Assembly (NCBI RefSeq): GCF_027474405.1 | Contig: NZ_CP114871.1 | Coordinates: forward strand, 1,993,001-2,057,000 | Length of the DNA stretch: 64,000 nt | Direction: 5' to 3' | Source of the DNA: Caulobacter sp. NIBR2454 | Lineage (GTDB): Bacteria; Pseudomonadota; Alphaproteobacteria; Caulobacterales; Caulobacteraceae | Shown here: positions 1 to 64,000 of the stretch, piece by piece | Layout of the letters: every line of letters begins with the position of its first letter | How positions within the stretch are numbered: the stretch's first letter is position 1 | The notes under the pieces: model-generated | Seen by the model: the letters and a program-made list of their open reading frames with translations, nothing else | The model's database searches: none | What the model was told of the DNA's origin: nothing | Made by a program: the position numbers and the translations under genes

Positions 1-1211
1 AGCAAGCCGCCGAGGAAGTGGAACACTCGCAAGCGCTGCAAATCGTTCCACGTCGCGAACAACATGAATCCGAGCAGCAGCGCAAGGCCTACGCGATAAC
101 CGGCCGCCTGCACCTTGGCCCCCAAGGGACGTCGGGCGACCGCCTCATAGGCGTAGAACAGCAGATGGCCGCCATCGAGAACGGGAATCGGCAGCAGGTT
201 CATGAACCCGATGCTCACCGACAGCACCGCCGCCAGACCCAGAAGCGACACGAAAGCGCCCAGCAGCATGAAGCCGAAATCGGGCGCGCCCTCGGCGCCG
301 GCCTGCGCCACCGCGCCCGAAGCCTGGGCGATGCGGATGGGGCCGCCCAGCTGCTCGGCTGAAACCTGGCCCGTAACCAGACGACCCAGATAGTAGACGG
401 TGGTGTCCAGCACCTCCCAGGTCTTGCGTGCGCCCACCACAACGGCCTCAGCCGGATTGTAGCGCGTGCGCACCACGTCGGCGGCGGTCACCTGGCTGCT
501 GATGCCAAGACGGCCGACTTCCTGGGTGCCGCCGGTCGGGTCGACATCGCGAACCAGAGCCGGCTTGGCTGTCAGGTCGATGGTGCGGCCGCCCCGTTCG
601 ATCTCGAACTGGATCGGCACGTTGGCTCGGACGATGACGTACCGCTCCAGGTCCTCGAAGCTGCGGATCGTGCGGCCGTCGGTCTTGGTGACCACGTCGC
701 CGGGCAGGAAACCCGCGGCGGCAGCCGCGCCGCCAGGGGCCACGCCCGTGACCTTGGCGGGATGCGTGACCTCGCCGACCGTGCCCAGCAGGAGGGCGAA
801 CAGGAAGATGGCCAGCAGGAAATTGGCCATCGGGCCCGCCGCCGCGATGCAGGCGCGCTGCCAGAGCGGCTTGAAATGATAATATTTTCCAAGGGCTTGC
901 GGCCCTTCGTGACGGACGATGGCGGTGCGCAGGTGATCCAGGTCGTCCTGATCCGGCACGCTGGCCGCGTTGTCGTCGCCCGAGAAGCGCACATAGCCGC
1001 CGAGCGGAATCCAGCCAATGCGCCACTCGACGCCAGAACGATCCACACGCTGGAAGATCGGCTTACCGAAGCCGATGGCGAAGCGGTCGATGGCGACACC
1101 GAACCACTTGGCCACCAGGAAGTGACCCAGCTCATGCACGGTGACCACCAGGGTCAGCACGAACAGGAACGGAATGATGTAAGTCAGCGCAGTCTGTGCG
1201 AAGCCGAGCAT
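1..1211 (-). CDS. mmpA: Site-2 intramembrane metalloprotease MmpA/RseP (3' end cut by window)
   Basis: This is a membrane-embedded zinc protease of the RseP family. In Caulobacter the family member MmpA cleaves the polarity factor PodJ; in E. coli RseP cleaves RseA. The frame stays open from the ATG at 1211 to the window edge, giving at least 403 residues. It shows the active-site HELGH (residues 26-30) in the first membrane segment, a central PDZ-like region, and the second signature NLLPIPVLDGG near residues 336-346. The C-terminal few residues lie outside the window. It follows dxr after an 8-base gap and closes the rpsB-to-mmpA block. The choice of MmpA over generic RseP rests on the Caulobacter-like gene order. 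Confidence 0.93.
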   Translation of the reverse strand, partial: MLGFAQTALTYIIPFLFVLTLVVTVHELGHFLVAKWFGVAIDRFAIGFGKPIFQRVDRSGVEWRIGWIPLGGYVRFSGDDNAASVPDQDDLDHLRTAIVRHEGPQALGKYYHFKPLWQRACIAAAGPMANFLLAIFLFALLLGTVGEVTHPAKVTGVAPGGAAAAAGFLPGDVVTKTDGRTIRSFEDLERYVIVRANVPIQFEIERGGRTIDLTAKPALVRDVDPTGGTQEVGRLGISSQVTAADVVRTRYNPAEAVVVGARKTWEVLDTTVYYLGRLVTGQVSAEQLGGPIRIAQASGAVAQAGAEGAPDFGFMLLGAFVSLLGLAAVLSVSIGFMNLLPIPVLDGGHLLFYAYEAVARRPLGAKVQAAGYRVGLALLLGFMLFATWNDLQRLRVFHFLGGL

Positions 1212-1220
1212 GGGGTCTCC

Positions 1221-2429
1221 CTAACCGTCCGCCAGGACGCGCAGATGGTCGATGACCTCACTCGCCCTTTGGCGCGCGCGTCGGTCGATCGTCATCGCGT
1301 TCTCCAGCACGTCGCTGCTCGCCCCCGCGATCAATTCCCCGTCGCGATCGAGACGTTCGACGGTCTCGGTCACGGCGGCGGCAATATCGAGAAACCCGAT
1401 CCTGTGGTCAAGGAAAGCGGCGACGGCGGCCTCGTTGGCCGCATTCATGGCTGTCGTGGCCCCCTGCCCCGCCCGCAGCGCCTGGCGCGCGATGGCCAAG
1501 GCGGGAAAACGCGCCTCGTCCGGAGCCTCGAAGGTCAGTTGCCCTAGTTTGGCCAAATCCAGCTTGGGAGCCGGCCAGTCCAATCGGTCCGGCCAGGCGA
1601 AGGCGCAGGCGATCGGCGGCCGCATGTCGGGCACGCCCATCTGCGCCAGGGTCGAGCCGTCGGCATATTCGACCATGCTGTGGATCACGGACTGTGGATG
1701 TATCAAGACGTCGATCCGCTCCGGCGGCATGGCGAACAGGTACGACGCCTCGATCATTTCGAGGCCTTTGTTCATCATGGTCGCTGAATCGATCGAAATC
1801 TTGGCGCCCATCGACCAATTTGGATGAGCGACCGCCTGGGCTGGCGTCGCCGCCCGCATGACCGCCAGACTGGCGCTGCGGAAAGGCCCGCCGGAGGCCG
1901 TTAGGATCAGGCGCGAAACCTTGTCCGCACAGGCCGGCTGCAGCACCTGGAAGATGGCTGAATGCTCGGAATCGACCGGAATCACCACGCCGCCAGCCGC
2001 CTTGGCGGTCTCCAGAAGCGCCGGGCCGACGCAGACCAGGCTTTCCTTGTTGGCCAGGGCCACGACGGCCCCCGACTTCGCCGCCGCCCAGGTCGGCGCC
2101 AGGCCGGCCGATCCGACGATGGCCGACATCACCCAGTCGGCGCCCATTCCGGCCGCGTCAATCACCGCCTGACGCCCCGCCGCGGACGCGATTCCAGAAC
2201 CCGCCAGACGCTCGCGTAGCAAGGGCAGGCACGCCTCGTCAGCGATCACCGCCAGTTGAGGCCGCCAGCGCAGAGCCTGCTGCGCCAGCTTTTCGACATT
2301 GCCGCCGGCCGTCAGGGCCAGGATCTCGACCTGCGCCCCCGACTTGTCGAGAAGATCCAGGGTGGAGACCCCCACCGAACCGGTGGAGCCAAGCACCACC
2401 ACTTTGCGGGGCGTGCTCAAAAGGCCCAT
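1221..2429 (-). CDS. dxr: 1-deoxy-D-xylulose-5-phosphate reductoisomerase
   Basis: This enzyme converts DXP to 2-C-methyl-D-erythritol-4-phosphate with NADPH, the committed step of the non-mevalonate isoprenoid pathway. The 402-residue protein begins with the NADPH-binding loop VLGSTGSVG. It contains the metal and substrate motif DSEHSAIFQ, the flexible-loop region [12 protein letters not shown] and the C-terminal [12 protein letters not shown] chose the ATG at 2429 because it places the Rossmann strand at the very N-terminus; a longer frame upstream lies inside cdsA and is composition noise. It overlaps the end of cdsA by 13 bases, so the two are probably translationally coupled. Confidence 0.97.
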
Positions 2430-3244
2430 CCGTAGTGGACGATCAGGCGGATGGCCGCCACGGCGACCACGGCGAAGAGCAGGCCGTCCACCCGGTCCAG
2501 CAAACCGCCATGTCCAGGGATCAGGTCGCCGGAGTCCTTTACGCCAAACCGGCGCTTGAGGAAGGATTCCCAAAGGTCTCCGGCCATGGTCGCGAGCCCG
2601 CCCGCAAAGCCGGCCAGGGCCGCCAGGGGCCAGGTCATCCCCAGGCGCGCGACGATATTGACCAGAATGCCGGCCACGATGGCGGCGGCGAGTCCGCCGA
2701 AGAAGCCTGACCAGGTCTTGTTGGGCGAGATGCGCGGCCACAGCTTGGGCCCCTTGAACGCATTTCCGGCCAGGAACGCGAAGATGTCAGCCGACCAGGC
2801 GACAATGAACACCATCAGCGTCCAGCCAATCCCGTGGTCCATGGCGCGCAGCCAGACCAGGGCGATGAAGGCCGGGGCAAGATAGACTACACCATAGGCG
2901 GCGTCCGCCCGTCGCTCCACAGCGCCGCGCGCGGCCATGCCCGCGGCGATGGCGCCCAGAACGGCGGCGAGCCAGGCCAGACGATAATGACCGAACTGAG
3001 CGACAACCACGCCGAACATCACGGCGAGGCCGATGATCACCATCAACAGGTAAGGCGACTTGGGAGCCGTCATGAAGCCCCACTCGCGGGCCAGCAGGCC
3101 CACGGCGAGGGTCAGCATGATCACGAAGGGCCAGCCGCCCAGCCACACAGCGGCGACGACCGCGGGGATGAGAACCGTGGCCGAGATGGCGCGAACGCCA
3201 AGATTGCTCCAATCGAAGCGTCTAGCCTGCGGCGAGGACGTCAT
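2417..3244 (-). CDS. cdsA: Phosphatidate cytidylyltransferase (CDP-diglyceride synthase)
   Basis: The enzyme makes CDP-diacylglycerol from phosphatidic acid and CTP in the inner membrane, feeding all phospholipid synthesis. The 275-residue protein is polytopic. Its C-terminal part carries the family signature ([20 protein letters not shown] followed by LLDRVDG) with the conserved Lys/Arg, Asp and His-Gly-Gly positions. The start at 3244 lies inside the end of uppS, a 23-base overlap. Gene order uppS-cdsA-dxr-mmpA is standard in proteobacteria. Confidence 0.96.
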
Positions 3245-3995
3245 CGACCATGGCTCCGCCGTATCGGCGCTCGCGGGTGGAGAACTCCGCGATCGCGGCC
3301 TTCAGGTGGTCCGGGCCGTAGTCGGGCCACAGGACGTCCTGGAAGATCAGCTCGGCGTAAGCGCTTTCCCAAAGCAGGAAATTGGACAGCCTCTGCTCAC
3401 CGCTGGTGCGCACGATAAGGTCCGGCGGCGGGGCGTCGGCGGTGGACAGCGAGCGCTCGAACAGCGCCTCGTCCAGATCGGAAGCCTTGGCCAGACCATC
3501 GGCCACGGCCTGGGCGAACTTGCGGGCGGCGTCGACGATGTCGGCCTGGCCGCCATAGTTGAACGCCACCTGCAGGTGAAAGGCGGTGTTGTCGGCGGTG
3601 CGGCGTTCGGCCCGTTCGATCACTTCACGCACGTCGGGCGACAAGCCTTCGCGACGCCCCAGGATGGTGATGCGAACCCCCTCCTTGGCCAGCCGGTCCA
3701 GGTCGCTGGAGACGTAGCTTTTCAGCAAGCCCATCAACTCGGAGACTTCCGCCGCCGGGCGGCGCCAGTTCTCGGTGGAAAAGCCAAAGACGGTCAGGCG
3801 GCCGACGCCAAGGGCGGCGGCGCCCTCGACGGTGCGCTTAAGAGCCTTCACCCCCTCGCGGTGACCGAAGGTGCGCGGCAGGCCGCGGCTTTTCGCCCAG
3901 CGGCCATTCCCATCCATGATGATGGCCACGTGCAGGGGCGCGGCCCCGGCTTCCGCCGGTCGCGCATCGCTCTGCTGGCCGGACATCGGCGTCAT
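3222..3995 (-). CDS. uppS: Undecaprenyl diphosphate synthase (di-trans,poly-cis)
   Basis: This cis-prenyltransferase builds the C55 lipid carrier for peptidoglycan and O-antigen from farnesyl-PP and isopentenyl-PP. The 257-residue protein contains the catalytic block IIMDGNGRWAKSRGLPR, with the essential Asp and the Arg that holds pyrophosphate, and the C-terminal RTSGEQRLSNFLLW signature. The first ~20 residues before the conserved core are low-complexity, so the true start could be slightly internal. An AAGGA ribosome-binding site lies about six bases before the ATG at 3995, which supports this start. Confidence 0.97.
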   Translation of the reverse strand: MTPMSGQQSDARPAEAGAAPLHVAIIMDGNGRWAKSRGLPRTFGHREGVKALKRTVEGAAALGVGRLTVFGFSTENWRRPAAEVSELMGLLKSYVSSDLDRLAKEGVRITILGRREGLSPDVREVIERAERRTADNTAFHLQVAFNYGGQADIVDAARKFAQAVADGLAKASDLDEALFERSLSTADAPPPDLIVRTSGEQRLSNFLLWESAYAELIFQDVLWPDYGPDHLKAAIAEFSTRERRYGGAMVDDVLAAG

Positions 3996-4029
3996 GCGGC
4001 TTCCTTCTCGTCCCCGACCTGAGACGACC

Positions 4030-4596
4030 TCAAACCTGCATGATCTCTTGTTCTTTGGTTTTCAAGGTCTCGTCGATCCGCTTCACCGACTCGTCGGTGA
4101 ACTTCTGGATCTCGGTCTCCATGCGCTTCAGTTCGTCCTGGCTGATGACCGCGTCCTTCTCGGCCTTCTTCAGGTCGTCATTGGCGTCGCGGCGTACGTT
4201 GCGGACGGCGATCTTCTGCTGTTCGGCGTACTTGCCGGCCATCTTGGCCAGGTCCTTGCGGCGTTCCTCGGTCAGCGGCGGGATCGGAATGCGCAGGTTC
4301 TGGCCATCGACCACGGGGTTGAAGCCCAGACCCGACGAGCGAATAGCTTTCTCGACCGAAACCACCATGCCGCGGTCCCAGACGCTGACGCTGAGCGAGC
4401 GCGGCTCGGGCACCGTGACGTTGGCCACCTGGTTCAGCGGGGTCATCGAGCCGTAGGCTTCGACCATCACCTGGTCCAGCAGGCCGGCCGTGGCGCGGCC
4501 GGTGCGCAGGGAAGCGAACTCTTCCTTGAGTTGGCCGACCGCTTTGTCCATGCGGTCCTTGTACTTCGACAGAACGGGCTTTTCGGCTGCGGCCAT
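4030..4596 (-). CDS. frr: Ribosome recycling factor
   Basis: RRF works with EF-G to split post-termination ribosomes. The protein is 188 residues, close to the usual ~185. It shows the characteristic N-terminal [20 protein letters not shown] helix, the RTGRA motif, the [15 protein letters not shown] strand pair, and a C-terminal three-helix-bundle return with DDLKKAEKD. It lies between pyrH and uppS on the same strand, with short gaps on both sides. Confidence 0.98.
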
Positions 4597-4632
4597 GTTC
4601 GGCTCTCTCTTGCTTGGCTTGGTTCAGTCAGT

Positions 4633-5352
4633 TCAGGCGATAGTCGTATGCACGCCATCGCCGGTCAGGACGCTGAGCAGATTGCCGCGCCCCTTGATGG
4701 AGAAGACGACGATCGGAATGGCGCTGTCGCGCATCAGGCTGATCGCCGAGGCGTCCATGACGCGAAGATCCTTGGCCAGCACCTCTTGGTGGCTCAGGCG
4801 GTCGTAGCGCTTGGCCGTCGGGTCCTTCTTGGGGTCGGCGGTATAGACGCCGTCCACGCTGGTGCCCTTGAACAGGGCGTCGACGCCCATTTCCGCCGCG
4901 CGAAGGGCGGCGCCGGTGTCGGTCGTGAAGAACGGCGCGCCGACGCCCGCGGCGAAGATCACGACACGGCCCTTTTCCAGGTGCCGCTGGGCGCGACGAC
5001 GGATGTAGGGCTCGCAGATGGTGTCCATGGGAATGGCCGACTGCACGCGGGTCTGGACGCCGACGCGCTCCAGCGCATCCTGCATGGCCAGGGCGTTCAT
5101 GACGGTGGCCAGCATGCCCATGTAGTCGGCGCTCGCGCGCTCCATGCCCTTGGCCGCGCCAGCCAGGCCGCGGAAGATATTGCCGCCGCCGATCACCAGG
5201 CTCAGCTCGATGCCGTGGCCGACGATCTCGGCGATGTCCTGGGCGACCGCTTCGACCGTGTCGGTGTCTATGCCGTACGGGCTGTCGCCCATCAGCACTT
5301 CACCGGAGACCTTCAGGAGGATCTTGCGATATCGCGGCGTCGGAAGGGTCAT
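4633..5352 (-). CDS. pyrH: UMP kinase
   Basis: This amino-acid-kinase-fold enzyme phosphorylates UMP to UDP and supplies pyrimidine nucleotides for RNA and cell wall. The ATG at 5352 gives 239 residues, the normal length; a 13-residue longer start at 5391 would run into the tsf terminator hairpin and is rejected. Visible motifs are KVSGEVLMG near the N-terminus, GGGNIFRG, and [15 protein letters not shown]. The stretch before it (5389-5425) is a strong hairpin, so pyrH may be partly uncoupled from tsf. Confidence 0.97.
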
Positions 5353-5388
5353 CGGGCGGCTCTCATCGACTCGTGTACGCAACATAGA

Positions 5389-5425
5389 CAAGGGCGCGGC
5401 GCGCGTCGAACGCGCCGCGCCCTTG
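5389..5425 (-). terminator. Perfect 15-bp hairpin after tsf
   Basis: The arms (15 bases each, from CAAGGG at the left to CCCTTG at the right) pair perfectly around a seven-base loop. It lies about 24 bases after the tsf stop and just before pyrH. The downstream tract on the minus strand is only moderately T-rich (CTTGTCTATGTTG), so termination is probably partial. The position fits differential expression of rpsB-tsf over pyrH. Confidence 0.75.
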
Positions 5426-5448
5426 ATAGGGTGTTCTTTAGAGGGTGG

Positions 5449-6390
5449 TTAGCCCTGGCCGCTGACGGCCGCCACTTCCGCGGCGAAGTCCTCGGTCTTC
5501 TTTTCCACGCCTTCGCCCAGGGCGAGACGGGTGAAGGCCTTGATCGACACCGGAGCGCCGAGCGTCTTGCCGGTTTCGGCCAGCAGCTGCTCGATGGTCT
5601 GATCCGGGTTCATGACGAAGGCCTGCTTCACGAGCACGACTTCTTCCAGGAACTTGCGGATACGGCCTTCGATCATCTTCTCGACGACGCCGGCGGGCTT
5701 GCCCGATTCCAGCGCCTGCTCGGTGAAGACGGCCTTTTCACGCTCGATGGCGGCCGGGTCGAGGTCTTCCGGCGACAGCGACAGCGGGGCGGTGGCGGCC
5801 ACGTGCATGGCGATCTTGCGGCCCAGTTCACGCAGGGCGGCCTTGTCGCCAGCCGTCGAGTCCAGGGCGACCAGCACGCCGATACGGCCGAGGTCCGGCG
5901 CGACAGCGTTGTGGATGTACGAGGCGACGACGCCGTTCTCGACCGAGAACAGGGCGGCGCGGCGCACCATCATGTTTTCGCCGATCGTGGCGATCAGGTT
6001 GGTCAGGTGGTCCTGAACCGTCTCGCCGCCAGCCAGCTTGGCGCTGGTGATGGCGTCGATCGAGCCGTCGGTGCCCAGGGCCGCCGTAGCGATCTGGCGA
6101 GCAGCGCCCTGGAACAGGTCGTTGCGGGCGACGAAGTCGGTCTCGGCGTTCACTTCGACGACGGTCGCGGTCTCACCAGCGCCATTTTCCTTGGCGGCGA
6201 TGGCGACCAGACCTTCAGCGGCGGCGCGGTCGGCCTTCTTGGCGGCCTTGGACAGGCCCTTGGCGCGCAGCCAGTCGATGGACGCGTCGATGTCGCCGTT
6301 GTTTTCCGTCAGCGCCTTCTTGCAGTCCATCATGCCGACGCCGGACTTTTCGCGCAGCTCCTTGACGAGCGCGGCGGTGATCTCAGCCAT
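5449..6390 (-). CDS. tsf: Elongation factor Ts
   Basis: EF-Ts is the guanine-nucleotide exchange factor for EF-Tu. The protein is 313 residues, typical for the full-length bacterial form. It opens with the UBA-like domain [23 protein letters not shown], followed by the core signature [12 protein letters not shown] and the C-terminal module [15 protein letters not shown]. It is the usual partner of rpsB upstream. The hairpins between the two genes and the one after tsf suggest that mRNA levels are set separately along this unit. Confidence 0.98.
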
Positions 6391-6407
6391 GAGAAATCTC
6401 CAGATTC

Positions 6408-6442
6408 AAAAAGTTGACGACCGGGCTGATCTAGCCCGGTCG
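6408..6442 (-). terminator. Intrinsic terminator/attenuator between rpsB and tsf
   Basis: A 10-bp stem (6418-6427 with 6433-6442, loop GATCT) is followed on the minus strand by a run of five T residues. It lies between the rpsB stop and the tsf start, so it should stop only part of the transcripts leaving rpsB. A comparable attenuator is known between rpsB and tsf in E. coli. Confidence 0.7.
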
Positions 6443-6458
6443 CATGTCAGATTTCGGA

Positions 6459-6484
6459 CGGCCGCCCCGCGAACGGAGCGGCCG
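6459..6484 (-). other. 11-bp hairpin with TTCG tetraloop after rpsB
   Basis: On the transcribed strand, an 11-bp stem with a single G-T wobble closes a TTCG tetraloop directly after the rpsB stop codon. It lies just upstream of the terminator-like hairpin at 6408-6442. It has no T tract of its own. Likely roles are stabilising the rpsB 3' end or modulating the attenuator. Confidence 0.65.
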
Positions 6485-6490
6485 AAACGT

Positions 6491-7348
6491 TTAGCTGGCG
6501 GCCGGCTCTTCAGCGACGGCTTCGTTCGCTTCAGCGGTCGCTTCTTGAGCAGCGGCCGGAGCCTCAACCGCGGCGGCGGCCGGAGCTTCCGGGGTCAGTT
6601 CGCGGGCCAGGGCCGGCTCAACCGGAGCCACCGAGGCGCCCAGATCGACGCCCGAAGCGGCTTGGCCAGCGGCCAGGCCGTCCAGAACGGCGTCGGCGAT
6701 CAGGTCGCAGTACAGCTGCAGAGCGCGGGCGGCGTCATCGTTGCCCGGGATCGGGTAGGTGATGCCGTCCGGGTCGCAGTTGGTGTCGAGGATGGCGACG
6801 ACCGGGATGTTCAGCTTGCGGGCTTCAAGGATCGCGATGGCTTCCTTGTTGGTGTCGATCACGAACATGATGTCGGGAATGCCGCCCATGTCCTTGATGC
6901 CGCCCAGCGACAGCTCCAGCTTGTCGCGTTCGCGCGTCAGCTGCAGCAGTTCCTTCTTCGAACGGCTGCCCGGGGTGTCGAGCATGCCTTCGAGTTCGCG
7001 CAGACGCGCGATCGAACCGGAGACGGTGCGCCAGTTCGTCAGGGTGCCGCCGAGCCAGCGGTGGTTGACGTAGTACTGAGCGCAGCGCTTGGCCGCCGTG
7101 GCGACCGGATCGGAGGCCTGACGCTTGGTGCCGACGAACAGCACGCGGCCGCCCGAGGCGGCGACTTCACGCACCTTCACCAGAGCCTGGTGAAGCAGCG
7201 GGATCGATTGCGACAGGTCGATGATGTGGATGTTCGACCGCGAGCCGAAGATGTAGCGGTCCATCTTCGGGTTCCAGCGGTGGGTCTGGTGACCGAAGTG
7301 CGCGCCAGCTTCGAGCAGCGAACGCATAGAGAATTCGGGAAGCGCCAT
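6491..7348 (-). CDS. rpsB: 30S ribosomal protein S2
   Basis: S2 is a small-subunit ribosomal protein needed for S1 binding. The start region [20 protein letters not shown] and the signatures [19 protein letters not shown] and [20 protein letters not shown] are all present. At 285 residues it is longer than E. coli S2. The excess is an Ala/Glu/Pro-rich acidic tail from about residue 226 to the end, which is low-complexity and likely disordered. It leads the rpsB-tsf-pyrH-frr block and is preceded by a ~250-bp non-coding interval with a promoter candidate. Confidence 0.98.
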
Positions 7349-7596
7349 AAGATATTGTCCTTCTTCCGGTTACGCCTCCGCAGACAAACCCCAAACCAAC
7401 GAACTCAGCCTGGGACCGGAACGGAGCCAGCGGGGTTTTACCCGCGGGTACCGAACGTCTGCGTGTGTGATGGCGCGCGAAATAGGCGCAAACGGCTTGG
7501 AAAGCAAGCCTTGCAGGGTAATCAGGGACGAAGGAAAGCCGAATGTAGAGCCAAATCCGCACTACCACGTCCAATTGTCGCTGGATCGGCGGCTGA
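7349..7596 (-). promoter_or_regulatory. rpsB upstream interval and leader with candidate promoter
   Basis: This 248-bp gap between the GFA-like gene and rpsB has no supportable ORF. On the minus strand it contains TTGCTT (7502-7507), a 17-base spacer and TATTTC (7479-7484), a plausible sigma-70-type promoter. That would give a leader of roughly 120 bases, long enough for S2 autoregulation, which is known in other bacteria. I did not recognise a described S2 leader fold. The promoter is inferred from spacing and similarity only. Confidence 0.45.
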
Positions 7597-7956
7597 CTAG
7601 AAGTTCCTGCCGTCCACCAGGGTCGGCTTGAGATCCTTGGCTTCGACGCCGTCGAAGCAACGGACATTCAGGGCGATCATCGACTTACCGTCTGGCGTCC
7701 GCCCCCGGGCGAATGATTCCACGCCGCAGGTTGCGCAGAACAGATGGTCGATGGAGCCACTGTTGAAATGATACTTGGTCTGGGCGTCCTCGCCCGCCAG
7801 CAGTTCGAAATTGTCAGGCGTGGTGAAGGTCAGGACCGACCCGATCTTTCCGCAGCGCGAGCAGTTGCATTCGATCAACTGATCCAGGCTCGCCGTCGCC
7901 TTGTAGCGCACCGCCCCGCACTGGCAGCCGCCCTCATAGGTCTGCATGTCGCTCAT
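7597..7956 (-). CDS. GFA (glutathione-dependent formaldehyde-activating) family protein
   Basis: The 119-residue protein has the zinc-cysteine pattern of the GFA/CENP-V fold: CQCGAVRY near the N-terminus, then CSRCGK, then CATCGVES. The family is named for Gfa, but most members have no proven activity, so the substrate is unknown. I chose the ATG at 7956 (MSDMQTYEGGCQCG), one base after the dnaE stop, in preference to a longer frame that reads through the end of dnaE. The contact with dnaE suggests cotranscription with it. Confidence 0.85.
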   Translation of the reverse strand: MSDMQTYEGGCQCGAVRYKATASLDQLIECNCSRCGKIGSVLTFTTPDNFELLAGEDAQTKYHFNSGSIDHLFCATCGVESFARGRTPDGKSMIALNVRCFDGVEAKDLKPTLVDGRNF

Positions 7957-7957
7957 C

Positions 7958-10900
7958 TTATGCCTCCTCGAGATAGAGTACGCCCGGCGCTGTCTTGAGC
8001 GCTCCGCGCAGGGGCGCATCCAGATTGTAGCGGCCCGGCAGCTTGAGCTCGACCTCCAGCCCGCCTTCGAGGCTGGCGATCAGCATGATCTCCCCACCCT
8101 TCTGGCCCGCCCCGGCCTCTAGCCGCTTGCGCAGGGCGTCGATCTCCGCCGATCGCGGCGAGACGTGGACCCGCAGGGAGGCGACAGCCCCCTCAATGGC
8201 CTTTTCGATCGGCTCGGCGTCGTCGCCGAAGAAGCGCACCTCGCCGTCCCGCCCCTTGGCGCGGACCTTAATGACCACGGCCTTGCCCGGCTCCAGAACG
8301 TCACGGCAGCGGCGCAGCTGTTCGGGTGGGAACAGGACTTCATATTCGCCCGTGGGATCGGACAGGGAGACGAAGGCGAACCGGTCGCCGCTCTGCTGCA
8401 CCCGCTCCTGGCGACGGCGGACCACGCCGGCCATCTTGAAAGCCTCGGCCCCCGCCTCGGCGCGGACGATCGCCTCGGCCAGCAAGGTGGTGCGCTTGCG
8501 TCGCAAGGCGTCGACCATGTCGTCCAGCGGGTGCCCCGTCAGGTAGAAACCGACAGCGGCCAGTTCTTCATCCAGAAGTTGGACCTGGTTCCAGGCTTCG
8601 GTGCGCGCCATGGGCGGCCGGGCCGAGGCGACATTGTCCCCGCCCAGCAAGCTGAGCTGGTCCGAAACGCGGTCGGCGGCGACGCTCTGGCCATAGGCGG
8701 CCAGCTTGTCGGCCATGGCCATGATCTGGGCGCGGTTGGGGTGAATGGCGTCGAAGGCCCCTGCCCGCGCCAGATTTTCCAGGGCGCGCTTGTTGACCTG
8801 CTTGGGGTCCACGCGTTCGACGAAGTCGAAGATGTCCCGGAACGGCCCGCCCTCTTCGCGCACGGCGATCAGATGCTGCATGGCGGTCAGGCCGACGTTG
8901 CGGATGGCGCCGAGGGCGTAGAGCACCTCGCCGTTCTCCACCTCGAAGTCGGCGCCGGAGCGGTTCACGCAGGGCGGCCGCACCTTGATCTGGAACTTGC
9001 GGGCGTCCTGGTAGAACACCGCCAGCTTGTCGGTGTTGGAGATATCGAGGCTCATCGAGGCCGCGAAGAACTCCACCGGCGCGTTCGCCTTGAGCCAGGC
9101 CGTATGGTACGAGATGAGGGCGTAGGCGGCGGCGTGTGACTTGTTGAAGCCATAGCCGGCGAACTTGGCCACCAGCTCGAAGATGCTGTCCGACTGAGCT
9201 TCGGGGACGCCCTTTTCCGACGCGCCTTTGACGAAGCGCGCCTTCTGGAGGTCCATCTCCTCCTTCTTCTTCTTGCCCATCGCCCGGCGCAGAAGATCGG
9301 CTTCACCTAGGCTGTAGCCCGCCAGGATCTGGGCGATCTGCATCACCTGTTCCTGATAGACGATGACCCCATAGGTCTCGCGCAGCACCGGCTCCAGGGT
9401 GGGGTGCAGGGTGTCGACAGGCTTTCGGCCGAACTTGCAGTCGACGAAGGTATCGATGTTGTCCATCGGGCCCGGTCGATAGAGCGAGATCAGGGCGGTG
9501 ACCTCCTCCAGCGTACCAGGGCGCATCTTGCGCAGCGTGTCGCGCATGCCCTGGCTTTCCAGCTGGAACACACCGACCGTCGCGCCGGACCCCATCAGTT
9601 CATAGGAAGGCGCATCGTCGAACGGCAGGGCCGACAGGTCCACCGCCGCCCCGCGCTTGGCCATGTGCTTGACCGCCCGGTCCAGCACGGTGAGCGTTTT
9701 GAGGCCCAGGAAGTCGAACTTCACCAGCCCCGCGCTTTCGACCCACTTCATGTTGAACTGGGTGGCGGGAAGTTCCGACCGCGGGTCCTTGTAGAGCGGG
9801 GTCAGCTCGGTCAGCGGCCGGTCGCTGATCACCACGCCCGCGGCGTGGGTCGAGGCGTTGCGGAACAGGCCTTCCAGCAGCAGGGCCACGTCCAGGCAGG
9901 CTGAAACCGCGGGATCGTCGCGCTTGGCCTCTTGCAGACGCGGCTCGATCTCGATCGCCTTGGCCAGGGTCACGGGATTGGCGGGGTTGGCCGGCACCAT
10001 CTTGCAGAGGCGATCGACCAGCCCCAGCGGCAGTTGCATCACCCGGCCCACGTCGCGCAGCACGGCGCGCGCCTGCAGGGTGCCGAAGGTGATGATCTGG
10101 GCCACCCGGTCGCGGCCGTATTTCTCCTGAACGTAGGAGATCACCTCTTCGCGGCGGTCCTGGCAGAAGTCGATATCGAAGTCGGGCATGGAGACCCGCT
10201 CGGGATTCAGGAAGCGCTCGAACAGCAGGCCGAACCGCAGCGGGTCAAGATCGGTGATGGTCAGGGCCCAGGCGACCAGCGAGCCGGCGCCCGAACCGCG
10301 CCCCGGTCCCACGGGGATTCCCTGGGACTTGGCCCATTTGATGAAGTCCGACACGATCAGGAAGTAACCGGGGAACCCCATCTTCTGGATGATCCCCACC
10401 TCCCGCTCCAGACGCGCCCAGTATTCTTCCTCGGGGACGGCCAGGGTTTGCAGCGCGGCAAGGCGCTTTTTCAGCCCTTCCCGCGCCTGGTGAGCCAGTT
10501 CCTCGGGCTCGCTACGGCCCGCGCCGGTGTCGAAGCGCGGCAGAATCGGGTCGCGCTTCTTGACCATGAAGGCGCAGCGTCGGGCCACGTCGAGGGTGTT
10601 GTCGCATGCTTCGGGAAGGTCCGAGAACAGCCGGCGCATCTCGGCGGCCGACTTGAACCAGTGTTCGCCGGTGACCCGACGCCGCTCGTCCTGTCCCACG
10701 AAGGCGCCGTCGGCGATGCACAGCAAGGCGTCGTGTGCTTCGCTCAGTGAGGCCTTGCCATAATAGACGTCGTTAGTGGCGACCAGCGGGATGTCGTTCT
10801 CATACGCGAAGGCTACGAGGCCCGGCTCGGCCAACGCCTCCTCGTGCTTTCCGTGACGTTGAAGCTCCACATAGAAGCGATCGCCGAACACCCGGGCCAT

Positions 10901-11395
10901 CTCGGCCAGGGCAGCATTAGCCTCGGCGGTCTTCCCAGCGGTGAACAGCGGATCGACCGGACCGTCCGGCCCGCCCGAAAGCAGCAACAACCCCTCGCTG
11001 TGCTTGGCGACCAGACTCCAGGGCACGAAGGGCTCGGCCATGCCGTCGCCCGTCAGATAGGCGGCGGACGAAAGCTCCGAAAGGTTGAGGTAGCCAGTCT
11101 CGTTCTGCGCAAGCAAAACGATGGTCGGCGTACGCGCCCAACGCTCCGGCGGGCGATCCCCGATGCCGCTGATCGGCAGGGCGCAACCGACGATGGGCTG
11201 AACGCCAAATTCCTTGGTGGTGACCGAGAACTCCAGGGCCCCAAAAAGATTGGCCCGGTCGGTCAGGGCGGCGGCCGGCATATCCTGCTCGGCGGCCAGC
11301 TTGCCTATGGCGTCGGCCTTGATAGCGCCTTCCAGCAGCGAGTAGGCGGAGCGGACGCGCAGATGGACGAAACCCTCAGCCGCGCCATCCGTCAT
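7958..11395 (-). CDS. dnaE: DNA polymerase III alpha subunit
   Basis: This is the replicative polymerase catalytic subunit. The 1145-residue protein begins with the PHP domain ([16 protein letters not shown]). It carries the catalytic-acid motif [15 protein letters not shown], the segment [14 protein letters not shown], and C-terminal HhH and OB regions. The ATG at 11395 is preceded by GGGAG about eight bases upstream and sits immediately before the PHP strand; a 19-residue extension is rejected. sidA lies 29 bases upstream on the same strand with no terminator visible between, so an SOS-induced transcript could run into dnaE. The GFA gene follows one base after the stop. Confidence 0.97.
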
Positions 11396-11424
11396 CAAAC
11401 CATCTCCCGCTGCGCGGCCCCGAC

Positions 11425-11517
11425 TCAGGCCACCAGAAACGCCATAGAACACATCATCCAGACGAAGCCGGCGACAGATGCAAGGGCCAGCGATTCACGA
11501 GCGAGACGAAGTGCCAT
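11425..11517 (-). CDS. sidA: SidA-like SOS-induced cell-division inhibitor (30 aa membrane peptide)
   Basis: This 30-residue ORF encodes a short basic N-terminus (MALRLARES) followed by one hydrophobic segment (residues ~10-30) with a central FVWMMC, a single-pass inner-membrane peptide. It has a perfect AGGAGG ribosome-binding site five bases before the ATG. Its promoter holds a LexA box. SidA of Caulobacter crescentus is a 29-residue SOS-induced inner-membrane peptide that blocks septation through FtsW/FtsN. The size, topology, LexA control and position beside dnaE all match. The assignment rests on these features rather than on an alignment I could run. Confidence 0.88.
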
Positions 11518-11541
11518 AAGAGCCTCCTGAGTTGCCCTTTT

Positions 11542-11570
11542 GTTCTATGTTCCGACTTTGTTCTCGTCAA
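11542..11570 (-). promoter_or_regulatory. sidA promoter with LexA (SOS) box
   Basis: On the minus strand TTGACG (11565-11570) is separated by exactly 17 bases from TAGAAC (11542-11547), a good housekeeping promoter. Between them sits the direct repeat GTTC-N7-GTTC (11549-11563, plus-strand reading GTTCCGACTTTGTTC). This matches the alphaproteobacterial LexA consensus exactly. A third GTTC lies at 11542-11545. A repressor bound between -35 and -10 would block RNA polymerase directly. The box is also within 75 bases of the divergent methyltransferase-like gene. Confidence 0.9.
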
Positions 11571-11622
11571 TAGCCCTTCTGCGGAATCGCTGCATCATGC
11601 CGCCCGAAAAACGGGGCGAGCC

Positions 11623-12255
11623 ATGCAGGAAACCAGCAAGTCGATCATGCGGCGCTCCGGCGACGCCCGGTTCGCCACGCGCTGGCTGATCGGCGCCGGC
11701 ATCGACATCGGCGCTGGCCAGGACACCATCGGGAACTACGGCCAGCTGTTTCCCCTGATGACCAGCCTGCGCAGCTGGGACCTGCCGGACGGCGACGCCA
11801 TGCTTATGGAGGGCGTGGCGGACGACAGCTTCGACTTCGTCCATTCCAGCCACTGCCTGGAGCACCTGGTCGATCCGCAGGTGGCTCTGGCCCACTGGAT
11901 TCGCATCTGCAAGCCGGGCGGCCACCTCGTCATCATGATCCCCGACGAGGACATGTACGAGCAGGGGATCTTCCCCTCGACCTTCAACGACGATCACAAG
12001 TGGACCTTCACCACGGGCAAGCGCGAGAGCTGGAGCCCGCGATCCATCAACGTCATGGACCTGCTCAGCCAGTTCACCCATCAGGTCAGCGTGCAGAAGA
12101 TGGAAGTGCTGGACGCCTGCTTCCTGCAGGGCTTGGTCCGCTTCGACCAGACGGTGCTGGTCACCGGCGAGAGCGCCATCGAGATCGTGCTGCGCAAGCG
12201 GCGGCCCGAAGAGATCGCACGCAAAGGTCGCTATCCCGATCCCCAGACCGCCTAG
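11623..12255 (+). CDS. SAM-dependent methyltransferase-like protein
   Basis: The 210-residue protein has a methyltransferase type-11-like fold. It shows GAGIDIGAGQDTIG as motif I, DSFDFVHSSHCLEHLVDP as the acidic motif and post-motif, and KPGGHLVIMIPDEDMYEQG as the following strand. Substrate is unknown; similar proteins are often found among sugar- or lipid-modifying enzymes. It is divergent from sidA, whose LexA-controlled promoter lies 50-75 bases upstream. Its own ribosome-binding site (GGGGCGAG) is weak. Its stop overlaps the convergent RNase H-like gene by four bases. Confidence 0.8.
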   Translation: MQETSKSIMRRSGDARFATRWLIGAGIDIGAGQDTIGNYGQLFPLMTSLRSWDLPDGDAMLMEGVADDSFDFVHSSHCLEHLVDPQVALAHWIRICKPGGHLVIMIPDEDMYEQGIFPSTFNDDHKWTFTTGKRESWSPRSINVMDLLSQFTHQVSVQKMEVLDACFLQGLVRFDQTVLVTGESAIEIVLRKRRPEEIARKGRYPDPQTA

Positions 12256-12725
12256 GCGGCGGGCAGCCCCGGGAACTTCAGAAGGTTTGGCCTCGGGATC
12301 GCCGTGCGGAACGGCCCGGTCGCCTTGGTCTTGTCACGCGCCTGATCAGCCCAGGCGCTGACGAAACCGTGACTGCCGCCCGGAATGGCCATGCGGCGAA
12401 ATTCCAGGGCCTCACGCCTGGGCGCGAGCAGCACGTCGATCAGCGCCCACAGATCGCCCTCCTCCGCCTCGACCGGCTTAGCGGCCAGTCGTGTCAGGGC
12501 GATCTGCGCGATAGCCACGTCATCGCAGTGGACGATCAGCTTCTTGCCAACCGGAACCGACTTCAGGGCTTCGATCAGGCCGGTCAGCTGCATGCGGCGC
12601 AGGGTCGTGCGGCGCTCGCCGCCGGCCGCGCCCGTCGCCACGCCGTCCTGCACGACGACGAAGCTCCAGCCGCCATAGCCCGGCGGCCCGGTGACGCTGC
12701 CTGCGGTCCACAGACTTACGCTCAT
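12252..12725 (-). CDS. RNase H-fold protein, probably catalytically degenerate
   Basis: The 157-residue protein follows the RNase HI pattern. There is an opening strand, then YGGWSFVVVQDG in place of GPGGYGAILRY, then a basic loop RRTTLRRMQLTGLIEALKSV, the strand HCDDVAIAQ, and a C-terminal SAWADQARDK. By hand alignment two of the four catalytic acids are changed: Asp10 of the TDGS motif is Ala (WTAGS) and Glu48 of the MEL motif is Gln (MQL). The acids corresponding to Asp70 and Asp134 remain. It therefore probably binds nucleic acid or protein without cleaving RNA. It is the last gene of the proS-lolC-lolD unit. Confidence 0.72.
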   Translation of the reverse strand: MSVSLWTAGSVTGPPGYGGWSFVVVQDGVATGAAGGERRTTLRRMQLTGLIEALKSVPVGKKLIVHCDDVAIAQIALTRLAAKPVEAEEGDLWALIDVLLAPRREALEFRRMAIPGGSHGFVSAWADQARDKTKATGPFRTAIPRPNLLKFPGLPAA

Positions 12726-12729
12726 GGGA

Positions 12730-13419
12730 TCAGAGGTCGCGGCGCGCTTCCAGGTGGCCGTCCTTGAGGGCGAACACCCGGTCCATGAACCGCGCCAGCT
12801 CCATGTTGTGGGTGGCGATCAGGCAGGCCACGCCCTCGTTGCGCGCCAGATCGTAGAGCGACTGGAACACCGAGGCGGAGGTCGTCGGGTCCAGATTCCC
12901 CGTCGGCTCGTCCGCCAGCAGAAGGCGCGGGCGATTGGCCAAGGCCCGGGCGATGGCGACGCGCTGTTGCTCGCCACCCGACAGCTGGGCTGGCTGGTGC
13001 TTCACGCGGGGCCCAAGGCCAAGCTGGCTGAGCAGCTCCATGGCCCGGTCCTCCGCCTCACGCTTGGATTTGCCAGCGATCAGCAGCGGCATGGCCACGT
13101 TCTCGAGCGCGGTGAACTCTGGCAGCAGATGGTGGAACTGATAGACAAAGCCGATGGTCGATAGGCGGACGCGCGTGCGCTGGCGCTCGTTCATGTTCGA
13201 GCAGTCGCGGCCGGCCACGACCACCTCGCCGGCGTCGGGATGCTCCAGCAGGCCGGCGGCGTGCAGCAGCGACGACTTGCCCGAACCCGAAGGACCGATC
13301 AGGCCGACGATCTCGCCGGCATTGACGTCCACATCCACGCCTTTGAGCACCGGCAGCTTGCCAGCCTCGGTGACATAGACGCGCTCGACGCCCTTCAGAT
13401 GGAGGATCGGCTCACTCAT
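12730..13419 (-). CDS. lolD: Lipoprotein-releasing ABC transporter ATPase LolD
   Basis: This ATPase powers LolCDE, which extracts outer-membrane lipoproteins from the inner membrane and hands them to LolA. The 229-residue protein has Walker [11 protein letters not shown], the Q-loop region [16 protein letters not shown], signature [15 protein letters not shown] and Walker [13 protein letters not shown]. It overlaps lolC by eight bases, so the two are translationally coupled. The window contains several lipoproteins that would be substrates. Confidence 0.96.
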
Positions 13420-14707
13420 AACGCAGCGCCTCCACCGGATCGAGATGGGCGGCCCGCCACGCCGGCGGCAGGGTGACCAGGAACGATACGATCATTGCGA
13501 ACAGGGTCACGATACCGACCTCGCTCCATTCGATCCGCGCCGGGATGTGGCTGAGGAAGTAGATCTCGGCGTTGAACACCTTGGTGCCCGTCACGGCTTC
13601 CAGCACTTTCTGAATCGGCTCGATGAACGTGCAGAACAGCACCCCGGCGGCGAGACCGGCCAGCGTGCCAAGCACCCCGATCGAAGCGCCCGCCATGAAG
13701 AAGATGCGCAGGATAGCCCCCTGCCCCGCCCCCATGGTGCGCAGGATGGCGATGTCCTTGCCCTTGTTCTTCACCAGCATGACCAGACCCGAAATGATGT
13801 TCAGCGCCGCAATGGCCACGATCATCATCAGGATCAGACGCATGGCCGCGCGCTCTACCTGGAGAGCATCGAAGTAGGCCTTATCCTTCTGGGTCCAATC
13901 CGAGACGAACGCGCCCGGACCGGCCGCGCGGCTGACCACGGGGCGCATGTCACGGGCCCGGTCGGGATTCTGGACCTTCACCTCGATCACATCGACCGAC
14001 TGGTCACGGCCGAAGAAAAGCTGCGCCTGCTCCATCGGCATGTAGATGAAGGCGGCGTCGAACTGGGTCATGCCGACCGAGAACACCCCGCCGACCACAT
14101 AGTCCTTTTCCTGGGTCGCCGTGCCAAAGGCGGTGGCTGGCCCTGATGGGGAGACAAGCTTGACCACGTCGCCTGGCTGCACGCCCAGCCCCTCGGCCAG
14201 GCGGTCGCCCATCATGATCGTGTCGCCGCCGAACTCGCCTCGACCAAAATTGTCGAGCGAGCCGCGCTTGATGTTGCCAGCGATGATCGGCGTCGCCTTG
14301 AGGTCAGCCGGCGAGATGCCGCGCACGATGGCGCCGGTGATCTGTGCAGGGCCAATGGCCATGGCCTGGGCCTCGACCATGGGTACAGCCTGAATCACGT
14401 CGTCCGCGCGTCGGATGCGCTGGGTTGCGGCGAAGGTCTGCACCGGGTCGCTGAGCACCTGACCGGACACGAACAGGTGGCCGTTGAAGCCCAGCATCTT
14501 GCCGAGCAGCTCGGTGCGGAAACCGTTCATCACGCTCATGACGATGATCAGCACCGCTACCGCCAGCATGATGCCGATGAACGAGATGATCGAGATCAGC
14601 GCCACGCCTCCGTTCTTGCGCTTGGAACGCAGGTAACGGGCGGCGACAGAGCGCTCCCACGCGCTGAAAGGAGGCGCGACGCTGCCAGCGAGCGCCTCGG
14701 GCTTCAT
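13412..14707 (-). CDS. lolC: Lipoprotein-releasing ABC transporter permease LolC/LolE
   Basis: The 431-residue permease has one N-terminal membrane helix (residues ~35-60), a large periplasmic MacB-like domain and three C-terminal helices, followed by the usual [15 protein letters not shown] end. Many alphaproteobacteria have a single LolC/E-type (LolF) subunit instead of separate C and E; only one is present here. It overlaps proS by four bases upstream and lolD by eight bases downstream. Confidence 0.95.
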
Positions 14708-16032
14708 GCGTTGGCCTTTTGGGTCAGGCCGGCGATCACCGCGTCAAGCGGCGCGGTGGAGCGCTCGCCCGTAGCCCGGTTCTTGATCTCGACCATGCCA
14801 TCGGCGATCGATTTGGGGCCGACGATCATCTGCCAGGGGATGCCGATCAGATCCATGGTGGCGAACTTGGCGCCCGGACGGTCGGCGGTGTCGTCATAAA
14901 GCGCGGTTTTGCCGGCGGCATGGATGGCCGCATAGGTCTTCTCACACGCCGCGTCGCAGGCCTCGTCGCCCGGACGCAGGTTGATGATCGCCAGATCATA
15001 AGGCGCCACCGATTCCGGCCAGATGATGCCGCCCTCGTCGTGGCTGGCCTCGATGATCGCGCCCAGCAGGCGCGAGACGCCGACGCCGTACGAGCCCATG
15101 TGAACAAAGTGCTCCAGACCGTCAGGCCCGGTCACCTTGGCGTTCATCGGCTTGGAATACTTCTCGCCGAAATAGAAGATGTGGCCGACCTCAATGCCAC
15201 GAGCCGACAGGCGCTTGTCCTCCGGCACGGCGTTGAACGCCGCCTCGTCGTGCATCTCTTCAGTAGCGGCGTAGAGAGCGATGCGCTGATCGACCAGCGG
15301 CTGCAGGTCGCCTTGGAAATCGACGTCGGGTCCGGGCGCGCCCATCTCAACCAGGTCCTTGTGACAGAAGACCTGGCTCTCCCCGGTCTCTGCCAGAACG
15401 ATGAACTCGTGAGAAAGGTCCCCGCCGATCGGCCCGGTGTCGGCGCGCATCGGCACCGCCTTCAAGCCCATGCGCGAGAAGATGTTCAGGTAGGCCACGA
15501 ACATCCGGTTGTAAGCGGCCCGCGCAGTCGCCTCGTCGAGATCGAACGAATAGGCGTCCTTCATTAGGAACTCGCGGCCGCGCATGACGCCAAAGCGCGG
15601 GCGCCGCTCGTCCCGGAACTTCCACTGGATGTGGTAGAGGCTCTTGGGCAGGTCCTTGTAGCTCTTCACATAGGCGCGGAAGATCTCGGTGATCATTTCT
15701 TCGTTGGTCGGCCCATAGAGCAACTCACGCTCGTGACGGTCGGTGATGCGCAGCATCTCCGGACCGTAGGCGTCGTAGCGGCCCGACTCGCGCCACAGGT
15801 CCGCCAGCTGCAGGGTCGGCATCAGAAGTTCTACGCCGCCAGCGCGATCCATTTCCTCACGCACGATCTGCTCGACCTTGCGCAGCACCCTCAGGCCCAG
15901 CGGCAGCCAGGCATAAATCCCGGCCGCTTCCTGGCGGATCATGCCCGCGCGGAGCATCAGCTGATGGGAGACGATCTGGGCGTCAGCCGGGGCTTCTTTC
16001 AGCACCGGCAGGAAAAAGCGCGAGAGGCGCAT
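14704..16032 (-). CDS. proS: Prolyl-tRNA synthetase, short alphaproteobacterial type
   Basis: This class II aminoacyl-tRNA synthetase charges tRNA-Pro. The ATG at 16032 gives 442 residues, the length expected for the form that lacks the internal YbaK-like editing insert. Motifs include [19 protein letters not shown], the motif 2 region [20 protein letters not shown], and the motif 3 segment [15 protein letters not shown] longer upstream frame would read through a terminator-like hairpin and is rejected. It is cotranscribed with lolC and lolD by overlap. Confidence 0.96.
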
Positions 16033-16336
16033 GGGTGGCGAGATTCCTGCGAAAGCGAAGGAGCTGAGATACCTCCTCGGTCGCAGCCTTGGCAATGAAG
16101 GTGGAGAAAAGAAGGCCGCGCACACGGCGCGGCCTGTAGTTGTCGTCGGGGAATTACGCCACGGAGCAAGGCGGGAAGGCCTTGCCTCATGTGATAACGC
16201 TAACCGCGCCGCAGCGGGCTGCGCAGATGGAACCGCACACCCCTCCGGTTTCAGGTGAAACCGCCCAAGCTTTGAGCGATCAAGGGGCACGTCGTGCGCA
16301 TGCGCCCAAGTCTTGGGCGCCTCAGTCCCCAGGACC
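16033..16336 (-). other. Hairpin-rich non-coding interval upstream of proS
   Basis: This 304-bp gap between DUF1467 and proS has no convincing ORF but is unusually structured. Perfect or near-perfect stems lie at 16302-16310/16312-16320, 16247-16252/16257-16262, 16210-16214/16219-16223 and 16166-16172/16179-16185. A final GC stem at 16114-16121/16127-16134 is followed by a T-rich stretch on the minus strand. A second CGCCCAAG copy (16262-16269) could pair with the partner arm at 16312-16319, offering alternative folds. It could be an attenuated proS leader or a small RNA. I did not match it to a known riboswitch or T-box. Confidence 0.6.
16104..16134 (-). terminator. Intrinsic terminator upstream of proS
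   Basis: An 8-bp perfect GC stem (GGCCGCGC with GCGCGGCC, five-base loop) is followed in minus-strand reading by TTCTTTTCTCC. It lies ~80 bases before the proS start and ~200 bases after the DUF1467 stop. It therefore either ends a small RNA or the upstream operon, or acts as an attenuator in the proS leader. Confidence 0.7.
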
Positions 16337-16597
16337 TCAGTAGTTGGCCGGAATCTCCGGAAGGGAGATCAAGCCGAAGCGGATCACCAGCAACAAAATC
16401 ACGAACAGCACGGCCGAGACCCAGGTCGTGGTCAGGAACTTGCGTTTCAGATTCGGGTTCACCGGTGCGCCCGGATCGCCGCCGTCCTTCAGGTCGATCC
16501 CCATCTCCGCATGGCTGCGCGTGCCCAATGGCAACACGGCGAACAGCACCGTCCACCAGATGGTCAGGAAGATGGCGATGGAGGTGATCGGTCCCAT
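16337..16597 (-). CDS. DUF1467 family small membrane protein
   Basis: The 86-residue protein has two hydrophobic helices (about residues 5-24 and 58-78) joined by a polar loop with [13 protein letters not shown]. This matches the alphaproteobacterial DUF1467 pattern, commonly found after the methylmalonyl-CoA epimerase gene. Function is unknown. Its ATG overlaps the epimerase stop by one base (TGATG), so translation is coupled. It ends the nuo-birA-coaX-rnj-mce series of same-strand genes. Confidence 0.85.
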
Positions 16598-17016
16598 CAG
16601 TGGTGCTCGCCCTTGGGGGTTTCCATCAGTTCAACAAGCATCCCGCCCATGTCCTTGGGATGGATGAAGATCACCGGCGTGCCATGCGCCCCGATGCGTG
16701 GCTCGCCCAGCACGGTCGCCCCCTTGGCCTTCATCGCATCGCGCGCGGCGAGGATGTCCTCGACCTCGAAGCAGATGTGGTGCTGGCCGCCCTTGGGGTT
16801 CTTGGCCAAGAAGCCGTGGATCGGCGAGGCTTCGCCGTAGGGCTCTATCAGCTCGATCTGGCTGTTGGGCAGATTGACGAAACAGACCCACACGCCCTGC
16901 TCGGGCATGGCCCACTTGTCGGTGATCGAGGTCGCGCCCAGGACGTCGCGGTACATCTTCACCGCTTCGTCAATGGACGGCGTCGCGACGCCGACGTGGT
17001 TGAGCTTTCCGATCAT
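16597..17016 (-). CDS. mce: Methylmalonyl-CoA epimerase
   Basis: This VOC-fold enzyme interconverts R- and S-methylmalonyl-CoA in propionate degradation. The ATG at 17016 gives 139 residues. The protein shows KLNHVGVATPS with the first metal His, GQHHICFEVED with the second, and LVELMET with the metal Glu. A longer frame starts within the gap after RNase J and adds non-conserved sequence, so I rejected it. It lies 32 bases after rnj on the same strand. Confidence 0.93.
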   Translation of the reverse strand: MIGKLNHVGVATPSIDEAVKMYRDVLGATSITDKWAMPEQGVWVCFVNLPNSQIELIEPYGEASPIHGFLAKNPKGGQHHICFEVEDILAARDAMKAKGATVLGEPRIGAHGTPVIFIHPKDMGGMLVELMETPKGEHH

Positions 17017-17048
17017 GCGCTTCGTCTCCCCTGCTCTTTCGGCCGAGC

Positions 17049-18728
17049 TTACAGGCGCAGCACCGTGGTCTCCACCACGGGGCGACGCTCCCAAATCCGG
17101 TAGGCGGCCTTCTTGACCGCCCGCGAAAGGGCCTGCTCGACCTGATCGTCGATCTCGCGCGAGGTTCCGTCCAGGCGCTTGAAGGCGCCTTCGGCTTCCT
17201 CGGCCAGATCATCCAGGGCGTCCTCGAGCGGGTATTCCTCGTCACCCGGCAGGCCGATGGCGCGAACCTGCGGCCCCGACGCGATGCGTCCGCGGCCATC
17301 AATGACGACCGACACCGCCAGCATGCCGTTGAACGAGGCGTGGCGGCGCTCTCTCAGGGCGTCGCCGTTCTCAGGCGTCACCACCCCAGCGTCGACGTAG
17401 AGGCGGCCAGAGGCGACCTCGTCGATGATCGAGGGATGGCCCGGCGCCAGACGGACCATGTCGCCATTGCGCGGGGCGATGGCTTGAGCGATCTGCAGGT
17501 CCTTGGCGAAAGCGGCGTGTTCAAGCAGGTGACGACGCTCGCCGTGGGTCGGCACCGCGATCTGCGGCCGCGCCCACTGGTACATTTGCTTCAGCTCGTC
17601 CCGGCACGGGTGGCCGGAGACGTGAATGCCCGGATGATCGCGCTCGGTGTAGAGGCGCACCCCACGGTCCGCGAGCTTGTTCTGCAGGTTGCGGATCGGG
17701 ATTTCGTTGCCCGGAATGACCCGCGACGAGAAGATGACGTGGTCTCCCTCGCCCAGGCGCACATGCGGGTGCGAGCCGTCGGCGATGCGGGCCAGAGCCG
17801 CGCGGGCCTCGCCCTGGCTGCCGGTGCAGAGGAACAGTACCTCGTTCTCAGGCGCGTACTTGGCCTGATCGTCGGTGATGAACGGCTCAAGATCCTTGAG
17901 CAGGCCCACGGACTGCGCGGCGGCCGCCATGCGGTGCATGGAGCGTCCCACCAGGCAGACCTTGCGGCCCGCCGCCTGACCGGCGCGAATGACGGTGTCC
18001 ATGCGCGCTACGTTGGACGCGAAGCAGGCCACGGCGACCTTGCCCTTCAACCCGGCGATCAGCGGCGTCATCGCGGCGCGGACGCCGGCTTCGGAGCCGG
18101 CCTCGCCGTCCACGAAGACGTTGGTGCTGTCGCAGACCATGGCCAGCACGCCCTCGTCGCCGAGGCGCTTGATGGCGGCCACGTCGGTGGCGCTGCCCAG
18201 CATCGGGTCTGGATCGATCTTCCAGTCGCCGGTGTGCAGGATCGTGCCGAGGGGCGTGCGGATCGCAACCCCGTTAGGCTCAGGGATCGAGTGGGTCAGG
18301 GTGATCAGCTCGAATCCGAACGGGCCAAGGTTGAAGCTGCCGCTCAGCGGCACCTCTGTGATCGACACCTCGTCCAGCAGGCCGGCGTCACGCAGCTTCT
18401 CGCGCAGCAGGAAGGCGGTGAACGGTGTTGCGTAGATTGGGGCCTTCAGGCGCGGCCAAAGCCAGGCCACCGCGCCGATATGGTCCTCGTGCGCGTGGGT
18501 CAGGACGATGCCCAGGATGTCCTTGGCATGCTCCTCGATGAAGGCGGGATCCGGCAGAATGATCTCCACCCCAGGCGTCGTCTGGTCGCCGAAGGTCACG
18601 CCCAGGTCGAGGACGACCCACTTGCGATCTTCAGGCGGCCCGTAGCCGTAGAGATTGAAGTTCATGCCGATCTCGTTCGACCCGCCCAGCGGCAGGAAGA
18701 CGAGTTCGTCGTTGGTTTTCGGTTTCAT
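17049..18728 (-). CDS. rnj: Ribonuclease J
   Basis: This is a metallo-beta-lactamase/beta-CASP ribonuclease acting in RNA maturation and decay. The 559-residue protein carries the zinc motif [34 protein letters not shown], the beta-CASP segment [14 protein letters not shown], and [21 protein letters not shown]. Alphaproteobacteria often carry an RNase J alongside RNase E. It overlaps coaX upstream by four bases (ATGA). Confidence 0.95.
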
Positions 18729-19504
18729 ATATCCCCAAGATGGGTATTGCGGCGGTGAATTTCGAGGAGGCCGCGGATCGTCAGGTCCGCGTCAAAATGG
18801 TCGATGGCCGTGGTCGCGCCTTCGAACAGCGAGGCGACGCCGCCGGTGGCGATCACGGTGAGAGGTTCGGCGCGCTCGGCCTTGATCCTGGCCACCAGGC
18901 CCTCGATCAGGGAGACGTAGCCCCAGAAAACGCCTGACTGCATGGCGCCGACGGTGTCTTTGCCGACAATGCGCGCGGGCTTCTGGATGGCGATGCGGGG
19001 CAGTTTGGCCGCCGCATCGTGCAGCGCCTGCATGGAAAGATTGATGCCCGGGGCAATGATCCCGCCTTCGAAGGCCCCGTCCTTACCGATCACGTCGAAG
19101 GTCGTGGCCGTGCCGCTGTCAATGACGATCAGCGGGCCGCCATAGACCATGTGCGCGCCAATCGCGTTGACCAGCCGGTCGGCCCCAGCCTCCGACGGCT
19201 TGTCGATCCTGATCTCGACGCCAAGCTTCGCGTTCTCGCCGATCACCAGCGGTTCGACGTGTAGATAGCGCCGCGACAGGTTGCGCAGGTTGAACAGTGA
19301 CTGCGGCACGACGCTGGAGATGATGCAGGCGTCGATCACACCAAACGTCAGTCCGCCCATGTGCAGCAGTTGAGACAGCCAAACCGCATATTCATCGGCG
19401 GTTCGCGAGGAGTCCGTCGCCGCCCGCCATTGCGCGACCCAACGCTCGCCATCGTGGACGGCGAACAGGGTGTTGGTGTTGCCTTGCTCGATGGCCAGCA
19501 GCAT
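18725..19504 (-). CDS. coaX: Type III pantothenate kinase
   Basis: CoaX starts coenzyme A synthesis by phosphorylating pantothenate; it is the acetyl-CoA-insensitive type. The 259-residue protein has the ASKHA motifs: an N-terminal GNTNT loop, [24 protein letters not shown] and [15 protein letters not shown]. The residue before the phosphate loop, usually Asp in DxGNT, is Glu (AIEQGNTNT). It overlaps birA by one base and rnj by four, and sits in the usual alphaproteobacterial nuoN-birA-coaX-rnj string. Confidence 0.95.
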
Positions 19505-20244
19505 CAGGCGGCCTCTCCGAAGAAGACGTCGCCGGCGCTGATGCGCCGTAACGAACCGTCGGCGAGACGGAGCCTCAAGGCGCCGTCCGTGTCCAGCCCT
19601 TCCGCTACGCCCTCGACCGTCTCGGTCCCCAGGCGCGCAATGCAGGCCTCACCCAGACCGTGCGCGCGGCGGGTCCAGGCCTCGGCGATCGGCTCGAAGC
19701 CAGCGCCGTTCCACAGGGTCAGCCAACGCTCGAAGCTCTCGGCCATGATGTTCAGGGCGTCCAGCGGCGCCGGCGGCGGTGCGGTCATATGTTCAGCGAA
19801 GGTGGTGGCTGGGCGCTCGGCGGCCACAGGGGCAGCCGCGAGGTTCACGCCGACGCCCACGACGACCCACAGCATCCCGTCCCGCTGGCCGCTCTCAACC
19901 AGGATGCCGCTTGCCTTGCGGCCAGCGATCAACGGGTCATTGGGCCACTTCAGGCTGACGAGGGATGCGGGCACAAACGCGGCGGCCAGGTCAGCCACAG
20001 CTAGTGCGGCGATGAACGAGACCTGGGCGGCCTCGGCCGGGGGTTTGGATGTCGTGAACAGATAGCTGGCGGCCAGATTGCCGGACCCGGTCTCCCAGGC
20101 CCGGCCGCGGCGGCCACGACCGGCGGTTTGGCGGGCGGCGGTGATCCACACCGGCCCCGCCTCGCCCGCCTCTGCCCGGCGACGGGCTTCGGCGTTGGTG
20201 GAGTCGATCTCGTCGAAGGCGATGATGGCGGGGACGCCCGCCAC
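19504..20244 (-). CDS. birA: Biotin-[acetyl-CoA-carboxylase] ligase
   Basis: The enzyme activates biotin as biotinyl-AMP and attaches it to carboxylase carrier domains. The 246-residue protein is a mono-functional ligase without the N-terminal helix-turn-helix repressor domain. It shows DSTNAEARR, the biotin loop [16 protein letters not shown], and [21 protein letters not shown]. Translation starts at GTG (20244), immediately after the nuoN stop, with a GGGGG ribosome-binding site inside nuoN, so it is part of the nuo transcript. Confidence 0.95.
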
Positions 20245-21681
20245 CTAGCCCCCAAAACCAGCGGCTGCGGCCTTGGCCACAGGGTCGAGCCAGGCCAGGG
20301 CGATCAGAACGACCGGGAAAGCGAACAGCGCCATGGCGAACGCGATCAGGCGCGCGCCGGCCTCCGGCTTGTCCGTCGCGCCGACGGTGGCGTCGAACCA
20401 CATCGCCTTGATAAGGCGCAGGTAATAGAATGCGGCGACGACCGAGCCGACCAGACCCAGGACGGCGGCGGTCTGCATGACCACGTCGCCCGTACCGATG
20501 GCGGCTTTGAACACATAGAACTTGGCCCAGAAGCCGGACAGAGGCGGCAGGCCCAGGGCCGACAGCGAGAAGGCGGTGATCGCCAGGGCCAGGCCCGGAC
20601 GTTCCTTCACCAGGCCGGCCATGTCTTCGATCGTCTCCATCGGCTTGCCGCCGCGGTTCAGGGCCGACAGGCAGGCGAAGAAGCCCGTCACATCGACCAT
20701 GTAGAGGATCAGGAACATCAGCATGGACTGCATGCCCGCCTCGCCGCCGGCGGCCAGACCGAGGACGGCGTAACCGATATTGGCGATGGAGCTGTAGGCC
20801 CACAGGCGCTTCAGGTTCTTCTGCGCCAGGCCAGCGAAGGCGCCGACGAAGATCGATAGCAGGGCCACGATGACCAGGATCTGGCGCCACTGGGCTTCCG
20901 CCCCGCCAAAGGCCTCCTGCAGCACGCGAGCCAGCAAGACCATGGCGGCCAGCTTCGGCGCGGCGGCGAAGAAGCCGACGACGGGCGTAGGGGCGCCTTC
21001 ATACACGTCGGGCGTCCACATGTGGAACGGCGCGGCCGAGACCTTGAACGCCAGGCCGCAGATCAGGAACACCAAGCCGAACAGAACGCCGGTGTCGGCG
21101 CCGCTCGAAACCACGGCGGCGATGTCGGTGAACTTGGTTGAGCCGGCGAAGCCGTAGATCAGCGAGGCGCCGTAGAGCAGCAGGCCCGACGACAGGGCGC
21201 CGAGCACGAAGTACTTCAGGCCTGCTTCCGAACCCTTGGCGTCGTCACGACGGAAGGCCGCCAGGACGTACAGGGCAAGCGAGTGCAGCTCCACGCCCAC
21301 ATAAAGCGAGATCAGGTCGCCAGCCGAAGCCATGACGCCCATGCCGAGCGCGGTGAGCACGATCAGCACCGGGAACTCGAACTTGGCGTCGCCGCGCGCG
21401 CCGAGCCACTTGTCGCCCAGTGGGATGGCCAAGGCGCTGGCGATGTAGATCGCCACCTTGGCGAAGGCGGCCACGCCATCGGCGACGTAAGCGCCGTTGA
21501 ACGCCACGCCGTGCGGGCCCATGGCCGCGGCGGCGGCGGCGGCCAGAAGAGCGACGACGGCGGCGCCGGAGAAGATCGCGCTGGTGCGGCCCAGGAACGC
21601 GCCCCAGATCACCAGGACCAGGGCCGAGGCCGCCAGGATGACTTCCGGCAGGGCCAGAGAAAGTGCGGAGGAAAGGTTCAT
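20245..21681 (-). CDS. nuoN: NADH-quinone oxidoreductase subunit N
   Basis: NuoN is one of the three antiporter-like proton-pumping subunits in the membrane arm of complex I. The 478-residue protein is highly hydrophobic with about 14 membrane segments. It includes the conserved region KVSAAPFHMWTPDVYEGAPTP with the central Lys, and KNLKRLWAYSSIANIGY. It is the last nuo gene and is followed without a gap by birA. Confidence 0.97.
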   Translation of the reverse strand: MNLSSALSLALPEVILAASALVLVIWGAFLGRTSAIFSGAAVVALLAAAAAAAMGPHGVAFNGAYVADGVAAFAKVAIYIASALAIPLGDKWLGARGDAKFEFPVLIVLTALGMGVMASAGDLISLYVGVELHSLALYVLAAFRRDDAKGSEAGLKYFVLGALSSGLLLYGASLIYGFAGSTKFTDIAAVVSSGADTGVLFGLVFLICGLAFKVSAAPFHMWTPDVYEGAPTPVVGFFAAAPKLAAMVLLARVLQEAFGGAEAQWRQILVIVALLSIFVGAFAGLAQKNLKRLWAYSSIANIGYAVLGLAAGGEAGMQSMLMFLILYMVDVTGFFACLSALNRGGKPMETIEDMAGLVKERPGLALAITAFSLSALGLPPLSGFWAKFYVFKAAIGTGDVVMQTAAVLGLVGSVVAAFYYLRLIKAMWFDATVGATDKPEAGARLIAFAMALFAFPVVLIALAWLDPVAKAAAAGFGG

Positions 21682-21691
21682 CTTATGCCCC

Positions 21692-23176
21692 TCACCCGCC
21701 GATCGCGGCGCGGTAAGCGCTGACCAACGCGTTCACGGACGTGTCGGTGACGTTGAAAATCAGAGCCGGATAGACGCCCAGCACCAGGGTCGAGATGATC
21801 AGCGGCACGAAGACGACGACTTCGCGCCAGTTCACGTCGGTGATCGTCTTCAGCTCCGGATTGGTGATCTCGCCGAACATCACCCGGCGGTACAGCGTCA
21901 GCGCATAGACCGCCGACAGGATCACGCCGGTCGCTGCGACAAGCGCCGTCCAGGTCGAGGCCTGATAGACGCCGGTCATGGTCAGGATTTCGCCGACGAA
22001 GCCGGACGTGCCCGGCAAGCCGACATTGCCCATGGTGAACAGCAGGAAGATCGCCGCATAGACCGGCATCCGCTGGGTCAGGCCGCCGTAGAAGGCGATC
22101 TCGCGAGTGTGCATCCGGTCATAGACGACGCCGACGCAGAGGAAGAGCGCGCCGGAGATCACCCCGTGGCTGATCATCTGGTAGAGCGCGCCCTGCTCGC
22201 CCTGGGCGTTGCCGCTGAAGATACCCATGGTCACGAAGCCCATGTGGGCCACCGATGAATAGGCGATCAGCTTCTTGATGTCGGTCTGACGAAAGGCGAC
22301 CAGCGAGGTGTAGACGACGGCGATCGCCGACATGGCGAAGACCAGCGGAGTGAACATCTCGCTCGCGTTCGGAAACATCGGCAGGCTGAAGCGCATGAAG
22401 CCGTAGCCGCCCATCTTCAGCAGGATGCCGGCCAGGATGACCGAGCCCGCCGTCGGGGCCTCCACGTGTGCGTCCGGAAGCCAGGTGTGGACCGGCCACA
22501 TGGGCATCTTGACCGCGAAGCTGGCGAAGAAGGCCAGCCACAGCCAGGTCTGCAGCCAAGGTGCGAACTGATAGGTCATCAGCTCAGGGATCGACGACGT
22601 ACCTGCGATGCCGATCATGGCCAGGATCGCGGCCAGCATCAGGACCGAACCAAGCAGCGTGTAGAGGAAGAACTTGTAGGCCGCGTAGATGCGGCGCTTG
22701 CCGCCCCAGATGCCGATGATCAGGAACATCGGGACCAGGCCGCCTTCGAAGAACAGGTAGAAGAGCACCAGGTCCAGCGCGCAGAACACGCCGATGACCA
22801 GTGTCTCAAGCACCAGGAAGGCGATCAGGTACTCGACCACGCGTTTGTCGATCGATTTCCAGCTGGCCACGATGCACAGCGGCAGCAGGAACGCCGTCAG
22901 CAGGACGAACAGGACGGAAATGCCGTCCACGCCCATGCGGTAATGCAGGCCCGCGAACCACGCGATGTCTTCCACGAACTGGAAGCCCGGGTTCGAGGGG
23001 TCGAAGCGCAGGGTCACGATCAGCGACAGGGCGAAGGTCGCCAGGGTGGTCGCGAGCGCGATCCACTTGGCGGCTGTATCCGTCTTCTCGCCCGGCTTTC
23101 CGAGGAAGCGCAGGGCGAGGATGGCGGCGACGCCGATCAGCGGCGCGTAGGTCGTAAGGCTGAGAATGCCGGTCAT
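21692..23176 (-). CDS. nuoM: NADH-quinone oxidoreductase subunit M
   Basis: NuoM is the middle antiporter-like subunit of the complex I membrane arm. The 494-residue polytopic protein has the first-half channel region with [20 protein letters not shown] (catalytic Glu), [20 protein letters not shown] and [20 protein letters not shown]. It sits 13 bases after nuoL and 10 before nuoN. Confidence 0.97.
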
Positions 23177-23189
23177 GATCGGTTCCTGC

Positions 23190-25277
23190 TCAGCGCGCCC
23201 AGGCCCAGAGGGCGTAGGTCAGCAGACCCGCCACCCCGAGCAGCATCACGAAGGCGTAGTGGTAGACATAGCCAGTCTGGATCTTTCCGGTCCGGCGGCC
23301 GACAGCGTAGGAGACGGCGGACACGCCGTCCGGACCCAGCCCATCGATGATCTTCTGGTCCCCGCCCTTCCAGAACAGGTCGCCCAGGAACTTGGCCGCG
23401 CGGACGAAGGTCGCCTGGTACAGTTCGTCGAAGAACCACTTGTTGTAGAAGAAGGTGTAGAGCGGCCCGCCGCGGGCGGCCAGGCGCGCGCCCAGCCCTT
23501 CCTTGAGCAGGTAGACATAGGCGGCGACTAGCAGGCCGCCCACCGACATCACCAGCGGCGACCACTTCACCCATGCGGGCGAATTGTGAGCGTCGTGCAG
23601 GACGTGGTTGTCGGGAGCGCTGTAGATCGCGCCGCGCCAGAACTCGGCCTCGTGGTGACCCACGAAGAAGTCGACGAAGACGAAGCCCGCGAAGATCGCG
23701 CCGATCGACAGGACCCCAAGCGGGATCAGCATGATCAGCGGGCTCTCGTGCGGCTTGTGGTCGTGACCATGGCCATGATGATCGTCGTGCTGGTGCGCAT
23801 CGGCGGCCAGCGGCTCGTCATGGGTCTCATGCTGAGCCGAGGTCGCGTGGTCGTCATGACCGTGCGCCGCGTGGGCATGGGTCTCGTCATGACCCCAGCG
23901 GCCGTGACCGTTGAAGGTGAAGAAGGCCAGGCGCCAGGAATAGAAGGCGGTCAGGCCGGCCACCAAAAGACCGATGACGCCGGCGAAGTTGGCGATCGGA
24001 TTGTGCTGGCCCGCGGCGAAGGCCGCCTCGATGATGGTGTCCTTCGAGTAGAAGCCGGCGAAGCCAAGATGAAGGTTCGGCAGGCCCAGGCCGGTGATTG
24101 CGATCGTGCCGATCGTCATGAAGGCGTACGTCCACTTCATGTACCCGGCCAAGTTGCCGTACCGGCGCATGTCCTGCTCGTGGTGCATGCCGTGGATCAC
24201 TGAACCGGCGCCCAGGAACAGCAGAGCCTTGAAGAAGGCGTGCGTGAACAGGTGGAACATCGCCGCCTCATAGGCGCCGACGCCGGCCGCGAAGAACATG
24301 TAGCCGAGCTGCGAGCAGGTCGAATAGGCGATGACCCGCTTGATGTCGTTCTGCGTCAGGCCGACCGTCGCGGCGAACAGCGCGGTGACCGCACCGATCA
24401 GGGCGACGATGTTCTTGGCCACCGGCGCGTACTCGAACATCGGCGACAGCAGGCACAACATGTAGACGCCGGCCGTCACCATGGTGGCCGCGTGGATCAG
24501 GGCCGACACCGGGGTCGGGCCTTCCATGGCGTCAGGCAACCAGGTGTGCAGGAAGAACTGCGCCGACTTGCCCATGGCGCCGATGAACAGCAGGAAGCAG
24601 GCGATATCCATCAGCGGGAAGGTGTGGCCCGCGAACTCCCAGGTGCGACCGGCGTTGGCCGCCACCTGCGGGAATATCTCGGCGAACTGGATCGTGCCGA
24701 ACGCCCAGAAGACGGTCATGATGCCGAGCGCGAAGCCGAAGTCGCCCACGCGGTTGACCACGAAGGCCTTGATGGCGGCGGCGCTGGCCGTGGGCTTCTT
24801 GTACCAGAAGCCGATCAGCAGATAGGACGCCAGGCCCACCCCTTCCCAGCCGAAGAACAGCTGCATGAAGTCGGCGGCGGTGACCAGCGACAGCATGGCG
24901 AAGGTGAACAGCGACAGGTAGGCGAAGAAGCGCGGCTTGCTGTCATCCTCGGCCATGTACCCCCACGAATAGAGGTGCACGAGGGCCGAGACGGTCGTGA
25001 CCACGATCAGCATCACCGCCGACAAGGCGTCGATGCGGATCGACCAGGCCGACTGGAAGTCACCGATGTTGATGAAGGGCAGCAGGGAGACCGTGAACGG
25101 CTCCATGTGGCCCCACGTCCATTGGCTAAACGTGTACCAGGACAGGCCGCAGGCCAGGAACAGCAGGCCGGTGGTGACCGCCTGCGAGGCGACATCGCCG
25201 ATGCGGCGGCCAAACAGGCCCGCGATCAGCGCGCCCAGCAGCGGGGCGAAGAGGAGAACGGTGACGAGCGTTTGCAC
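23190..25277 (-). CDS. nuoL: NADH-quinone oxidoreductase subunit L (with His-rich loop)
   Basis: NuoL is the distal antiporter-like subunit with the long lateral helix that spans the membrane arm. The 695-residue protein includes [47 protein letters not shown] and [19 protein letters not shown]. Between the pumping core and the lateral-helix region (about residues 455-510) is a low-complexity loop with 17 histidines in 55 residues plus many Asp and Glu. Such a loop could bind divalent metal, but this is an inference from composition. Confidence 0.96.
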
Positions 25278-25279
25278 GA

Positions 25280-25585
25280 TCAGCCCTTCATCATGGACGC
25301 GTCGTCCACGGCGATGTTGCCGCGGTTACGGAAGAAGGTGACGAGAATGGCCAGGCCGACGGCGGCTTCGGCCGCGGCGACGGTCAGCACGAACAGGGCG
25401 AAGATCTGCCCCGTCACGTCGTGCAGGAAGGCCGAGAACGACACCAGGTTGATGTTCACCGCCAGCAGGATCAGCTCGATCGACATCAGGATGACGATGA
25501 TGTTCTTGCGGTTCACGAAGATGCCGAAGACCCCGATCGTGAACAGGATCGCGGCGACCGTCAGGTAGTGCGGCAGGCCGATCAT
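25280..25585 (-). CDS. nuoK: NADH-quinone oxidoreductase subunit K
   Basis: NuoK is a small three-helix subunit at the base of the membrane arm with two conserved membrane Glu residues. The 101-residue protein shows [22 protein letters not shown] (first Glu) and [24 protein letters not shown] (second Glu). It overlaps the nuoJ stop by four bases, indicating coupled translation. Confidence 0.97.
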
Positions 25586-26214
25586 TCGGAAAGCCCCTCT
25601 TGGTCCAGGGCCGAGCCCGACTTGATCTGGACGATGCGCATGCCGGTCTTTTCGTTACGGGCGACCTGGGCGGCGATGTCCTGGCGCTTGACGCCCGGCT
25701 TGTGGCGCAGGGTCAGGACGATGGCCCCGATCATGGCGACCAACAGGACCAGCCCGGCGGCTTGGAAGAAGTAGACATAGTCGGTGTAAAGCACCCGACC
25801 GATCGTCTCGGTGTTGCTCATGGAGTCGGTGAAGGCCTGGGGTGTGGCGTTCTTAGCCGCCGCGCCGTTGGTGGCCACCGACACGGCGACCATGATCATC
25901 TCGATCGTCAGGATGCCGGCGATCAGCGCGCCGATCGGCAGGTACTGCGCGAATCCCTGTCGCAGGGCCGCGAAGTCCACGTCGAGCATCATCACGACGA
26001 AGAGGAACAGCACCGCCACCGCGCCGACGTAGACGACGATGAGCAGCATCGCCAGGAACTCGGCTCCCAGTAGAACAAACAGTCCCGCCGCCGAGAAGAA
26101 GGCGGTGATCAGGAACAGCACGGAGTGGACGGGATTCTTCGCCGACACGACCAACAAGGCCGCGCCGACGGTGACCGTCGCCAACAGGTAGAATGCGATC
26201 GCCTGTAAGGCCAT
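25582..26214 (-). CDS. nuoJ: NADH-quinone oxidoreductase subunit J
   Basis: NuoJ is a membrane-arm subunit with five helices whose third helix rotates during the coupling cycle. The 210-residue protein shows [38 protein letters not shown], the conserved core of the family. A polar C-terminal tail follows (about residues 175-210). An 80-base gap separates it from nuoI upstream, the longest gap inside the operon apart from the small ORFs. Confidence 0.96.
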
Positions 26215-26295
26215 AGGCCCCAGTGCTCCCCTTTAATTCCAAACAAATCGGCTTAGCGGGATGTCCCGAAAGGCCGTGCGGAATCGCGCCCGTTC

Positions 26296-26787
26296 TTATC
26301 GGTAGGGCGCGTCCAGTTCCAGATTCTTCGCGATCAGCCGCTCCCAACGGTCGCCGTTGTCGAGCAGCTTTTCCTTGTCGTAGTAGAGTTCTTCCCTCGT
26401 CTCGACGGCGAACTCGATGTTCGGCCCCTCGACGATGGCGTCCACCGGGCAGGCCTCCTGGCACAGGCCGCAGTAGATGCACTTGACCATGTCGATGTCA
26501 TAGCGGGTCGTGCGGCGGCTGCCGTCGGCGCGCGGTTCGGCTTCGATGGTGATGGCCTGAGCCGGGCAGATGGCTTCGCAAAGCTTGCAGGCGATGCAGC
26601 GCTCTTCGCCGCTCGGATAGCGGCGCAGGGCGTGCTCGCCGCGGAAGCGAGGCGACTGCGGGTTGCGCTCGTTGGGATAGAGCACGGTCTTCTTGGGCGC
26701 CATCATGTACCTCATGGCGAGGCCGAAGGCCCCCCAGAAGTCCAGAAGCGCAGCGCCCTTCAGGGCTTGTCCGACACGTTGCATCAT
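26296..26787 (-). CDS. nuoI: NADH-quinone oxidoreductase subunit I
   Basis: NuoI carries the two [4Fe-4S] clusters N6a and N6b in the peripheral arm of complex I. The 163-residue protein has the two ferredoxin motifs [16 protein letters not shown] and [16 protein letters not shown], plus [21 protein letters not shown] upstream. It follows the lipoprotein-like ORF after seven bases and precedes nuoJ. Confidence 0.97.
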
Positions 26788-26794
26788 GGGCGGC

Positions 26795-27022
26795 TCACTT
26801 ACGCTTCTGAATGTCGCAATAGTAGTTCGAAAGCATGTTCGGGCTCCCGCCCTCTTCCTTCGGCTTCAAGGTCCCACCGAGCGCGGCGCACTTGTCGCCC
26901 TCCTCTTTCAGCCGGTCATAGCTGATCAGTCCCCGGCCAAGGCCGTAGGAGCTGGCCGGCGCCTGGCTCGTCGCACAGGCGGCGCAGAGCAGGGCCAGAG
27001 GAAGGGCGAGCGCGGTGCGCAT
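26795..27022 (-). CDS. Small lipoprotein-like protein inside the nuo operon
   Basis: This 75-residue ORF lies between nuoH and nuoI. Its ATG overlaps the nuoH stop by one base (TGATG), so it is translationally coupled. It begins with an export signal ending in a lipobox-like LLCAAC (Cys16). The mature part is polar, with two further cysteines (KCAALGG and [10 protein letters not shown]). I do not recognise a family. Position suggests a complex I assembly or accessory factor, but the signal implies periplasmic location. Confidence 0.8.
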
Positions 27023-28086
27023 CACTGGGGACCGAACACGCGCCAGGCCGCGACCGCGATGACGGCGGCGAGCGAGGTCGGCAGGAACACCTTCCAGCCC
27101 AGGCGCATCAGCTGATCGTAGCGATAGCGGGGGACGATCGCCTTCACCATGCCGAACATGAAGAACCAGAAGCAGGTCTTGGCGAAGAAGAAGGCAAAGC
27201 CAATGAAGCTGACGACCGTGGACGGCCAGCTTTCCATGAACGTCGTAGGGAACGGCGCCTGCCAGCCCCCGAAGAACAGGATGCTGATCATGGCGCACAT
27301 CAGGACGATGTTGGCGTACTCGCCCAGCATGAACAGCAGGTACGGGGTGGAGCTGTATTCCACCTGATAGCCGGCCACGAGTTCGGATTCCGCTTCCGGA
27401 AGGTCGAACGGCGGGCGGTTGGTTTCAGCCAGGGCCGAGATGAAGAACATGATCATCATCGGGAACATGACGACGATCATCGGCAAGTTCTTCAGGCCGC
27501 CGCCGAACACGTACCAGTTCCAGAACCAGCCGGCCTGGGACTCGACAATCTTCTGCAGGTTCATGGTGCCGGCGAACAGCAGCACGGTAATGATGATGAA
27601 GCCGATGGAGACTTCATAGGACACCATCTGGGCCGCCGAACGCAGCGAGCCGAGGAACGGGTACTTCGAGTTCGAAGCCCACCCGCCCATGATGATGCCG
27701 TAGACGCCCAGCGAGCTCATCGCCAACAGGTAGAGGATGCCGACGTTCAGGTCGGCGATCACCCAGCCCGGCGCCAGCGGCACGACCGCCCAGCCGATCA
27801 GGGCCAGGACCACGGTGATGACCGGGGCCAACAGGAAGACGACCTTGTCGGCGCCGCCCGGGATGACGATTTCCTTCAGCACGAACTTCAGCAAATCCGC
27901 GAACGACTGCAGCAGGCCGAAGGGGCCCACCACGTTCGGGCCTTTGCGCATCTGCACGCCAGCCCAGATCTTGCGGTCGGCCAGCAGCAGGAACGCGATC
28001 GAGAGCAGCAGCCACACCGTCACGGCCAGGATCTGACCGAGGGTGATGAGCGCCCAACCGCCGGGAGTGGTCCAGAAGTTCGTCAC
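27022..28086 (-). CDS. nuoH: NADH-quinone oxidoreductase subunit H
   Basis: NuoH anchors the peripheral arm and helps form the quinone chamber. The 354-residue protein has about eight membrane helices. It includes [20 protein letters not shown], the acidic matrix-side loop [27 protein letters not shown], and [17 protein letters not shown] near the C-terminus, all diagnostic of the subunit. It follows nuoG by three bases. Confidence 0.97.
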
Positions 28087-28089
28087 GCT

Positions 28090-30150
28090 CTACTCCGCGG
28101 CGATCTTGGCGGCGCCGGACGCCACGGCCGCACACTCGGCCATGGTCACGCTGGCGCGCGCGATGGGGTTGGTCAGGTGGAAGTTCGGCAGGGTCGTCTT
28201 CAGCGAGACGTCGCCCGCGTCGCCGTCCGAGCCGAGGCTCGACACGTCGAAGCTGGTGGCGATCGAACCCGGCGCGAAGTCGATCTGGCCGAAGGTCGGA
28301 TGATCGGCGAACAGCTTGGCGCGCAGCTGGTCCAGGCTGTCATAGGGCAGCTTCTGACCCAGGCGCTCCGACAGGGCGCGCAGGATCGACCAGTCTTCAC
28401 GGGCGTCGCCCTTCGGGAACACCGCGCGGCGGCCCATCTGAACCCGGCCCTCGGTGTTGACGTAGAGGCCGTCCTTCTCGGTGTAGGCCGCGCCCGGCAG
28501 GATGACGTCAGCGCCATGGGCGCCGGCGTCGCCGTGCGTGCCAAGATAGATCTTGAACGCGCCCGAGGCGGAGGTCTCGCACTCATCAGCGCCCAGCAGG
28601 AACAGCACATCGACCGCGCCCGGCTTCAGCATCTCGCCGGTCGACAGACCCCCCTCGGCCGGAATGAAGCCCATGTCCAGGCCGCCCACGCGGGCGGCGG
28701 CGGTGTGCAGCACGTTCCAGCCGTTCCAGCCGTCACGCACGACCTTGAAGGTCTTGGCCACGCCAGCCAGGGCCTTCAGCGCCGAAGCGCCGTGACCGCC
28801 GGTCAGGGCGCCCTGCCCCACGATGATCGCGGGACGCTCGGCGTTCTTCAGGGCGGTGACGAAATCGGACTTCGACTTGGCCAGACCGGTCAGGGTCTTT
28901 GTGCCCGCGCCCAGGTAGTCGTAGGCGTAGGTCAGGTCGCCCTGCTCGCCGATCACACCAACGCGAACCTTGCCGGCGATCCAGCGCTTGCGCAGGCGCT
29001 GGTTCAGCACCGGCGCCTCGATGCGCGGATTGGCGCCGACGATCAGGACGACATCCGCGTCCTCGATCCCGGCCAGGGTGGAGTTGAACAGCCAGCTTTC
29101 GCGCGGGCCCTGGCCCAGGGCCGTCCCGTCTTGGCGGCTGTCGGTGTTCTTGACGCCCAGGGCGCGGAACAGGTCCAGCGTCGCCTTCATGGACTCGGCG
29201 TCCTGCAGGTCGCCGGCGATGACGCCGATGCGCTCCGGCGCGGTCGCCTGCAGCTTGGCGGCCACAGTGGCGAAGGCCTCGGCCCAGGTCGCCGGCGCCA
29301 GCTTGCCGTTGGTGCGGACGTATGGGCGGTCCAGACGCTGACGCAGCAGCCCGTCGCAGGCGTAGCGCGTCTTGTCGCTGATCCACTCTTCGTTGACGTC
29401 GTCATTGGTGCGCGGCAGCACGCGCATCACGGCGGTCCCGCGGCTGTCGATGCGGATCGACGAGCCGACGGCGTCCATGACATCCACGCTCTCGGTCTTC
29501 TTCAACTCCCAAGGCCGGGCCTCGAAGGCGTAGGGCTTGGAGGTGAGCGCGCCGACCGGGCACAGGTCGATGACGTTGGCCGACAGCTCTGAGGTCACCG
29601 ACGAGTTCAGATAGGTCGTGATTTCAACGTCTTCGCCACGCGAGATAAGACCGATCTCGGGCGAGCCCGCGACCTCCGTCACAAAACGCACGCAACGGGT
29701 GCATTGGATGCAGCGGGTCATGATCGTCTTGATCAGGGGACCCATGTACTTCTCTTCGACGGCCCGCTTGTTCTCTTCATAGCGGCTGTCGTCGCGGCCA
29801 TAGCCCATGGCTTGGTCCTGCAGGTCGCACTCGCCGCCCTGGTCGCAGATCGGGCAATCCAGCGGGTGGTTGATGAGCAGGAACTCCATCACCCCTTCGC
29901 GGGCCTTCTTGACCATCGGAGTCTTGGTGAAGATCTCCTGGCCCTCAGCGGCCGGCAGCGCGCACGAAGCCTGCGGCTTGGGCGGTCCAGGCTTTACTTC
30001 GACGAGGCACATCCGGCAGTTGCCGGCGATGGAGAGGCGCTCGTGGTAGCAGAAGCGCGGGATTTCCTCCCCCGCCAGTTCCGCCACTTGCAGAACCGTC
30101 ATGCCGGGTTCGAACTCGACCTCGGCGCCATTGACCTTAGCGATAGGCAT
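28090..30150 (-). CDS. nuoG: NADH-quinone oxidoreductase subunit G
   Basis: NuoG is the large iron-sulfur subunit of the peripheral arm. The 686-residue protein has an N-terminal [2Fe-2S] ferredoxin domain (CYHERLSIAGNCRMC), the His-ligand and [4Fe-4S] region (CPICDQGGECDLQD, CIQCTRC), and a long molybdopterin-oxidoreductase-like C-terminal domain that no longer carries the cofactor in complex I. It lies four bases after nuoF. Confidence 0.97.
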   Translation of the reverse strand: MPIAKVNGAEVEFEPGMTVLQVAELAGEEIPRFCYHERLSIAGNCRMCLVEVKPGPPKPQASCALPAAEGQEIFTKTPMVKKAREGVMEFLLINHPLDCPICDQGGECDLQDQAMGYGRDDSRYEENKRAVEEKYMGPLIKTIMTRCIQCTRCVRFVTEVAGSPEIGLISRGEDVEITTYLNSSVTSELSANVIDLCPVGALTSKPYAFEARPWELKKTESVDVMDAVGSSIRIDSRGTAVMRVLPRTNDDVNEEWISDKTRYACDGLLRQRLDRPYVRTNGKLAPATWAEAFATVAAKLQATAPERIGVIAGDLQDAESMKATLDLFRALGVKNTDSRQDGTALGQGPRESWLFNSTLAGIEDADVVLIVGANPRIEAPVLNQRLRKRWIAGKVRVGVIGEQGDLTYAYDYLGAGTKTLTGLAKSKSDFVTALKNAERPAIIVGQGALTGGHGASALKALAGVAKTFKVVRDGWNGWNVLHTAAARVGGLDMGFIPAEGGLSTGEMLKPGAVDVLFLLGADECETSASGAFKIYLGTHGDAGAHGADVILPGAAYTEKDGLYVNTEGRVQMGRRAVFPKGDAREDWSILRALSERLGQKLPYDSLDQLRAKLFADHPTFGQIDFAPGSIATSFDVSSLGSDGDAGDVSLKTTLPNFHLTNPIARASVTMAECAAVASGAAKIAAE

Positions 30151-30154
30151 GCCG

Positions 30155-31474
30155 TTACTCCGCCGCGATCAGCGTGGCGCCCTGCACGTGCGGGCGGCCG
30201 GCGCGATAAGAGGTGATGCGTTCCTCGACTTCGTGACGGAAGTGACGGAACAGGCCCTGGATCGGCCACGCGGCGGCGTCGCCCAGAGCGCAGATGGTAT
30301 GGCCTTCGACCTGGGTGGTGACGTCCAGGAGCGTGTCGATCTCCTTCATGTCAGCCTCGCCCGTGGCCATGCGTTCCATGACCCGCCACATCCAGCCGGT
30401 GCCCTCACGGCACGGCGTGCACTGGCCGCAGCTCTCGTGCTTGTAGAAGTAGCTCAGGCGCGCGATGGCGCGGACCAGGTCGGTGGACTTGTCCATGACG
30501 ATGACCGCCGCGGTGCCCAGGCCCGACTTCAGCTCGCGCAGGGCGTCGAAATCCATCGGCAGGTCTTCGCACTGCTCGGCGGGGATCATCGGAACCGACG
30601 AGCCGCCCGGGATGACAGCCTTCAGGTTGCCCCAGCCGCCGCGGATGCCGCCGCAGTGATCTTCCATCAGCTGACGGAACGGGATGCTCATGGCTTCTTC
30701 GACGTTGCACGGCAGGTTCACGTGACCCGAAACGCAGAACAGCTTGGTGCCCGCGTTGTTGGGACGGCCGAAGCTTGAGAACCAGCCCGCGCCACGGCGC
30801 AGGATCGTGCCCGCCACCGCGATGCTCTCGACGTTGTTCACGGTCGTGGGCATGCCATAGAGGCCGGCGCCCGCCGGGAACGGCGGTTTCAGGCGCGGCT
30901 GGCCCTTCTTGCCTTCCAGGCTTTCCAGCAGGGCGGTTTCTTCGCCGCAGATATACGCGCCGGCGCCGTGGTGGACGTAGATGTCGAAGTCCCAGCCGTG
31001 GACGTTGTTCTTGCCGACCAGCTTGGCCTCGTAGGCCTGCTTGATCGCCGCCTCCAGGCGCTCGCGCTCGAACACGTACTCGCCGCGGATGTAGATGTAG
31101 CAGGCGTGAGCCTGCATCGCGTAGCTGGCGATCAGGCAGCCTTCGATCAGGAGATGCGGGTCATGCCGCATGATCTCCCGGTCCTTGCAGGTGCCCGGCT
31201 CGGACTCGTCGGCGTTGACGACCAGATAGTGCGGACGGCCTTCCTTCAGCTCTTTCGGCATGAAGGACCACTTCAGGCCGGTGGAGAAACCGGCGCCGCC
31301 GCGACCGCGGAGGCCCGAGGCCTTCATGTTGTCGATGATCCAGTCGCGGCCGGCGTCCAGGATGTCCTTGACGCCGTTCCAGCAGCCGCGCGTCTTCGCG
31401 CCCTCAAGACCCCAGTCATGCAGGCCGTAGAGGTTGGTGAAGATGCGGTCCTTGTCTTCGAGGATACCGACCAT
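30155..31474 (-). CDS. nuoF: NADH-quinone oxidoreductase subunit F
   Basis: NuoF binds NADH and FMN and holds cluster N3. The 439-residue protein shows the FMN/NADH loop [20 protein letters not shown], the region [21 protein letters not shown], and the cluster motif [17 protein letters not shown]. It is preceded by two small membrane ORFs that separate it from nuoE, which is unusual compared with the tight nuoE-nuoF pair of many bacteria. Confidence 0.97.
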
Positions 31475-31477
31475 GTC

Positions 31478-31741
31478 TCAGCTTTGCGGAAAGGGGTTCG
31501 ATCGGACGAAACGCGCCCGGCGAACCACGACGGAAATAAACAGGATCCAGCCCAGGGCGACCACGCCCACGCCGGCGAAACCGAGAAGAGAGCGAGCCCC
31601 CTCCCCGCGATAGGTCGCCCACATCAGCATCAGGACGCCGAAGAGGCTGGCGATAAGACCAAAGGTCCGCTCGCGCTTGCCCAGGTTGCGAAGCGTGTCC
31701 ACATACGCGCTCTGGCGCTTGACGAGATCGGCGTCGCTCAC
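31478..31741 (-). CDS. Small two-helix membrane protein between nuoE and nuoF
   Basis: From a GTG at 31741 (ribosome-binding site GGGAGG) this ORF encodes 87 residues with an N-terminal polar helix and two hydrophobic segments (about residues 28-43 and 52-72). A basic stretch VVRRARFVR ends the second. The GTGA overlaps the stop of the preceding small ORF by four bases, and nuoF starts three bases after its stop, so it is locked into the operon. No family recognised. A role in complex I assembly or stability is only positional inference. Confidence 0.78.
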   Translation of the reverse strand: MSDADLVKRQSAYVDTLRNLGKRERTFGLIASLFGVLMLMWATYRGEGARSLLGFAGVGVVALGWILFISVVVRRARFVRSNPFPQS

Positions 31742-31959
31742 TGCACGCCTCCCGCCGGCGGACGGCTGGATTTGGCCCAGCCTACCAGGAACCACACCTG
31801 TGCGGCGACACCGCCCAGGATGAAGACCACAAACACCGGCAAAAGCCAGCCTACGCCCATCGACACGTGACCCACGATCGCGGCCCCGGCCGCGATGAAG
31901 CAGGCCAGGTTGATGGCGACCATCAGGATCAGACGCTTTTTCTGGGCGGCCGGGTTCAT
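31738..31959 (-). CDS. Small two-helix membrane protein downstream of nuoE
   Basis: The 73-residue protein has two hydrophobic helices (about residues 9-30 and 36-62), with few charges between, and a Pro/Gly-rich tail. Its start overlaps the nuoE stop by one base and its stop overlaps the next small ORF by four, showing coupled translation. No family recognised. It forms a pair with the 87-residue protein that follows. Confidence 0.78.
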   Translation of the reverse strand: MNPAAQKKRLILMVAINLACFIAAGAAIVGHVSMGVGWLLPVFVVFILGGVAAQVWFLVGWAKSSRPPAGGVQ

Positions 31960-32639
31960 CAGGCTTCTGTCTTCGCAGCCTTCTTGGGCTTCTCGGGCAG
32001 GTTAGGGATCTTGATCTTCTTGGCCGCCGAGCCGTCGTACAGCTTGGGGTCGGTCAGGGTCTTGATCGCGTTGTGCGGCTCGGAGGCGCCACGACCGACA
32101 TATGAACCCGGCTTCGGCGCCTTGCCGGCGGCGAAGTCGTCGAGGATCGTAGCCAAAGCCTCCGGCGTCAGGTCTTCGTAATAGTAGTCGTTGATCGCGG
32201 CCATGGGCGCGTTCGAGCAGGCGCCGAGGCACTCGACCTCTTCCCAGCTGAACTTGCCGTCGGCCGAGCAGTGATGCGGCTCGCCGATGCGCTCGCGCAG
32301 GACCTTCTTCAGATCGTTGGCGCCGCGTAGCATGCAGGGGGTGGTGCCGCACAGCTGCACGAAGGCGACCTTACCGACCGGCTCCAGTTGGAACATGGTG
32401 TAGAAGGTGGCGACCTCCAGCACGCGGATCACCGGCATGCCCAGCAGTTCGCCGATGGCGCGGATGGCAGGCTCGGAGACCCAGCCTTCCTGCTTCTGCA
32501 CGAGCCACAGGATCGGGATCACCGCCGATTGGCGACGGCTTTCCGGATACTTGGCGATCCACCAGTCGGCCTTGGCCTTCGTCTCCTTGGAGAATGCGAA
32601 GCTGGCGGGTTGTTCCTTGGCGAGGCGGCGGACGCTCAT
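31959..32639 (-). CDS. nuoE: NADH-quinone oxidoreductase subunit E (extended C-terminus)
   Basis: NuoE carries the off-path [2Fe-2S] cluster N1a. The ATG at 32639 gives 226 residues. It shows the thioredoxin-like cluster ligands in [12 protein letters not shown] and [12 protein letters not shown], and the helical N-terminal part with [16 protein letters not shown]. After the conserved domain (~residue 165) there is an extra ~60-residue tail rich in Lys, Pro and Ala ending [10 protein letters not shown]. It overlaps nuoD by four bases. Confidence 0.96.
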
Positions 32640-33865
32640 CGGTCGACTTCCCCGAACACGATGTCCAGCGAGCCCAGGATGGCGGACACGTCCGCCAGCA
32701 TGTGACCCCGGTTCATCCAGTCCATGGCTTGAAGGTGCGCAAAGCCCGGCGCGCGGATCTTGCACTTGTATGGTTTGTTGGTGCCGTCACTGACCAGGTA
32801 AATGCCGAACTCGCCCTTGGGGGCTTCGACGGCGGCGTAGACCTCGCCTTCCGGCGTGCGGAAGCCTTCGGTGAATAGCTTGAAGTGGTGGATCAGGCTT
32901 TCCATCGACCGCTTCATCTCGCCACGACGCGGCGGCGCGATCTTGTTGTCCTCGGTCAGCACCGGGCCCGGCGTCTTGCGCAGGCGGTCGGTGCATTGAA
33001 GGATGATCTTCACCGACTCCCGCATCTCCTGCATCCGGCACAGATAGCGGTCATAGCAGTCGCCGTTCACGCCCAGCGGGATGTCGAAGTCGAAGTCGTC
33101 GTAGCACTCGTACGGCTGGTTGCGACGCAGATCCCAAGGGATGTTCGAGCCGCGGACCATCACGCCGGTGAAGCCCGAATCCATGGCTTCCTGCTTGCTG
33201 ACCACTCCGATATCGACGTTGCGCTGCTTGAAGATGCGGTTTGGGGTGATCAGGGCGTCGATGTCGTCGACCTTGGCCGGAAAGGCCTTGGCCCAGGCTT
33301 CGATGTCGTCGATCAGGCTGTCGGACAGGTCCTGACGAACGCCGCCCGGACGGAAGTAGTTGGCGTGCAGACGGGCGCCCGAGGCGCGCTCGTAGAACAC
33401 CATCAGCTTTTCGCGCTCTTCAAAGCCCCACAACGGCGGGGTGAGCGCGCCGACGTCCATGGCCTGGGTCGTGACGTTCAACAGGTGGTTCAGAACACGG
33501 CCGATTTCCGAATACAGCACGCGGATCAGCGAGCCGCGGATCGGTACGTCCACGCCGAGCAGCTTTTCGATCGCCAGGCAGAAGGCGTGTTCCTGGTTCA
33601 TGGGCGCCACGTAGTCGAGGCGGTCCATGTACGGGATGTTCTGGAGGTAGGTGCGGGCCTCCATCAGCTTCTCGGTGCCGCGATGCAGCAGGCCGATGTG
33701 CGGATCGACCCGCTCGACGACTTCGCCGTCCAGCTCGAGCACCAAGCGAAGCACGCCGTGCGCGGCCGGGTGCTGCGGGCCGAAGTTGATGGTGAACTTG
33801 CGGACCGGGGTTTCCGGCGTGCCCTCAGGAGCGCCCACGGAGGCTTCGACGATCTCGGTCGCCAT
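32636..33865 (-). CDS. nuoD: NADH-quinone oxidoreductase subunit D
   Basis: NuoD is the 49-kDa subunit that lines the quinone-binding cavity. From the ATG at 33865 it has 409 residues. It shows [22 protein letters not shown] with the quinone-site His, [14 protein letters not shown], and the C-terminal [12 protein letters not shown] ending common to the family. It overlaps nuoC by one base and nuoE by four. Confidence 0.97.
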
Positions 33866-34476
33866 TAGCGGTCCCCCGCCTGCTTTTCGGCCTTCTCGTC
33901 GCCCGGCAGGGCGTACTGCGCGCCCTCCCACGGAGACAGGAAGTCCCAGTTGCGGAATTCGGTGATCTTCACCGGCTCATAGACCACGCGCTTGAGCTCG
34001 TCGTCGTAGCGCAGCTCCATGTACCCGGTCATTGGGAAGTCCTTGCGCAGCGGGTGACCGTGGAACCCGTAGTCGGTCAGCATGCGGCGCAGGTCCGGGT
34101 GTCCTTCGAAGAACACGCCGTACATGTCGAAGGCCTCGCGCTCGTACCAGTCGGCGGCGGTGTAGACGCCGGTGACGGTCGGAACGGGCGTGTCCTCGTC
34201 GGTGGCCACCTTCACGCGGATGCGGTGGTTCTGGGTCAGCGACAGCAGGTGATAGACCACGTCGAAGCGCTGGGCGCGCTGCGGCCAGTCGACGGCGGTC
34301 ACGTCCAGCAGCTGCTGGAACTGATACTCCGGGTGGTCGCGCAGGAGGGTCAGGACCTCCACGATGCGATTGGCCGGGCCGGTGATGGTCAGTTCGCCAT
34401 AGGCGATGCTGAAGGCGGTGACGGCGCCGGCGCCATTGGCGACGATGCTTTGGCCGAGGGCTTCCAGATCGCTCAT
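33865..34476 (-). CDS. nuoC: NADH-quinone oxidoreductase subunit C
   Basis: NuoC is the 30-kDa peripheral-arm subunit. The ATG at 34476 gives 203 residues. The signature [24 protein letters not shown] is intact, followed by [16 protein letters not shown]. It is separate from nuoD here, not fused as in E. coli NuoCD. A longer upstream frame reads through nuoB and is rejected; its start overlaps nuoB by four bases. Confidence 0.97.
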
Positions 34477-35075
34477 CGCTCGATCGTCCCCGTGCGGCGA
34501 ATCTTCTTCTGCAGTTGCAGGATGCCGTACAGCAGGCTCTCGGCGGTCGGCGGGCAGCCCGGAACATAGACGTCCACCGGCACGATCCGGTCGCAGCCGC
34601 GAACGACGCTGTAGCTGTAATAGTAGTAACCGCCGCCGTTGGCGCACGAGCCCATGCTGATCACATAGCGCGGGTCCGGCATCTGGTCGTAGACCTTGCG
34701 CAGGGCCGGAGCCATCTTGTTGCACAGGGTGCCGGCCACGATCATCAGGTCCGACTGGCGGGGCGAACCGCGCGGCGCGGCGCCGTAGCGCTCCACATCG
34801 TAGCGCGGCATCGACATCTGGATCATCTCGACGGCGCAGCACGCCAGGCCGAAGGTCATCCACATCAGCGAGCCGGTGCGGGCCCACGTGACCACGTCGT
34901 CCAGGGCGGCGGTGACGAAGCCCTTGTCGGCCAGTTGGTCCGACAGCCCGTCGAAGAACGAGTCGTGGATTTTCGGATCATAGCCTTCGACCGACGTGCG
35001 GCCGGCGGAGAGAGCGGGAACCAGCGCGCTCGAGCCCTGCATGGGCGAGCCGTCGGCGTTGAGGATCACTCCCAT
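34473..35075 (-). CDS. nuoB: NADH-quinone oxidoreductase subunit B
   Basis: NuoB carries terminal cluster N2 next to the quinone site. Ligands are seen in [20 protein letters not shown] and [12 protein letters not shown] chose the ATG at 35075 ([10 protein letters not shown]), 200 residues, with a GGGAG ribosome-binding site at the end of nuoA. An alternative ATG at 35096 would add seven residues. Either start lies inside the nuoA 3' end. Confidence 0.96.
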
Positions 35076-35443
35076 TCCAGGGCTCCCTTCTTCCATTCGT
35101 AGATGAAGCCGACCGTCAGCACGCCCAGGAACGTCATCATCGACCAGAAGGCGAAGATCATCTCAGGGCGCTCCAATTTCATGAGCGAAACCGCCCACGG
35201 GAACAGGAACGCCACTTCCAGGTCGAAAATGATGAACAGGATCGAGACCAGATAGAATCGGACGTCGAACTTCATCCGCGCGTCGTCGAAGGCGTTGAAG
35301 CCGCATTCGTACGCGGAGAGCTTTTCGGGGTCCGGAGACTTTGGCGCCATAAGCGCCGCAGCAACGATGAAACCGGCGCCGAGCACGGTCGCGATCCCTA
35401 AAAAGATCACAATCGGCAGGTACTGGAGGAGAAAGGCGTTCAT
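35066..35443 (-). CDS. nuoA: NADH-quinone oxidoreductase subunit A
   Basis: NuoA is a three-helix membrane subunit at the junction of the two arms and the first gene of the operon. The 125-residue protein shows [25 protein letters not shown] and [18 protein letters not shown], the conserved core. The operon promoter should lie in the ~270-bp interval between this gene and tRNA-Asp. I could not pick one -35/-10 pair with confidence. Confidence 0.97.
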
Positions 35444-35629
35444 GGGAGGCCCTACTGGAATCGGGGCCTTTTAGACCCGCACGCCCGGGGTTCCAAGCGC
35501 CTTGCCGCAGTTGCGAACGCTTCTTAGAAAGTCGCGCCTGCCGTAAGGTTCGCATAGCCGCGATCCTTGACGACAAAGGCCTCATCGCTCGCTTTTTCAA
35601 CTTTACCCACAGAAGCTTCGTTTGACCGG

Positions 35630-35658
35630 TTGACACGAAAAGGCGCGGGTCATATTCA
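35630..35658 (+). promoter_or_regulatory. Promoter of tRNA-Asp
   Basis: A perfect TTGACA (35630-35635), a 17-base spacer and TATTCA (35653-35658) lie about 54 bases before the mature tRNA-Asp. The perfect -35 and optimal spacing support a strong housekeeping promoter typical of stable RNA genes. The same 35444-35711 interval must also hold the divergent nuoA promoter. Confidence 0.75.
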
Positions 35659-35711
35659 GCGCCCCTCGCCGCAAGGCGGGACGCACTTGACCGCTTCGGC
35701 GGACGAAGAAT

Positions 35712-35788
<77 letters not shown>

Positions 35789-35891
35789 CTTCTTCACAGC
35801 GCAGAGCCGATCATCGGCAACCCCTCACCGCAAAGCTCGTTTAGCGAACTGAACCGTGGCTATTCGCCGCGGCCAGACCCGTGGACGAAAC

Positions 35892-36278
35892 ATGCGCAAA
35901 CACGCCATCGCCCTGATACTTCCCCTCGCTCTCCTCGCCGCCTGCGAAAAGAAGCCGGCCGAGAAGGCCGCGGCTCCCGCGCCGCCCAAGTTCAAGCTGG
36001 AATGCGTGATGCAGGAGGGCGACCCGCCCCTGGTCCTTCTGCTCGACCCGGGCGCCAGCCGATTCATCATCGCCAACGTGCCGGGCGGGCCATCGGGCGG
36101 CCTAGTCACCGGGCCATACGAATATCGCATGACCGTTGCGCCCGGCGGTTCGTTCCAACCCGGCGAGATCGTCGTGAATCGCTATGACGGCCAGATGCGC
36201 CGTACGGCCGTCAGCGAAGCCGGTCCCGTAGTCCAGAACTGGGTCTGCGCGCACGGCCCCAACGCCCCGCGCTTCTGA
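35892..36278 (+). CDS. Predicted lipoprotein, unknown function
   Basis: The 128-residue protein has a short basic N-terminus, a hydrophobic stretch and a lipobox LAAC (Cys18), then a Lys/Ala/Pro linker and a compact domain with two cysteines (LECVMQEG and NWVCAHGP) that could form a disulfide. No family recognised. I chose the ATG at 35892 because it starts the signal peptide directly; a 12-residue extension is unlikely. It lies ~100 bases after tRNA-Asp. Confidence 0.8.
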   Translation: MRKHAIALILPLALLAACEKKPAEKAAAPAPPKFKLECVMQEGDPPLVLLLDPGASRFIIANVPGGPSGGLVTGPYEYRMTVAPGGSFQPGEIVVNRYDGQMRRTAVSEAGPVVQNWVCAHGPNAPRF

Positions 36279-36281
36279 CGC

Positions 36282-36959
36282 CTAGAACGACACCACCAAT
36301 AGAAAGGCCATGCGCCCTTGGTGACGATGACCAAGCTGATGCGCGCTGGTGTCGTACCAGCGCACGTCGGCGGCGAGATTTGGGGTCAACCGATGATTCA
36401 CGCCGACGTTCCAGGCCGTGAAGTTGCGCCCGCTGTTGACGGTGCGTCGCCCCACCGACGCCAGCAGCGTGGTGGTCGGGGCGACGCGCCAGCCGCCCTG
36501 CCCCTCAACCCAGTAGGATTCGTCGGTCTTGCCGCCATTGTCGGGGGAGTAGTCGATCCGCACCCGCGTGGCGGCGCGGCCGAAGCTGCGGGTGAGGTCC
36601 GCTCGATATTCGAACATGTCACGGTCATGGCCCGCGCGCATGCCGGTGCTGAACTTGTAGTATGCCGATACATCAAGGACATAGCCGCCCACCGGGCGGA
36701 TCACGCCGCCGATGATCTCGAACTCGGCCTCGCGGTCGTCTGACCCATTTTCGGTCATTACGTGCCCGCCGAAATAGTGGGCGTCGCCGCGCCTCTCCAG
36801 CCGCGCCAGAGCCCCAGGCTCCCGATCGGTCATGCTCACGCCCTTGGCGGATATGATCTCGCTGCCAACGAGCAGTCGGCCCGCCCATCGCGAATCGCCG
36901 GCGGCCGCGAGCGAAGGCGCAAACAGGAACATGAGAGCGAAAAAGACTGAGCGTGACAT
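36282..36959 (-). CDS. TorF-like (Gcw_chp) putative outer-membrane beta-barrel protein
   Basis: The 225-residue protein has a signal peptide (cleavage near SLAAAGDS). It is rich in alternating hydrophobic/polar strands with aromatic residues (DVSAYYKFSTG, FTAWNVGVNHRLTPNLAADVRWYDT) and ends in Phe, all typical of an outer-membrane barrel. The pattern resembles TorF-family small porin-like proteins of alpha- and betaproteobacteria. Substrate unknown. It converges with the lipoprotein gene; three bases separate the two stops. Confidence 0.65.
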   Translation of the reverse strand: MSRSVFFALMFLFAPSLAAAGDSRWAGRLLVGSEIISAKGVSMTDREPGALARLERRGDAHYFGGHVMTENGSDDREAEFEIIGGVIRPVGGYVLDVSAYYKFSTGMRAGHDRDMFEYRADLTRSFGRAATRVRIDYSPDNGGKTDESYWVEGQGGWRVAPTTTLLASVGRRTVNSGRNFTAWNVGVNHRLTPNLAADVRWYDTSAHQLGHRHQGRMAFLLVVSF

Positions 36960-37032
36960 GAGGGCTCGTTTCGGGAGCCACCACGCCTAAGCCGTCATCC
37001 AGACCGGCGCTTTCAGGATATTAGGGTTCCGC

Positions 37033-38247
37033 TTACGCGCTAAGCGGCGCCAGACGGCTGAAGCCGGAGCGGTCGGTCAGGTGTCCATAGACATCGGACA
37101 GTTGCTCAAAAACCCGCGACCAGGCGTGACGACCGACCGCCCGCGCCCGCGCGGCCTTGCCAACGTCGGCTACGTCGCGGGCGAACAAAGCCTCGATAGC
37201 TTCGGCCATGGCCGCGCCTTCGGACGCGACGGCCAGTTCGCCCACCTCCGAGTCCACCGATTCGGCGACCCCGCCGGCGTTCACCCCGACCACGGGAAGG
37301 CCACAGGCCATGGCCTCGAGCACGATCAAGCCGAAAGGCTCGGCGTCATTGGCGTGGACGAAAGCGTCACAGGAAGCCAGGACCCGCGACAGTTCGGCCG
37401 GTGTCTTCTGGTAACCCATGGGAATCACCCGATCTGAGATCGGCGCCCCCGCCCCCGCCCCTACCAGCAACAGCACATAGGGCTCGCCCAGGCGCTCGAC
37501 GGCGTCGACCAGAACTTCCAGTCGTTTCTCGCGAGCCGGACGACCAGCGAACACCAGCAGACGGGCGTTCGAAGGCACGCCAAGAGCTTTCCGAAGCGCC
37601 TCGCGGTCAGCGCGCTGCGGGTTGAACGCGTCCACATCGACACCCAGCGGCAGGGCGATGGCGTCATTGACCCCCGCCTCGATCAGCCGACCGGCGATAA
37701 AGCGGCTCGGCGCCACCACCCGAGCAAATTGCCTATAGATCGTGGCCCAGCGCCGTTGCACTGGCTTCTCCGCCCATTCACCAATGTGCAGCGCCGCCAG
37801 GGCGCCAAGATCGGTATGGCAGAAGCCGACCACGGGAATGCCCAGCTCGTCGCCTGCCTTGAGAGCCGCCAAGCCCGGCGTGTAAACGTCACCGGCTTCA
37901 ATAATGTCGGGACGCTGGCGGATCAGTCGCTCCATCCAGCTGCGCTTGCCGATGGGCCAGCGATAGCCGTCGCCGAACGGCAAGGGGGCGGCATAGATCG
38001 ACACCTCGCCATCAACGCTATGCGCATGGCGGGGGCCTGGCACTACCAAGGTGTGCCGCACGTCGGGGCGATTGGCCGCGAACCAGGCGCGCTTGTTGGT
38101 GAGATATCGTTTCACCCCGCCACTGCGGGGCGCATAGAGCATAGTGGTGTCGACTAGGCGCACACGACCATCGGGATCGAAATGAGCCCGAGCCGCCGAA
38201 GCGGTTGGCTCCTCGAAGGTCAATGGACCGAACCCAACAACGCTCAA
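37033..38247 (-). CDS. Glycosyltransferase family 4 protein
   Basis: The 404-residue protein has the GT-B fold. An N-terminal half carries GGVKRYLTNK. The C-terminal half has the donor-site motifs LLVFAGRPAREKRLEVLVDA and DAEPFGLIVLEAMACGLPVVGVNAGG, the last containing the conserved E-x7-E. Translation starts at TTG (38247), with GAGGAAG as the ribosome-binding site; the next ATGs fall inside conserved sequence. Likely acts on a polysaccharide or glycolipid, acceptor unknown. Confidence 0.85.
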   Translation of the reverse strand: MSVVGFGPLTFEEPTASAARAHFDPDGRVRLVDTTMLYAPRSGGVKRYLTNKRAWFAANRPDVRHTLVVPGPRHAHSVDGEVSIYAAPLPFGDGYRWPIGKRSWMERLIRQRPDIIEAGDVYTPGLAALKAGDELGIPVVGFCHTDLGALAALHIGEWAEKPVQRRWATIYRQFARVVAPSRFIAGRLIEAGVNDAIALPLGVDVDAFNPQRADREALRKALGVPSNARLLVFAGRPAREKRLEVLVDAVERLGEPYVLLLVGAGAGAPISDRVIPMGYQKTPAELSRVLASCDAFVHANDAEPFGLIVLEAMACGLPVVGVNAGGVAESVDSEVGELAVASEGAAMAEAIEALFARDVADVGKAARARAVGRHAWSRVFEQLSDVYGHLTDRSGFSRLAPLSA

Positions 38248-38295
38248 GCCGACTTCCTCACCGTCAGGGCGACAACGCGCCAGAGTAGAGATAAG

Positions 38296-38325
38296 GCGTC
38301 CGGAAACCTGGGAGTTCCCGGACGC
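38296..38325 (-). terminator. Hairpin after the glycine-zipper gene
   Basis: An 8-bp stem (GCGTCCGG with CCGGACGC) that extends with a few more pairs lies just after the stop of the glycine-zipper protein. The following tract on the minus strand (CTTATCTCTACTC) is pyrimidine-rich. It separates that gene from the glycosyltransferase. Confidence 0.55.
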
Positions 38326-38336
38326 GATAGCAAAGC

Positions 38337-39080
38337 TTAGCCGGTGATACGATAGCGCCCCTGGTTGTCAGGGCAAACACGAACGTAGCGATATTCCGTG
38401 CGGCCGCCCAGATCGGCGGGCGCGGGGGCCAGACGACAGCGATTGCGCTCAGCCCAGGCGGAATCATAGCGGCCGTTGTTCATTCGACGAGCCTCGGCCG
38501 TCTCGCGGTAAGGCACCGTCTGATTGTAGTCGAAGTAGTAGCCGGTGTTGTCGCAGCGGGCGTAATGCTCGTTGTTCTTGTCGGCATTGTTGCCAATGGC
38601 CACGCCGGCGATGGCGCCGACGACGCCGCCCAGCACGGCGCCTTCGGTCTTGGCGCCGTTGCCGGCCACGCTGCCGCCAAGCGCCGCGCCCGCCAGCGCG
38701 CCGATCACGCCGCCGGCGGTCTTGTTGGTGTTGTTGCCGCGACGTTCACAGGGGTTATCGCGGTAATAGGCCGACGCTGGGGTCCCATAGTTGGACGCGG
38801 CATAGGCCGGAGCCGGATAGGAAAACTCGCCGTAGCGGCGGGCATAGGCCCCATAGCCATAGCGGCGGTCATAGCGCGCCTTTGCCTTGTCATAGTCGGC
38901 GCGGCGGCGGTCATACTCGCGGCGTTGCGCCTCGTAATCGCGATTTTGGGAATAATAGTCCGCCTGGTCCGCGCGGTAGTCGCGCATCTGCTGGCGGTAG
39001 GAATCGTCATACTGGGCCAGAGTGGCCGATGCGGTGCCCATGGTCAGGGCGGCGACGAGGCCGATTGTAAGGGTCTTCAT
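38337..39080 (-). CDS. Exported glycine-zipper protein with Tyr/Arg/Asp-rich region
   Basis: The 247-residue protein starts at the ATG at 39080 with a signal peptide ending ATLAQYDD. Residues ~24-90 are an unusual Tyr-, Arg-, Asp- and Gln-rich repeat-like stretch. A glycine-zipper 2TM segment follows (~residues 120-165: GGVIGALAGAALGGSVAG and GGVVGAIAGVAIGNNADK), as in outer-membrane 17-kDa antigen-like proteins. Four cysteines lie in and after the zipper. Function unknown; envelope location is likely. Confidence 0.75.
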   Translation of the reverse strand: MKTLTIGLVAALTMGTASATLAQYDDSYRQQMRDYRADQADYYSQNRDYEAQRREYDRRRADYDKAKARYDRRYGYGAYARRYGEFSYPAPAYAASNYGTPASAYYRDNPCERRGNNTNKTAGGVIGALAGAALGGSVAGNGAKTEGAVLGGVVGAIAGVAIGNNADKNNEHYARCDNTGYYFDYNQTVPYRETAEARRMNNGRYDSAWAERNRCRLAPAPADLGGRTEYRYVRVCPDNQGRYRITG

Positions 39081-39265
39081 ATCTTTTCCTCCGGGTTCGA
39101 CCACCCCGCAGGCGGCCGCTTCGACGTCGCGACGGACTTCGCCCCCCGGGGAATGGCGCGCAACGATCGGCAGCCAAACGCGACCGTGATCGGATCGGTT
39201 GCACTGGGCTCAGCTTGACCACGGGCGCCAGCGCGGCGAAAAAACGCGTTGATGCGAGGGCGGCC

Positions 39266-39433
39266 ATGACCGATGTGAAGGAAAAGCCTGCCGTCGATCC
39301 ACATGCGGCGCTTGAGATCGAGCCGGTCGGCGCGCTGTTCGCCTGCCTGCGTTTCGCAGTCATCGCCTTGGTGGTGATGGGTCTGGCCTATGCGTGCGCC
39401 CAAACCATGCCGCCGCCGCTCGGCCCTCTCTAG
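39266..39433 (+). CDS. Small single-pass membrane protein, unknown
   Basis: From the ATG at 39266, with GAGGG six bases upstream, this encodes 55 residues: a charged N-terminus (MTDVKEKPAVDPHAALEIE) followed by one hydrophobic segment (FACLRFAVIALVVMGLAYAC). An upstream in-frame ATG at 39215 would add 17 residues without a clear ribosome-binding site. No family recognised. It precedes the VOC gene by nine bases, suggesting cotranscription. Confidence 0.6.
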   Translation: MTDVKEKPAVDPHAALEIEPVGALFACLRFAVIALVVMGLAYACAQTMPPPLGPL

Positions 39434-39442
39434 GACCGCAAG

Positions 39443-39835
39443 ATGTACATCGGCGCGATCACCCTGGTTGTCCGCGACTATGACGAGGCGCGTGACTGGT
39501 ATACCCGCGTCCTGGGCTTCGATTGTCTGGAAGATACGCCGCTGGGCGATGACAAGCGATGGGTGCGCGTGGCCCCTCCGGGAGCAAGCGAAGCCGCCCT
39601 CCTCCTCGCCAAGGCCGCCACTCCTGACCAGATCGCCAGCATCGGTAAGCAGGCTGGCGGCCGCGTCCTGCTGTTTCTGAAGACCCGTGACTTCGATCAC
39701 GACCATGCCGCCATGCTGGCCCGCGGCGTTCGCTTTCTGGAGGAACCTCGCCGCGAAGCTTACGGATCGGTGGCGGTGTTCGAGGACCTCTACGGGAATC
39801 GCTGGGATCTTCTGGAAGATCGCAACGCCGGATGA
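39443..39835 (+). CDS. VOC (glyoxalase/bleomycin-resistance) family protein
   Basis: The 130-residue protein has the paired beta-alpha-beta-beta-beta pattern: MYIGAITLVVRDYDEARDWYTRVLGF, a middle KRWVRVAPPGASEAALLLA, and GSVAVFEDLYGNRWDLLE at the end. It ends with an Asn-Arg-Trp-Asp-Leu pattern typical of the superfamily. Substrate unknown. Its stop codon directly touches the CCA end of the convergent tRNA-Val gene. Confidence 0.82.
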   Translation: MYIGAITLVVRDYDEARDWYTRVLGFDCLEDTPLGDDKRWVRVAPPGASEAALLLAKAATPDQIASIGKQAGGRVLLFLKTRDFDHDHAAMLARGVRFLEEPRREAYGSVAVFEDLYGNRWDLLEDRNAG

Positions 39836-39910
39836 TGGTGGGCGGCGAGGGGATCGAACCCCCGACCCTCTCGGTGTAAACGAGACGCTCTACCGCTGAG
39901 CTAGCCGCCC
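39836..39910 (-). tRNA. tRNA-Val (anticodon TAC)
   Basis: A 75-base cloverleaf including encoded CCA. The acceptor stem GGGCGGC pairs with GCCGCCC, the D arm contains AGCTCAGCGGTAGAGC, the anticodon loop TTTACAC gives TAC, and the T arm contains GGGTTCGATCCCC. It is convergent with and directly adjacent to the VOC gene. Confidence 0.96.
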
Positions 39911-39954
39911 GGAGACGGGGTTCTAGCGGGCTCGTCGCCCCGTTGGAAGCGCTC

Positions 39955-39987
39955 AAAGAAAAAGGCGGGTCGCAACGCGCGCCCGCC
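39955..39987 (-). terminator. Intrinsic terminator after HU
   Basis: In minus-strand reading a GGCGGG/CCCGCC stem is followed by TTTTTCTTT. It lies ~25 bases after the HU stop and before tRNA-Val. This is the best-formed intrinsic terminator in the window. Confidence 0.8.
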
Positions 39988-40013
39988 CCTTCCGAAACTC
40001 ACTGTTGAACGGC

Positions 40014-40289
40014 TCAGCCGTTCAGGGCGCCCTTGAGGCCTTCGCCGACCTGGAAGCGGGCGGTCTTGGAAGCCGGGCGATTGACGGTCTCGCCGGTGCG
40101 CGGATTACGGGCGGTGCCGGCGGCGCGGGACACGGCCTTGAAGGTGCCAAAACCCACCAGACGAACATCCTGGCCAGATTTGAGCGACGCGGTCACAGAG
40201 TCGATGAACGCTTCAAGAGCGTCTTTCGCCTGGTTCTTGTTGATGCTCGCCTTGTCGGCGATCGCCGTAACGAGTTCGGCCTTAGTCAT
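40014..40289 (-). CDS. hup: DNA-binding protein HU
   Basis: HU is a small histone-like protein that bends DNA. The ATG at 40289 gives 91 residues, the normal size; a 27-residue extension is not conserved. It begins MTKAELVTAIADKASINKNQAK and has the arm sequence GTFKAVSRAAGTARNPRTGE with the tip Pro, and the dimer-core DVRLVGFGTF. It lies downstream of lon on the same strand, a common arrangement, but lon has its own terminator. Confidence 0.97.
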   Translation of the reverse strand: MTKAELVTAIADKASINKNQAKDALEAFIDSVTASLKSGQDVRLVGFGTFKAVSRAAGTARNPRTGETVNRPASKTARFQVGEGLKGALNG

Positions 40290-40386
40290 GTAGTTCTCCC
40301 AGCCTAATGAGCGGCGGCGCTTTTTCTGAGTGCGCTGCTTCGCTTGCTTGGGATTATGGCGGTTGCGCAACGTCCGTCAAACGAAC

Positions 40387-40411
40387 GTGGGGCGGGAATC
40401 TCCCGCCCCAC
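40387..40411 (-). terminator. Terminator-like hairpin after lon
   Basis: An 11-bp perfect stem (GTGGGGCGGGA with TCCCGCCCCAC) and a three-base loop lies ~25 bases after the lon stop. The minus-strand tract after it is GTTCGTTTG, only partly T-rich. Confidence 0.65.
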
Positions 40412-40435
40412 ACAAGTTATCAGCGATAACCTTGT

Positions 40436-42835
40436 TCAGTGAGCCCGAACGGCATCTCCGTCCAAGTCGTCACCGCCCTTGATCGGCCGCATGGGCTCCT
40501 CGTCCTCGTTCCATTCGACCGGGGTAAGCGGCCCCGTGAGGGCGATTTTCAGCGCTTCGTCGGCGGTCGAGATCGGGATGATCTCCAGCGCGTTCTTCAC
40601 GCTATCGGGGATATCGGCCAAATCCTTGGCGTTCTCCTGCGGGATCAACACCGTCTTCACGCCCGAACGCAGAGCCGCCAGCAGCTTTTCCTTGAGGCCA
40701 CCGATGGCCAGCACCCGGCCACGCAGGGTGATCTCCCCGGTCATGGCGATGTCCTTTCGGATCGGAACGCCGGTCAGCACCGAGACCATGGAGACAGCCA
40801 TGGCCACGCCGGCCGAGGGACCGTCCTTGGGCGTCGCGCCTTCCGGCACGTGGACGTGGATGTCGGTCTTCTCGAACACTGGCGGCTTGATGCCGAAGCG
40901 CAGTGACCGCGAGCGGACATAAGAATGCGCCGCCGAGATCGACTCCTTCATCACATCCTTCAGGTTGCCGGTGACCGTGGTGCGACCCTTGCCCGGCATC
41001 TTGACGGCTTCGATGGTCAGAATGTCGCCGCCGAACTCGGTCCAGGCCAGACCCGTGACAATGCCGATCTGGTCCTCGGTGTCCGTCTCGCCATAGCGGT
41101 ACTTCTTGACGCCCGCGTACTTGGCCAGACGTTCCTCGTCGATGGTGATCGAGGTGACCTTCTCGCGCGTCAGGTCGCGGACGACCTTACGGGCCAGACC
41201 GCCCAGTTCCCGCTCCAGCGACCGCACGCCGGCTTCCCGGGTGTAGTAACGGATGAGGTCGCGGATCGCCTCGTCCGGCACGACGAACTCGGCCGGCGTA
41301 AGCCCGTGATCCTTGGCCAGCTTGGGCAGGACGTGCCGCTTGGCGATCTCCAGCTTCTCATCCTCGGTGTAGCCGGGGATCCGGATGATCTCCATGCGGT
41401 CCAGCAGCGGCTGGGGCATGTTCAGACTGTTGGCCGTGGTGACGAACATAACCTGGCTCAGGTCGTAATCGACCTCCAGATAGTGGTCGCCGAAGGTCGA
41501 GTTCTGAGCCGGATCGAGCACCTCGAGCAAGGCCGAGGATGGATCGCCCCGCCAGTCGCTACCCATCTTGTCGATCTCGTCCAGCAGGACGAAGGCGTTG
41601 GTGGTCTTGGCCTTCTTCATCGACTGGATGACCTTGCCGGGCATCGAGCCGATGTAGGTGCGGCGGTGACCGCGGATTTCGCTCTCGTCGCGCACGCCGC
41701 CCAGCGACATGCGCACGAACTCACGGCCGGTCGCCTTGGCGATCGACTTGCCGAGCGAGGTCTTGCCCACGCCCGGAGGGCCCACGAGGCAGAGGATCGG
41801 GCCCTTCAACGAGTTGGTCCGGGCCTGCACGGCCAGGTACTCCAGGATCCGCTCCTTGACCTTCTCCAGGCCATAGTGGTCGGCGTCGAGGATCTCCTCG
41901 GACTCGTTGAGGTCGATCTTCTTGGTCTTGGCCTTGCCCCACGGCACGGAAAGCAGCCAGTCTAGATAGTTGCGGACCACCGTGCTCTCGGCGGACATCG
42001 GGCTCATGTTGCGCAGCTTCTTCAGCTCCGCATCGGCCTTGGTCCGCGCTTCCTTGGACAGCTTGGTCTTCTTGATGCGCTTTTCGAGCTCGATGAGTTC
42101 GTCGCGACCGTCGTCCTGGTCGCCCAGCTCGCGCTGGATCGCCTTCATCTGCTCGTTGAGATAGTACTCGCGCTGGGTCTTCTCCATCTGCCGCTTCACG
42201 CGGCTGCGGATCTTCTTCTCGACCTGCAGGACGCTGATCTCGCCTTCCATGAGGGCGAAGACCTTCTCCAGACGCTTCACGACATTGAAGATCTCAAGCA
42301 GGTTCTGCTTGTCGCCGATCTTCACCGACAGGTGCGCGGCGATGCTGTCGGCCAGCTTCCCCGGCTCAGCGATCTGCGGGATCGACGCCAGGGCTTCCGG
42401 CGGGACCTTTTTATTGAGCTTCACATAGTTTTCGAACTGCTCGACCACGGCCCGCGACAGGGCTTCGGCCTCACGGCTCTCGCCACCGTCCTCGGACAGT
42501 TCGGCTACGTCGGCTTCGTAATATTCGGCGTTGTCGGTGAATTTCGCCACGCCTGCTCGGCCCTTGCCCTCGACCAGCACCTTCACGGTGCCGTCCGGCA
42601 GCTTGAGCAGTTGCAGCACGGTGGCCACGACCCCGACCTCGAAAATGTCTTCGGGAGCCGGATCGTCGTCGGCGGAATTCTTCTGGGTGAGAAGCAGGAT
42701 CTGCTTGTCACCCTTCATCACCTCTTCCAGGGCGCGCACGGATTTGTCGCGGCCCACGAACAGCGGCACGACCATGTGCGGGAACACAACGATGTCCCGC
42801 AGGGGCAGCACAGGAAGGGTCTTGATCTCGGACAT
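40436..42835 (-). CDS. lon: ATP-dependent protease Lon
   Basis: Lon degrades misfolded and regulatory proteins; in Caulobacter it turns over CcrM, SciP and DnaA. The 799-residue protein has the N-terminal substrate domain ([23 protein letters not shown]), Walker [14 protein letters not shown], Walker [10 protein letters not shown], and the catalytic Ser in [11 protein letters not shown] with the catalytic Lys in [10 protein letters not shown]. It is followed by a hairpin and then HU. A heat-shock-like promoter and a DnaA-box sequence lie upstream. Confidence 0.98.
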
Positions 42836-42954
42836 GATGCTTTCAACTCCTGGCCGGCGCGGTACGTCCGCTCGGCCCTACGGATCGCAGTCACTCAAAC
42901 GATGCGCCTGAGTCGTACGATCCGTCCGCCCGCGATTGGACGGCGTTCGGAGAT

Positions 42955-42984
42955 TTATGTGGACCTTTTGCGACCGCGTTCAAG
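42955..42984 (-). promoter_or_regulatory. Candidate heat-shock (sigma-32) promoter of lon
   Basis: On the minus strand CTTGAA (42979-42984) is followed after 16 bases by CCACATAA (42955-42962), close to the sigma-32 pattern CTTGAA-N-CCCCATNT. It lies ~120 bases before the lon ATG. An imperfect inverted repeat (42881-42924, arms CGGATCG and CGATCCG) follows in the leader. Lon is a heat-shock gene in many bacteria, which agrees, but the match is not perfect. Confidence 0.45.
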
Positions 42985-43028
42985 CGGCGCTGCAGCGCAG
43001 CGGCAGGGGGTCGCAGGTTAGAGGCCTC

Positions 43029-43037
43029 TTATCCACA
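43029..43037 (+). promoter_or_regulatory. Consensus DnaA box (TTATCCACA) in the lon upstream region
   Basis: A perfect nine-base DnaA box sits immediately beyond the end of the transporter gene and ~195 bases upstream of the lon start. A chance match is possible in 64 kb, but the intergenic position next to a gene whose product degrades DnaA in Caulobacter is noteworthy. Confidence 0.5.
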
Positions 43038-43039
43038 GC

Positions 43040-44308
43040 TCATTGCGCCTCGCGCCGCAGCGGCCAGAGGGCTAAGAAACTGATTAATGCGGCCACGCTG
43101 AGATAGAGCCCGACGGGGACGAGGCCTCCCCGATCCGCCAGCGCCTGAGCGACCATTGGCGCCAGCCCGCCCCCAATGATGCCCCCGACATTGAACGCCA
43201 TGGACGCGCCCGTGTAGCGCACCCGGGCCGGGAACAGCCCCGGCAGGAACGCGCCTAGGGGACCATAGACCAGGCCCATCAGGAACAGCGCCAGCGCCAG
43301 GAACGCCCAGATCAGGAACAACGAACCCGATCCCATCAGCGGGGCCAGCAGGAACCCTGCCCCGATCGTCAGCACGCATCCGGTCATCAGCACCTTGCGC
43401 GGCGTGCGGGCGTCCGCCCAGTAGCCCGCCACGATGATTCCGACGGCCATGAAGCCGATCGCCGCCAGTTGCACGCCCAGAAACGCCTGACGGCTATAGC
43501 CCAGCGTCGTCGTGCCGTAGCCGAGCGCGAAAGTGGTCGCCAGGTAGTAGATGGCGAAGCAGGCGACCACGGCGAAGGTCCCCCCCAAGGTCTGCAACGG
43601 ATAGCGGGTCAGCACCTCGCCCAGCGGGACCTTGGGCGGCGGCGCTTCCGACACCGCCTTGGCGAAGGCCGGTGTCTCGGTGATCTTGAGGCGGATCCAC
43701 AAGCCTACGCCGACCAGCGCCACGCTAGCCACGAAGGGCAGTCGCCAGCCCCAGCTCATGAACTGTTCGGGCGTCAGCACCACGCCCAGGATCAGGAACA
43801 GGCCATTGGCGGCCAGGAACCCGACCGGCGCGCCCAGCTGCGGGAACATGCCAAACCGGGCTTTCCATCCCGCCGGGGCGTTTTCCACCGCCAACAACGC
43901 CGCCCCGCCCCACTCCCCGCCCAGGCCCAGGCCCTGTGCGAAGCGCAGCAGGCAAAGCAGTGTCGGCGCGATCCAGCCCGCCATGGCGTAGGTCGGCAGG
44001 AAAGCGATCGCCACGGTCGAGCCGCCCATCAGCAGCAGACTGGCCACCAGGGTGGACTTGCGCCCGATCCTATCGCCGAAATGCCCGAACAGTGCCGCCC
44101 CTACCGGCCGCGCGAAAAAGGCGATGGCGAAGGTGGCGTAGGACGAGATCAGTTGCATCGACGGCGAGGCGCTGGGGAAAAACAGCGGCCCAAACACCAG
44201 CGAAGCGGCGGTGGCGTAGATGTAGAAATCGTAGAACTCGACCGCCGTGCCCACCAGGCTGGCGGTCAGGATGCGGCGGTTAGACGGCGCCGGCGCGCTC
44301 TGGCTCAT
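43040..44308 (-). CDS. MFS transporter, metabolite:H+ symporter (MHS) type
   Basis: The 422-residue protein has twelve predicted membrane helices. It shows the MHS family signatures: ASLVGTAVEFYDFYIYATAAS at the first helix, FGHFGDRIGRKSTLV as the MFS loop 2-3 motif, and RFAQGLGLGGEWGGAALLAVE. Relatives transport citrate, proline/betaine, shikimate or alpha-ketoglutarate; the substrate cannot be told here. The ATG at 44308 is chosen over one at 44323. It separates lon from clpX. Confidence 0.9.
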   Translation of the reverse strand: MSQSAPAPSNRRILTASLVGTAVEFYDFYIYATAASLVFGPLFFPSASPSMQLISSYATFAIAFFARPVGAALFGHFGDRIGRKSTLVASLLLMGGSTVAIAFLPTYAMAGWIAPTLLCLLRFAQGLGLGGEWGGAALLAVENAPAGWKARFGMFPQLGAPVGFLAANGLFLILGVVLTPEQFMSWGWRLPFVASVALVGVGLWIRLKITETPAFAKAVSEAPPPKVPLGEVLTRYPLQTLGGTFAVVACFAIYYLATTFALGYGTTTLGYSRQAFLGVQLAAIGFMAVGIIVAGYWADARTPRKVLMTGCVLTIGAGFLLAPLMGSGSLFLIWAFLALALFLMGLVYGPLGAFLPGLFPARVRYTGASMAFNVGGIIGGGLAPMVAQALADRGGLVPVGLYLSVAALISFLALWPLRREAQ

Positions 44309-44377
44309 GAAACGATCTCCCACCCCTTTTTCGGGGATCGCCTCTCAGCCGTTTGCAGTCAAGCCGGCGCCTAGAAC

Positions 44378-44409
44378 GAAAAACGGCGGCCCCGCGAGGA
44401 GCCGCCGTT
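44378..44409 (-). terminator. Intrinsic terminator after clpX
   Basis: In minus-strand reading a 9-bp stem (AACGGCGGC with GCCGCCGTT, ten-base loop) runs directly into a T tract. It lies 26 bases after the clpX stop. Confidence 0.8.
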
Positions 44410-44434
44410 CGATTTCGTCCGGTGGATGGAACGC

Positions 44435-45694
44435 TTAAGCCGCTCCGCCCGCCTTCTTCTCGGCGTAGATGACCAGCGGCTGGGCGCGGCCTTCGACGAC
44501 TTCCTGGTTCACGACCACTTCCTCGACACCGTCATAGTTCGGCAGCTCGAACATGGTCTCCAGCAGAATGGCTTCCAGGATCGAGCGCAGGCCGCGGGCG
44601 CCGGTGCGGCGGGTGATAGCCTTGCGGGCCACCGCCGCCAGGGCGTCGTCGGTGAAGGTCAGGCCGACATTCTCCATGTCGAACAGACGCTGGTACTGCT
44701 TGACCAGGGCGTTTTTGGGCTCGGTGAGGATTTTCACCAGGGCCGTCTCGTCCAGGTCTTCCAGGGTCGCGATCACCGGCAGACGGCCGATGAATTCCGG
44801 GATCAGGCCGAACTTGACCATGTCCTCGGGCTCGACCGCGCGCAGAATCTCGCCGGTGCGGCGCTCGTCCGGATCGGCCACCTTGGCGCCGAAACCGATC
44901 GAGGCGCCCTGGCCACGTGCGCTGATCACCTTCTCCAAGCCGGCGAAGGCGCCGCCGCAGATGAAGAGGATGTTGGTAGTGTCGACCTGCAGGAATTCCT
45001 GCTGCGGATGCTTGCGCCCGCCTTGCGGCGGCACGGAGGCCACGGTGCCTTCCATGATCTTCAGCAGCGCCTGCTGGACACCTTCGCCCGACACGTCGCG
45101 GGTGATCGACGGATTGTCGGACTTGCGGCTGATCTTGTCGATTTCGTCGATGTAGACGATGCCGCGTTGGGCGCGTTCGACGTTGTAGTCGGCGGCTTGC
45201 AGCAGCTTCAGCACGATGTTCTCGACGTCTTCACCCACATAACCGGCTTCGGTCAGGGTGGTGGCGTCGGCCATGGTGAAGGGCACGTCGATGATGCGCG
45301 CCAGCGTCTGGGCCAGCAGCGTCTTGCCCGAACCGGTGGGGCCGACCAGCATGATGTTGGACTTGGCCAGCTCGACGTCGTTGTTCTTCGTCGCGTGGTT
45401 CAGACGCTTGTAGTGGTTGTGGACCGCGACAGCGAGGACCTTCTTGGCGTGATCCTGACCGATGACGTAGTCGTCCAGCACCTCGCGGATCTCGCGCGGC
45501 GTGGGAACCCCGTCCTTGGACTTCACGAAGGCGATCTTGTGCTCTTCGCGGATGATGTCCATGCACAGCTCGACGCACTCATCGCAGATGAACACGGTCG
45601 GGCCCGCGATGAGCTTACGCACCTCGTGCTGGCTCTTTCCGCAGAAGGAGCAGTACAGAGTGCTCTTGGTGTCGCCGCTCGCGGCTTTAGTCAT
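44435..45694 (-). CDS. clpX: ClpXP protease ATPase subunit ClpX
   Basis: ClpX unfolds substrates for ClpP and is essential in Caulobacter, where ClpXP clears CtrA. The 419-residue protein has the N-terminal zinc finger (CSFCGKSQ then CDECVELC), Walker [11 protein letters not shown], Walker [11 protein letters not shown], the pore loop SGYVGED-like segment [11 protein letters not shown], and the ClpP-binding IGF loop (SIGFGAKV). clpP is not found in the window. Confidence 0.98.
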
Positions 45695-46084
45695 TCTCGC
45701 TTCTCACGCTACGGCGATGTGGGTCGAAACCGGACACCGCCACTCCCGAAGACGTATCGGTCCTGTCTTAATGCAGGATACGCGCCACCGGTTGTCTAAA
45801 CCTTGACATTCCCCGATCCGAGCGCCCTTCACAACCCTTGCGGCGCTTAAACTGGGGATAGAGCAGCTAAATACGCCCGGTTGAGCGTGCTTGCCGTCCA
45901 TTAGGGCATATAGGGCGTCCGAGCGCCACGTGCGAGCGCCGCGACACCGCATCGCAGGTCTCAATGGCCAAGCCCTGTTAGCGCCGAACGGGAATCGTGG
46001 TCGAAAACGTACCGAACAGTTGCAGTGCGAACGATGGTTAGACGCTCTCGTCGGCCCATGGGTATGGCCGCGGCATCAAGGCCG
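45695..46084 (+). promoter_or_regulatory. clpX-cicA divergent intergenic region
   Basis: This 390-bp interval separates two divergent genes and must hold promoters for both. In C. crescentus several clpX promoters were mapped here. The only ORF of note (45704-45964, minus) has no ribosome-binding site or family support. AT-richer patches lie at 45795-45880 (including TTGACA at 45803, GCTTAAAC and GCTAAATA), but I found no full CtrA box (TTAA-N7-TTAA). No terminator was seen. Confidence 0.5.
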
Positions 46085-46714
46085 ATGAACGACCCGCTTG
46101 ATGACAAGGCGTTGGTGGCGTTCGATTTCGACGGCACCATGACCGTTCGCGACAGCTTCACCGCATTCCTCGCCTGGCGGGTCGGACGTGCCCGTTACAC
46201 CCTGGGCGTCCTAAAGCTTACGCCAGCGATTCTGGCATATCTGGGGCACCGTGACCGTGGGCGCCTGAAGGCGGCCGCCGTGACGCAGTTCCTCAAGGGC
46301 GTTCCCCTGGAGAAGGTCGAAGCCGAGGCTCGCGTCTTCGCCGAGACCCACGCCACGCGCCTGCTGCGTCCCGATGCGGTGGCCACCTGGAAACGCTGGC
46401 GCGCCCGTGGCGCCCGGGCGGTGATCGTCACCGCCTCGCCTGAAACCATTGTCGCGCCCTTCGCTCGCGGCCTGGGCGCCGAGGTTCTGATCGGCACGCA
46501 GCTTGCGGTGAACACCTACGGTCAGGTCAGCGGCGCTTTCGCCGGCGCGAATTGCCGGGGCGCCGAAAAGGTCCGCCGCCTCAAGGAAGTATTTGGCGAG
46601 GACGTCCACTTGGCAGCCGCCTACGGCGACACGGACGGCGACAAGGAGATGCTCGCCATCGCCGACGAGAAAGGCTACCGCGTCTTTATCGGAAAGCCCG
46701 GCGTCAGATCCTGA
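46085..46714 (+). CDS. cicA: HAD-superfamily phosphatase, CicA-like
   Basis: The 209-residue HAD-IB-type protein has motif I FDFDGTMT, motif II IVTASPE, and motif III AYGDTDGDKEML. In C. crescentus cicA lies between clpP and clpX, in the opposite orientation to both, and its dosage affects growth and cell shape. Here it is also divergent to clpX, which supports the name. The ATG at 46085 has AAGG upstream; earlier ATGs (46025, 46034) would add a basic non-conserved stretch. Confidence 0.83.
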   Translation: MNDPLDDKALVAFDFDGTMTVRDSFTAFLAWRVGRARYTLGVLKLTPAILAYLGHRDRGRLKAAAVTQFLKGVPLEKVEAEARVFAETHATRLLRPDAVATWKRWRARGARAVIVTASPETIVAPFARGLGAEVLIGTQLAVNTYGQVSGAFAGANCRGAEKVRRLKEVFGEDVHLAAAYGDTDGDKEMLAIADEKGYRVFIGKPGVRS

Positions 46715-46741
46715 GGCAGCCTCCCGCCGCTTGATGCGTTT

Positions 46742-46765
46742 GACCTCCGAGCTTCACCGGAGGTC
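46742..46765 (+). promoter_or_regulatory. Perfect hairpin sequestering the trehalase ribosome-binding site
   Basis: GACCTCCG (46742-46749) and CGGAGGTC (46758-46765) form an 8-bp perfect stem with an eight-base loop. The 3' arm contains the whole GGAGGT Shine-Dalgarno sequence (46759-46764) of the TTG start at 46769. If formed in mRNA it would hide the site from the ribosome. Confidence 0.6.
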
Positions 46766-46768
46766 CGC

Positions 46769-48322
46769 TTGCTTCGTTTTACGGTCATAGCCGCCGCCGT
46801 CCTGTCGCTCGGGACCGCGCAGGCGCAAACCGCCACGCCGGCCGACCTTTACGGCGAGCTGTTCCATCAGGTTCAGATGCGGCGGCTGTTCGCCGACGGC
46901 AAAACCTTTGTCGACGCGACGCCTAAGCGTCCGCCCGCGCAGATCATGGCCGAATATCGCGCCCACGCCCGGTTCAGCGACGCGGAGCTGAAGCGCTTCG
47001 TGACCGCTCGCTTCGATGTCCCCAGCGAAGCCCCGCCCCCGCCGCCGTCAAAGGCGCGTCCGCCGATCAGCCAGCACATCGCCACCCTTTGGCCTGTTCT
47101 GACCCGCCAGCCTGAAACGCCCCCCGTCGGATCCTCCGCCCTGCCGCTCGACAAGCCCTATGTCGTTCCAGGCGGCCGGTTCCGGGAGATGTACTACTGG
47201 GACAGCTACTTCACGATGCTAGGCCTAGCTCAGGACGGTCGCGATGACCTGATCGAGGCCATGACCGACGACTTCGGCGGCCTCATCGACCGCTACGGCC
47301 GTATCCCCAACGGCACGCGCACCTATTATCTCAGCCGCTCCCAGCCCCCCTTCTTCTACTTAATGGTCGGCCTGAGCGATCGTAGCGACCCCGCCGTCTT
47401 CAAGCGCCGCGTCGATCAAATGCGACGCGAACACGCCTTTTGGATGCATGGCGAAGACGGGTTGAAGCCTGGCGCCGCGTCCGCCCGGGTCGTCCGCCTG
47501 CCAGATGGCTCCATCCTCAACCGCTATTGGGACGACCGCGACACGCCGCGCGATGAATCCTGGCGCGAGGACATCCTGACCGCGCGGGAGGTCAACCGTC
47601 CCGCCGCCGAGGTCTTCCGCGACCTGCGCGCCGGCGCCGAGAGCGGCTGGGACTTCAGCGCCCGCTGGCTTGCGGATGGCAAGACCTTGAAGACCATCGA
47701 GACGACCGCGATCGTTCCTGTCGATCTCAACAGCCTGATGTACGGCGTGGAGCGCGCCATCGCCGAGGCCTGCGACGAGTTGAAGGACCGCGACTGCGTT
47801 CGCGACTTCGCACGCCGGGCCGACGACCGCCGCGCCGCTATCGACCGCTGGCTGTGGAACCCTGAACGCGGCGTCTATCTCGACTACCAATGGCGCGAGC
47901 GCCGCCCCACGGGGATTGTCAGCGCCGCCGCGCTCTATCCGCTGTTCACCGGCGCCGCGAGCCAGAAGCAGGCGAACGTGGTCGCCCAGGTCGTCTGGGA
48001 TCAACTCCTCGCCCCAGGCGGAATTCGAACGACAGGCCAGACCACCGGACAACAATGGGATGCCCCCAACGGCTGGGCGCCGCTGCAATGGGTCGCCGTC
48101 CGCGGCCTTCGCGCCTATGGCGAGGACGCTCTGGCCGAACAGATCGCCCGGCGCTGGCTGGCCACGGTCACCCGTGAATATCAGGCCAGCGGCAAGATGC
48201 TGGAGAAGTACGATATCGAAGAGGCCCGTCCCGGCGGCGGCGGCGAATATCCTCTTCAGGATGGCTTTGGCTGGACCAACGGCGTGACCCAGGCCCTGCT
48301 CGCGCTCTATCCCGCCGCCTAG
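46769..48322 (+). CDS. treA: Periplasmic alpha,alpha-trehalase (GH37)
   Basis: The enzyme hydrolyses trehalose to two glucose units outside the cytoplasm. The 517-residue protein has a signal peptide (cleavage near TAQAQ), the GH37 signature 1 PGGRFREMYYWDSYF, and signature 2 QWDAPNGWAPLQWVA. Translation starts at TTG (46769) with a GGAGGT ribosome-binding site that is buried in a hairpin. It lies 54 bases after cicA in the position where clpP would be expected from C. crescentus. Confidence 0.93.
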   Translation: MLRFTVIAAAVLSLGTAQAQTATPADLYGELFHQVQMRRLFADGKTFVDATPKRPPAQIMAEYRAHARFSDAELKRFVTARFDVPSEAPPPPPSKARPPISQHIATLWPVLTRQPETPPVGSSALPLDKPYVVPGGRFREMYYWDSYFTMLGLAQDGRDDLIEAMTDDFGGLIDRYGRIPNGTRTYYLSRSQPPFFYLMVGLSDRSDPAVFKRRVDQMRREHAFWMHGEDGLKPGAASARVVRLPDGSILNRYWDDRDTPRDESWREDILTAREVNRPAAEVFRDLRAGAESGWDFSARWLADGKTLKTIETTAIVPVDLNSLMYGVERAIAEACDELKDRDCVRDFARRADDRRAAIDRWLWNPERGVYLDYQWRERRPTGIVSAAALYPLFTGAASQKQANVVAQVVWDQLLAPGGIRTTGQTTGQQWDAPNGWAPLQWVAVRGLRAYGEDALAEQIARRWLATVTREYQASGKMLEKYDIEEARPGGGGEYPLQDGFGWTNGVTQALLALYPAA

Positions 48323-48343
48323 GTCGCATGCTAAAGGCGCGCC

Positions 48344-48514
48344 ATGTCCGACGCTCCCGAAACGCCCGCCCAGAAGCTCGCCGCCCTCGTCGCCCAGAAG
48401 AAGCAGCGCGCCACGGGGGCTGCCAACCAGACGTCGGGCCGCGCTCAACGTGAAGCGGAACGCTTCGCCGGCGCCAAGTCGGCCTCCAAGTCCACGCCTT
48501 GGATGAAGAAGTGA
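48344..48514 (+). CDS. Small basic Ala/Lys-rich protein (56 aa), unknown
   Basis: This ORF encodes 56 residues, Ala-, Lys-, Arg- and Gln-rich (QKLAALVAQKKQRATGAANQ), ending TPWMKK. It is likely helical and cytoplasmic. Its stop overlaps the GTG start of the following permease (GTGA), which supports real translation. No family recognised. Confidence 0.65.
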   Translation: MSDAPETPAQKLAALVAQKKQRATGAANQTSGRAQREAERFAGAKSASKSTPWMKK

Positions 48515-49452
48515 CCGCCCCGGCGGCCAGACCCGACCTCTTCTCAAACCGCCGTTTCGTCTACCTCGCCGCCGCCTTCTGCTGCGTCCTGTGGGGCAGC
48601 TCATATCCGGCGGTGAAGAACGGCTATCGCCTGCTGCGGATCGCGCGGGAGGACTACGCGGACCAGATCGTCTTTGGCGGCTATCGCTTCCTGCTGGCCG
48701 GGATCATGTTGCTGGTCGTGGCCGTGGCGCTGCGGCGGCCCATCCTTGACTTCTCCCGCCGCCAGTTCGGCCAGATCGTCGCCCTGGGTTTCTTCCAGAC
48801 CACGCTACAATACGTGTTCTTCTACATCGGCGTCGCCCACGCCACCGGTGTGAAGAGTTCGATCATGAACGCCACGGGCGCGTTCTTCGGCGTGCTCATC
48901 GCCCACTTCGTATACGCCAATGATCGTCTGACCGGCCGCAAGGCTCTGGGTTGCCTGGTGGGCTTCCTGGGCGTGCTGACGGTCAACCTTGGCCATGGCC
49001 TGACCGACTTCGACTTCACCATCACGGGCGAGGGCTTCGTCGCCTTCTCGGCGCTGATCCTGGCGGCGGCGTCGATCTTTGGAAAGCGTATCTCACGCGG
49101 GCTGGACCCCATGATCATGACCGGCTGGCAGCTCGCGATCGGCGGCCTGATCCTCACCCTCGGCGGCATGGCTGTCGGCGGCGAAGTCCACGGCTTTGAT
49201 TGGCGTTCCGCCTCGCTGCTGGTCTATCTGGCGGCGCTGTCGGCGGCGGCTTTCGCCATCTGGAGCCTGTTGCTCAAGCACAATCCAGTCAGCCTGGTCG
49301 CCCCCTTCAACTTCCTGATCCCGGTCTTCGGCGTGATCCTGTCGGCCGCCTTCCTGCATGAGCCGGTCCTGGCCTGGAAGAATCTTGCGGCCCTGGCGCT
49401 GGTTTGCGGCGGCATCTGGCTGGTCACCCGCACGGGCCGCCGCAACGCCTGA
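48511..49452 (+). CDS. DMT-superfamily (EamA) permease
   Basis: The 313-residue protein has about ten membrane helices in two EamA repeats (FCCVLWGSSYPAVKNGYRLL in the first, FAIWSLLLKHNPVSLVAPFNFLIPVFG in the second). Substrate unknown; relatives export amino acids or metabolites. I chose the GTG at 48511 that overlaps the preceding stop over a TTG four codons earlier. It precedes recG by 32 bases. Confidence 0.85.
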   Translation: MTAPAARPDLFSNRRFVYLAAAFCCVLWGSSYPAVKNGYRLLRIAREDYADQIVFGGYRFLLAGIMLLVVAVALRRPILDFSRRQFGQIVALGFFQTTLQYVFFYIGVAHATGVKSSIMNATGAFFGVLIAHFVYANDRLTGRKALGCLVGFLGVLTVNLGHGLTDFDFTITGEGFVAFSALILAAASIFGKRISRGLDPMIMTGWQLAIGGLILTLGGMAVGGEVHGFDWRSASLLVYLAALSAAAFAIWSLLLKHNPVSLVAPFNFLIPVFGVILSAAFLHEPVLAWKNLAALALVCGGIWLVTRTGRRNA

Positions 49453-49484
49453 CGGCGGGCGACAAGCCTTGCTATCGTGAACCC

Positions 49485-51563
49485 ATGCGGCCCGAGATTC
49501 TCTTCCCCCTGTTCGCCTCGATCGGCACGCTGAAAGGCGTCGGGCCGCGCGTTGCGCCGCTGGTCGAGAAGGTCGCCGGCTCGCTGGTGCGCGATCTGGT
49601 GTTCCTGCCGCCGCAGTCGGTGATCCGCCGTACGCCGACCGCGGCCGATCAGGTCGTCGAGGGCGAAATCCAGACCCTCGTCGTCACCATCGACGCCCAC
49701 ATCAAGCCAGGTCGCCCCAACCTGCCCTGGCGCATCCGCGCCTATGACGGCACAGGGTTCGTGACCCTGGTGTTCTTCAAGGTCTATGGCGACACGCTGG
49801 AGAAACAAAACCCTGTCGGCGAGCGCCGCATCGTCAGCGGCAAGGTCGAACGCTTCAACGGCGAGGTGCAGATCGCCCATCCGGACTACCTGCTGCCCGA
49901 GGAACGGGCCGGCGAAATCCCGGAGTTGGAGCCCGTCTATCCCGCCACCGCCGGCCTGGCGTCCCGGGCTATCCGCAAGCTGGCGCACGAGGCCCTGTCA
50001 CGCACTGTTGAGATGCCGGAATGGCAGGATCCCGCCTGGCGGGCGCGGGAGGCCTTCCCGTCCTGGCGAGAAGCCCTCGCCCGTGTTCACGAACCCCAGT
50101 CGGAAGCCGACCTGTCTCCCCTGTCGCGGCCCCGTCGTCGGCTGGCCTACGACGAACTGTTGGCCCACCAACTCGCCCTGGCCCAACGCAAGGCCGCCCG
50201 CCGTTCGCATCCGGCGCCGAAGATCGCCAGCCAGAGCGAGTACGCCCGCCAGATCGAGGCGGCCCTTCCCTATCGCCTGACCGGCGCCCAGCAACGGGCC
50301 CTGGCCGACATCGGCGGCGACCTGGCCTCCGGCGAACGCATGAGCCGCCTGCTGCAGGGCGATGTCGGCGCGGGCAAGACGGTGGTCGCCATGCTGGCCA
50401 TCGCGGACGCAGCGGCGGCGGGCCTGCAGTCGGCCTTCATGGCCCCCACCGAAATCCTGGCTCGCCAGCACTACGAGACCATCACCCCAGCTCTTGAGGC
50501 CGTCGGCCTGCGCGTCGTGCTGCTGACTGGCCGCGACAAGGGCCGGGTCAGGGCTGACAAGCTCATGGCCCTGCTCGACGGCACGGCCCATGTGGCGGTC
50601 GGCACCCACGCCCTGTTCCAGGACGACGTGGCCTATCGCAGCCTGGCCCTGGCCGTGATCGATGAACAGCACCGGTTCGGGGTGAGCGAGCGGCGTCGGC
50701 TGCAGGACAAGGGCGACGGCGTCCATCTGCTGGCCATGTCGGCCACGCCGATTCCCCGCACGCTGGAACTGACCGTCTTCGGCGATCTTGACGTCTCGCG
50801 CATAGACGAAAAGCCGCCAGGCCGCACGCCAGTCGCCACGGCCGCCGTGCCGACGCCCCGCATTGGCGATGTCGTCAACCGACTGCGCGCCGCCATCCGC
50901 GACGGGGCCCAAGCCTTCTGGATTTGCCCGCTGGTCTCGGAATCCGAGCTCATCGACCTGCAGGCCGCGGAGGGCCGGGCCGAGGACCTGCGGCGCATCC
51001 TCGGCGACTCCGTCGGTCTGGTTCATGGCAAGATGCCGGCCGCCGAGAAGGACGCCGTCATGGCCGCCTTCGCGGCGGGCAAGGTATCGGTGCTTGTCGC
51101 CACCACCGTGGTCGAGGTCGGCGTCAACGTCCCCAACGCCAGCATCATGGTCATCGAGCAAGCCGAACGCTTCGGCCTGGCCCAGCTTCACCAGCTGCGC
51201 GGGCGGGTCGGCCGTGGCGCGCGCGAGAGCGCCTGCGTCCTGCTCTACGATCCGCCGCTGTCGGAGACCGCCCAGGCCCGACTCGATATCCTTCGCAAGA
51301 CCGACGACGGCTTCCTGATCGCCGAAAAGGACCTGGAGCTACGCGGCGGCGGCGACCCGTTGGGCCTGAAGCAAAGTGGCTTTCCCGCCTATCGCCTGGT
51401 CGATCCGGTGGCTCACAAGGACCTGATCGCCGTAGCCGCCGACGACGCCCGGCTGATCCTGGCCCGCGATCCCGACTTGAAGAGCGAGCGCGGCGCCGCC
51501 CTCAAGGTGCTGCAGGAGCTGTTCGACTGGCGCGCGGGATCACCGCTGGGCGAGGCGGGCTAG
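49485..51563 (+). CDS. recG: ATP-dependent DNA helicase RecG
   Basis: RecG remodels stalled replication forks and Holliday junctions. The 692-residue protein (ATG at 49485) has the N-terminal wedge/OB domain (QTLVVTIDAHIKPG...LVFFKVYG), Walker A GDVGAGKTVVAML, DEQHRFGVSERRRL as motif II, SATPIPRTL as motif III, and LHQLRGRVGRGA as motif VI. Its last 24 bases overlap the convergent DUF3089 gene. Confidence 0.96.
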   Translation: MRPEILFPLFASIGTLKGVGPRVAPLVEKVAGSLVRDLVFLPPQSVIRRTPTAADQVVEGEIQTLVVTIDAHIKPGRPNLPWRIRAYDGTGFVTLVFFKVYGDTLEKQNPVGERRIVSGKVERFNGEVQIAHPDYLLPEERAGEIPELEPVYPATAGLASRAIRKLAHEALSRTVEMPEWQDPAWRAREAFPSWREALARVHEPQSEADLSPLSRPRRRLAYDELLAHQLALAQRKAARRSHPAPKIASQSEYARQIEAALPYRLTGAQQRALADIGGDLASGERMSRLLQGDVGAGKTVVAMLAIADAAAAGLQSAFMAPTEILARQHYETITPALEAVGLRVVLLTGRDKGRVRADKLMALLDGTAHVAVGTHALFQDDVAYRSLALAVIDEQHRFGVSERRRLQDKGDGVHLLAMSATPIPRTLELTVFGDLDVSRIDEKPPGRTPVATAAVPTPRIGDVVNRLRAAIRDGAQAFWICPLVSESELIDLQAAEGRAEDLRRILGDSVGLVHGKMPAAEKDAVMAAFAAGKVSVLVATTVVEVGVNVPNASIMVIEQAERFGLAQLHQLRGRVGRGARESACVLLYDPPLSETAQARLDILRKTDDGFLIAEKDLELRGGGDPLGLKQSGFPAYRLVDPVAHKDLIAVAADDARLILARDPDLKSERGAALKVLQELFDWRAGSPLGEAG

Positions 51564-52667
51564 CTTCCAGGTGTCAAGACGCGCCTGAGCATCAGCTTCA
51601 AGATCGGCGTAGAAAATATTGTATCCGCTGACTTTCTTTCGGTCAGACCACCGCCCCACGCTTTTGAAAGCATCTGAGCGCGGCTTGGAGACTTTCAGCA
51701 CCCCACCCTGACATTGCGCCGAGGCCTGGCGCTTCAGAAAGGCCGGCCGCACCCCCCATTCCAGACCGGTCGCATTGGCCGCACCAAGGTTCATCCGCTC
51801 GCTGGCGGCGTCATCGGTCTGGGCGCCCAACAGCGGGTTCACGCAAAGCGCCGGCCGTCCATCGAGGTCCACCAGGTCGCCAACACTGTTCCAGACCACT
51901 GCCCGCTCCAGCAACATCCGCCCAGCTTCGCGATCCCCCGCCTGAACGGTGGCGTAGGCGACGACACAACCGGTCTGCACGCGTGTCTGGCAGGCGGGGG
52001 TAAGCGAGCCCGGCCCATAAAGATCAGCCGGCGTGACGGTCTCGATCAGATAGACACCGCCCAGTCGGCCGCGCAGGACCGGATCGGGAGCGATCTCTTC
52101 TTGCAGTAGGCGCGAGGCCAACTCTCCACCCTGCTCCACGCCAACCAAAATGAATGGGCGGTCGCCGTTGTAGGCGGTGACGAACTGCCGGAACGCGGCG
52201 CGGACGTCCTGATAGGCGAACCGCCGCGCCTCGCGCGCGTCCTCGCGCAGGGTCAGACGGGTATAGAGGCTGGCTTGGCGATAACGCGGCGCGAACACCC
52301 GACCCACCCGCTCGAACGGTCCAGCGTAGTTTGGCAGCATGACGTTCGCCAGCATCTGGCCGGCCTGGGCCTTGCTGACCGGCGCGTTCCAATCGCCGCC
52401 GCCATCATAGGTGGTTGGATGCACGAAAAAGACATCGGCGGCGGGCGCGTCCGCCGCGATTTCCCCAGGCCTTGCCGGCAGAAGCGCCCAGGCGTCCGCC
52501 TTTGCATAGTCGGGCGTCGGGGGTGCGGTGTAGGTCTGGTACGGCACCTTGGGATCCAGGGCTGTGCGCAGAATGTCGTCCCGCCAGATGAAAGCGGCGG
52601 CGGCGAGCAGCGCGACCAGAAGCAGGCCGCCCGCCAGCAATCCCCAACCAAGGCCGCGCCGCGCCAT
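51540..52667 (-). CDS. DUF3089 alpha/beta-hydrolase-like protein
   Basis: The 375-residue protein has one N-terminal membrane anchor (residues ~5-27), then a DUF3089-type hydrolase domain with DVFFVHPTTYDGGGDWNAP near the start and RPFILVGVEQGGELASRLL in the place of the nucleophile elbow. The usual Gly-x-Ser-x-Gly is Gly-Val-Glu-Gln-Gly, so the catalytic Ser is replaced by Glu. It probably has a non-hydrolytic or altered role. It is convergent with recG and overlaps it by 24 bases. Confidence 0.72.
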   Translation of the reverse strand: MARRGLGWGLLAGGLLLVALLAAAAFIWRDDILRTALDPKVPYQTYTAPPTPDYAKADAWALLPARPGEIAADAPAADVFFVHPTTYDGGGDWNAPVSKAQAGQMLANVMLPNYAGPFERVGRVFAPRYRQASLYTRLTLREDAREARRFAYQDVRAAFRQFVTAYNGDRPFILVGVEQGGELASRLLQEEIAPDPVLRGRLGGVYLIETVTPADLYGPGSLTPACQTRVQTGCVVAYATVQAGDREAGRMLLERAVVWNSVGDLVDLDGRPALCVNPLLGAQTDDAASERMNLGAANATGLEWGVRPAFLKRQASAQCQGGVLKVSKPRSDAFKSVGRWSDRKKVSGYNIFYADLEADAQARLDTWKLARLAQR

Positions 52668-52675
52668 CGATCAGC

Positions 52676-53683
52676 TCAGGCGTAGGGATCAGGCTTCGAG
52701 AGGTAGGCCTGAACGTAGTCGGCCACCCCGTCTTCCAGGCTCGTCAGCGGCTGGGCGTAACCCGCCGCCTTCAGCCGCTCCATGCTCGCCTGGGTGAAGT
52801 ACTGGTACTTGCCGCGCAGACCTGGCGGCATATCGAAGTACTCGATCTTGGACGGCTTGCCCGCCGCCGCGAAGGTCGCCTCGGCTAGGTCCTTGAACGA
52901 CCGTGCCTGGCCAGAGCCTAGGTTGTAAACGCCGTTGACCTGCGGATTCTGGGTCAGCCACTCGACCACGTCGGCCGCGTCGCGGACATAGACGAAGTCG
53001 CGCAGCTGCCCGCCGTCCTGGTATTCCGGATTGTGCGACTTGAAGAGCCTCACCGTCTCGCCGTGGCAGACCTTCGGCCAGATCTGGGCGACCACCGACT
53101 TCATGCCGCCCTTGTGCTCTTCGTTGGGCCCATAGACGTTGAAGAACTTCAGCCCCACCCATTGGGGCGGAGCATAGTCGCGCGCCGCCTGGCGAGCCGC
53201 GAACTGGTCGAACAACGCCTTGGACCAGCCATAGGTGTTCAACGGTCGCAGAGCGGTCAGGGACTGGTAGTCGTCCTTGTCGTCGAAGCCCATCGATCCA
53301 TCGCCATAGGTGGCGGCCGACGACGCATAGATGAACCGCCGCTGCCGGTCGGCGCACCACCGGAACAGGTCGCGCGACAGGGTGAAATTGGCGTGGATGA
53401 TCTTGTCGGCGTCGGGCTCGGTCGTGGACGACACCGCCCCCATGTGGATCACCGCCTCCACGTCGCGCCAGCGCTTCTCCAGCCACTCCCACATGTCGTC
53501 GGGATGCACGAAGTCGCCGATCGGATGCTTGGCAATGTTGCGCCACTTGCCTGTCTCGGCCTCGCGCAGGCGGTCGCAGACCACCACGTCCAGCGATGGG
53601 TCCGCCGCCAGCTTGCCGACGATATTGGAGCCGATGAAGCCGGCCCCGCCGGTCACGAAGATAATGCGGCGCGGCGCGCTCAT
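52676..53683 (-). CDS. hldD: ADP-L-glycero-D-manno-heptose 6-epimerase
   Basis: HldD makes the ADP-heptose donor for the LPS inner core. The 335-residue short-chain dehydrogenase-type epimerase shows the NAD(P) loop [19 protein letters not shown]-type catalytic YGWSK, and the HldD-specific [17 protein letters not shown] and [15 protein letters not shown]. It overlaps kdsA by four bases, so the two LPS-core genes are translationally linked. Confidence 0.93.
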
Positions 53684-54570
53684 GCGACGGCTCCCAGACG
53701 CTTCTTGGCCAGGGCGTCGTATTCCAGAAGTTCGGCGACCAGGCCCTCGAACTGGCTCATGGGCACCATGTTAGGCCCGTCCGACGGCGCATTGTCCGGG
53801 TCCGGGTGGGTCTCCATGAACACCGCCGCCACGCCGATCGCGACCGCTGCGCGGGCCAGGACCGGCACGAACTCGCGCTGACCGCCGGAGGTGGTCCCCT
53901 GCCCGCCGGGCTGCTGAACCGAATGGGTGGCGTCGAACACCACCGGGCAGCCGATCTCGCTCATGATCGGCAACGATCGCATGTCCGACACCAGGGTGTT
54001 GTAGCCGAACGACGCCCCGCGCTCGCAGGCCATGACGTTGGGATTGCCGGCGCCCGTCACCTTGGCGATGACGTTCTTCATGTCCCAAGGCGCCAGGAAC
54101 TGGCCCTTCTTGATGTTGATCGCCCGGCCGGTCTTGGCGGCGGCGACCAGCAGGTCGGTCTGCCGGCAAAGGAAGGCGGGAATCTGAATGACATCGACCG
54201 CCTCCGCCACCGGGGCGCAATGAGCGATCTCATGCACGTCGGTCAGGGTCGGCAAGCCGGTCGCCTCACGGATTTCGGCGAAGATCGGCAGGCTGTCATG
54301 CAGGCCGATGCCCCTCTGGGCGCTAGCGGAGGTGCGATTAGCCTTGTCGTAGGACGTCTTGTAGATCAGCCCGACGCCCAGGCGATCGGCCATTTCCTTC
54401 AGCGCGTGCGCCGTCTCCAGCGCATGCTGGCGGCTCTCCATCTGGCAGGGCCCAGCGATGATCGACAGACGCTCGCGTTGGCCGATGCGAACGGGTTTGC
54501 CGCTCGGCGTGGCGATCTCGATCAGCGCGTTTGGCTGGACGGATTGCGTTTCAGTCAAGGTAAGCCTCAT
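53680..54570 (-). CDS. kdsA: 2-dehydro-3-deoxyphosphooctonate aldolase (Kdo-8-P synthase)
   Basis: KdsA condenses PEP with arabinose-5-phosphate to Kdo-8-P for lipid A-core. The ATG at 54570 gives 296 residues; a TTG at 54558 with a GAGG upstream would give 292 and may be the true start. Motifs are [33 protein letters not shown], and [22 protein letters not shown]. It is divergent from phrB over a 64-base gap. Confidence 0.94.
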
Positions 54571-54634
54571 CCAGACGGTGCGAAGGCACGTAATTGGCCT
54601 TGTAGAGTTATAAGCGCAAGCTTCAGGGGTGGTG

Positions 54635-56089
54635 ATGACGCAGCATAGTCCGGTGATCGTATGGTTCCGCCGCGACTTACGTCTGGCCGACAATCCCGCC
54701 CTCCATATGGCGGCCCACCAGGGCGCGCCGGTAGTCCCTCTTTACATCCTCGACGAGACCGATGGCGTAAGGCCCATGGGCGCGGCCTCGCTGTGGTGGC
54801 TGGACAAATCGCTTAGGGCGCTGGCCGAGGATCTCGAAACGATCGGCTCCCGCCTGATCCTGCGCCGCGGTCCGGCGGCCGATATCCTAAAGGCCGTCGT
54901 CAAGGAGACAGGCGCGGACCGCGTCGTCTGGAACCGGCTCTACGATCCCGACACCATCGAACGCGACAAGGCGATCAAGGCCGACCTGGAGAGGGACGGG
55001 ATCGCCTGCGCGTCTCACAACGCCAGCCTGCTGAGCGAGCCGTGGGAGATCAAGACGGGCGGCGGCGGCGCCTACAAGGTGTTCACGCCCTTCTGGCGCG
55101 CCCTGCGCTCGCAACTGCAACTCAATGTCCTGCATCGCGCGCCGGGCGAGTTGAAGGCGCCGCCCCGCCAGCCGAATTCAGACGCCCTGGACGACTGGAA
55201 GCTGCATCCAACCCATCCCGACTGGTCCACGGGCTTCTCGAACTGGACGCCAGGCGAAGCCGGCGCGCGAGAACGCCTGCACGACTTCCTCGACGACCGT
55301 TTACGCGACTATGCGGAGGGCCGGGATTTCCCCGCCCGCCAAGCCACCTCCCGCCTGTCTCCCCACCTGCACTTTGGCGAGATCGGGCCCCGGGCGATCT
55401 GGCGCGCCGCCCATGCCGCCGCCGACCGCGGCGCTTCCGACAGCCAGGTCGATAAATTCCTGTCCGAACTGGCCTGGCGTGAGTTCAATCACAACCTTCT
55501 GTTCGCCCGCCCGGACCTGCCGCAAAATCCCTTCAAGCCCGCCTTCGACCACCTGCCCTGGCGCAAGGACAATCACGGGCTGGGAGCCTGGAAGCACGGC
55601 CGCACCGGCTTTCCCTTCGTCGACGCCGGCATGCGCGAGCTGTGGGCCACCGGCTACATGGAAAACCGGGTGCGGATGGTCGCCGCCTCGTTCCTGACCA
55701 AGCACCTGCTGATCGACTGGCGCGAGGGCGAGGCCTGGTTCTGGGACACCCTGCTCGACGCCGACATGGCCAACAACGTGAACAACTGGCAGTGGGTCGC
55801 CGGCTGCGGCGCGGACGCCTCGCCGTTCTTCCGCATCTTCAACCCAATCGCCCAGGGCGAGAAATTCGACGCCGAGGGCGATTACATCCGCCGCTGGGTG
55901 CCGGAACTGGCCGGTCTGCCGGCCAAGTACATCCACGCCCCCTGGAACGCCCCCAAGGCGGTTCTGGACAAGGCAGGGGTGCGATTGGGCGAGACCTACC
56001 CCACATGCATTGTCGAGCACGACGCGGCCCGGCGCCGCGCGCTCGACGCCTATCAGGCGGTCAAGACCGACCCTGATTCGCTCGACTGA
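54635..56089 (+). CDS. phrB: Deoxyribodipyrimidine photolyase
   Basis: The enzyme repairs cyclobutane pyrimidine dimers using light and FAD. The 484-residue protein begins with the antenna domain ([17 protein letters not shown]). It has the FAD-binding core with [35 protein letters not shown] and [21 protein letters not shown]. The ATG at 54635 has AGGGG five bases upstream. A LexA box was not found here. Confidence 0.94.
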
Positions 56090-56124
56090 ATTTTGATGTT
56101 ACGCTTTCCCCCGGAGGGACACGC

Positions 56125-57357
56125 ATGACCGACATGCCGCTCGATCTTCCGACTCTTAAGAACGACCCGGACCTGAAACTGGCCCCGGCCGTCTTCCGCA
56201 CCCTGGTGCGCATCTGCGCCGAGAACTGGCGCTACGGCACGGTGACATACATCCTGCCGTCCGGCCGCTCGATCCCGATTAAGGGCTCCGAACCCGGCCC
56301 CCACGGCGTCATCAGGGTCCATGACTACCGCTTTGTCGGTCGGGCCTTCCGCTCCGGCGATATCGGTTTCGCCGAAGGCTATATGGCCGGCGAGTGGGAC
56401 ACGCCCGATCTCGCCGCCCTGCTGACCGTATTCACGCTCAACTTCGATCGCATCACGGCGCTGGTGGACGGCAATCCCCTGATGCGTGCGGTGAACTTCG
56501 TGCGCCACCTGCTCCACGCCAACACCCGCAGGGGGTCGGCCAAGAACATCCACGCCCACTATGATCTGGGCAACGCCTTCTATTCGCGCTGGCTTGATCC
56601 CTCGATGACCTACTCGTCGGCCAGGTTCGATAAGGGCGCTCAGACGCTCGAAGCGGGGCAGCGCCAGAAGTACGCCGCGCTCGCCCAGACCATGGCGCTT
56701 TCACCCGGCCAGACGGTGTTGGAGATCGGCTGCGGTTGGGGCGGGTTCGCTGAGTTCGCCGCCAAGGAGCGCGGCGCCCACGTCACCGGCATCACAATCT
56801 CGCGCGAACAGTACGATTTCGCCCGCAAGCGCATCTTCGAGGCCGGCCTCGCCGAACGGGCGCAGATCAAGCTGATCGACTACCGTGACGTCGACGGCCA
56901 GTTCGACCGCGTCGCCTCGATCGAGATGTTCGAGGCGGTGGGCGAAGCCTACTGGCCCACCTACTTCCGCAAGGTCCACGACGTGCTGTCGCCAGGCGGC
57001 CTCGCGACACTGCAGATTATCACCATCCGCGACGACCTGTTCGCCCACTACCGCAGCCGCGCCGATTTCATCCAGAAGTACATCTTCCCAGGCGGCATGC
57101 TGCCCAGCGAGGAGCGCCTGCGTGAAGAGACGGCGAAGGCCGGCCTGCGGCAGGACGGCCTTGTCCGTTTTGGCCAGGACTACGCCGACACCCTCGCCGA
57201 ATGGGCGCGACGGTTCGAAAGCGCCTGGACCGAGATCAGGCCCCTTGGCTTCGACGAGCGTTTCCGGCGGCTATGGAAGTTCTACCTGGCCTATTGCGAA
57301 GCCGGCTTCCGGACGGAGCGGACGAACGTCATCCAGCTTGGCCTCGCCCGCGCCTGA
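56125..57357 (+). CDS. cfa: Cyclopropane-fatty-acyl-phospholipid synthase family protein
   Basis: The enzyme methylenates unsaturated acyl chains in membrane phospholipids with SAM. The 410-residue protein shows HYDLGNAFYSRWLDPSMTYSSA, SAM motif VLEIGCGWGGFAEFAAKE, and DGQFDRVASIEMFEAVGEAYWP. It follows phrB on the same strand after 35 bases. Confidence 0.9.
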   Translation: MTDMPLDLPTLKNDPDLKLAPAVFRTLVRICAENWRYGTVTYILPSGRSIPIKGSEPGPHGVIRVHDYRFVGRAFRSGDIGFAEGYMAGEWDTPDLAALLTVFTLNFDRITALVDGNPLMRAVNFVRHLLHANTRRGSAKNIHAHYDLGNAFYSRWLDPSMTYSSARFDKGAQTLEAGQRQKYAALAQTMALSPGQTVLEIGCGWGGFAEFAAKERGAHVTGITISREQYDFARKRIFEAGLAERAQIKLIDYRDVDGQFDRVASIEMFEAVGEAYWPTYFRKVHDVLSPGGLATLQIITIRDDLFAHYRSRADFIQKYIFPGGMLPSEERLREETAKAGLRQDGLVRFGQDYADTLAEWARRFESAWTEIRPLGFDERFRRLWKFYLAYCEAGFRTERTNVIQLGLARA

Positions 57358-57468
57358 TTTTAGAGACGCTGATCGCGTGCGGCGCGGCTTCAGAAAAGCT
57401 GCGCTTGCATCATCGCTGGTCATGACGATCTACCAGCGACCGCTTCCAGCCGCCCGTGAAGGCTCCGC

Positions 57469-58467
57469 ATGACCGTCAAGACCAGCGTCCTCGACGCCAT
57501 CGGCGACACGCCGCTGATCCGCCTGAACCGGGCCAGCGACGCCACGGGCTGCGAGATTTTGGGCAAGGCCGAGTTCATGAATCCTGGCCAGTCGGTCAAG
57601 GACCGTGCGGCCCTGCAGATCATCCGTGACGCCGAGGCAGAGGGCCTGATCCGGCCCGGCGGCCGCATTGTGGAGGGCACCGCCGGGAATACCGGCATCG
57701 GCCTGGCCATGGTCGCCTCGGCCCTTGGCTACAAGGCCACCATCGTCATCCCCCGCACCCAGAGCCAGGAAAAGAAGGACGCTATCCGTCTGCTTGGCGC
57801 GGAGCTGGTGGAGGTGGACGCCGTCCCCTACTCCAACCCCGACAACTATGTCCGCTATTCCGGCCGCCTGGCCGAGGAGCTGGCGCGCACAGAACCCAAC
57901 GGCGCCATCTGGGCCAACCAGTTCGACAATGTCGCCAACCGCAAGGCGCACTACCTGACCACAGGCCCGGAAATCTTCGAACAAACAGAGGGTAAGGTCG
58001 ACGCTTTCATCTGCGCTGTTGGCTCCGGCGGCACCTTGGCCGGGGTCGCCCAAGCCCTGCGCGAACGCAAGCCTGGCGTCCAGATCGGCTTGGCCGATCC
58101 ACACGGAGCCGCGCTCTACGAGTGGTACGCCAACGGTGAACTTAAGTCAGAAGGCAACTCCATCACCGAAGGCATAGGCCAGGGCCGCGTCACCGCCAAC
58201 CTTGAGGGCCTGAAGGTTGATCGGCCCTACCGCATCTCTGACGAGGAGATGCTGGAGGTGCTCTTCGACCTCGTCCAGCACGAAGGCCTGTGCATGGGCG
58301 GCTCCGCCGGGATCAACGTGGCCGGCGCCATCCGCATGGCCGGCGACCTTGGGCCGGGCCATACCATCGTGACCGTTTTGTGCGACCACGGATCGCGCTA
58401 TCAAAGCAAGCTGTTCAATCCCGCGTTCCTCGCCGAACGCGGCCTGCCGACGCCGCCCTGGCTTTAG
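57469..58467 (+). CDS. cysK: Cysteine synthase A
   Basis: The PLP enzyme makes cysteine from O-acetylserine and sulfide. The 332-residue protein has the PLP-Lys region NPGQSVKDRAAL, the substrate loop EGTAGNTGIGLAMV, the phosphate-cradle GSGGTLAGVAQAL, and a C-terminal CMGGSAGIN. Some family members act as cystathionine synthases, so the exact substrate is not proven. It starts a run of sulfur genes (cysK, sseA, and metC further on). Confidence 0.88.
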   Translation: MTVKTSVLDAIGDTPLIRLNRASDATGCEILGKAEFMNPGQSVKDRAALQIIRDAEAEGLIRPGGRIVEGTAGNTGIGLAMVASALGYKATIVIPRTQSQEKKDAIRLLGAELVEVDAVPYSNPDNYVRYSGRLAEELARTEPNGAIWANQFDNVANRKAHYLTTGPEIFEQTEGKVDAFICAVGSGGTLAGVAQALRERKPGVQIGLADPHGAALYEWYANGELKSEGNSITEGIGQGRVTANLEGLKVDRPYRISDEEMLEVLFDLVQHEGLCMGGSAGINVAGAIRMAGDLGPGHTIVTVLCDHGSRYQSKLFNPAFLAERGLPTPPWL

Positions 58468-58478
58468 AAGAGGTCCCG

Positions 58479-59324
58479 ATGTCGAACGATCCTCTCGTCT
58501 CCACCGCCTGGCTGCACGAGCGTCTTTCGGCTCCGGACATCAAGGTAGTCGACGCCAGCTGGTACATGCCGGCCGAGGCTCGCGACCCCAAGCGCGAATA
58601 CGATCTGGCCCACATTCCGGGCGCGGTGTTCTTCGACATCGACGAGATCGCCGACACCGATAGCGACCTGCCGCACATGCTGCCCTCGCCGGTGAAGTTC
58701 GCTTCCCGCGTACGCACCATGGGCCTGGGCGACGGCTCGACCATCGTCGTCTACGACGGCGGAGGCTTCCGCGCCGCCCGCACCTGGTGGGCCTTCCGGG
58801 CCATGGGTCACGAGAACGTCTTCGTTCTGGACGGCGGTCTCGCCAAATGGATCGCTGAAGGGCGTCCAGTCGAGGACCTGCCCCCCTCGCCTCAGGAGCG
58901 CCATTTCACCCCCCGCTTCACCGCTGATCTGGTCCGCGACAGCAACCAGGTCCTGCGCGCCATCGAGACCGGCCGCGAGCAACTGGTCGACGCTCGCCCC
59001 GCCGCCCGTTTCACCGGAGAGGCGCCCGAACCGCGCGAGGGCCTGCGCGGAGGGCACATGCCGGGGGCCCGCAGCGTCCCCGCCTCCTCCGTCATCGCCC
59101 CCGACGGCACGCTGCTGTCGGCCGACAAGCTGAAAGCGGTGTTCGAGGCGGCCGGCGTCGATATCGACAAGCCCATCGTCACCACCTGCGGCTCCGGCGT
59201 CACCGCCGCGATCCTGGCGCTCGCCCTGGCCCGTCTCGGCAAGCCGCGCGTGGCGGTCTATGACGGCTCGTGGACTGAGTGGGGCGGTCTCGCCGACACC
59301 CCCGTCGTCACCGGTCCCGCCTGA
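58479..59324 (+). CDS. sseA: 3-mercaptopyruvate sulfurtransferase
   Basis: The enzyme moves sulfur from 3-mercaptopyruvate to thiol or cyanide acceptors. The 281-residue protein has two rhodanese domains. The N-terminal one lacks the catalytic Cys (VVYDGGGFRAARTWW), and the C-terminal one carries the MST-type active-site loop CGSGVTA. A GAGG ribosome-binding site precedes the ATG at 58479. Eleven bases after cysK, and overlapped by the GNAT gene by one base. Confidence 0.92.
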   Translation: MSNDPLVSTAWLHERLSAPDIKVVDASWYMPAEARDPKREYDLAHIPGAVFFDIDEIADTDSDLPHMLPSPVKFASRVRTMGLGDGSTIVVYDGGGFRAARTWWAFRAMGHENVFVLDGGLAKWIAEGRPVEDLPPSPQERHFTPRFTADLVRDSNQVLRAIETGREQLVDARPAARFTGEAPEPREGLRGGHMPGARSVPASSVIAPDGTLLSADKLKAVFEAAGVDIDKPIVTTCGSGVTAAILALALARLGKPRVAVYDGSWTEWGGLADTPVVTGPA

Positions 59325-59836
59325 TGGGCGACTACCTCATCCGCAACGCGACGCCCGCGGACTTCCCCGCCTTGCAGCAGATCGAGGTTTCGGCAGGCGA
59401 GCCCTTCCGCAACACGGACTTGGCCTGGGTCGCCGACGATCCGCCGCCGAGCCTTGAAGCGCTCCAGGAACACCTGGACCACGACGCCCTGTGGGTCATC
59501 GCGCTAGATGGCCGGCCCGTGGGCTATCTGGCGGGCGAGACGCACGCCGACTTGGCGGTGATCCATCAGGTCTCCATCCACATGGCTCATCACCGCCAAG
59601 GGCTGGGCGCACGGCTGATCGAAACCGCCATCGCCGCCGCGCGCGAAGGCGGCGCCACGGCCATGGGCCTGACCACCTATCGCGACATCCCCTGGAATGC
59701 GCCCTACTACGCCCGTCTAGGCTTCGTGGAGGTCACCGGCGCCGATATCCCACCGGCTCTGGCGGCCATGCGCGAGGCGGAAGCCGCCGCTGGCCATGAT
59801 CCGGCGCTACGCTGCGTGATGGTCCGGCCGCTCTAG
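59324..59836 (+). CDS. GNAT-family N-acetyltransferase
   Basis: The 170-residue protein has the GNAT acetyl-CoA motif HRQGLGARLIETAIAAAREGG, preceded by VIHQVSIHMAHH and followed by YYARLGFVEV. Acceptor unknown. The ATG overlaps the sseA stop (TGATG), so the three genes cysK-sseA-GNAT probably form an operon. It overlaps the convergent binding-protein gene by four bases. Confidence 0.87.
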   Translation: MGDYLIRNATPADFPALQQIEVSAGEPFRNTDLAWVADDPPPSLEALQEHLDHDALWVIALDGRPVGYLAGETHADLAVIHQVSIHMAHHRQGLGARLIETAIAAAREGGATAMGLTTYRDIPWNAPYYARLGFVEVTGADIPPALAAMREAEAAAGHDPALRCVMVRPL

Positions 59837-60924
59837 CGGAACGGCGGCGCGTAAAGCAGCCCTGGCCGCGGCGCGTTCCACAGGGCGTTCAGCCCCCGCT
59901 CCAGCCGTAGCGGCGAGCCCGCGCCCACATTGCGCTCGAATATCTCGCTGTAATTGCCTACCGCCTGAATGGCCCGGAAGGCGAAGGCGTCGTCCAAACC
60001 GATCTTGCCGCCATAGCCCGCTTCCACGCCCAGCAGGCGACGAACCTCCGGCGCCGTCGAGTTCTCCGCCATCTCGCCGACGTTCTTCGATGTGACGCCC
60101 AGTTCCTCGCCCAGGATCAGGGCGTTCAGGGTCCAGCGAACCAGATCGGTCCACGCGGGATCATTCTGCCGAACCGCCAAGGCCAGAGGCTCCTTGGAGA
60201 TCACGTCCGGCAGGATCACGTGCTGGCCAGGATTGCTGGCCACCGACCGGGCCGAGGCCAGGGCCGAGATGTCGGCGCTTAAAACATCGCAGCCCTCGGT
60301 CTGGTAGATTTCGCGCGCCTTCTCGTTCGATGCCGCCGGCACCGCCGTGAAAGTCAGGCCGTTGGCCCGGAAATAGTCGGTCAGGTTGTTCTGGCTGGTC
60401 GAGCCGGACTGCACGCAAACCCGCGCTCCGTTCAGTTCCAGCGCGCTTTGCAGGTTCAGCGCCTTGCGCGCCAGGAAGCCTTGCCCGTCGTAATAAGCGA
60501 TGCCTGCGAAATCGACCCCCTCACCCGCATCACGGCTGAAGGTCCAACTGGTGCTGCGGGCCAAAAGATCAATCTTCCCGTCGCGCAGCATCTCGATGCG
60601 GTTCTCCGCCGTGACCGGCACGAAGTTCACCGCATCAGCATCGCCAAGCGCCGCGGCCGCAACGGCGCGGCACAGGTCGATGGAGAAGCCGCGCCAGACA
60701 CCCCGATTGTCGCGGAACGAGAAGCCGGAAAGGCCCTGATCTACGCCACAGTTCAGCCGCCCCCGGGCGACGACCGCCCGCAGCGTCTCGCTCTGGGCCG
60801 CCCGATCGGAAGACACCGGCAGCTCCTTGCCCGGAGCCGGCGCGGGCGCCTGCGCGGCGCGCTCGCCACAAGCTCCGACCGCGAGGGCCAGTAGCACCGA
60901 GGCGACGACGACGCGATTGGACAC
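59833..60924 (-). CDS. Amino-acid-binding lipoprotein (AapJ/BztA-like)
   Basis: The 363-residue protein resembles the periplasmic general amino-acid receptors AapJ and BztA (LNCGVDQGLSGFSFRDNRGV, AVAAAALGDADAVNFVPVTAENR, IDLLARSTSWTFSRDAGEG). Translation starts at GTG (60924) with AAGGAG upstream. The lipobox VGAC (Cys19) makes it a membrane-anchored lipoprotein, unlike most family members. No permease or ATPase gene lies nearby. Flanking cysK, sseA and metC hint at a sulfur amino acid, which is inference. Confidence 0.82.
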   Translation of the reverse strand: MSNRVVVASVLLALAVGACGERAAQAPAPAPGKELPVSSDRAAQSETLRAVVARGRLNCGVDQGLSGFSFRDNRGVWRGFSIDLCRAVAAAALGDADAVNFVPVTAENRIEMLRDGKIDLLARSTSWTFSRDAGEGVDFAGIAYYDGQGFLARKALNLQSALELNGARVCVQSGSTSQNNLTDYFRANGLTFTAVPAASNEKAREIYQTEGCDVLSADISALASARSVASNPGQHVILPDVISKEPLALAVRQNDPAWTDLVRWTLNALILGEELGVTSKNVGEMAENSTAPEVRRLLGVEAGYGGKIGLDDAFAFRAIQAVGNYSEIFERNVGAGSPLRLERGLNALWNAPRPGLLYAPPFR

Positions 60925-61006
60925 GAAACTGCTCCTTCGTCCTTGACCGGCAAGGCGATATGACGCCTGAAGTTTCAAGTTTGTATGGTCGAGTACGTCA
61001 ACCCAA

Positions 61007-62164
61007 ATGGACGAAGAAACCCGTCTGATCCGCGCTGGCGCCAAAATAGGCGCCTTGGCCCGCACGGTGAACCCTCCGGTTCAGCGCGGTTCGACCGTCC
61101 TGATGCCCGACGCGGCGTCCCTCTACGACGATGGACAAAAGACCTACGGCCTGGAAGGTTTCGCCTCGCACGACGCTCTCGCCGAAGGTCTGTGCGCCCT
61201 GGAAGGCGCCAGGGACGTCCAACTCTACCCCTCGGGCCTCGCCGCGATCACAGCGCCGCTGGTCGCCCTGCTCAAGACCGGCGACGACGTTCTGATCGTC
61301 GACAGCGTCTACAAACCCACCCGCCGCTTCGCGGGCGACGTCCTTGCCCGCTTCGGCGTCTCGGTCCGCTACTACGATCCTGCCCTCGACGCTGACAGCC
61401 TGATGGCCCTGGTCGAGCCGGCGACGCGGCTGATCCTGCTGGAGGCCCCCGGCTCGTTGACCTTCGAGATGCAGGACGTGCCCGCCATCGCCGCAGCGGC
61501 CAAGGCGCGCGGGGTCCTGACCATGATAGACAATACCTGGGCCGCCGGACTGCTGTTCAAGCCGCTGGCCCACGGCGTGGATATCAGCGTCCAGGCCCTC
61601 ACCAAGTACGTCGGCGGCCATTCGGACCTGCTTATGGGCTCGGCCGCCACGGTCGATCCGGAGCTTGGCCGGCTACTCAAGGCCGGCTTCACCAACGCCG
61701 GCTGGGGCATCTCGCCCGACGACGCCTATCTGGCCGTCCGGGGCCTGCGCACGCTCAAGACCCGCCTCGACCGCCATGGCGCGAGCGGACTGGCCGTGGC
61801 CCGCTGGATGGAGCGCCAGCCGGAGGTCGTGCGGGTCATGCACCCTGGTCTGGAGAGCGATCCGGGTCACGCCCTGTGGAAGCGCGATTTCAGCGGCGCC
61901 TGCGGCCTGTTCGGCGCCGTCCTGCGGCCTGCCTCGAACAAGGCGGTGCTGAGCTTCCTCGACGCGCTCGAACTGTTCGGCCTAGGCTTCTCTTGGGGCG
62001 GCTACGAGAGCCTGGCCATCCACTGCGACCCGCAGGTGCGCTCCAGCCGCCCTGGCCTGGACCTTGGCGGCCCGCTGATCCGCCTGCATGTGGGGCTTGA
62101 GGGGCCTGACGACCTGATCGCTGACCTGCGCCGCGCCCTGGACGTCTACGCGGAACATTTCTGA
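61007..62164 (+). CDS. metC: Cystathionine beta-lyase
   Basis: The PLP enzyme splits cystathionine to homocysteine, pyruvate and ammonia in methionine synthesis. The 385-residue protein shows LYPSGLAAITAPLVALLKTGDDVL, YDDGQKTYGLEGF, and the PLP-Lys region DISVQALTKYVGGHSDLLMGS. It is divergent from the binding-protein gene over an 82-base gap. No SAM riboswitch seen upstream. Confidence 0.92.
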   Translation: MDEETRLIRAGAKIGALARTVNPPVQRGSTVLMPDAASLYDDGQKTYGLEGFASHDALAEGLCALEGARDVQLYPSGLAAITAPLVALLKTGDDVLIVDSVYKPTRRFAGDVLARFGVSVRYYDPALDADSLMALVEPATRLILLEAPGSLTFEMQDVPAIAAAAKARGVLTMIDNTWAAGLLFKPLAHGVDISVQALTKYVGGHSDLLMGSAATVDPELGRLLKAGFTNAGWGISPDDAYLAVRGLRTLKTRLDRHGASGLAVARWMERQPEVVRVMHPGLESDPGHALWKRDFSGACGLFGAVLRPASNKAVLSFLDALELFGLGFSWGGYESLAIHCDPQVRSSRPGLDLGGPLIRLHVGLEGPDDLIADLRRALDVYAEHF

Positions 62165-62266
62165 ACCGCGGCCCTTCCGCGCAGCTAACCCGCGTCAACC
62201 CTATCGCGACCTTTTTGCGCTAAGGACCCTGTTGAACGGGCGAAAGCCCGCCTCTGGGGATGCGCC

Positions 62267-63010
62267 TTGGCCGCCTATACGTTCAGAACGACCAACGTCG
62301 AGACCGCGTTCAAGAACGCCTTGCGCGTCACAAGCCTGACGCCTGAGCTGGCCAAAAGCGCGGCGCTGGTCACGACGTCGGTGGCGCTGGACGGCTGGAC
62401 CCCGCGTCAGGTCGCTTGGCAGATGTTCGACGTCACCAAGCAAACCACCTCGGTCGCCTTGGGCGCCTATCAGTTCTTCACCGGCCTGACCCCGACGGCG
62501 GCGGGCCTGGACTGGCTGGTCAATTCGCCCAGCAACCTCACCGACCTGAACGACGGCTACTACACCCGCTTCACCCTCGAAAACCGCTACATCAACTTCG
62601 CGGCCAACCTCGGGATCGTCGGCGAGGGGCGCGACGTCTTCGCCGCCGCTTACAAACCCCTGACCTTCGCCCAGGCGGTGGAGAAGGCCTACGACACCAT
62701 CATCGGCTTTCCCTATGCGCTTGGTGCGGGGATCGAGCCGACCGACGCCCTGATCGACATCGTCGGGCGCGAGGCCTACTTCAAGAACTTCGCCGCCACC
62801 CGCATGCCGGCCTACGATCAGGATCTGGCCAGCAAGGCCGCCATGGTCGGCTACATCATGGCCGAGGCCATCAAGGCCGAGGTCGGCGTGTACGCCCGCG
62901 CCATTGAGAACTTCTACCTCGACATATCCGACGGCTCAGCCGAGCATCACGTCAGTCTGGTGGGGGTCTACGGACCCGACTCGCCGATCGACGACCTGGG
63001 CTGGGGCTGA
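62267..63010 (+). CDS. Stand-alone RsaA N-terminal (S-layer anchoring)-domain-like protein
   Basis: The 247-residue protein matches, from memory of the RsaA sequence, the first ~240 residues of the Caulobacter S-layer protein, the part that binds LPS O-antigen. Shared blocks at residues ~68-147 include YQFFTG, AAGLD, DLND, ENR-x-INF and AYD-x-IIG, with ISDGS near the end matching LSDGA. It stops at the NTD boundary and lacks the calcium-binding lattice domain and the C-terminal type I secretion signal. No Sec signal peptide. Start is TTG (62267) with GGGGA upstream. Confidence 0.85.
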   Translation: MAAYTFRTTNVETAFKNALRVTSLTPELAKSAALVTTSVALDGWTPRQVAWQMFDVTKQTTSVALGAYQFFTGLTPTAAGLDWLVNSPSNLTDLNDGYYTRFTLENRYINFAANLGIVGEGRDVFAAAYKPLTFAQAVEKAYDTIIGFPYALGAGIEPTDALIDIVGREAYFKNFAATRMPAYDQDLASKAAMVGYIMAEAIKAEVGVYARAIENFYLDISDGSAEHHVSLVGVYGPDSPIDDLGWG

Positions 63011-63029
63011 GGGGATCAGGGGACAGATC

Positions 63030-63725
63030 GTGGCGCTCGCCGACCTCCGCACCCGATCCGTCGTGACCCTGCTTGCGGGCCTGGCCGCGCTCGGCGGCGT
63101 CGCGGGCTGCGCCTATGTCGCCCCGCCCCAGACCTTGGCCGAATCCGTCGCCGCCGATCCCATGCTGCGCGGACGCCTTGGCGACGGCCCTCGCATGCGT
63201 CGCCTGACTGACGACGACTTCCTCGGCCGTCCCATGGATAGCGCCATCCTGCGCCAGGTCCGCGCCGCCATGTCGGGCGGCGAGCGCGAATGTCTCGCCC
63301 AAGCCGTCTATTACGAAGCCCGCGGTGAAAGCGAGGCCGGCCAGGCCGCCATCGCCGCCGTGGTCATGAACCGTGTGCGCAGCCCGCGCTATCCCAAGTC
63401 CGTCTGCGAAGTGGTGTTCCAGGGCGCGCCGCGTCGCGGCTGCCAGTTCAGCTTCGCCTGCAACGGCGCCATGCTTGCGACCCCGCCGCGCGGCGCCGCC
63501 TGGCGCAAGGCCCGCGATGTCGCCGACGCCGTCCTGGCGGGGCAGGCTGGCCACGAGGTCGGAAACGCCCTCAGCTTTCACGCTGACTACGTGAATCCGT
63601 CCTGGGCGTCCGTTCTGCCTCGCATCACCCAAATCGGCAGCCACAAGTTCTATGGCGCGGCGAAGAAGGTGCGAGTGGTAGAGCGCACGCTCGAACTTCC
63701 CGAACCCTCGACCACCATCGAATAG
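63030..63725 (+). CDS. SleB-type cell-wall hydrolase, lipoprotein
   Basis: The 231-residue protein has a Hydrolase_2 (SleB) domain: CLAQAVYYEARGESEAGQAA with the catalytic Glu, VVMNRVRSPRYPKSVCEVVF, and GCQFSFACNG. Family members cleave peptidoglycan. It starts at GTG (63030) with AGGGGA upstream, 19 bases after the RsaA-like gene. A lipobox VAGC at Cys27 makes it a probable envelope lipoprotein. Confidence 0.88.
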   Translation: MALADLRTRSVVTLLAGLAALGGVAGCAYVAPPQTLAESVAADPMLRGRLGDGPRMRRLTDDDFLGRPMDSAILRQVRAAMSGGERECLAQAVYYEARGESEAGQAAIAAVVMNRVRSPRYPKSVCEVVFQGAPRRGCQFSFACNGAMLATPPRGAAWRKARDVADAVLAGQAGHEVGNALSFHADYVNPSWASVLPRITQIGSHKFYGAAKKVRVVERTLELPEPSTTIE

Positions 63726-63779
63726 CGGCGAACCGAAAGCTTGGCCGTGCGTTGAAAGCCCGAAACGGAGCTTTACCGC

Positions 63780-64000
63780 ATGACCCTGATCCGCCCCCTC
63801 ACCCACGCCGCCATCGTCGCTGTCGCCCTTTTCACCGTCAGCGCCTGTAGCGATGACTCCGGCAAGGCCCAGAAGACCCAGGGCAAGATCGAGTCCGGCG
63901 TCGGCTCGCTCACCGGCAACGAGGAGCTGAAGCGCGAGGGCAAGAAGAATGAGGTCGTTGGCGGCGTCAAATCAGCCGGCAGCGAGCTGAAGGGCGCGAT
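63780..64000 (+). CDS. CsbD-like lipoprotein (3' end cut by window)
   Basis: At least 73 residues are visible from the ATG at 63780, with a GGAG ribosome-binding site. A signal peptide ends in the lipobox VSAC (Cys23), then a Lys/Glu/Gly-rich CsbD-type sequence (KAQKTQGKIESGVGSLTGNEELK) follows. CsbD proteins are stress-associated in many bacteria; a lipid-anchored form is less usual. The C-terminus lies outside the window. Confidence 0.8.
   Translation, partial: MTLIRPLTHAAIVAVALFTVSACSDDSGKAQKTQGKIESGVGSLTGNEELKREGKKNEVVGGVKSAGSELKGA

Follow-up and report, generated by a model that had tools for sequence, protein, structure and literature searches.

The gene under study lies in a 64,000-nucleotide stretch of the Caulobacter sp. 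NIBR2454 genome, here called the window, between metC and a cell-wall hydrolase gene. It encodes a free RsaA_NTD domain, that is, the anchoring domain known from the N terminus of the S-layer protein RsaA, without a longer protein attached to it. The features of the locus are as follows.

61007..62164, plus strand: metC (cystathionine beta-lyase), the upstream neighbour, matched in 59 of the 61 genomes surveyed (E <= 1e-130)
62192..62226, plus strand: upstream block conserved in four orthologous loci, putatively promoter-like
62237..62250, plus strand: small inverted repeat CGGG-N6-CCCG directly before a Shine-Dalgarno-like stretch, in all four loci
62267..63010, plus strand: free RsaA_NTD gene, TTG start, product of 247 amino acids
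62444..62974, plus strand: PF19198 (RsaA_NTD) match, residues 60-236
62504..62575, plus strand: counterpart of the RsaA Ca2+-binding loop (RsaA residues 77-100), with D79, D90 and D93 kept and D83 replaced by Asn
62975..63007, plus strand: C-terminal tail, residues 237-247, with an end point common to most proteins that carry the domain at the C terminus
63030..63725, plus strand: gene for a Hydrolase_2 (SleB-like) cell-wall hydrolase that has a lipobox-like VAGC, located 19 bp 3' of the free NTD gene

The free protein scores 187.6 bits against the PF19198 profile, which has a curated cut-off of 27, and comparison with the RsaA NTD structure (PDB 6t72) showed that the fold agrees, with 37% identity in the structure alignment. 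These results bear out the proposal, made in a sequence-only reading of this DNA and dependent on profile similarity to the RsaA NTD, that the gene encodes a stand-alone anchoring domain. The domain boundaries are also shared, but RsaA continues into a lattice domain (residues 250/251-1026), whereas the free protein stops 8 residues past the NTD with no C-terminal lattice or RTX domain, and a profile search found no RTX repeats in it. Most of the Ca2+-binding loop, delimited as residues 77-100 in the available text of PMC6978808, is preserved, with three of its four aspartates retained; the exception, Asn at the D83 position, is also found in 16 of 23 domains of the class located at the N terminus of longer proteins. 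D30 and K142, the residues of the salt bridge between neighbouring RsaA NTDs, are replaced by Ala and Thr, which makes RsaA-like packing of the free protein doubtful, although the two residues are not general across the RsaA_NTD family either. Against the equivalog model of the S-layer-associated metalloprotease SapA (NF051884), the protein scores 142.7 bits with a cut-off of 1200 and aligns to model positions 411-637 only; it has no protease domain and falls outside SapA. Judged by its sequence, the gene product looks like the O-antigen-anchoring domain of surface-coat proteins without cargo, functional rather than broken.

We surveyed 61 Caulobacter genomes out of a larger group and found close orthologs in four of them, including the genome of the window; the other three proteins are 77-79% identical to it. 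Two of the ortholog-bearing records are, by their coordinates, Caulobacter segnis strain FS (L033) and an uncultured Caulobacter MAG (L034). All four orthologs have exactly 247 residues, a TTG start and a common C-terminal end pattern, and in all four loci the gene lies 102-117 bp 3' of metC and 19-23 bp 5' of the hydrolase gene. Omega, calculated by the Nei-Gojobori method for the six pairs among the four orthologs, is 0.08-0.30 and therefore indicates purifying selection, although the gene evolves faster than both of its neighbours (metC, 0.06-0.10; hydrolase, 0.10-0.19). The function is dispensable in the genus, as the ortholog is found in only 4 of the 61 genomes and 38 have no PF19198 match. 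The possibility of a cytoplasmic relic, raised in the sequence-only reading, or of a spurious open reading frame would fit with our failure to find a recognisable export signal in the free protein. We consider it highly improbable, however, because of the low omega, the fixed length, start, ends and synteny in four species, and the supported clade of free domains described below. Moreover, a truncated 186-aa frame elsewhere in this genome (C1:3202756), which lacks the front of the domain, looks different from the free gene.

The hydrolase gene is likely co-transcribed with the free NTD gene, given its position. Its product is SleB-like, yet falls below the cut-off of the SleB model. Each of the 61 genomes contains one to three hydrolase matches (E <= 1e-20), and a close ortholog (85-86% identical) is confined to the four genomes that carry the free NTD gene. 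Genomes lacking the free NTD gene provided 26 further metC loci for comparison, whose flanks (up to 1.5 kb per side) contain no free domain and no hydrolase; eight of these loci retain the upstream solute-binding gene. To the right of the hydrolase lies a gene for a 79-aa lipoprotein-like, putatively CsbD-like product (L028:6781-7123, of which 6781-7000 is window 63781-64000 and the rest lies just right of the window), followed by a tRNA-Arg gene; the lipoprotein-like gene is unmatched in the three other ortholog loci compared. The stretch from the hydrolase to the next conserved gene ranges from about 0.45 to 3.7 kb among the four genomes.

One interpretation of this arrangement is that the free anchor works with the hydrolase lipoprotein encoded co-linearly with it to remodel the wall at growth zones, the anchor covering bare O-antigen at the sites of wall opening. 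The gap of 19-23 bp in all four genomes and the restriction of close hydrolase orthologs to the same 4 of 61 genomes are consistent with such a pairing, as is the observation, in the available text of PMC11026435, that in C. crescentus the S-layer has its gaps and gains new material where the envelope is growing. However, metC of the four genomes is 91-92% identical to that of the window and at most 71% identical outside them, so the four form one tight group and the co-occurrence of the two genes may reflect a single event. We therefore regard this interpretation as rather unlikely.

Despite its name, the RsaA N-terminal domain is mostly C-terminal, forming a surface-sorting module on varied cargos. 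The genome of the window has 27 PF19198 matches, of which 17 are C-terminal in longer proteins, 8 are N-terminal, 1 is free and 1 is truncated. Among the cargos found in the C-terminal class are M10/serralysin-type proteases, bacterial Ig domains, FG-GAP repeats, RTX repeats and a lipase-like domain; in this genome, the N-terminal class comprises proteins of 476-689 aa, one of them with RTX repeats. Some of these genes form arrays, with three of the N-terminal class at C1:378-383 kb and three of the C-terminal class at C1:397-402 kb. Sixteen of the 17 C-terminal-NTD proteins end within 10 residues of the end point of the free domain, and the same is true in the locus set for 64 of 68 frames of this class and, among the 120 of 157 protein matches listed, for 76 of 78 proteins of this class. 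As the class was defined as ending less than 45 residues beyond that point, the tightness of the end point, and not the class itself, is the result. Across the genus, PF19198 is present in 23 of 61 genomes with 238 matches (143 in 19 genomes and 95 in 4), and a complete domain in a frame shorter than 300 aa was found only in the four orthologs. Other frames below this length carry a partial profile and were set aside; some of them lie at the end of a contig or have a second partial match next to them. A 304-aa frame (L040/L185/L202) was rejected as a free domain because it runs off its contig and has a linker after the domain, and a 204-aa frame (L058) because it is front-truncated. RsaA_NTD relatives also occur on contigs labelled as Tabrizicola and Rhizobiaceae MAGs (L056 and L111), reflecting either horizontal transfer or binning error.

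How would such a protein leave the cell? A Sec-like segment is absent, with a maximum 12-residue hydropathy of 1.28 in the first 45 residues, compared with 2.29 for a lipoprotein control and 3.08 for a solute-binding control; the test is crude, as two of the 26 remaining NTD proteins reach 2.18 and 2.63. The genome encodes one type I ABC exporter above the PrtD-type cut-off (TIGR01842, 764 bits) and an HlyD component that likewise exceeds its cut-off (TIGR01843, 437 bits). Wzm/Wzt-like ABC genes and a gene for a 689-aa NTD protein precede the exporter, and the HlyD and GDP-mannose 4,6-dehydratase genes follow it, which makes it likely that this region is an S-layer/O-antigen locus. The region (L217; G000:C1:307000-322000) also contains a methyltransferase gene and a glycosyltransferase gene. 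Three N-terminal-class proteins match RsaA in phmmer searches only up to residue 244-304.

The tail of the free protein, ..DSPIDDLGWG, contains no recognised type I signal; residues 237-247 are a candidate piece of a type I secretion signal. Secretion of SapA by the RsaA transporter is reportedly abolished by C-terminal deletions. The sequence-only reading had held that a protein without the RTX lattice domain or a type I signal could not follow the RsaA route. This is not supported, given that 17 of the 27 domains in the genome are C-terminal and nearly all of these end within a few residues of the free domain's end point, and given the case of SapA. The C-terminal half of SapA is similar to the RsaA N terminus, and type I machinery apparently secretes the protein although no signal can be clearly identified in it, as reported in the accessible part of PMC3034196. 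HasA, according to excerpts of PMC8277102, is likewise secreted by a type I system without an RTX domain, and the ABC protein of its exporter lacks an N-terminal domain. In view of these two cases, a missing RTX domain is no bar, and export by an RsaD/E-type system, without Sec, would be the simplest reading by analogy.

We then asked how the free protein relates to other members of its family. A search restricted to proteins 0.55-1.75 times as long as the query returned 157 matches; among the 120 listed, at least seven proteins of 237-242 aa start and end like the window protein. These seven derive from jgi or ena data, and the contigs that carry them measure 0.9 to 69 kb. Using the database proteins P0011 and P0009 as queries (390 genomes each, up to seven candidates scored per genome) yielded the four orthologs alone as frames below 300 aa at E <= 1e-45. 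An unrooted tree of 139 chosen domains, including 22 of 46 free-class rows and leaving out partial domains and the G013 ortholog (the midpoint root was for drawing only), recovered a free clade of ten proteins with support of 99/87: the window protein, two orthologs, P0004/P0009 and P0005/7/11/13/15. Arg47 is present in all ten, compared with 5% elsewhere, and Asp242 is conserved in the clade, compared with 7% elsewhere. The other 12 free rows fall at positions outside this clade, and some may be contig fragments; with eight changes required for the free label over the whole tree, free rows either have several origins or represent fragments.

With support of 98/84, the free clade is joined by seven C-terminal NTDs whose proteins or frames are 404-617 aa long, and the free domain may have originated from domains of this C-terminal type. 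Two near relatives are encoded in the same genome (L009:3105-4448, 448 aa; L011:4162-5373, 404 aa), each with an N-terminal part without a Pfam match; similar genes are adjacent to each other in further genomes, at G009:C4:57-59 kb and G013:C1:2825-2828 kb. The grouping would also fit a protein that simply lost its passenger and is still exported with no selected role. We think this improbable, because the gene is under purifying selection with identical ends, and because the clade members other than the orthologs are only 45-51% identical to the window protein, so that the free form appears to predate the four species, with the tree being unrooted.

Together, these data are probably best explained by a cargo-less surface protein that consists of a single Ca2+-dependent O-antigen-binding domain, undergoes type I export and attaches to the smooth LPS of the cell that makes it. 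The protein would leave through the RsaD/E-type system without Sec and, once outside, would be expected to bind Ca2+ and O-antigen as RsaA does, although O-antigen binding by this copy is predicted by analogy. When bound, it would take up O-antigen, bringing neither a lattice nor an enzyme, and might act as a coat, spacer, competitor, gap filler or modulator; the earlier suggestion of a spacer, competitor or assembly modulator may thus still hold. A narrower form of this explanation, which we consider possible but tentative, is that the protein modulates S-layer assembly by occupying O-antigen sites, thereby limiting, spacing or terminating the binding of other NTD proteins. The genome encodes 25 further NTDs that are complete or almost so (17 C-terminal and 8 N-terminal), which would share the ligand class, and Arg47 and the missing D30/K142 pair hint at altered contacts, but nothing places Arg47 at an interface and D30 and K142 vary elsewhere in the family.

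The cargo-less surface protein resembles parts of several known systems. SapA carries the domain C-terminally, ending at the same place (model position 637 of 644), and is reported to be type I-exported, but unlike the free protein it carries a metalloprotease. HasA shares secretion without RTX but has another ligand, and no homology is claimed. In two-component archaeal S-layers, the accessible part of a review describes the SlaB-type anchor as encoded apart from the lattice protein; again no homology is claimed, and here the other NTD proteins bear their own anchors. We found no paper on free RsaA NTD proteins in the open-licence literature.

RsaA is a leading structural model for the attachment of Gram-negative S-layers to LPS, and the available text of the RsaA papers treats the anchor as part of RsaA; natural versions without cargo are now seen. 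What is new is this cargo-less form of a known domain family, and the free protein may represent the minimal form within a large group of proteins that share one surface-sorting domain. For S-layer specialists, the interest is that a natural minimal protein allows a direct test of whether the domain alone holds sufficient information for export and O-antigen binding; whether cells tune S-layer assembly by means of free anchors could be tested as well, and the protein might serve as a small native display tag. More speculatively, and with only a slim chance of being right, free RsaA-type domains could be a dedicated class of secreted O-antigen coats, which here, with the co-transcribed hydrolase lipoprotein, would cover or pre-load nascent O-antigen at growth zones. 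If so, one two-gene unit would run both the opening of the wall and the closing of gaps in the S-layer.
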